Source of the DNA: Candidatus Woesearchaeota archaeon
GTDB lineage: Archaea > Nanobdellota > Nanobdellia > Woesearchaeales > GW2011-AR15
DNA: 34,216 nucleotides
NCBI GenBank assembly: GCA_014729915.1
Contig: WJJD01000054.1
Coordinates: 1-34,216 of the forward strand
Direction of reading: 5' to 3'
Under the pieces are notes generated by a model, which saw nothing but the letters and a program-made list of their open reading frames with translations, ran no database searches and had not been told where the DNA came from. The position numbers and the translations under genes are program-made. Positions 1 through 34,216 of the stretch are shown piece after piece. The stretch's first letter is position 1; every line of letters begins with the position of its first letter.

Positions 1-516
1 ACCTCCGTAAAGAGCAACATTTGAACCGAATTTTTCAAAAACATGGCCAGCGGATCTGGTAATCTTTGCAAGAGTCCTATGATTATTTTTTTCAAGTTGT
101 TCTGCTTTTGTTTCAAAATAAATATTTGCAGCAGAAAAACCCTCACCAATGTAATTGGCAAATTTTCCTCTGAGAATCGGATAAGCAATTGCTCCGGCAA
201 CCGCACCTGCAGCAGAACCGACTCCGGGCAAAACAGAACCTGCAGCAGCACCATAGCCAGCACCTGTTGCAATCATCCTTAACGGAAAGATGATAGAATT
301 TGCTCTCTCAACAGTGTAATTAGCAGCATCAGCAAAATAAGAGGCAGGAGTCTTTTCTAAGCTTGCATCAGTCTCAAAAGGTTTGGCTGCATTTGGAAAC
401 ATAGCCCTGACAGTGCTTTGCAATGTGGATTTTACTGCTTGTCCCGGATCATCGATAATCTTTTCAAGTCCTCCGGTTCCGGGAGGTTTAAATTGCGCCG
501 CAATTGTTCCTGCCAT
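1..516 (-). CDS. Partial CDS (N-terminal 172 codons, runs off the left edge); Gly/Ala-rich, probably membrane-associated hypothetical protein
   Basis: Reverse complement from ATG at 516 is open to base 1: MAGTIAAQFKPPGTGGLEKIIDDPGQAVKSTLQSTVRAMFPNAAKPFETDASLEKTPASYFADAANYTVERANSIIFPLRMIATGAGYGAAAGSVLPGVGSAAGAVAGAIAYPILRGKF... with a glycine-zipper-like stretch. Absent from the ORF track, presumably because it has no stop in the window. Confidence 0.8.
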   Translation of the reverse strand, partial: MAGTIAAQFKPPGTGGLEKIIDDPGQAVKSTLQSTVRAMFPNAAKPFETDASLEKTPASYFADAANYTVERANSIIFPLRMIATGAGYGAAAGSVLPGVGSAAGAVAGAIAYPILRGKFANYIGEGFSAANIYFETKAEQLEKNNHRTLAKITRSAGHVFEKFGSNVALYGG

Positions 517-741
517 TTTCACTATTTTTAAATTACGCTAACGTTTTGGTTGATAAATTTTCAACTTATAGATTTAATTTCAGGCAAATGTTATATATAA
601 ATTTATCGATATTTTCACTATTTAAAAATACTCCTAAACTTATAAATTAAAAAAGAATAAACTAAATAGTTGATTTAAAAAGAAACAGAATCTAATAAAA
701 ACCAAAAAATACAAGGTCAAAGACTGGTAAAAAATGAAGTT

Positions 742-876
742 TTAGTTATCTATTCCTCTTAAAGCTGCTTTCCATGCAGGAATCAGTTTAATATTTTCTA
801 CTTTTTCTTCAGTGTTTTTTGTAATAATATTAAGTTCCTCTGAAAAAAGAAGTTTTAATCGGGGATTAAATACTTA
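742..876 (-). pseudogene. Possible decayed ORF tail on the minus strand
   Basis: Reading between stops: VFNPRLKLLFSEELNIITKNTEEKVENIKLIPAWKAALRGIDN*. Protein-like composition but no ATG in frame. Confidence 0.35.
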
Positions 877-919
877 ATTTAAAAAAAACAAAGGAAAAAG
901 ACTCGATGTAGGATGTGTT

Positions 920-1102
920 ATGATTCCTATAGAGTATTTTGAAAAACATCAAAATTCTTTAAGAAGAACTTTGAATTATTCTCTATAAACATCTGAAAAT
1001 AGAGATCAATTTATAGATAATTCAAAGTTCTCTATAGAAAAATCAGGTAAATTTGAAGAGTTTATTAATTATTGGAATTTAAGTCTAAAATGTAAAATTT
1101 AA
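920..1102 (+). pseudogene. Possible ORF remnant with one in-frame TAA (986-988)
   Basis: MIPIEYFEKHQNSLRRTLNYSL*TSENRDQFIDNSKFSIEKSGKFEEFINYWNLSLKCKI*: protein-like on both sides of a single in-frame stop. Confidence 0.35.
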
Positions 1103-1138
1103 TGTCTGGTAGGAATTTTACTTTTTTTTTTAGAACCC

Positions 1139-2668
1139 CTAAATGGATTTTTGTAAAAAATCCATTAAATTCCTTTTTTTCTCATCAATAGAAATACCAA
1201 TCAAATACATTTTTTTTCCTGAGTATTTTTTATAATAGTTTTTTTCTTTTATTTGTTCAAGTGCTTTTTTTAGAGCATTTTTTCCTTTCTTAAGTTCAAG
1301 AATATAGATAATATCTTTATGTCTGATAACAATATCTCTCCTTCCTAGATTAGTCATCTCTTCTGCTTTTGCATCAATACCTGCTGCCCACAAAAGAGTT
1401 AATAAGACAGCATGATAAAATGATTCATTTTTTGAAAAAAGATTATATGGAATCATTGAAAATGTTTTTTGGAATTCTTGAAAAACATTTTCAAAATCAT
1501 TTTTATCAAATGCGATTTCTAAATTGTGTTTTATTTCAGGAGCATCTTCTACATTGTAAATATTATCAAGAAACAAAGTTGCAAAAGCATTTTTTACTTC
1601 ATTATTAGGATAATCAAGTTTATAATACCTGCTCATACTTTTTTTTATTGTTAAATACCCTGCCTGGAAAAGAAAACTTTCAGGACTAGCTTTTTCAATT
1701 TCTTTTTTATTTGTAAAATCAATATCAACAATCTTTTCTCTGATATTTACATTATCAATTTTCTTTTTTTTTACAAGTTTAACAAGAAAACTTGGTGTCC
1801 CTGTTTCATACCAGTAATTCCTGAATTCATTCTCAGCAAACATAATTAAAATCGAGAAAGGATTATAAACAAAATGATTGCCATCAAAACTAAATCCATT
1901 ATACCAATCCTTAATTTTATCAAGAAGTTCAAATTGAGATTTATTCATTATTTTTGAGGTTTTTTGAAGGTTTTTTTTAAAATATTTTTTAATTTCTTTC
2001 TCAGTCAATCCTAAGAACTCAGAATACTCGCTGCTTAAACTAATATCTCTAAGATGATTCAGAGTAGAAAACACACCTACTTTAGAAAACTTTGAAATGC
2101 CTGTTAAAAACACATGCTTCAGATACTGGTCAGTTGGTTTAAGTATATCATAACAGCTTCTTAGAACTTCTCTTACTTTTTGTGCTTTTTTAACATTTGT
2201 GATATTATCCAGGATTGGTTTATCATATTCATCAATCAAAACAACAACTTTTTCGACTTTAGATAATTCTTCTATTATTTCTTTAAATAAACTGCTGATA
2301 ATTCTTTTTTTAATATTTAAATTATGTTTTTTTGCTTCAGAAGTAATTAGATCATGAACACTTTGTTTAAATTCTTCTATAGAACCTGTTGAATAAGTTG
2401 CACTCATATCAAGTCTGATTACAGGATATTTTTTAAAATCCCATTTATCATGGATATAAAGACCTTTGAACAATTCTTTTTTTCCTGAAAAAAGATAATA
2501 TAATGTTGATAATGTTAATGATTTTCCAAATCTTCTGGGTCTTGACAGAAATACAGGAGTTCCTTGTTTTATTAAATCAAATAAATATTTTGTTTTATCT
2601 ACATAGATATAATTACCATTAATTATTTTCTTAAAATCCTGTATTCCAATTGGAAGTTTTTTTGGCAT
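1139..2668 (-). CDS. AAA-ATPase-like protein (AAA-ATPase_like / PD-(D/E)XK nuclease superfamily, DUF1703-type)
   Basis: N-terminus MPKKLPIGIQDFKKIINGNYIYVDKTKYLFDLI...FLSRPRRFGKSLTLSTL is the hallmark of this family (Walker A-like RPRRFGKSL); C-terminal RRDIVIRHKDIIYILELKKGKNALKKALEQIKEKNY is the PD-(D/E)XK-like core. Confidence 0.93.
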   Translation of the reverse strand: MPKKLPIGIQDFKKIINGNYIYVDKTKYLFDLIKQGTPVFLSRPRRFGKSLTLSTLYYLFSGKKELFKGLYIHDKWDFKKYPVIRLDMSATYSTGSIEEFKQSVHDLITSEAKKHNLNIKKRIISSLFKEIIEELSKVEKVVVLIDEYDKPILDNITNVKKAQKVREVLRSCYDILKPTDQYLKHVFLTGISKFSKVGVFSTLNHLRDISLSSEYSEFLGLTEKEIKKYFKKNLQKTSKIMNKSQFELLDKIKDWYNGFSFDGNHFVYNPFSILIMFAENEFRNYWYETGTPSFLVKLVKKKKIDNVNIREKIVDIDFTNKKEIEKASPESFLFQAGYLTIKKSMSRYYKLDYPNNEVKNAFATLFLDNIYNVEDAPEIKHNLEIAFDKNDFENVFQEFQKTFSMIPYNLFSKNESFYHAVLLTLLWAAGIDAKAEEMTNLGRRDIVIRHKDIIYILELKKGKNALKKALEQIKEKNYYKKYSGKKMYLIGISIDEKKRNLMDFLQKSI

Positions 2669-2816
2669 TTTTTATTAATTAAACTAAGTATAGGTTCTTT
2701 ATAAATATTATTAAATCTGATTTCTTTTTCTTTTTTAGCTTCTATTGGAGTAGGTGAAAGGAATTATAAAAAGCAATCCAGTATGAATTTTACAAAGGAA
2801 AATTCATAAAGAAAAA

Positions 2817-2826
2817 GTTTTATAAA
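2817..2826 (+). promoter_or_regulatory. Archaeal TATA box of the 2849 operon
   Basis: AAAAAGTTTTATAAATACC: A-rich BRE-like stretch plus TTTATAAATA about 25-30 nt before the start codon. Confidence 0.6.
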
Positions 2827-2854
2827 TACCAATTGGTTACTTAACCAAATGGTA
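2827..2854. promoter_or_regulatory. Operator-like inverted repeat overlapping promoter and start codon
   Basis: TACCAATTGGTT-actt-AACCAAATGGTA: 12-bp arms with one mismatch, containing the perfect palindrome ACCAATTGGT; begins at the end of the TATA box and covers the ATG at 2849. Confidence 0.5.
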
Positions 2855-4408
2855 TTAATTAATAACATATATCCAAAAGACAGACAGAGATTATTTACAA
2901 ACAGGAAAAAAGAATTAAAATTAATAGAATATAATGTTGAAAGTTTCTTGAAAACCGGATTAAGAAAACATCTGGTTCTAATAGGGTTAAGAAGAATAGG
3001 CAAATCTTTGATTATTTATGAATTTATTAAAAGAAATAAAAATAAGATTAATATTTCATACATTGACTTAAAAAAGACAAGTATGGAGCCCCAGTATTTT
3101 GCTACCGATTATATAAAAAAAGTACTTCAATGGTCTTTAAAAACAAAAGAAGAGGATTTATTGATTCTTGCAAATAAATTAAATAATGAAAAAATATTTG
3201 AACAAGTGAATGATTTTTTAAATAAAAAAACTAAAAAAAATTACCTTGATCAGATTAATTTTGCATTTTCATTCCCTGAGTTATTATCAAAACTTCTAAA
3301 TAAAAAAATTGTAATCTGCATTGATGAATTCCAGGATATTTTAGGTATGAACAGATATAAGGGTATTGATGATATTATTGATATTTTCAGGACTCATCTG
3401 CAATCTCAATCAAATACATTCTACATAATAACTGGTTCTGTAATAACAACAATGGAAAAAATTTGTTTGGATGATAAATCAGCCTTATTTTTGCATTTTA
3501 ATAAAATTATTAATCTATATAATTTTACAAAAGAAGATAGTTTTGCCTTAATAAAGAAAATATTCAAGCAGGAGCAACTGAGTATTCATGTTAAAGACAT
3601 TCTGTTTACTCTTTTCAAAAAAACAACAGGCAATCCTTTTTATTTAACAATTTTAACTCAAAAAATCATTGAACTAAATAAACTCTTTGATTTAGAAATT
3701 GACGAGAATCTAATTAATAAAGCATTCCTTATAGAATTAACTAATAAAAATTCCCGATTATATAATTATTTTAATTATATTTTTGAAAATTCATTAGAAA
3801 AAGCAAGAGGAAAAGCAAGTTTAAAATCTGTTTTGTTTGAACTGGCAAAAGAACAGCCTGATTCTCTAAGCAACTTATCAGAAAAATTAAATAAAAAATC
3901 TGGTGAAATGAGAACATTATTAAAAAGATTAATTGAAGTAGATTTAGTTATTCAAAAACAAAATAAGTATTTATTTAGAGATAATTTATTGAGAAAATGG
4001 GTTGCATTATTTTATTTAGGGATCAATATTGAAGTTACTAGTTCATCTAAATTCATTAATGAATTGCTTTCTCAGTTTCAGGAAAAATACCAAAGAGTAT
4101 CAACAGAACTTGGCAGAGCAACGGAATACGAATACAAGGTAAAACTTGAAAAAAAGTTAAATATAAAATTAAATAACTACAATAAAAACAATCTGGAGTT
4201 TGATCTTGTTGGAAAAAAGAATAATATTTATTATATTTTTGAAATAAAACATAGAAATAAACCTGCAAATTATAAAGATGTAAAAAACTTTTTAGAAAAA
4301 GTAGAAAAATCTGAATTCAAAAAAATAAAACTTTTTTTTATATCCAAATCAGGGTTTACAAAACAAGCAGAAGGATTGATTGAAAAGAATGGCATTGGAA
4401 TATTATGA
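2849..4408 (+). CDS. Archaeal AAA ATPase (PF01637-type) with C-terminal DUF234/PD-(D/E)XK-like domain
   Basis: RKKELKLIEYNVESFLKTGLRKHLVLIGLRRIGKSLIIYEF (Walker A-type GLRRIGKS), IVICIDEFQDI (Walker B), C-terminal ELGRATEYEYKVKLEKKL...LEFDLVGKKNNIYYIFEIKHRNK (nuclease-like core). Confidence 0.92.
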   Translation: MVLINNIYPKDRQRLFTNRKKELKLIEYNVESFLKTGLRKHLVLIGLRRIGKSLIIYEFIKRNKNKINISYIDLKKTSMEPQYFATDYIKKVLQWSLKTKEEDLLILANKLNNEKIFEQVNDFLNKKTKKNYLDQINFAFSFPELLSKLLNKKIVICIDEFQDILGMNRYKGIDDIIDIFRTHLQSQSNTFYIITGSVITTMEKICLDDKSALFLHFNKIINLYNFTKEDSFALIKKIFKQEQLSIHVKDILFTLFKKTTGNPFYLTILTQKIIELNKLFDLEIDENLINKAFLIELTNKNSRLYNYFNYIFENSLEKARGKASLKSVLFELAKEQPDSLSNLSEKLNKKSGEMRTLLKRLIEVDLVIQKQNKYLFRDNLLRKWVALFYLGINIEVTSSSKFINELLSQFQEKYQRVSTELGRATEYEYKVKLEKKLNIKLNNYNKNNLEFDLVGKKNNIYYIFEIKHRNKPANYKDVKNFLEKVEKSEFKKIKLFFISKSGFTKQAEGLIEKNGIGIL

Positions 4409-4916
4409 AATTCTGCTAAAAAAGCATACAGATTATCTTGTAGTGAGCGGCTATGTGAGTATTTCAACAGGCAGGACAAGAGGAACAGAAAATATTGATA
4501 TTATTTGTCCGATTATAGATAAAATAAAATTTCAGGAATTATTTTCAGACCTTGACAACAATAAATTCTGGTGTTATCAGGGAGATAAGGCACAAGAAGT
4601 TTATAATCAATATTTCAGTTCATTAACTACTATCAGATTTGCAAAAGAAAATCAGATTTTTCCAAATATAAAACTAATTCCTTTTAAAAAAACAGATAAA
4701 ATCAAATCTTTTGAGTTTAATCATCCACAGAAAATAATAATAGAAGATTTTGAATTTAAAATTCCTCAGATTGAATTTGAGATTGCCTACAAAGAAAAAG
4801 TTCTTAAAGGAAAAAAGGATATTTCTGATGCAAAACATCTCAGGATTTTCTTTTCTGATATAATAAAAGAATACAAAATAAAAAAATTCAAAAAATTAAT
4901 TCAGACTGAATCATGA
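4389..4916 (+). CDS. Nucleotidyltransferase-like protein (Pol-beta/AbiEii-like fold predicted)
   Basis: YLVVSGYVSISTGRTRGTENIDIICP resembles the GxS/T...R(G/S)T-D-I-D core of nucleotidyltransferases. ORF track starts at TTG 4380; ATG at 4389 is more likely. Overlaps the preceding gene by 20 nt. Confidence 0.75.
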   Translation: MALEYYEILLKKHTDYLVVSGYVSISTGRTRGTENIDIICPIIDKIKFQELFSDLDNNKFWCYQGDKAQEVYNQYFSSLTTIRFAKENQIFPNIKLIPFKKTDKIKSFEFNHPQKIIIEDFEFKIPQIEFEIAYKEKVLKGKKDISDAKHLRIFFSDIIKEYKIKKFKKLIQTES

Positions 4917-5101
4917 TGGATTATGTAAAAATCTATGCTGAAAAAATAAAAAACAATAATTCAAATTTTAAGCAATATAAAGAATTGATTGACAGCCAGA
5001 TTCAATCAAGTAAAGAGATCTTTTCAAAAAGATTCGGAAAAGGAAAAACTTTTAAAAAAAACGCTAGAAAATATTTGAAAGAAATCGGATTATTGGAATA
5101 G
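4913..5101 (+). CDS. Small 62-aa basic protein, partner of the nucleotidyltransferase-like gene
   Basis: ATGA overlap with the preceding stop (4913-4916); MMDYVKIYAEKIKNNNSNFKQYKELIDSQIQSSKEIFSKRFGKGKTFKKNARKYLKEIGLLE. Confidence 0.7.
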   Translation: MMDYVKIYAEKIKNNNSNFKQYKELIDSQIQSSKEIFSKRFGKGKTFKKNARKYLKEIGLLE

Positions 5102-5172
5102 GTTATATTCACCCTGAATTTTTTTTCAAGATTATTCAAATTATCATAGCTTTTGTTCGGCAAATTTAAAAT

Positions 5173-5319
5173 TTGATATTTAAGGGCAAGATTGAATTGT
5201 CCGGAACCGACAGACAGAATTTATTTCTGGAGAGCCTTATTAACCATAAAGATATTATTTCCCAAACCGTAGTTGCAGATGAATTTCTGAGTTTCAGAAA
5301 TTCAAAATCAGGAAAGTAA
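5173..5319 (+). pseudogene. Residual short ORF ending inside the first tandem repeat copy
   Basis: TTG-start reading: (M)IFKGKIELSGTDRQNLFLESLINHKDIISQTVVADEFLSFRNSKSGK*; protein-like but only 48 codons. Confidence 0.3.
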
Positions 5320-5494
5320 CAAGCACAACCAATAGCTGCAGATGAATTTCTGAGTTTCAGATATTCAAAAACCCGAAAGTAACAAGCACAAACCAATAGC
5401 CGCAGATGAATTTCTGAGTTTCAGAAATTCAAACACCCGAAAGTAAACAAGCACAACCCCTAGCCGCAGATGAATTTCTGAGTTTCAGAAATTC
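5275..5494. repeat. Four-copy tandem array (63/64-bp period) of hairpin palindromes
   Basis: GCAGATGAATTTCTGAGTTTCAGAAATTC starts at 5275, 5338 (one variant base), 5402 and 5466. Each copy contains GAATTTCTGA-gtt-TCAGAAATTC. The sequences between copies also match each other (..CGAAAGTAACAAGCACAACCAATAGC). Confidence 0.92.
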
Positions 5495-5508
5495 ATAAAA
5501 TATATAAA
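5495..5508 (+). promoter_or_regulatory. Putative TATA box of the adhesin/pilus operon
   Basis: ATAAAATATATAAAG directly after the fourth palindrome, about 35 nt before ATG 5539. Confidence 0.5.
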
Positions 5509-5538
5509 GTTTAAAAATCCTTTAATAAACATTAAATA

Positions 5539-8500
5539 ATGAGCATGAGTAAAAAAAGAGGAATTCTGAATCTGATATTTATAATTATATCAATAATATT
5601 TTTCATAAACATAGTAAAAGCACAGTGGCTCTACTGCGGTGTTGAAAACCCTGATGGTACATCAGCAGGCCAGAATAGTGTTGTTTTTGATCCGACAGGG
5701 GGAACACCAAATGCAATATGCAGCTACCAATGGTCAATATACTGCAGCCAGATTGGAGACTACAGGAGATGGGCATATTCAGATGATGCAACAGAATATA
5801 TTGTTGGTGTAAACACAGATGATCCTTCTCATCCGCAATATCACTGGGGAACAACATATTCAGACAGACAGGACAGACAGATAATACATAGCTGCAACTG
5901 TGTTGCCTGTAACCTGGATAACCCTGATCTTTGCAACATAACCGGAAGATGGATGACCTGTGATGAAAACCAGGTTATTGAAAGTACAGAATGCAGTTAT
6001 TACTGCTACCCTTTTTGTCCTGTTGATACAAGCTCAAGAGACTTCTGCAATGCAACAATTCCCTGCCAAGGATCAGAGACCTGCTGTGATAACATGTGCT
6101 ATGAAACAGACACAAATAAAAAAAACTGCGGAACATGCGGAAATGATTGTGAGTTTTTAGAATACTGCAATTCAGGAATATGTGAATCATTATGGCTCTG
6201 GTCACCAGATGCACAGACAGAATGCAGCTGCTATGACGGCATTGACAATGACAGGAACGGAATAATTGATGAAGGTTGTGATTGTGTTGAAGCAGAAGAA
6301 AATCTGACTGGTACACCAATTGATATGATGCTTGCAATAGACAGAAGCGGGAGCATGAACAGCCAGACACAGTCTGGAGATACAAAAATGGATATTGCAA
6401 AAACATCATCTATAAATTTTATTAATATGGACGTCTGGATTGAAACTGATGCGATGGGACTGGTTACTTTCGGAACACAGGCAACCCTTGACCAATCAAT
6501 GCTTCTTATGACTTATCCTAACAGAGAAATATTAAATGACACTGTGCTCTCTATCTCACCTGGAGGATATACTGCAATGGGAGATGCAATTAATCTTGCT
6601 GTAAATGAGATTTTAACAGGAACATCCTCTCACAAATATATCATTCTCCTATCGGACGGAATAAGCAACAGGGGAGAGGGTTCTCTTACAGCTGCACAAA
6701 ATGCTGCTGACAATAATATTGAGTTATATACTATCGGTATGGGTACAGATGTTGATGACTCAAAATTAATAAATATTGCTGAGATGACCGGAGGAGAATA
6801 CTTTTTTGCTGTGAACGGAGACGAGATAAATGATGTTTTCTTATACATAGGAAGAGAAATCAAAGGATATGAAAGACTGTGCGGACCTGACACAGATATA
6901 GGAGAATGTGATTTTGGTTCTCAAATCTGCAATGAAACAACACTACAGTGGCAAGGATGTGTTGGTGCTGTTTTTCCGACAGATGAAATTTGTGACGGAC
7001 TTGACAATGACTGTGATGGATTTATTGATGAAGGGGGGTGTGCATGCATCTCTGAAACAGAAGTCTGCGACGGGCTGGATAATGACTGTGACGGGCAGAT
7101 AGATGAGATTCCGGAATGTAATTGTGATGACGTAGAAACAAATTGCAACGACGGCATTGACAATAATTGCAATGGAGAATGGGATTATGATACTTTAGAC
7201 AGAGGATCTTTTGGAAATGTTCCTCCGCATGGAGATTCTGATTGTGCAATTAATCTTACAGATATTTCATTAGACCAAACCGATTACTGCAAAGATACTT
7301 GGTTTGAAGCTAATTGCACTCCTCATGTTTCTCCTGTAAACAGTGTTGAGATGTATGTTGATGAGAATTTAAATTCCATCCCTGATCAAGGAGAGTACTG
7401 CTCATATTTAAGATGGGAATTAAATTCCGCAGTATTTAACTGCAGTTCAAAAAACAACGGCCAAAAAAATGTAACGTGCATTGTAAATCAGTCAAAATCC
7501 TATCAGACAGGAACAAATCAGTCATTTGAAATAAATGTTCTCGGAGATACTCCTGTTGTAACACTTTATGATCCAAATAACAATACTCATATAGAAAATT
7601 ACTATAAATATTATGAAACTGTTTTTATATATAGTGTGCAGGATTCATCAGATAATATTTTCAACTGCACCTTGTTGCTGAATAATGAATCTGTATTAAA
7701 TAATACAGATATACCTGAAAGCACAATAGTTAATTTTACAATTAATCTGACATCTGATGATTATGAATGGCAGATAAGCTGTACAGACAACTCAATCTGT
7801 AGGAGTACAGGATACTCCGGCAAAAGAAAATTATCAATATCTTATCATGAAGAAATAGACATAAGATCTCTGGATTACAGTTACCTTACAAATCCTGAAT
7901 GCACATCACTGCCTGCAGTAACCCTAAACATATCTTATCCTCCTTTTGCACAAAGCTGCAGATTCGGAAATGAAAATAAGGATACCTGGTCTTCAACTTA
8001 TCCATTGTGGGAGCCATGCATCTCTCAAAAATACTGGATACTAAATAAAACAAAAGGTATCAGAACAGTTCATATTGAGATAAAATATAATGATACATAC
8101 ATATCAGGACTAAATGATACAATTGAATATGATCCTTTAGGAAAGTGCATGGATATTACTGAACCAATGCCCCCGAGTGTTGTTGACGACGGAAATTATT
8201 CTAATTCAGACAGCACTTTCCATGCTTACTGGTATGGAGCATATGACCCTGAATCAATTAAGTATAACCTCAGACTAGAGTATGAATATTTAATAAATGA
8301 TTCAAACGGAACAGTTGTGACCCATCCATTAGGAGGATGGAACAGTACTGGTTATGATACAGAAATTAATCTTATTAATCTGAATCTGAGCCATGGAGAA
8401 ACATATTATGTTCATGTTAAAGTAATAAATTCAAATAATTTAACTTCAACATATTCTTCTGACGGTATAACTGTTGATGTAGTTAATCCGGGTCTAACTT

Positions 8501-10044
8501 TATTTTCTCATCCACATGGGAATAACTGGACAAATAATAATACTTTAGATTTCAGCTGGTCAGGTCATGATTCTGTCTCAGGAATTTACGGGTATAGTTT
8601 TGTTCTGGATAACAAAGATTTAACAATTCCTGATAAGATTACTGATTTTCCAAATATAAATTCTAAACAAATTAATGATCTTGTTGACAATAACTATACT
8701 TTTCATATAAGACCAAAAGATAATGCCGGAAACTGGGGAGATGCTGTTCATTCAGATGAGATAGGAATAGATACTAAAGCCCCGACAAAACCTCAATTAA
8801 TAGAAGATACAATACTTGCTGATTCAACTGAAGAAATCACTTTCTTATGGACAGAATCACTTGATCTGCCCTTAGGTAAAGCATCAGGACTTTTTTCTTA
8901 TTTTCTGAATGTTACTGATCTTAATATAGATCAGGTAATATTTTCTGAATGGGTAGGAAAACAACAGGAATATACATTAGATTCCACTGACAACATAATA
9001 GAAGGTCATAGTTATCATGCGAATGTGATTTCTAAAGACAAGGCAGGAACAAATAGTACATTTGTAGAATCGGAAGATACTACGCCTCCGGAAATAACCT
9101 TTATTAAACCAAGAGGAGATGTAGCTCAAACACCAATACTTATTGTAAAAACAAATGAAAATACTGTATGCAAATATAGTCTTGATTCAGCAAATTACAG
9201 GATATTTAGATACACAAACTCTACATATCACGAATCAATAATAAATACAGTTCCGGGATATCATGATGTTGAAATTATTTGCACAGACAATGCCGGGTTA
9301 ATAAATTTCACATCAACCTTTTTTAATATCACAGAAAAAATTCTTTCTTCGATAAATATTGTGAAAGAAAAAGAATTCTTTTCAGGAATTAATTCTGAGC
9401 TTATTATTTCTACACAACCGGAAATAGGCGAAATAAAAAGAGAAGAGATTAATGTGCAGCTAAACTCTGAAAAAATAAATGATTTTGTGTTAGAGGATCT
9501 TGGAGCAGGCAACTATAGTCTTATTCTGGTTCCTGAGAAAAACGGAACAGTCCTGATAAACATCACAATAAGATCAGTAAGTGACCAAATTGTTGTAAAT
9601 ATTAACGAATTTAAATTCAACCTTGAATATACCGGAAATATCGGTAATGTAATTCAGGATGAAAAATATATATCAAGCCAAAAAGATTCTGTATTTGGAT
9701 TAGCAGCAGACAGTTCAGAAGTTAAAACAGGTAATTCTTCATCTTCTATACGTATTAAATCCGGAACAGATGGTGTTGTATACATATTTAACACAAAAAC
9801 TTCTGAAACATTAGATGAAAAACAAAAGGATCTAAAAAAAGCGACATTTACAAATAATTTAAATGCATTCGGATATAGATTTGATAAAAAATACAAACTC
9901 ATATCATACAGGAGCTATAGTGATATAATGTTTGAAGAAATTTTTAAATTTCAGAAAGGTAAATACGAATTTAAAATTAAAAATCAGGGTTTAGATGAGA
10001 ATGATAATATTAAAATAAAAATTTCTCCTATTGAAAACTCCTAA
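5539..10044 (+). CDS. Giant secreted surface protein (1501 aa): Cys-rich N-terminus, VWA domain with MIDAS, MopE-like metal-binding repeats, Ig/FN3-like C-terminal module
   Basis: Signal peptide MSMSKKRGILNLIFIIISIIFFINIVKAQ; VWA PIDMMLAIDRSGSMN...(DxSxS); EICDGLDNDCDGFIDEGGC and EVCDGLDNDCDGQIDE repeats; many N-x-S/T sequons. Confidence 0.93.
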   Translation: MSMSKKRGILNLIFIIISIIFFINIVKAQWLYCGVENPDGTSAGQNSVVFDPTGGTPNAICSYQWSIYCSQIGDYRRWAYSDDATEYIVGVNTDDPSHPQYHWGTTYSDRQDRQIIHSCNCVACNLDNPDLCNITGRWMTCDENQVIESTECSYYCYPFCPVDTSSRDFCNATIPCQGSETCCDNMCYETDTNKKNCGTCGNDCEFLEYCNSGICESLWLWSPDAQTECSCYDGIDNDRNGIIDEGCDCVEAEENLTGTPIDMMLAIDRSGSMNSQTQSGDTKMDIAKTSSINFINMDVWIETDAMGLVTFGTQATLDQSMLLMTYPNREILNDTVLSISPGGYTAMGDAINLAVNEILTGTSSHKYIILLSDGISNRGEGSLTAAQNAADNNIELYTIGMGTDVDDSKLINIAEMTGGEYFFAVNGDEINDVFLYIGREIKGYERLCGPDTDIGECDFGSQICNETTLQWQGCVGAVFPTDEICDGLDNDCDGFIDEGGCACISETEVCDGLDNDCDGQIDEIPECNCDDVETNCNDGIDNNCNGEWDYDTLDRGSFGNVPPHGDSDCAINLTDISLDQTDYCKDTWFEANCTPHVSPVNSVEMYVDENLNSIPDQGEYCSYLRWELNSAVFNCSSKNNGQKNVTCIVNQSKSYQTGTNQSFEINVLGDTPVVTLYDPNNNTHIENYYKYYETVFIYSVQDSSDNIFNCTLLLNNESVLNNTDIPESTIVNFTINLTSDDYEWQISCTDNSICRSTGYSGKRKLSISYHEEIDIRSLDYSYLTNPECTSLPAVTLNISYPPFAQSCRFGNENKDTWSSTYPLWEPCISQKYWILNKTKGIRTVHIEIKYNDTYISGLNDTIEYDPLGKCMDITEPMPPSVVDDGNYSNSDSTFHAYWYGAYDPESIKYNLRLEYEYLINDSNGTVVTHPLGGWNSTGYDTEINLINLNLSHGETYYVHVKVINSNNLTSTYSSDGITVDVVNPGLTLFSHPHGNNWTNNNTLDFSWSGHDSVSGIYGYSFVLDNKDLTIPDKITDFPNINSKQINDLVDNNYTFHIRPKDNAGNWGDAVHSDEIGIDTKAPTKPQLIEDTILADSTEEITFLWTESLDLPLGKASGLFSYFLNVTDLNIDQVIFSEWVGKQQEYTLDSTDNIIEGHSYHANVISKDKAGTNSTFVESEDTTPPEITFIKPRGDVAQTPILIVKTNENTVCKYSLDSANYRIFRYTNSTYHESIINTVPGYHDVEIICTDNAGLINFTSTFFNITEKILSSINIVKEKEFFSGINSELIISTQPEIGEIKREEINVQLNSEKINDFVLEDLGAGNYSLILVPEKNGTVLINITIRSVSDQIVVNINEFKFNLEYTGNIGNVIQDEKYISSQKDSVFGLAADSSEVKTGNSSSSIRIKSGTDGVVYIFNTKTSETLDEKQKDLKKATFTNNLNAFGYRFDKKYKLISYRSYSDIMFEEIFKFQKGKYEFKIKNQGLDENDNIKIKISPIENS

Positions 10045-10162
10045 AAAAAAATCTATTGATTTTATTTGGGTTTTCTATTAAGCCGGGAGGTATGATAGTT
10101 AGAGAATCTTTGGAATTTAACATTTTTGCTTTGCAGAAATTCATAAGGTAAATATTAATATT

Positions 10163-12472
10163 ATGTGTAATAAAAAATTTTTAAAATATGTATTTATTGT
10201 TTTAGCTGGTCTTGTTCAGTTATCATTAGCTGATACTCTGTTTATTCATAATCTGGGCCATACAGGTTTTGACCAAATACATCCTGAATACACTTCAATA
10301 AGAACAGTCTATCTTAAAATTAATTATAGTTCACAGCCTGTAGAGTGCAGGTATGCAAATCATAACTCCTCAATAAATTCTCCTGAACAGGGAAGTTCTG
10401 CATGGACTTATTGGGAACCCTGTTTTGAACAAAAATACTGGACTTTATCAGATTATGCAGGAATAAAATATGTATATGTCCAGATAAACTACTCATCATC
10501 AATTGTTTTATTAAATGATTCCATATTCTATAATTCAACAGGTGCAGGACTTGATGTAACTCCCCCGACAACACCTGATTTAAAAGTTAAAAGATACCAG
10601 AATGACAATGAAAGTATAGTAGTCAAATGGGAAAAATCAAATGATTATGAATCCGAGGAATTGCTGCATATCCCGTTAATATATGAAATTAAATTATTCA
10701 ATGATAGTTTTGAACTAATAAAGAATGATACTACAAAAAAGTTAAAATACACATTTTCCAATCTTTCTCTGTCCCATAGAGAAAACATAACAGTTAATGT
10801 AACTGCTGTTAATTCAGCAGGACTAAAAAGCAATTCTTCAAGTCAAAAAATATCAATTGATCTTGTTTCTCCATACCTTACTAGTATTGATCTGGCTGAG
10901 TTTTTAAATTCTACTTCAAAAATATTTCAGCCAGTTTCCCAAGACGTCTGGATTAATACTGAAGAACTTAGATTTTCATGGTCAGGATATGACTCTGATT
11001 CAGGTGTTTATGCATTTAGTTATCATTTGTCTGAGAAAAATAAAAGTCCAGACAATATTCCTGAAGGAGATATCGGCGGATTTTCCAGTGAAACTTCACA
11101 TAGATTTTATCATTTGAACACAGGAATATTTTATTTTACAGTAATGTCTAGAGATACGGCAGGAAACTGGGATAATAATTTTGATTCTCAACTTATAAAA
11201 ATAGACAAAACACCTCCAAAAAGACCTGAAATAATTTCTAAAAAATATAATGCTAAAACCGAATCATTAACATTTTACTGGTCAGGTTCAGAGGATGATG
11301 AATCAGGTATATCATACTACAGGGTAAATGTTTCTGATCAGGATGATGTTTTTGTTGAGAGTTTTATTGTTAATGATACTACCGGAACATTAAATAATAC
11401 TCTTTCTCAAAAATACAAGGCAATTGTCGGGGTAAAAAATGGTGCCGGGATCTGGAAATGGTCCAATCAAAAAGAAGCAGAAATAGACTCAGATGCCCCG
11501 GAAATAAATTCTTTTATTGAGGGAGTAATTAATTCTAACAACCCGATAATCAGTATTGAAACAGATGAAAAATCCAGTTGCAGATATAAGATGCCTTCTG
11601 GTAAATATCAGTTATTTAGATTTACAAATTCAACATATCATGAAGACATCATAAATGTTTTGGACGGGTTAGTAAATATTGAAATTAACTGTTCGGACAG
11701 ATATGGCAATTATAATGATACCTTTGCAATTTCTTTTAATGTAGATACATCTTATGAACCTTATCAGATTGAGATGCCTGATAATCTTACCACATACCAG
11801 GATTCTTTATTTTCATTCAGTGTAAATGTCACATCTGATAACTCTACTCTTCTTTCAGGAATACCTTTTCAGGATTGGTCTTTTAAAATTTCCGGAAAAG
11901 ACCAACTATTTAGTATATTTGATGCTGGCAGCGGAAAATACAATGTTTATTTTATCCCACCACTTGATCCCGGAAATTACCAGATAGAGCTGTGCATAAG
12001 AGAAAATGTGTGCAATAGTAAACTAATTAACGTCTTTGCTGTCAGTCTTGAAACTAAATTTGTTACAGATGAAGCTCTGTCAGTACAGACTACAGAAAAA
12101 ATATCCTATCATAAGGATTCAGAAAAATTTTTCGGATTAGCTTCAGATGATAGAAACACAGATCCTGATCCTTCAAAGATAAAAATAAATTCCAGTCTTA
12201 ATAACAACATATTTATCTTTTCAAGTTTTGAAAAAACTCCTGTTTTACATAAGGATAAATATCTTAAAAATAAAGAATTCTTAAAAAAGACAGCTCCGAA
12301 TTTTGGTTCTTCTTTTATTGAAATTATCAAATTAAATTCTATATTAAAATATGAGGATATAAAACTAGTTACTGATAATAATATTCTCGTAAGACAAAGT
12401 AGTAAAAAAATTAGGCTTAAAAAAACCCACAAAGACGGCAAAAGAGCAGTAAAAATTGATTCATTAACATGA
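10163..12472 (+). CDS. Secreted surface protein (769 aa), minimal paralog of the shared C-terminal module
   Basis: Signal peptide MCNKKFLKYVFIVLAGLVQLSLAD; NLGHTGFDQIHPEYTSIRTVYLKINYS...WEPCFEQKYWTLS aligns by eye with the C-terminal part of the 12469 product (NLGQTGFEQTNPKFSSIRTVYLEMNYS...WEPCLLKKFWKVS). Confidence 0.9.
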   Translation: MCNKKFLKYVFIVLAGLVQLSLADTLFIHNLGHTGFDQIHPEYTSIRTVYLKINYSSQPVECRYANHNSSINSPEQGSSAWTYWEPCFEQKYWTLSDYAGIKYVYVQINYSSSIVLLNDSIFYNSTGAGLDVTPPTTPDLKVKRYQNDNESIVVKWEKSNDYESEELLHIPLIYEIKLFNDSFELIKNDTTKKLKYTFSNLSLSHRENITVNVTAVNSAGLKSNSSSQKISIDLVSPYLTSIDLAEFLNSTSKIFQPVSQDVWINTEELRFSWSGYDSDSGVYAFSYHLSEKNKSPDNIPEGDIGGFSSETSHRFYHLNTGIFYFTVMSRDTAGNWDNNFDSQLIKIDKTPPKRPEIISKKYNAKTESLTFYWSGSEDDESGISYYRVNVSDQDDVFVESFIVNDTTGTLNNTLSQKYKAIVGVKNGAGIWKWSNQKEAEIDSDAPEINSFIEGVINSNNPIISIETDEKSSCRYKMPSGKYQLFRFTNSTYHEDIINVLDGLVNIEINCSDRYGNYNDTFAISFNVDTSYEPYQIEMPDNLTTYQDSLFSFSVNVTSDNSTLLSGIPFQDWSFKISGKDQLFSIFDAGSGKYNVYFIPPLDPGNYQIELCIRENVCNSKLINVFAVSLETKFVTDEALSVQTTEKISYHKDSEKFFGLASDDRNTDPDPSKIKINSSLNNNIFIFSSFEKTPVLHKDKYLKNKEFLKKTAPNFGSSFIEIIKLNSILKYEDIKLVTDNNILVRQSSKKIRLKKTHKDGKRAVKIDSLT

Positions 12473-15400
12473 GATTAAAAAAAATAGTAATTAAAATCAT
12501 AATAATTCTTGGAATTGCTCTTTCAATTTCTTCTTCTGTAAATGCCTGGTGGAATTCTAGCTGGCAATACAGGCAAAATTTAACATTTGATAATAGCGGA
12601 CAGTCATCCTTGTCTGATTTTCCTGTTCTCATACATTTAACACCAACAAATTTCAATTACAGCCACATAAGACCTGACGGGAAGGACATTAGGTTTATTG
12701 ATTCTGATGATTCTACTAAGCTGAGCTATGAAATAGAAGAATGGAATTATAATGGTGACTCATATATCTGGGTAAAAGTTCCAAATATCCTCGCTAGTTC
12801 AACAAGTGATTATATTTGGTTATATTATAATTATTCTCAGGCAAGTGATGAACAGGACAAAGAAAATGTATGGGATGAGTATTATATCGGAGTTTGGCAC
12901 TTAAATGAAACAGGGACAGGAACAAGATATGATTCCACTTCAAATAACCAAGATGGGACAACCATTAATTATGATGGTACTGAAGGTATTTCTGCAAAAA
13001 TTGCTGGTGGAGAAGAAATAGATGGCATTGATGACTCAATAAATACTGGTTGGTATCCTTCACCGAATAATTATACTATCAGTTTCTGGGTTAATTGGAA
13101 CAGTATATCAGAATATGGGTTATCAGGAACACATGATGAGGCAAATCATCGTCTTTATCTTGGGATCGATGTAGAAAATGATGCTATGTTTGGTGCAGGA
13201 AACACGTATGTTGCTGCTGATGATCATCACATGACAGCAGGAACATGGTACTATCTCACGATGACAACTAATGGAACAGATGCTTTTTATTATGTGAATG
13301 CGACTCAAAAATCAACTTTTAGCTTTACATGGACAGGAACAAGTGCTGGAGCTTTCTTACTTGGTGATATTGGTGGGAGTTATGGTGCCAGTAATGATAG
13401 GGATATTAATGGTATTATTGATGAGTTTAGAATATCAAATATAACTCGATCACCATCCTGGATAAGCGCAACCCACCTTGCAATGTCTGATCAGTTTATT
13501 ACTTACGGAAATGAACAAGGATATTCTCCTCCCCCTGAATGGTGGAACAATGACTGGATCTGTAGAAAAAATTTAACATTTGATAATTCAGGACAAACAG
13601 AACAATTAGCTGCTTTTCCGGTTTTAGTGAAATTAACTCCGAGTAATTTTGATTATTCAGATGTTCAGACTGATGGTGATGATATTAGATTTGTTGATTC
13701 AGATAATACATTAAGTTTAAATTTTGAAGTTGAAGATTGGAATTATAACAGTGACTCATATATCTGGGTAAATGTGCCAAATATTCCTGCTTCTTCCAGT
13801 TCAGATTATATATATATGTATTTTTGCAATCCTTCTGCAGCAAATGGTGAAAATCCGGAATCTGTCTGGAACAATAATTATGTCTTTGTTCAGCATCTTG
13901 AAGAATCTTCGGGTACAATATTTGATTCCACATCTTTTAATAATGACGGTTCTGTTAATGGAGCTGTATATAGTAGTTCCGGATATCTAGACGGTAATTA
14001 TGAATTTGACGGCGATACTGATTATATCTCTGTTAATGATGATAATAGTCTTGATCTCTCAAATACTTTTACACTTGAAGCCTGGATATATCCGACTGCC
14101 TGGGGTGGCTCCGGACAGTACGGAAGAATAATCCATAAAGCTGACTCCGGAGGATATAGATTTTATACAAGATCCTCTTCATCCAGTGTAGCTTTATTTG
14201 ATGGTTCAAGCAGATGTGACAGCGGTTCAATACAGCTTGATCAATGGACTTATGTTGCTGCTACATTTGATGAGTCTGCATATCCTGAAGCAGACTTATT
14301 TCTCGACGGATCCTCTTCAACCGGAACTTGTTCAGGAGACTTTACTTTTAGTGCAACAACCGGATCTCTGTGTATCGGCTCCAGCTGTGGAAGTACTGAA
14401 GAATTCCAGGGCATGATTGACGAAGTAAGAATCTCAAATAATCTACGATCAGATTCCTGGATAAGCGCATCCCACCTTGCAATGTCTGATCAGTTTATTA
14501 CTTTCGGAACAAAAGAGACAAATAAGGTTTCTGACGGAGAAAGCTGTAGTAATGGTAATGGGTGCCTGAACAATTTATGCATAGAAGGGATCTGCAGGAG
14601 CAGTTGTTCTTCTTCTTACAACGGAGACAGATGTTCTGATGATTCATTTGCATATGATAACATAAACAGCGGTATCTGTGCAAGAACTTATTCAGGATTC
14701 TGGACTTGTGATAAAAATGAAGTATCTTATTTTTCAACTGATTATTACCAGGATTGTTATTACTCGGAAAACGGAGCACCATCAAGCTCAATTCAATGTG
14801 ATGGAGATGTAGATCCTTCTTATTCTGGTGAAGGGATCTGTTCTTATTCTTCAGGTGCCGAAAGTATATCTTCTGTGAATTGTGATACAGATGAGATATG
14901 CTATGATGACACAAATTATAGAAATGATTGTAATAACTGTTATTTATCAGGAAGTGACTGGGATTCCTGTGATTATAATGTTGGAATAAGTTATGCTACT
15001 GACGGAATCTGTGTTTATAATGGTGAATGTGATAATTCAGGTGAAGCCTGTTACAATGGTACAGTTTATGTTTCAGACTGTACAAACTGCGGTATTTCAA
15101 CAACTGACAACGACGCCTGTGATTCAGTAATAAGTGATGGAGAGTATACAGCCAATGGAATCTGTGTTTATAATGGTGAATGCGATACTGATGAAACCTG
15201 TGTTTACGGATCATCCGGTACAATTTATCCCGGCTGCAGTTATCCTGACTGTGATCCTTCAAATGGTGTTGAAAACAAATGTACACCTTTAGGAAGTACA
15301 GTATGGGCGCCTGATGGGTTGTGTACTGGATCTGAAGGAAGCGAAGTCTGTACACAAAACGGAAACGAGATTTGTATTGATTCTGCAGATTCAAACAGAT

Positions 15401-17880
15401 TAAAAAACAATTGTAATAACTGCAATAATATTGATTCATGTGATAACTTCCTCTCAGACTCAGATTTTGAGCAAGACGGAATATGCTGCTTTAGTTCATG
15501 TGTCGGAACTGATTCTTCTGACTGCTGCTCAGATTCTGATTGTTCATCCGGAGAATATTGTATAGGATACATGTGTATTTTTTCAAAACCAGTTAAACTA
15601 GATGTTTATAATCTGGGACAAACAGGATTTGAACAGACAAACCCAAAATTCAGTTCAATAAGGACAGTATATCTTGAGATGAACTATTCAGGAGAACCTG
15701 ATGTATGCAGGTATGTTAATTTTGATGATCCGGCCCAGGCACCCTCAGATGATTATCCTTTATGGTCAAAATGGGAACCCTGTTTATTAAAAAAATTCTG
15801 GAAAGTATCAGAATATACAGGAAACAAGACTGTTTATGTCCAGGTTAATTTTACAACTTCAAGTTTCCAATTTTTAGTTAATGATTCAATATTTTATAAT
15901 TCAACAGGAGAAGGAGGAATAGATACTACTCCTCCAGGAGCACCTATAATAAATGACGGGAATTATTCAAACAATAACAATACAATTAAAGTTTCATGGG
16001 AGAGTGCCTCTGATTTTGAATCAGTTGAAGTATTAGGAATACCTCTTCAATATTTTGTTGAACTAATTGTAAATAATACCCAGATTAAAAATGCAACAAC
16101 TTATAAGGAGTCTTATACATTTACAGGACTTAACTTAACACATGGAACAACTGTTATATTTAATGTGACAGCAATAAATTCTGCAGAATTAATAAATACA
16201 TCTTCATCAGACGGTGTGCTGATAGACTTAGTTTCGCCCGCGCCTGCGCCAATTATTCTTGAACATAATATACTAAATCTCACAACACAAACATTAGAGG
16301 AAGCAAATCAAATAGACTGGTATAATACAAGAAAAGTTCAATTTTACTGGAATGCAGATGGACATGACACTGACTCAGGAATCGGGGCTTACAGCTACAT
16401 ACTTACAACCAGAGCAGACTCATTTCCTGATTATATTCCTGAGGGAAATGAACAGTATTACCCTAAGGAAAAAAATCATACTTTTGAAAAACTTAAACAA
16501 GGCAATTACTATTTCAAAGTTCGGGCAGAAGATAAAGCTGGAAACTGGGGAGATTACAGGGAATTTAACATTCATGTTGACAATACTCCTCCTGAAAGAT
16601 CTGAAATATTAACGAAAAAGTATGATTCAGGTATGGGCACAATAGAATATTTTTGGAGTGAATCAGATGATATCTCAGAAATAGTCAGTTATCAGATTAA
16701 TCTTACTTATCCAAATAAAACATTATATAAGACAAAACAGGTCTCCGGAACAGAAACTAATTGCAGCATAATTGTTGATTCAGACACATATAACGCTATA
16801 ATAGGGGCAAAAAACGGAGCAGGGATATGGAGATGGTCAAATCAGCAACAGGTAATTACAGATTTTGATCCGCCTGAAATAATAAAAAAACAACCATCAG
16901 CTCTCTATGTATCTAATGAACCAAAAATTATGATCTGGACCAATGAAAAAGCAGTCTGCAGATATAATATTACAGGAACCGATTATACAGATTTCTTATA
17001 TACTGAAGATACATATCATGAATCAAAAATAAAATCCCAGGAGAATATGGCTTCTTTTAAGATTTTATGCACAGATTTATACAATAATACAATGACATCT
17101 CCTGAATTCCTGGAATTTAAACTGGATTTTCAACAAACTGCTGAAAACGGAAATTCAGATTCTGTTGTTAATACATATCCAAAAGTAAAGACTATTTTTA
17201 ATTTTAATGTGTCAAATTCATCAGGTAGTTTCCTATCAGGAATTTCAAGCAAAAGAATTAATATTCTTTCAGATAATATTAAATTAGATTATGATACTCA
17301 TGATAGAGGAGACGGAAATTATTTAATTTCTTTTATTGCACCTGAAAGTCCGGACACTTATATTTTGAATCTTAGTATTGATTCATGGAGCAGTTTAATA
17401 ACCCTGAATGTTGATAATCTACATTTAATTACTGAGATAAAATCAAATTCCGTTACAAATAATTTTTCACATATTGTCTATGCTGATGAAAATGATTACA
17501 CCGTCGGTATCGCTGCAAACAATAAAAATGCAACATTAACACCAGGGAGATTAAATTTATCTTCATCAGTTTACTCAGAAATACTTGTTTTTGTTTCCAG
17601 ACCAGATATTAATCTTAAAACAAGAAATACGCTGTTAAAAAGAAACGAATTTTTAAAACAAATAAATCCGAATTTCGGATTCAATACACAAAATAAATAT
17701 TTTATATCAACATTTCTTTCATATAAAGACAAAGACATTTATTCAGATGATGTCGGTTTTCTTGATCAGGGTATACATAATCTCTTGATAATAAATAAAT
17801 TCAGTTCTAACAATTATACAGAACTTAAAGTAACTAAAAACATTTCATCTTCAAAAGAAGAGGTATTTGTTTATGAATAA
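12469..17880 (+). CDS. Giant secreted surface protein (1803 aa): two DUF2341+LamG units, Cys-rich region, shared C-terminal module
   Basis: ATGA overlap with the upstream stop; signal peptide ...GIALSISSSVNAWWNSSWQYRQNLTFDNSGQ (DUF2341), VWHLNETGTG...DSTSNNQDG (LamG-like), duplicated from ~13530; Cys-rich ~14530-15585; shared module ~15590-17877. Confidence 0.93.
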   Translation: MRLKKIVIKIIIILGIALSISSSVNAWWNSSWQYRQNLTFDNSGQSSLSDFPVLIHLTPTNFNYSHIRPDGKDIRFIDSDDSTKLSYEIEEWNYNGDSYIWVKVPNILASSTSDYIWLYYNYSQASDEQDKENVWDEYYIGVWHLNETGTGTRYDSTSNNQDGTTINYDGTEGISAKIAGGEEIDGIDDSINTGWYPSPNNYTISFWVNWNSISEYGLSGTHDEANHRLYLGIDVENDAMFGAGNTYVAADDHHMTAGTWYYLTMTTNGTDAFYYVNATQKSTFSFTWTGTSAGAFLLGDIGGSYGASNDRDINGIIDEFRISNITRSPSWISATHLAMSDQFITYGNEQGYSPPPEWWNNDWICRKNLTFDNSGQTEQLAAFPVLVKLTPSNFDYSDVQTDGDDIRFVDSDNTLSLNFEVEDWNYNSDSYIWVNVPNIPASSSSDYIYMYFCNPSAANGENPESVWNNNYVFVQHLEESSGTIFDSTSFNNDGSVNGAVYSSSGYLDGNYEFDGDTDYISVNDDNSLDLSNTFTLEAWIYPTAWGGSGQYGRIIHKADSGGYRFYTRSSSSSVALFDGSSRCDSGSIQLDQWTYVAATFDESAYPEADLFLDGSSSTGTCSGDFTFSATTGSLCIGSSCGSTEEFQGMIDEVRISNNLRSDSWISASHLAMSDQFITFGTKETNKVSDGESCSNGNGCLNNLCIEGICRSSCSSSYNGDRCSDDSFAYDNINSGICARTYSGFWTCDKNEVSYFSTDYYQDCYYSENGAPSSSIQCDGDVDPSYSGEGICSYSSGAESISSVNCDTDEICYDDTNYRNDCNNCYLSGSDWDSCDYNVGISYATDGICVYNGECDNSGEACYNGTVYVSDCTNCGISTTDNDACDSVISDGEYTANGICVYNGECDTDETCVYGSSGTIYPGCSYPDCDPSNGVENKCTPLGSTVWAPDGLCTGSEGSEVCTQNGNEICIDSADSNRLKNNCNNCNNIDSCDNFLSDSDFEQDGICCFSSCVGTDSSDCCSDSDCSSGEYCIGYMCIFSKPVKLDVYNLGQTGFEQTNPKFSSIRTVYLEMNYSGEPDVCRYVNFDDPAQAPSDDYPLWSKWEPCLLKKFWKVSEYTGNKTVYVQVNFTTSSFQFLVNDSIFYNSTGEGGIDTTPPGAPIINDGNYSNNNNTIKVSWESASDFESVEVLGIPLQYFVELIVNNTQIKNATTYKESYTFTGLNLTHGTTVIFNVTAINSAELINTSSSDGVLIDLVSPAPAPIILEHNILNLTTQTLEEANQIDWYNTRKVQFYWNADGHDTDSGIGAYSYILTTRADSFPDYIPEGNEQYYPKEKNHTFEKLKQGNYYFKVRAEDKAGNWGDYREFNIHVDNTPPERSEILTKKYDSGMGTIEYFWSESDDISEIVSYQINLTYPNKTLYKTKQVSGTETNCSIIVDSDTYNAIIGAKNGAGIWRWSNQQQVITDFDPPEIIKKQPSALYVSNEPKIMIWTNEKAVCRYNITGTDYTDFLYTEDTYHESKIKSQENMASFKILCTDLYNNTMTSPEFLEFKLDFQQTAENGNSDSVVNTYPKVKTIFNFNVSNSSGSFLSGISSKRINILSDNIKLDYDTHDRGDGNYLISFIAPESPDTYILNLSIDSWSSLITLNVDNLHLITEIKSNSVTNNFSHIVYADENDYTVGIAANNKNATLTPGRLNLSSSVYSEILVFVSRPDINLKTRNTLLKRNEFLKQINPNFGFNTQNKYFISTFLSYKDKDIYSDDVGFLDQGIHNLLIINKFSSNNYTELKVTKNISSSKEEVFVYE

Positions 17881-18346
17881 TAAATCTCAGTTATATATAT
17901 TTGCAGCAGTAATTTTCTGTACACTGGTTTTTCTAAGTTCATTTTCATATGTCGTGATTGAAAATCCGACTGAAGAAGTAAAACAAATTTATGATAATTT
18001 TATTTTTGAAAGTTATTATACTATAAACAACGCTGTTTATGAAAATAAAGATATTAACCAACAAGTAAAAAATTTAACAATTACGTTTATTGATTATTCA
18101 AAACAAAAAAATATTAATCTGGGTATCTTTTATGTTCTTATTATACCAGCAAGAGAAAAATCTTATATAGTAAATTATTTAAACTCAAAAGCCAATATTA
18201 ATCTTATAAATACAATACTTCCCGGAACTGAGGAAGAATTAAACATTGGGAAAAATCTGACAATTGAACTGGATAACAGGCAATACTCTTTTAATATACC
18301 AGAAGGAAACGATATCCAACTAAAAGTATTAATAAGAAAACAATGA
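17873..18346 (+). CDS. Pilin-like protein (short N-terminal hydrophobic segment)
   Basis: MNNKSQLYIFAAVIFCTLVFLSSFSYVVIENP: short basic start followed by a single TM; overlaps the 3' end of the adhesin gene. ORF track starts upstream at 17867. Confidence 0.7.
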   Translation: MNNKSQLYIFAAVIFCTLVFLSSFSYVVIENPTEEVKQIYDNFIFESYYTINNAVYENKDINQQVKNLTITFIDYSKQKNINLGIFYVLIIPAREKSYIVNYLNSKANINLINTILPGTEEELNIGKNLTIELDNRQYSFNIPEGNDIQLKVLIRKQ

Positions 18347-18798
18347 AAAATAAAAAAGGTGTTTCAGTCTATGTAAGCTGGATAATCGTAATTGCTATTG
18401 TGGTATCATTAAGTTTTATCATGTATCAATGGACACTAGACAGAGTAAAATCCAAAAACCAGGAATTAAACACCCGTAGTGATCTTGCATTATGCGAGCA
18501 GGTAGCTGTAAATATAGATGGAATCTGTCAAAATCCACAAATTTTAAATATTAATATTACAAATACAAAAAATATAAAAATCGACAGATTAGTTTTCAGA
18601 CTAGTTGATATTTACGGCAATTCACAAAACAGAGAAGAAGAAGTCAATATTTATCCTGGTGAAAAGGAAATAAATTCAGCAGTATTAAAACAGGGCACAT
18701 TAAGCAGCGCAAGAATTATTCCTGTCATAATTCAGGACCAAACTTATATACTCTGCCAGTCAGCATCAATAGAAAAGCAAAACATAGATCAATGTTAA
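18343..18798 (+). CDS. Archaeal type IV pilin-like protein
   Basis: MKNKKG|VSVYVSWIIVIAIVVSLSFIMYQWT class III signal; ATGA overlap with the upstream gene. Confidence 0.8.
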   Translation: MKNKKGVSVYVSWIIVIAIVVSLSFIMYQWTLDRVKSKNQELNTRSDLALCEQVAVNIDGICQNPQILNINITNTKNIKIDRLVFRLVDIYGNSQNREEEVNIYPGEKEINSAVLKQGTLSSARIIPVIIQDQTYILCQSASIEKQNIDQC

Positions 18799-18814
18799 AA
18801 GAGGTGTATAATTA

Positions 18815-19324
18815 ATGATTAAAATATCATTCAGAAAAAAAGGAGTTTCTCCTTTAATAGCTACAGTTCTGCTTATTGCATTTTCAGTTGCACTCGGTGC
18901 AGTTGTTATGAGCTGGGGAAGAAGTTTTATAGATTCACAGACAAGTGATGTAGATTCCGGAACATCCCAGCAGATGACTTGTTCACTTGATGTAGGAATT
19001 AATTTTGTTACTATAAACAGTAGAGAATTAATTTGTTATGATTCAACAACAGGTGAGCTTGATATGACTATTGAAAATACCGGAGTTACAAATATTTCAG
19101 GAATCATGATTAAAGCTATAGATAATAATAATGAAGTGCATAGTGCAAGCAATTCAACTGCGATGGGAGTAGGAAGCGGACAAAGGTATGTAGTCTCATT
19201 TAGCTCAATTCCTTCTTCATTGCAGTTAGTAACTGTATCTCCGATAATGCAGGGACAGGGCAGCACACATTCAAGAATGTGTACAAATGTTAATCTCAAA
19301 AAAGACAATATTGAATCATGCTAA
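18815..19324 (+). CDS. Archaeal type IV pilin (Pilin_N/DUF1628-type)
   Basis: FRKKG|VSPLIATVLLIAFSVALGAVVMSWGRSF is a canonical archaeal class III pilin N-terminus; GAGGTG Shine-Dalgarno-like sequence upstream. Confidence 0.92.
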   Translation: MIKISFRKKGVSPLIATVLLIAFSVALGAVVMSWGRSFIDSQTSDVDSGTSQQMTCSLDVGINFVTINSRELICYDSTTGELDMTIENTGVTNISGIMIKAIDNNNEVHSASNSTAMGVGSGQRYVVSFSSIPSSLQLVTVSPIMQGQGSTHSRMCTNVNLKKDNIESC

Positions 19325-20046
19325 ATATGAATAAAAAATCCCAGGTGTGGATATCAGCAATTCTCTATACATTAGTTGCAAGTGTCGCATTAGTCTTAAT
19401 TCTTGAAGCAGGAATTCCTATCCTGGAAAGACTAAAAGATTCCGCAACTTTTTCACAGACAAAAGATACTCTATTAAATCTCGATCAGCACATTCAAGAG
19501 GTAGCAAACGAGGGAGAGGGTTCTCAGAGAATGGTAAATCTTGAAATTAAACAGGGAGAGCTTTTAATTGGAAATAATCAGATATTATGGGAATTTGAAA
19601 CAAAAAGCAGAATTGTCGATCCAAGGACAAGCAGGAAATACGGAAATCTTGTTGTTACAAGCAATGCAAATGTAAGAACAATTGAAAACAGCACTCATTA
19701 TTTATTAACAACATATATTAAAAATGATACTTTTGAGGTGAGGATCAATAAAACAGGCTCAGAATCAAATTGGAACCCAATTAATACATCAGAAATTATT
19801 GATTATATAAGCTTTAACAATAATAAACTGAACGGAACCTTTTCTTTTTCAATAAACAACAACCCTGATTCTGTTGTCGGAAACGGTTATACAAGAATCA
19901 CACCTGAAGGAAACAATACAAATCTCGGCAGGGCAAAGGTAGTTGCTCATATCAACTCAAGTTTTGCAGAGTATGATCTGGAATTTATTCTTGAAAGCTA
20001 TGCAGATTTTATTATTACCAGAGTAAAAAACTTTGAGCCAAAGTGA
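19318..20046 (+). CDS. Pilin-like surface protein (242 aa)
   Basis: MNKKS|QVWISAILYTLVASVALVLILEAGIPILE class III-like N-terminus; overlaps the upstream CDS. Confidence 0.75.
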   Translation: MLNMNKKSQVWISAILYTLVASVALVLILEAGIPILERLKDSATFSQTKDTLLNLDQHIQEVANEGEGSQRMVNLEIKQGELLIGNNQILWEFETKSRIVDPRTSRKYGNLVVTSNANVRTIENSTHYLLTTYIKNDTFEVRINKTGSESNWNPINTSEIIDYISFNNNKLNGTFSFSINNNPDSVVGNGYTRITPEGNNTNLGRAKVVAHINSSFAEYDLEFILESYADFIITRVKNFEPK

Positions 20047-20088
20047 CTTATAAATTCCTGAGAACTTGCGGCTGCATCCGATAAATGC

Positions 20089-20130
20089 TTTTTTCTGACT
20101 TTTTCTTAATCTTTCTTAAGACAGAAAAAA
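20089..20130 (+). terminator. Putative 3'-end hairpin of the surface operon
   Basis: TTTTTTCTG-(6 nt bulge)-TCTTAA-tctttc-TTAAGA-CAGAAAAAA located 43 nt after the 20046 stop. Confidence 0.35.
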
Positions 20131-20339
20131 TTCACTCTATTTTATGGTTAATTTAAAAAAAATTAAGAAAATTTACTAAATGATATGTATTAGACAGCTT
20201 CCGAAACTCTTAAATACTTACAAAATCTTATCAAAATTTAAGAGATTGGGGACTGAAAGAATAATTAATAAATCCAACAAAATATTCAAAGGTTTAATAA
20301 AAAATCACGTTAGTGATTTTTAGAATAAAAGAGGATGAA

Positions 20340-21896
20340 ATGATAAAGCACCGCTCAATTTTTAAAATTGACACAAGACCTGAAATAGTAGATCTTCCAT
20401 CAATTAAAAACAGAAGAAAAATCGATGTGCGGTATCCATTAATTAAACCATATGCATATGCGCATATTTATTGGGATGAGGATAATAACGAACTTGTATA
20501 TCATGTTGAAGAACCTCATTTGAAAACATCAGAAAAAGAAATATTAAGACTGCTTCTTTTAGCTCTTGAAGAAATGATAAATATAAGCTACAGTGTTGCA
20601 AATAAATTTAATCTCATCTTAAATTATCTTGAAAAAAATGTCCAGGCAATATTAGTTGAATTGGGCACAAAAGTCTCAAAAGAAACCTATCTTAAACTTA
20701 TGTATTACATCTTCAGGAACTCAATCGGATTAAACAGGATAGAACCCCTTCTTCATGACTATTATATTGAGGATATTGAGTGCAACGGGCTTGATTCTCC
20801 ACTCTATATTGTGCATAGAAAATATGAAAACCTGAAGACAAACATAATATACAAAGATATTCAGGAACTTACTGATTTTGTAGAAAAGCTGGCCCAGAAA
20901 ACAGGAAGGTATGTTTCATATGCAAAACCCCTCTTAGACGGAACTTTACCAGACGGGTCCAGGGTTAACGCAACATACACACAGGATGTAACAACAAGAG
21001 GACCTACATTTACAATTCGAAAGTTCACAAAAGAGCCCTGGACACCAGTCCATCTCATCCTGTCAAAAACAGCTTCGGCTGATATATTTGCATATATCTG
21101 GATTGCAATAGAGCATAAAAGAAATTTTATTGTTATTGGTGAGACAGCTTCAGGAAAAACAACATTTTTAAACAGCATCTTAAGCTTTATACCCCCTGAA
21201 GCAAGAGTGTGCTCAATTGAAGACACACGCGAATTAAATCTAGCTCACGATAACTGGATGCCCTCTGTCACAAGAACAGGCTACGGCATACCGAATCTTA
21301 TGGGAAAAGAATACGGAGAAATAACACTTTTTGATCTATTAAAAGAGAGTTTTAGACAAAACCCAGATTATGTAATTGTTGGAGAAATTCGGGGAAAAGA
21401 AGCATATGTCCTGTTCCAGGGAATGGCTTCTGGACATGCATCATTCGGAACATTTCATGCAGGCTCAGTAGAAACTCTGATGAGAAGACTAGAAACACCT
21501 CCAATAAATCTTTCACCGTCATTAATTGAATCATTAGACATTGTTTGTGTTATGTCACATCTTAAAGATTCTGATAAGAATATCAGAAGATTAAAGCAGC
21601 TTGTTGAGATACAATCAAAAACTCAGAGTTCAGAAAAAGTACAGAAAAACATACCTTACGAATGGGATCCTGTATCTGATAAAATTTTGCAGAAAACTGA
21701 ACTTTCTTTGTTTTCTGAAATTTCAAAAGACTCTGGTATAAGCATAGAAGAACTGAAAAATGAACTTTCTTTAAGAACAAAATTATTAAGCCAGATGGCA
21801 ATGATGAAGATGAAAGATTTTAAAGAAATCAACGAAATAATCAAAGAGTATTACATTGACAAAGAAAAAGTATTATCCCGATTAAACTTAATATGA
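20340..21896 (+). CDS. Type IV pilus/archaellum-type secretion ATPase (FlaI/PilT/VirB11-like)
   Basis: Walker A GETASGKTTFLNSIL, Asp box CSIEDTREL, FRQNPDYVIVGEIRGKEAYVLFQGMASGHASFGTFHAGS. ORF track starts at GTG 20313; ATG 20340 follows a GAGG motif. Confidence 0.95.
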   Translation: MIKHRSIFKIDTRPEIVDLPSIKNRRKIDVRYPLIKPYAYAHIYWDEDNNELVYHVEEPHLKTSEKEILRLLLLALEEMINISYSVANKFNLILNYLEKNVQAILVELGTKVSKETYLKLMYYIFRNSIGLNRIEPLLHDYYIEDIECNGLDSPLYIVHRKYENLKTNIIYKDIQELTDFVEKLAQKTGRYVSYAKPLLDGTLPDGSRVNATYTQDVTTRGPTFTIRKFTKEPWTPVHLILSKTASADIFAYIWIAIEHKRNFIVIGETASGKTTFLNSILSFIPPEARVCSIEDTRELNLAHDNWMPSVTRTGYGIPNLMGKEYGEITLFDLLKESFRQNPDYVIVGEIRGKEAYVLFQGMASGHASFGTFHAGSVETLMRRLETPPINLSPSLIESLDIVCVMSHLKDSDKNIRRLKQLVEIQSKTQSSEKVQKNIPYEWDPVSDKILQKTELSLFSEISKDSGISIEELKNELSLRTKLLSQMAMMKMKDFKEINEIIKEYYIDKEKVLSRLNLI

Positions 21897-22090
21897 AGGC
21901 ATTAGAGACAATTAAGAAAAATAACGAAAAGATTAAGATATTGTCCGGACTTTACAAAGCTATTCTAAAATCCGAAATTTCAGATAAAAAAGAACTTGAA
22001 ATTTCTAAGACCAAAGCAAAAATAGCAAGACAGGAAATGCTTCATTTATTATATTCTAATCATAAAAAAATTAAAACGATTGAAAAATGA
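21893..22090 (+). CDS. Small Lys-rich coiled-coil-like protein (65 aa)
   Basis: ATGA overlaps on both sides, between ATPase and TadC-like genes; MKALETIKKNNEKIKILSGLYKAILKSEISDKKELEISKTKAKIARQEMLHLLYSNHKKIKTIEK. Confidence 0.7.
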   Translation: MKALETIKKNNEKIKILSGLYKAILKSEISDKKELEISKTKAKIARQEMLHLLYSNHKKIKTIEK

Positions 22091-23817
22091 TAAAAGCTGT
22101 AGATAAATTATCAAATGAAATCGATTTCTATCTTGATGAGATAAACAGATTACGATATTATAAAAAAGATCTTTATGACAGTCTTTCTAATCTTGAGAAC
22201 AGTTATCAGAAAAAAAAACTTACATATAAAGAATATATTAAAAAAAAAAGAAAAATTCTTTCAGACAAATCTGAAAAAGAAGCAATAAAATACTATGAAA
22301 TAAATATAAAAAATTACCTTGAAAAATTAGATTATATAAATACAAGACTTTTATCTGTTGTTTATAATGACAAATCATACAGAGATTTAAAGATTAATTC
22401 TAAAAAAACAAAAACAGACATTCCGATCCAAAAAAAGCTTCCGGGAATTGACATGATTAATTTTCCTGAACCTGAAATTAAAGTCTTACAAAAAACTATC
22501 AGTAAATCAAAAAAACCATTTAAAAAAGAACCGGATAAACATCTTCCTTTTGGTGTTCCTGTTCCAGCCCAAAGAAAAAAGACACCTGTACCTCAGCCTA
22601 AAAAATTAGGAGCTGTAAAAAATATTGCTTATAGTCTCCAATCCAAAGGAAAACCTATACTCAAAAAATTCTGGGATGATGATAATAATATAAGCTGGAG
22701 AAGCATATTCAGTCTTGATTTGTTGCGTTATCTTTTTGGTAAAAAAGCCCAAGAAAAAGAATTCTTATCAGACAAAACAAAAATTCTTCCGTCAATTCTT
22801 ACTTATGAAGACCAGGACATCGGAAAAATTTTTGAAGAAGATATTAAGGGAACTCTTGATCCATATTTATTAGAAAAAGAGATTAAAGAGATAAAAAATT
22901 TAATTTCAAGTCAGAAAAAAAAAATATATGAGCCAAGCTCATTAGGATATTATGCAAATGTTACTGTAAGAAAAATTAGCATTTTTTTTATTGAAAAGTT
23001 TCCGTACGTGTTTAAAAAACTTTATTTAGCAATAAGACTTGCAAATTTGAAACTTCTATCCAACACATATATCAACATAATGTTTTTTCTTTCAATTATT
23101 ACTTTTGTATTAGGTTTTCCATCGGTAACATTTTTAATTTTTATAAAAGAGGCTGTATTTTTTCCGTCTCTTATTAAAAGCTTTTTACTTTCTCTTGGTG
23201 CTTCTGTTTTGATATTTGCCATATTATTTTATTATCCTTTTATGAAACTTAAAAGCAGGAAGCGTTCCATTAATACAAACCTTCCCTTTGCAATAGACCA
23301 CATGTCCTCTGTAATTGCTTCAGGGGTTCCTCCAACAACCATGTTTAAACTATTATCTGTATCAAAAGAATATGGTGAGATATCTGTTGAGATGGAAAAA
23401 ATAACAAACTATATCGATGTATTTGGTTATGATGTTTTAACTGCAGTAAGATCTGTTCTTGCAATAACTCCTTCATCCCAATTCAAAGAATTCTTAAGCG
23501 GACTTATTTCTACTGTGGAATCTGGAGGAGAACTTAAAAATTATCTTGACTCAAAATCAAAAGAGGCATTAATGCATTACAGACTTGAAAGACAAAAATA
23601 TATTGAATCAATTTCAACATATTCAGATATATATACAGGAGTTTTAATTGCAGCCCCATTATTTTTTGTAACCGCGCTTTCTCTTGTCAGTATGCTTGGG
23701 GGAACTGTCGGAGGAATTGATATAAACATTATTGTAACCTTTGGTACATATCTTGTCATACCTTTACTAAATGTAATATTTATCTTATTTTTAGAATTCA
23801 ACCAGCCGGATATTTAA
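22087..23817 (+). CDS. TadC/FlaJ-like membrane platform protein (T2SSF domain) with long N-terminal cytoplasmic extension
   Basis: C-terminal LPFAIDHMSSVIASGVPPTTMFKLLSVSKEYGEISVEMEKI...FLSGLISTVESGGELKNYLDSKSKEAL...YSDIYTGVLIAAPLFFVTALSL; N-terminal ~300 aa charged/coiled with Pro-rich linker PVPAQRKKTPVPQPKKL. Confidence 0.9.
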   Translation: MIKAVDKLSNEIDFYLDEINRLRYYKKDLYDSLSNLENSYQKKKLTYKEYIKKKRKILSDKSEKEAIKYYEINIKNYLEKLDYINTRLLSVVYNDKSYRDLKINSKKTKTDIPIQKKLPGIDMINFPEPEIKVLQKTISKSKKPFKKEPDKHLPFGVPVPAQRKKTPVPQPKKLGAVKNIAYSLQSKGKPILKKFWDDDNNISWRSIFSLDLLRYLFGKKAQEKEFLSDKTKILPSILTYEDQDIGKIFEEDIKGTLDPYLLEKEIKEIKNLISSQKKKIYEPSSLGYYANVTVRKISIFFIEKFPYVFKKLYLAIRLANLKLLSNTYINIMFFLSIITFVLGFPSVTFLIFIKEAVFFPSLIKSFLLSLGASVLIFAILFYYPFMKLKSRKRSINTNLPFAIDHMSSVIASGVPPTTMFKLLSVSKEYGEISVEMEKITNYIDVFGYDVLTAVRSVLAITPSSQFKEFLSGLISTVESGGELKNYLDSKSKEALMHYRLERQKYIESISTYSDIYTGVLIAAPLFFVTALSLVSMLGGTVGGIDINIIVTFGTYLVIPLLNVIFILFLEFNQPDI

Positions 23818-23837
23818 TTAGATGACGTGCTTCTAGA

Positions 23838-25289
23838 ATGTTTTACAAAGGAAAAAGTTCAGGACTTGAAAAATGTTTATCCAGTTTGAACCTTTTTTTC
23901 ATGGGTCTTGCAAATATTATCGGACCCCAGATTTTTATTATGCTTTCCGGATTAATAACTATTTCAGGAATTTACGGGATTTTTTCACTTATTATTTGTT
24001 TTGTTCTTGCTATATTAATTGCCCTTATATTCTCTGAACTGGCTTTGTCTATGCCTACAACAGGTCTTGTTGTAAATTCCGTTAATGACGCTTGGGGAAG
24101 ATTTGTTTCATTTCTAGTGGGATGGTCTCAGCTTTTTGGAAATATCACTTTTGCAGCAGTGTGTGCATTAAGTTTCGGGGTTTTTATAAATTCACCTTTT
24201 ATTGGTGCTGTTGTTGCTGTTTTAGTTGTTACAATTCTGGAATTGATAGGAATTACTGAAATCGGAAAAATAGAATCAATTCTTGTAATCGCTATCATAG
24301 GAGTTTTATTAAGCATTATTGTATTTAACTTCCCCTTAGTAAGACAACTCGAACCAAAGTTATTTGTAAATATTGAGTTAAATAATATAAAAAAAATATT
24401 TTTAGGAGTAGGATTTTTCTTTCTTGCTTTTACCGGATTTGAGGATGTAACAACATATCTTGAAGAAGCTAAAAATATTAAAAAAGTCCCTATAGTGATG
24501 ATAGTGATAATTATTGTTATTTCATCATTATTTATCTTAATTTATCTTCCATTATTAAGCTATATAAATTCAGGAACAAATCTTAGTCGTCCTCTTCATG
24601 TGTTGTCAAAGGAATTATTAAAAGATAAGACTAATTTAGTAATTACACTAATAGGTATCTCTGCAACATTATCCTCTTTAATTACTGCTCTTAGTACTTC
24701 TTCAAGAAATATGTTCTCTCTTTCAGAAAGAGGATTTATACCAAAAAAATTCTTTTATCTTTCTTCAAGAAAAATACCTGTATATTCAATTATTGCTTCC
24801 TCTTTTATTGTGATGCTCCTTCTTGCGATAAGAAAATTAGATATTTTAGTTTATCTTGGCAATTTTTTATATTTTTTCATTGTCATAATTCTTTGTTTTA
24901 CAGTAATTAGATTAAGGCACAAAAGAGAAAAACTTTCAAGACCATTTAAGATTCCGTTCTTTCCGTTTCTTCCTCTAATTACAGCATATCTCATGTTAAT
25001 CCTGATGTTTTTTCTTGATTTTAAAGCTATCGCCTTTGGTTTAATCTGGTTTTTTTTGGGATTTATACTATATATTTTGAGGATAGTTGGAAAAAAAAGA
25101 TTAAGAATTGCTTTGCTGGGTGCTAATCTTGTCTGCAGCTTGCTTGTAATCCTTGGTTCAGTATTAATAGGAGAACTTTATCCCCACTTTAAAAAGAACA
25201 TCTATTATGTGTCGTATTCTTTTCTGTTTTTATTTATTGTGTTTGGAACAGGATTAATAAAAGATTATTTTAATAAAAAAGGCAGCTGA
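23838..25289 (+). CDS. APC-family amino acid permease
   Basis: Multiple TMs; LSSLNLFFMGLANIIGPQIFIMLSG, FSELALSMPTTGLVVNSVNDAWGRFVSFLVGWSQL typical of APC transporters. Confidence 0.9.
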   Translation: MFYKGKSSGLEKCLSSLNLFFMGLANIIGPQIFIMLSGLITISGIYGIFSLIICFVLAILIALIFSELALSMPTTGLVVNSVNDAWGRFVSFLVGWSQLFGNITFAAVCALSFGVFINSPFIGAVVAVLVVTILELIGITEIGKIESILVIAIIGVLLSIIVFNFPLVRQLEPKLFVNIELNNIKKIFLGVGFFFLAFTGFEDVTTYLEEAKNIKKVPIVMIVIIIVISSLFILIYLPLLSYINSGTNLSRPLHVLSKELLKDKTNLVITLIGISATLSSLITALSTSSRNMFSLSERGFIPKKFFYLSSRKIPVYSIIASSFIVMLLLAIRKLDILVYLGNFLYFFIVIILCFTVIRLRHKREKLSRPFKIPFFPFLPLITAYLMLILMFFLDFKAIAFGLIWFFLGFILYILRIVGKKRLRIALLGANLVCSLLVILGSVLIGELYPHFKKNIYYVSYSFLFLFIVFGTGLIKDYFNKKGS

Positions 25290-25293
25290 GATA

Positions 25294-25608
25294 TTACTTT
25301 CCTATAAGAAGAACACCTGCAATGATCTGGACAATTCCTATTATCCCGGAAGTTGCACTTATTACAATTCTTATCTTTTTGGTAAGTTCCAACCCAAATA
25401 AATTACCAAAAACAAAAACAGATACAAGAATAAACAACAATCCAAGTATAAAAATAGCTCCACCAACCGCAACTCCAAACATTCTCATTGAATGGACAAA
25501 CTTAAATTCAGAAAGGCGAAGTTCCATATCTTCTGCATCTTGTGCAATTCTTTGTACAACTTCTTTTAAATCAGGAGGAATATCATAATCAATATCTCTA
25601 TTTTCCAT
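25294..25608 (-). CDS. Small two-TM membrane protein (104 aa)
   Basis: MENRDIDYDIPPDLKEVVQRIAQDAEDMELRLSEFKFVHSMRMFGVAVGGAIFILGLLFILVSVFVFG...; favoured over the antisense 25322-25588 ORF by its hydrophobic pattern and acidic N-terminus. Confidence 0.75.
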   Translation of the reverse strand: MENRDIDYDIPPDLKEVVQRIAQDAEDMELRLSEFKFVHSMRMFGVAVGGAIFILGLLFILVSVFVFGNLFGLELTKKIRIVISATSGIIGIVQIIAGVLLIGK

Positions 25609-25697
25609 AATTTTTTGATTAGTATCATTACCTTATTAATTTTTTGGTAAATCCATTAATTATATAATTAAAAATCTATTTTTGCTATAAACCTAAG

Positions 25698-27410
25698 ATG
25701 ACCCAAATAAAAATTCTAAACGATTCACTGATTAACAAGATTGCAGCAGGTGAAGTCATAGAGAGACCAAAAAATGTTGTAAAAGAACTTATTGAAAATT
25801 CTATAGATGCAAAAGCATCAAAAATAACTGTAGAGGTTAAGAAAGGGGGAAAATCTTTTATAAGCGTAACAGACAATGGAGAAGGAATGAATAAAAAAGA
25901 TGCAAAAAAAGCATGCCTCAGGCACTCAACAAGCAAAATATCAAATCTTGATGATCTGTTTAATATATCTTCATTAGGGTTTAGGGGAGAAGCACTTGCA
26001 AGCATTGTTTCTGTTTCAAAATTAACATTAACAACTAGAACCGAAAATGAATTAGAGGGAATAGAACTGAAATATGAATCAGGCAATTTAAAAAATGTTG
26101 AAAAAAAGGGATGCCCCACTGGAACTGCTATTATTGTAAAAGATTTATTTTATAATACTCCTGCAAGAAAAAAATACTTAAAATCAGAAAGAAGAGAATT
26201 CAACCACATTATTGATATAATACAGAGGTATTCTTTAATAAATCCCAAAATTCATTTTAAGCTGATTCATAATAACAAAGAAATATTAAATTCCCCACAG
26301 ACATCAGATCAATTAACAAATATAAGCTATATTTACGGAAGAAAAACAGCAAAAAAACTTCTATTAATAGATTATAAATCTTCTTTATTAACAATAAAAG
26401 GATATATATCAAAACCTGAAATAGCCAGATGGGGAAAAAAAGATCAGTCTATTTACATTAATAAGAGGTATATAAAAAATAAAACTGTTTCAGATGCAAT
26501 AAATAATGCTTACAACACCTTAATGTTTCTTGACAAGAACCCGGTAGTTGTTTTAAATATCTCTCTTGACCCGGAGATTGTGGATGTCAATGTCCATCCT
26601 ACAAAATCTGAAGTCAGATTTGAAAAAGAAAAAGAAATCTATGACCATGTATTTTCTGCTGTAAGAAAGACTCTGCTTGAAAATGATCTTATACCTGATC
26701 CGGAACTTAAAAAAGATTCATTCACTCAATATACATTCAAAAACCACGAAAAAAATATTGATGTAAAAGAGTCTAGTCCTGGTTATTCAATTGAAAAGTC
26801 CAGGCAGACATTATTTGGAAAAGAAGATAACAAAATTGCACTGAATAAACTGCCTGAAATGAGAATCCTTGGTGTTTTGAATAAGACCTATATTGTCGCT
26901 GAAACCAGAAACGAACTTATTTTAATTGATCAGCACGCTGCAGCTGAAAGAATTTTGTATGAAAAATACCTGAAACAATTCCAAAGAAAAAAAATAATAA
27001 AACAGGTTTTACTTGAGCCGGTGCTGATTGAAACAGATAAAAAAATGCACGAATCTATTTCTCAGAATCTTTCTGTTTTTACTGACATGGGTTTTGATAT
27101 TGAAGCATTTGGAAGAAACGAATTTATTGTAAGATCTGTTCCTGAAATTTTTAAAAAAGCTGCTGATAATGAATTTATTATTGACCTAATAACTTCCGGA
27201 AAGAAATCTTTTAAAGAAAAAGAGCAAAATAAGATAATGAAAATGGCCTGCAGAGCAGCAGTTAAAGCTGGTGAGGAAATTACAATTAAGGAAATTAAAA
27301 ATTTTCTTAGTGATCTTGACAATTCTAAGATTTCTTATACCTGTCCTCATGGCAGACCGATATTGATAAAATTATCTTTTAGAGAGATTGAAAAGATGTT
27401 TAAAAGATAA
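25698..27410 (+). CDS. mutL: DNA mismatch repair protein MutL
   Basis: IKILNDSLINKIAAGEVIERPKNVVKELIENSIDA, DNGEGM, RHSTSKI, GFRGEALASI, DVNVHPTKSEVRF; C-terminal DQHAAAERILYE endonuclease motif and CPHGRP. Confidence 0.98.
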   Translation: MTQIKILNDSLINKIAAGEVIERPKNVVKELIENSIDAKASKITVEVKKGGKSFISVTDNGEGMNKKDAKKACLRHSTSKISNLDDLFNISSLGFRGEALASIVSVSKLTLTTRTENELEGIELKYESGNLKNVEKKGCPTGTAIIVKDLFYNTPARKKYLKSERREFNHIIDIIQRYSLINPKIHFKLIHNNKEILNSPQTSDQLTNISYIYGRKTAKKLLLIDYKSSLLTIKGYISKPEIARWGKKDQSIYINKRYIKNKTVSDAINNAYNTLMFLDKNPVVVLNISLDPEIVDVNVHPTKSEVRFEKEKEIYDHVFSAVRKTLLENDLIPDPELKKDSFTQYTFKNHEKNIDVKESSPGYSIEKSRQTLFGKEDNKIALNKLPEMRILGVLNKTYIVAETRNELILIDQHAAAERILYEKYLKQFQRKKIIKQVLLEPVLIETDKKMHESISQNLSVFTDMGFDIEAFGRNEFIVRSVPEIFKKAADNEFIIDLITSGKKSFKEKEQNKIMKMACRAAVKAGEEITIKEIKNFLSDLDNSKISYTCPHGRPILIKLSFREIEKMFKR

Positions 27411-27505
27411 ATAACGGATTTTGCAAATTTAAAATCCATCATATATTTTCAAGTACAATAAGTTTTTTAAATTCTTATTATAATGTTTGTTAATGGTGAT
27501 TTTAG

Positions 27506-28261
27506 ATTCTATATAATACATTTCAGCACATCCCGGGAATCGGGAAAAAAACCGAAGAAAAAATCTGGAAAAAACAAATTCTTACATGGGATTTATTTTT
27601 ATCAGAACATAAAAAAATTAACATTTCAGAATCAAAAATAAAAAAAATATGTAAATATGTTGAGCTTTCTAAAATAGAGATTGAAAAAAAAAACCATCTT
27701 TTTTTCTTACCCCTGCTTTCAAGATCAATGCACTGGAGAGCATATCCTGAATTTGCTGACAATTGCTGTTTTTTAGATATTGAGACAACAGGTCTTTCAA
27801 GAGATTATCATGATATAACAACAATTGCAGTTTATGACGGAAAAGAGTCAAAGGTGTTTATACAGGGAAAAAATCTTGATGAATTTAGATCTGAAATAAA
27901 AAAATACTCACTCATTGTTACTTATAACGGAATATGTTTTGATATTCCTTTTATTGAACAAAAACTCCCTGATATAGGATTTGATCATCTTCATGTTGAT
28001 TTAAGATTTGCTCTGAAAAAAATAGGTTATTCAGGGGGATTAAAATCAATTGAGAAGCAGTTGGGGATTGTAAGGGAAGGCGACATATGTGATGTTGACG
28101 GATATGAAGCAGTAAGATTATGGAAAAGATATAAAAGAGGAGACAAAAGGGCCCTTGATAAACTTATGAAATACAACATAGAGGATGTAGTAAACCTAAA
28201 GACTCTAATGGATATCACCTATAAAAATTTAAGGGAAAAATCCTTTTCTTGTATCCAATGA
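27506..28261 (+). CDS. YprB-like RNase H-fold nuclease with N-terminal helix-hairpin-helix; true start uncertain
   Basis: ORF track starts at 27728, but the same frame is open upstream: ILYNTFQHIPGIGKKTEEKIWKKQILTWDLFLSEHKK...HWRAYPEFADNCCFLDIETTGLSRDYHDITTIAVYDG...SLIVTYNGICFDIPFIE...LRFALKKIGYSGGLKSIEKQLGI. No ATG in the extended part. Confidence 0.85.
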   Translation: MLYNTFQHIPGIGKKTEEKIWKKQILTWDLFLSEHKKINISESKIKKICKYVELSKIEIEKKNHLFFLPLLSRSMHWRAYPEFADNCCFLDIETTGLSRDYHDITTIAVYDGKESKVFIQGKNLDEFRSEIKKYSLIVTYNGICFDIPFIEQKLPDIGFDHLHVDLRFALKKIGYSGGLKSIEKQLGIVREGDICDVDGYEAVRLWKRYKRGDKRALDKLMKYNIEDVVNLKTLMDITYKNLREKSFSCIQ

Positions 28262-28440
28262 AAAAAATAGTGTCAAGCGAAAACCGACCACCACTGGTCA
28301 AAGACCAGTTGTATGTTCGCCCTTCGGGCGAAGGTCGGTTTTCAGTAACTTCAGAACTTGTAACAATTCCGGGAATGTCTCATGATTGGATAAACAGGGA
28401 TAAATATCTGAAAAAATATATTTTGCCTGAGCTTAGATAG
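28258..28440 (+). CDS. Small ORF (60 aa) containing an in-frame structured palindromic element
   Basis: ATG 28258 overlaps the preceding TGA; MKKIVSSENRPPLVKDQLYVRPSGEGRFSVTSELVTIPGMSHDWINRDKYLKKYILPELR. The C-terminal half looks protein-like; the N-terminal half is encoded by the palindromic element. Confidence 0.5.
   Translation: MKKIVSSENRPPLVKDQLYVRPSGEGRFSVTSELVTIPGMSHDWINRDKYLKKYILPELR
28270..28350. repeat. Palindromic three-way-junction element (copy 1)
   Basis: Outer stem 28279-28289/28333-28343 (GAAAACCGACC/GGTCGGTTTTC, 11 bp); hairpin ACTGGTC-aaa-GACCAGT 28293-28309; hairpin TTCGCCC-ttc-GGGCGAA 28316-28332. Flanks GTGTCAAGCGAAAACCGACCA and CAGTAACT recur at 32300-32330. Confidence 0.8.
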
Positions 28441-29482
28441 TGAACCAGGAAAAGAATATACTAAATCCAAACATTGCCACTCTGTAGCTTGCTAAAGAAC
28501 CAAGAATATATAAAAATATCTCTTTATAATTATCTTTTATACTGCCTTTCATAATAACCGATATTATTATTGAAGTAAAAGCAGCAATTATTGCTATTGC
28601 AAGATATGAGAACAGCATAAAATCAGAATCATCAACCCTCACTCTGACTATATTGAACGGGACAGTTGATGTTCTTGATACAGCAGATATCTTATTTAAC
28701 ATGCTCCTGATAAGATTAACTAAATGAAACGCTAGTGCAAACATTGCAGGAGTTATTATTAAAGATACGATTGATAAAAAAATTTTGTAGCTTGTAACGC
28801 TTGCAATTACTTTTTTTTGCAAATATCTGGTTTCCTCGATATTGTCAGCCATCCTGTCAACAAGAGGAGGAGTATTGGCACCTTTTTTCCAGCTTATTAG
28901 GATAAGATCAAAGGTTTCTTCAATTATCTCAGAATCAAACCTTCCTGTAAATTCTTTAACAGACTCTTCAAGATCGTTTCCCACCGATATTTTTTTACAA
29001 ACCCGCTCTATCTCATCATTAAGATAAGTGAATTCTTTTTCAAGAGAATTTTCCATTGCATTTTCAAGGCTTAATCCAGATTTTAAATTTAAAGAAAGCT
29101 CATCTAAAAATTCAGGAAAAACTTCTTCCATTTTTCTTACTTTATGATAAATTCTTGCATCCAGAAAAAGCCTGTATATAAAAATATTGAAAAGACATAC
29201 CAATACAAAAATTACAGGTAAAAAAAGCACAGACAATAAAATTCCAATAAAAATATTAATATTTGAAAAAATTTCTGAATTCAATACTAAAATATCAAGA
29301 AGTACAGCAATAATAAAAAAAAGATAGACAGAAAGACCGAAATAATAGTAAGGAACCTCTTTGACACTTGCTCTTTGATGATAATTAAGGATATCTTTTC
29401 TATATTTTTTTGGAATAACTGCATCTCCGATAAATTCTGTAAAGAGCCTGAATTTTTTTTTTAATTCTCTTTTTCTCCTCAT
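28433..29482 (-). CDS. TadC-like membrane platform protein (T2SSF domain)
   Basis: EEVFPEFLDELSLNLKSGLSLENAMENSLEKEFTYLNDEIERVCKKISVGNDLEESVKEFTGRFDSEIIEETFDLILISWKKGANTPPLVDRMADNI. Confidence 0.9.
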   Translation of the reverse strand: MRRKRELKKKFRLFTEFIGDAVIPKKYRKDILNYHQRASVKEVPYYYFGLSVYLFFIIAVLLDILVLNSEIFSNINIFIGILLSVLFLPVIFVLVCLFNIFIYRLFLDARIYHKVRKMEEVFPEFLDELSLNLKSGLSLENAMENSLEKEFTYLNDEIERVCKKISVGNDLEESVKEFTGRFDSEIIEETFDLILISWKKGANTPPLVDRMADNIEETRYLQKKVIASVTSYKIFLSIVSLIITPAMFALAFHLVNLIRSMLNKISAVSRTSTVPFNIVRVRVDDSDFMLFSYLAIAIIAAFTSIIISVIMKGSIKDNYKEIFLYILGSLASYRVAMFGFSIFFSWFTI

Positions 29483-30312
29483 ATTTTCACCAATGGTCTC
29501 ATGCTCTGAAAAATAGATACAAAGATTAATTGGAGAGCAAAAATAAATATTAAGAGAAGAAAAAGAAAAGGAAAGAATTTAACTTCCATACCAATAACTG
29601 AAATCACAAGCACAATACCGACAATGCTTAATGCCGGAACAATAGTTCCAAAAATCATATAAAACATAGAAATCGGACTTAATTTCCTTTCATATTCTTC
29701 AATCTCAATAATTTTTTCCCTGCTGAGATCTTGAAGAGTTGCAACCAGGCTTTTTTTGATGTTTGTTCCTGTTTTTAAAGATTTTTTGATCGGCTCAAGA
29801 ACTCTCCTAAAAGTTGGGCTTGGAGTATATTTTATAGCATCATCTATTGCCTCTTCAATCCTTTTTCCAAGAAATATTTCTGATGCGATCTCACCAAAGT
29901 ATTTGCTTGATTTTGCTTTTGTATAGGATACACCCACAAGAGCAGTTACAATAGAATTTCCTGATTCAAGTAATGTAAGAAGCATCCTGCTGGGAACAAA
30001 AATATCACTTTCAATCTCCATTCTTACTTTTTGGATATTTAGATCAATTAATTTTATTGATAAAAAGAAAAATATTATATAAAAAACAAAAAAAACCGGA
30101 ATAATAATAATGACCAGATTGTAAGTTAACAGGATAAACAAAAAAAATATTGAAATATTAAATGAAAACACAAACGCAAATAAAAGAGCATTTTTTACAA
30201 ATTTAACAATGTCAGCATCCATCTGCGCAATCTTCAGTTTCTCTTCAAGATCTGGGAAAAGTTTTGTTATAAACTCTTCAATTGTTTCACTTCTTTTGAT
30301 TTTTACCACCAA
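29479..30312 (-). CDS. TadB/TadC-like membrane platform protein
   Basis: DIFVPSRMLLTLLESGNSIVTALVGVSYTKAKSSKYFGEIASEIFLGKRIEEAIDDAIKYTPSPTFRRVLEPIKKSLKTGTNIKKSLVATL; ATGA overlap with the downstream gene. Confidence 0.88.
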   Translation of the reverse strand: MVVKIKRSETIEEFITKLFPDLEEKLKIAQMDADIVKFVKNALLFAFVFSFNISIFFLFILLTYNLVIIIIPVFFVFYIIFFFLSIKLIDLNIQKVRMEIESDIFVPSRMLLTLLESGNSIVTALVGVSYTKAKSSKYFGEIASEIFLGKRIEEAIDDAIKYTPSPTFRRVLEPIKKSLKTGTNIKKSLVATLQDLSREKIIEIEEYERKLSPISMFYMIFGTIVPALSIVGIVLVISVIGMEVKFFPFLFLLLIFIFALQLIFVSIFQSMRPLVKI

Positions 30313-32179
30313 AGATCTTATGCATGAGATATTTTTTATTAATATAGTAGTAGCTAATTAAAAGAGCAATCTCTTCATTGTCAGTAATCTTGTTTTTTGT
30401 AAAATATTTTAATATCCTGATCTTATCATTAATCTCTTTGTCAACTTCTTTTTTGCTTAGTCCTGCAAAAAGATTTAAAGTGTCATAGAACCTTTCCGGA
30501 TCATTTTCTTTTAAGAGCTTATCTTTTTTAATATCATACCCATAAATCAGGTTTGGATCTCCTGATTCTGTGATTTCAGCTAATTGGAATGTTCTTCTTG
30601 TGCCGGTTCTCCTGTTTCTGTTTTGCACAACAAAAAGACTCACCGCCGAAATTAATGATTTGGAAACACCGATTGGTTCGGTTGTAAGTCTTGTGATTGC
30701 CTGATTTACTGTGTTTGCATGAAGAGTGCCGTAAACAGAATGACCCGTGTGCATTGCTTCAAACAATACTTCTGCTTCTTTTTTCCTTCTGATTTCGCCG
30801 ACAATTACTCTGTCTGGTCTCATCCTCAATGAGTTTACAATCAGGTCAAGCATAGAAACCTCTCCTTTTCCTTCAGGATTAGGAAGTCTTGTTGTCAAGG
30901 GCACCCAGTGAAGTGTTTTGGGAAGTCTTAACTCCCGGGTATCCTCAATAGAGATAACTCTCTGGTTTGGAGGTATAAAGATGCTAAATACATTTAATGT
31001 TGAGGTTTTTCCTGAACCTGTTCCTCCGACAATTAGAATAGATAATTCATACTGAATTGCTGTCCAGATCATTGCCGCAGTCTTATAATCTATTGTATTT
31101 GATATAATAAAATCAGTAATAGACCAGGGAGTTTCTGCAAATTTTCTGATTGTTATTGTGTTTCCTTTTGTAGAGATAGGAGATATAGTTGCATTGAACC
31201 TGTCGCCTGATTTTAGATGCCCATCCATCAACGGCTCAAGTACTGTTATTGTTTTGTCAACGTTTCTTCCGGCAAGGGTTGCATAGTGATATATCTTATT
31301 TTCCTGTTCAAGTATTATATTTGTCTTAAGCCAGCCATGTTTTTTATGAAATACCCACACAGGCTCAAAAGAGTTGTTGACAACAATTTCTTCAAGATGT
31401 TTATCCCTTAATAAGAATTCAATCTCTCCCATACCTATGCTTATAAGTATAATATAATCACAAAAAAGATGAATTTTTTTATCAGAAATTTTTGGAAAAA
31501 CCTTTTTTAGTTTATCAATAAGCATTGTCTTGTATTCTCTTTTTATTCGGCTTTCTTCTTCACGAGTCTTAAAAACTACATTAAAAGAAATCTTGCTTAT
31601 AACTTCCTCTTTTATTTTTTCAATAACTAATCTTGTTATTTCTGAAGTTCTTAATAAAAAGACCATGTAAAACGGTACAGGTTCAAGTTCCTGTTTTACA
31701 ATATCAACCTCAACTTCTATTTTGTCAACATCTATGTTGTAAGATTCAATTTTTTTTATCGGATCAGCGGATTTTTTCTTATCAATTCCCTTCATGAAGT
31801 TCTCAATATAGTATTTTCTTACATTTTTATAGACTTTTTTTGTTTCCTGATCATCTTTTCTTTTAAGATATTTATACAGATCATAAATTAGTTTATTTGC
31901 AGAACTAACATCCTTAAGGTTTTTATAGAATTTAAGTTTGTTGATAAGTTCAACCTCATCAATATGTTCAAACTCAAATTCCGGTCCTCTCTGATATATT
32001 ATACTTGGACCCTTAATATTCTTATAATCAATTATTACAAATCCGAGTTTTTCAAGGTATCGGGCAATTTTTGTGACTGTTTGTGCTGATACATTAAGTT
32101 TTTTTGCAGTCAGGCTGATATTTACTTTTTTTTCAGTTTCAATAATTTTAAACAGGTCATCGATGATTGTTAAAAACAA
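30287..32179 (-). CDS. Type IV pilus-type secretion ATPase (VirB11/FlaI-like) with N-terminal winged-HTH
   Basis: GGTGSGKTSTLNVFSIFIPPNQRVISIEDTREL, LRMRPDRVIVGEIRRKKEAEVLFEAMHTGHSVYGTLHANT; N-terminal ISLTAKKLNVSAQTVTKIARYLEKLGFVIIDYK reads as a winged helix. Confidence 0.94.
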   Translation of the reverse strand: MFLTIIDDLFKIIETEKKVNISLTAKKLNVSAQTVTKIARYLEKLGFVIIDYKNIKGPSIIYQRGPEFEFEHIDEVELINKLKFYKNLKDVSSANKLIYDLYKYLKRKDDQETKKVYKNVRKYYIENFMKGIDKKKSADPIKKIESYNIDVDKIEVEVDIVKQELEPVPFYMVFLLRTSEITRLVIEKIKEEVISKISFNVVFKTREEESRIKREYKTMLIDKLKKVFPKISDKKIHLFCDYIILISIGMGEIEFLLRDKHLEEIVVNNSFEPVWVFHKKHGWLKTNIILEQENKIYHYATLAGRNVDKTITVLEPLMDGHLKSGDRFNATISPISTKGNTITIRKFAETPWSITDFIISNTIDYKTAAMIWTAIQYELSILIVGGTGSGKTSTLNVFSIFIPPNQRVISIEDTRELRLPKTLHWVPLTTRLPNPEGKGEVSMLDLIVNSLRMRPDRVIVGEIRRKKEAEVLFEAMHTGHSVYGTLHANTVNQAITRLTTEPIGVSKSLISAVSLFVVQNRNRRTGTRRTFQLAEITESGDPNLIYGYDIKKDKLLKENDPERFYDTLNLFAGLSKKEVDKEINDKIRILKYFTKNKITDNEEIALLISYYYINKKYLMHKIFGGKNQKK

Positions 32180-32227
32180 ATTCTACACCCCTTTTTTTTA
32201 TTAATGTAATTCATTTTGTTAATAATG

Positions 32228-32240
32228 TATATATATTTTA
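32228..32240 (-). promoter_or_regulatory. Putative TATA region of the second secretion ATPase operon
   Basis: Minus-strand CCATAAAATATATATACATT about 50-60 nt upstream of the ATG at 32179. Confidence 0.4.
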
Positions 32241-32249
32241 TGGTTATGC

Positions 32250-32266
32250 ATTTCGCTTTGCGAAAT
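32250..32266. repeat. Hairpin palindrome upstream of the second secretion ATPase
   Basis: ATTTCGC-ttt-GCGAAAT (7 bp), extended by ATG/CAT across a C.C mismatch (32246-32270). Confidence 0.7.
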
Positions 32267-32293
32267 CCATTAGATTTTGTACGGGGTAGGCAA

Positions 32294-32333
32294 TGGTCGG
32301 TGTCAAGCGAAAACCGACCAGTCAGTAACTGGT
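32294..32333. repeat. Shortened copy of the palindromic element (copy 2)
   Basis: TGGTCGGT(32294-32301)/ACCGACCA(32313-32320) hairpin and mutually exclusive ACCAGT-cagta-ACTGGT (32317-32333); shares 21 nt (32300-32320) plus CAGTAACT with copy 1. Confidence 0.7.
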
Positions 32334-32363
32334 GGAAAATGAACTTTTGTTCTGTTGCTACTA

Positions 32364-33041
32364 TTAATTAAAATCCGAAATGATTATTTTATCAGGCATG
32401 ATATCTAATCCTGTGCATGTTGAATCATAATCCATTATTTTGGTCAAATAACACGGTTCAGTATCATTTAATTTCCAGTCTTTTTCAATAGTATCATCAA
32501 ATGTCGGATGATAAAGATAATAAAAATCAATTACAATACTTACAGGCTTATTTGTTTTTGTCCAGTTTTTTTCAAAAACAATAAATGTATAATTTATTAA
32601 AAAATCAAATCTTGCTGAATAAAAATTTAATTGCTCAACATTCTCCAGACCATAATTGAAATTTATTGATTTTAGTTCTTTTCTGAAACTTAATGTCTGA
32701 ACTGATTGATTAAACATCTCTTTACTTGTAAACATGGGTTTTAAGTATTTTTTTGACATATGTTTTCCTGTTTTCATAATTGTTTCAAGCTCATCTTTGG
32801 ATACTGTTTCTTTTTCGTGAGTAATATTAATAAGACCAAGTTTTAATGGGTTTTTTAATATTTCTTTGACATACATATTGTCAAAATCTTTGATAAAACT
32901 GTTCATTGCGGAAAGTTTAACTCGGTTAAGATTAACTTTGTATTCCTCAGAAATAATCTCTGCCCTGTTTGTCATTATTAAAATTATAATGCCTACTAAA
33001 AGTACTGAAGTTAATGAAAAAAACATTGATTTTCTGTTCAT
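32364..33041 (-). CDS. Pilin-like secreted/membrane protein (225 aa)
   Basis: MNRKSMFFSLTSVLLVGIIILIMTNRAEIISEEYKVN: short basic N-terminus and single TM, then extracellular-looking body; ATGA overlap with the upstream gene at 33038-33041. Confidence 0.75.
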   Translation of the reverse strand: MNRKSMFFSLTSVLLVGIIILIMTNRAEIISEEYKVNLNRVKLSAMNSFIKDFDNMYVKEILKNPLKLGLINITHEKETVSKDELETIMKTGKHMSKKYLKPMFTSKEMFNQSVQTLSFRKELKSINFNYGLENVEQLNFYSARFDFLINYTFIVFEKNWTKTNKPVSIVIDFYYLYHPTFDDTIEKDWKLNDTEPCYLTKIMDYDSTCTGLDIMPDKIIISDFN

Positions 33042-34216
33042 TTTTCTCTCAACCAGACATTTGATGTGAAAATAAACGGGCCCTTTGTAAAAGTCCTGTG
33101 TGTATAATAATAACCGCTGACTGCTCTGGAATTTGTTATTTTTAAATCTGAGTCAATTTCATAAATTTCTTCACCGATATCATAACTTATTTTTATCAAC
33201 TCAGGACAGATTCTTGCAGGATTATTTTCATGATTCAAAAATTCAATCTCAAAAACTGAAGCGTTCCGTGAATTATGAGCTCCTGTGCCTTTTATCTCAT
33301 ATTCTTCTTCAATATTATCATATCTGTACTTGGCAGTTATTACAAAATCACTGCTGAAAGAGTCAACTTCTGATATTATAAACTCATTCCTGTTCTCTGC
33401 ACCAGGAATTATTTGTCTTGCAGTTCTTTGGACAGGCTGATTAAATGTATAAATAGATTCATCCAGGCAGTCTAAATCAAACAAACATTCATATTCAGAC
33501 ACATATCCTCCAAAACCCGGTAAAAAACAATCATTACAGATAAGCTTATCACATTTTGAATCTAAATTTGTAAAATTAACTGGACACTTTTTAAATCCTT
33601 TATTGGTATAAACTGTAATATTTACAGTTTCTGTTGTATCAAAACCATCTTCTTCATACACTAGAATCTTTGATTCCAAAATTTCTGAATTAATTTCATC
33701 AGAAGAATCAGTTATCATAACAAAAACAATCTCATCTGGATCATAATCATATATTTCACTTAACAAAATAGCATAAGGTATTGTTCCTTTGTGAAGAAGA
33801 TAATTGGAAATGTCTGCAAGACATGATATATCTGAATCTCCTGCATGTTCCCATTCACACATAGCTGAGCAGCCGTCATTGTTAAAACTGTCTCCAAAGT
33901 CACATTCCTCATAAGGTTCATCAAGATTAGAATCTCCGCAATACCCTCCCTGGATTGTTTCTATTGAACAATCTTCTTTACAATATTCACATTCTTCATT
34001 ATACAACGGAGTGCATGCTATTCCGTTATCTTCCCCTGCATCACACTCCTCTCCTGTCTCTCTCTCTCGGTTTCCGCATACAGGATCTTCTGTCTCTATT
34101 TCACAAATTGCTGAACAGCCGTCATTATCCTGTTTATTTGCATCATCACATCCCTCATTTAAACCTGGTTGAAGTATGCCGTCACCGCAGAACTCTTCCT
34201 GGCATGTGCTTGAACA
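33038..34216 (-). CDS. Partial Cys-rich surface protein (DUF4215 / Myxococcus cysteine-rich repeats), 5' end off the right edge
   Basis: Frame stays open to 34216: CSSTCQEEFCGDGILQPGLNEGCDDANKQDNDGCSAICEIETEDPVCGNRERETGEECDAGEDNGIACTPLYNEECEYCKEDCSIETIQGGYCGDSNLDEPYEECDFGDSFNNDGCSAMCEW. The ORF track start at 34006 is only an internal TTG. Confidence 0.88.
   Translation of the reverse strand, partial: CSSTCQEEFCGDGILQPGLNEGCDDANKQDNDGCSAICEIETEDPVCGNRERETGEECDAGEDNGIACTPLYNEECEYCKEDCSIETIQGGYCGDSNLDEPYEECDFGDSFNNDGCSAMCEWEHAGDSDISCLADISNYLLHKGTIPYAILLSEIYDYDPDEIVFVMITDSSDEINSEILESKILVYEEDGFDTTETVNITVYTNKGFKKCPVNFTNLDSKCDKLICNDCFLPGFGGYVSEYECLFDLDCLDESIYTFNQPVQRTARQIIPGAENRNEFIISEVDSFSSDFVITAKYRYDNIEEEYEIKGTGAHNSRNASVFEIEFLNHENNPARICPELIKISYDIGEEIYEIDSDLKITNSRAVSGYYYTHRTFTKGPFIFTSNVWLREK

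Follow-up and report, generated by a model that had tools for sequence, protein, structure and literature searches.

Introduction

The closest described counterparts of the repeat reported here are the palindrome-associated transposable elements (PATEs) of Haloquadratum walsbyi, which lack terminal inverted repeats, bear similar palindromes close to either terminus, generate no target duplication, have a short target oligonucleotide at one end and no coding capacity, and also exist as terminal-only copies described as having lost the core between the palindromes (PMC3119063). The element that we describe from DPANN archaea has each of these features, core deletions included. It departs from the PATEs (PMC3119063) in that each of its palindromes lies inside a larger covarying domain, in its spread across many genera and several orders of DPANN, and in being without a proven IS605 relative that has the same two ends. 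When read as its reverse complement, it presents a short target, a left-end hairpin and a right-end hairpin, which is the layout of IS200/IS605 elements (PMC5934647, PMC2806898); unlike IS608 and ISDra2 (PMC5934647, PMC2806898), it has no tnpA inside. It likewise resembles the REP/BIME/REPIN sequences that go with RAYT proteins in consisting of palindromes that lie between genes, are constrained at the DNA level and may be processed by Y1 enzymes, but differs from them in lacking the GTAG/GTGG foot and in being a two-ended element of 130-150 bp with an external target (PMC6006769). With the Rickettsia palindromic elements it has in common a palindromic structure and dispersal, whereas its copies are not in frame in genes and show ends and a target of the single-strand type.

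A literature search for DPANN or Woesearchaeota repeats of this type returned nothing relevant, and we regard this widespread DPANN family of PATE-like, non-autonomous elements as new. That the palindrome family is a mobile DNA element is close to certain. As to how it moves, we consider it probable that it is a non-autonomous, protein-less DPANN element that travels as single-stranded DNA by the IS200/IS605 (HUH Y1 TnpA) mechanism, with the enzyme acting in trans. If this is right, a transposase-less single-strand element would be a main repeat of these reduced and little cultivated genomes and a likely source of contig breaks in DPANN assemblies, and would naturally report the direction of replication where replication is unknown.

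Architecture of the element

The window, by which we mean the whole stretch of 34,216 nucleotides of Woesearchaeota DNA that was analysed, contains at 28270-28350 a palindrome whose arms and loops are all exactly as given in a preliminary description made from the sequence. On the forward strand, an 11-bp P1 stem, formed by complete (100%) pairing of GAAAACCGACC (28279-28289) with GGTCGGTTTTC (28333-28343), encloses two 7-bp hairpins, namely P2, ACTGGTC-AAA-GACCAGT (28293-28309; arms 28293-28299 and 28303-28309, AAA loop), and P3, TTCGCCC-TTC-GGGCGAA (28316-28332; arms 28316-28322 and 28326-28332, TTC loop). Folded as single-stranded RNA, positions 28250-28370 reach -39.4 kcal/mol (z = -5.2), with none of 200 shuffles as low. 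The interval originally singled out makes up the left half of a larger element, whose start is GTCAA at position 28272.

Complete copies of this dispersed element are about 130-150 bp long and are built, in order, of GTCAA, the P1 stem enclosing P2 and P3 (a left domain in the form of a three-way junction), a linker, a P4 stem enclosing P5, and GAACT, with TTTA directly beyond the boundary. The inner hairpins of the two domains are near-identical: the P2 type recurs in the right domain, and P2 and P5 have in common CCACYRGTS...SACYRGTGG, so that palindromes near both termini are alike. Terminal inverted repeats are absent, the ends reading GTCAA on one side and GACAT, CATAT or GAACT on the other; nor is there a GTAG/GTGG tetranucleotide at the hairpin foot, the conserved flanks being GACC and CATGCTCG. 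In the genome from which the window comes, the linker often contains one to three copies of a 49-bp tandem unit. Such units (TTCAGAACTTGCTTCTGAAGTCAAGGAATGACCTGTGGGAATGACAGAG) were read in loci L004, L005, L007, L011 and L012, and a related unit is present in the same-genus genome G153 (L076). A different embellishment, a second hairpin insert in the left domain (AATTGGAAATGTTCACATTTCCAATT...TTTTTGACATT), is seen in copies L196, L202, L203, L205 and L206 of genome G112.

The window copy itself (28272-28360, forward strand) is a 3'-truncated left half, matched by the covariance model over 28272-28362 with 73.3 bits (E 3.7e-15) and 90-93% identical to other copies in its own genome. What remains is the GTCAA left end, the left domain, the AGTAAC linker and 11 nt from the start of the internal repeat unit. 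The right domain has been lost, and the truncated copy is presumably dead. Two further remnants lie on the forward strand of the window. One, at 32302-32345, was recognised by DNA matches of both ends and by reading the sequence as a core-deleted copy of the terminal-only kind that occurs in this family, its left end being joined to its right end via the two similar hairpins; the other, at 716-744, is a 5'-truncated fragment comprising the right end only (GTCAAAGACTGGTAAAAAATGAAGTTTTA), identified by end search and sequence reading.

Distribution among DPANN archaea

Dispersed copies were observed directly. The window's own genome (2.04 Mb in 186 contigs) holds about 20-25 copies or fragments as judged by the covariance model and end searches, with long matches to the window sequence at 86-93% identity. 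A covariance-model search for other copies, as the preliminary description had advised, found them in this genome; at E 1e-5 or better, the model matched 72 of the 377 genomes of the phylum, 65 of them in the order and seven in other orders of the class. Many further copies exist, and the non-autonomous mobile element, which that description had offered as an alternative, turns out to be the right one. Whole-element BLAST gave matches in 82 of the order's 292 genomes, in many cases through one hairpin only. The repeat reaches about 60 strong matches in the 1.0 Mb of genome G152, and 30 in G112.

An exact motif of 29 positions, scanned against 85,462 species genomes, matched nine records: four named as Woesearchaeota, two as Micrarchaeota, one as Nanoarchaeota and two labelled only 'archaeon'. 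All these hits are in genomes labelled as DPANN archaea or as an unnamed archaeon, and the records with copies bear the names of different DPANN phyla. Searches of viral contigs (IMG/VR) with three motif patterns and of plasmids by BLAST found none. Another dispersed repeat, MITE-like and some 100 bp long with ends TTATACTAAA...TTTAGTATA, was encountered at L056:1-101 (G246) and in many places in G256, where it has more than 20 matches.

Ends, target sites and a proposed mechanism

In 30 clean copies from G152, chosen for recognisable ends, GTCAA marks a sharp left boundary, and A or T precedes it in all 30; the right boundary is CATAT followed, in all 30, by T-N-T-A, with N being T in 26 copies, A in three and G in one. 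A scan of the flanks of these 30 copies for target duplication gave no signal. That the base following the target is A/T finds a parallel in a preference at +1 which has been reported for IS608 and ISDra2 (PMC5934647, PMC2806898). Empty alleles at orthologous sites, which the preliminary description had proposed to look for, were found twice for the family, G053 having the empty and G112 the filled site: CTTGGTTT^TTTTAAA and CTGATTT^TTACAAAGG. The target, TTTTA or TTACA, is already there in the empty alleles; thus, TTNTA at one end of the element is a pre-existing target, and insertion does not duplicate it. The reading of a third empty site (L199/L300) is ambiguous, the flanks of L056 and L117 have diverged in relatives so as not to be usable base by base, and stretches of G053 and G112 picked by coordinates were not syntenic.

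From this layout we infer a course of events, its HUH chemistry, circle, active strand and identity of the enzyme included, that may be put as follows. The active strand would be the reverse complement of the window strand and would read TANAA, then, across the boundary, the left-end hairpin domain, the right-end hairpin domain and TTGAC up to the second boundary. A transposase dimer might bind the two near-identical inner hairpins, and the element would be excised as a single-stranded DNA circle when this strand is exposed at the replication fork. Insertion would then take place, without duplicating the target, on the 3' side of a pentanucleotide resembling TANAA, the Y1 enzyme probably being supplied in trans by another element. 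TTGAC is also the right-end sequence of ISDra2. A point against this scheme is that in about a quarter of the young G152 copies fetched (L147-L186) a few bases are missing from one end, as far as the nearest stem, and precise cleavage does not account for this.

Strand orientation and the polarity of transposition

Single-strand transposition on the lagging-strand template is expected to leave a bias in orientation relative to strand skew. Such a bias is directly seen in G152, a genome with strong strand skew, where at 34 of 40 sampled loci the GTCAA...TNTA strand is the one rich in G at third codon positions (p = 8e-6), these loci not being fully independent since some of them adjoin on one contig; a sign-flip test gave p < 1/5000. 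In G266, eight of nine copies are on one strand of a 1.47-Mb contig with one-signed skew almost throughout, which is suggestive of orientation to strand skew in a second genome. In G112 there is no usable replichore signal in GC skew and the flank test was null; the window's own genome has no usable skew, and an orientation bias was not seen there. The G266 contig (C2, L374-L393) is a curiosity in itself: its third-codon-position GC skew holds one sign over nearly all 1.47 Mb, as if it were replicated by one fork, and ARAGORN predicts a single tRNA across the 400 kb sampled.

The G-rich strand is usually the lagging-strand template. If this holds here, the skew bias favours the strand opposite to the one deduced from the target side, and two readings in which the polarity differs have to be weighed. 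The better of these, which we hold to be unlikely though worth keeping in view, is a DPANN-specific single-strand superfamily with its own unknown enzyme and a polarity other than that of IS200/IS605 (target 3' on the replication-exposed strand), exchanged between DPANN phyla. Less likely again is some other single-strand system, HUH Y2/IS91-like or driven by an unknown enzyme, with its target 3' of the element on the active strand: it would accord with the placement of the GTCAA...TTNTA strand on the G-rich strand and with the failure to find Y1 loci framed by element ends, but a hairpin repeated at both termini, as here, typically marks Y1 elements.

The search for a Y1 partner

The probable reading, movement by a Y1 enzyme in trans, directs attention to the Y1 transposases, which are found in 102 of the 292 genomes of the order. 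They are present in 44 of the 82 element-bearing genomes versus 58 of the 210 others (p = 4e-5), an association confounded by overall mobile-DNA load and assembly quality. About 50 Y1 loci were searched with the model and none is framed by both element ends. Genomes G053 and G222 have copies, and a Y1 gene was not detected in them, as would be expected only if the partner has been lost or lies in missing sequence. A lead comes from an IS200 on contig C86 of the window's own genome, which has just after tnpA, that is, at its right end, a stem GAAAATCGGC...GCCGATTTTC around CCACCA...TGGTGG; in L085 a bona fide element shares these arms. In G062, a related IS200 retains the stem around a different inner hairpin, and the left end of the IS200 with the similar right end is unlike that of the element. 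This may point to the partner and is a lead rather than proof.

Other candidates were set aside. A supposed autonomous version on contig C167 of the window's own genome consists of a left fragment separated by 4 kb from a right match that is unrelated, with no transposase-like gene between them; a long gap after the left domain in L062 contains degenerate ORFs in which no transposase was recognised by eye; and a TnpA adjoining a copy in G238 has its own, different ends. At L245 (contig C4 of G152), two diverged genes for Y1 transposase-like proteins, 169 and 160 aa long, stand in tandem.

Y1 genes in many genomes, together with the diverged tandem pair in G152, would suit a REP/BIME-like palindrome mobilised by a domesticated RAYT (TnpA-REP), a resident Y1 protein, as would a repeat that is palindromic, intergenic, dispersed and paired in DNA. 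We nevertheless give this explanation as small a chance as the other single-strand system, because the outer ends of the element are defined on both sides, its two domains come in a fixed order and a target motif lies beyond one end, the GTAG/GTGG foot is absent, and copies do not flank any of the examined Y1 genes in the manner of a REPtron.

Pairing maintained in DNA

Covariation at the DNA level was likewise observed directly. Among 57 distinct sequences, 35 of the 39 pairs have changes on both sides and 94.1% of cells are paired; the covariation score is 0.421, whereas shuffles give 0.110 +/- 0.006 and slid controls do not exceed 0.071. Because the structure guided the alignment, the absolute values lean upward. 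In an RNA helix, G-U is tolerated far more readily than A-C. Here, of 1887 cells, 32 are G-T and 44 A-C; these double changes, with G-T not commoner than A-C, indicate a constraint on folded DNA and not on RNA.

The same data bear on the structured RNA that had been raised as another alternative, in the form of an RNA gene or a cis-regulatory RNA spread by duplication. The strong, stable fold and the deep covariation are what such an RNA would display, but the G-T cells are not in excess, the orientation of neighbouring genes around the G152 and G112 copies is unbiased, Rfam scans at two thresholds gave no match to any family, and the element is present or absent at orthologous sites; we accord this explanation very little probability.

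The open frame through the window copy

An open frame of 63 aa (MKKIVSSENRPP...LPELR; 28258-28440, forward strand) spans the window copy: the 27 codons of 28270-28350 are free of stops, and the frame is read on from an ATG at 28258, overlapping (ATGA) the stop of the upstream gene, to 28440. The preliminary description had taken this for an in-frame insertion into a small gene. The 63-aa ORF is without a Pfam match, tblastn was blank in the 14 loci that surround homologues of the upstream gene in the nine family relatives, and the copies are intergenic; the frame is probably not a gene. ORFs of at least 90 aa do not span 56 of the 60 copies examined in G152 and G112, and most full-length copies in the window's own genome are stopped in all six frames. 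Since copies elsewhere are thus unspanned or closed, and the 63-aa ORF has no match, the in-frame state of the window copy is best taken as accidental. For all the 27 open codons after an ATGA-coupled start, an insert living in frame in genes like the Rickettsia palindromic elements, the analogy drawn at the outset, is hardly credible against the unspanned and closed copies and an ORF with no detected homologues. The adjoining part of the window, 25698-28261, carries a MutL gene and then a gene for an exonuclease-like protein of the RNase_H_2 superfamily, the start of which is likely to be a non-ATG codon or to lie upstream.
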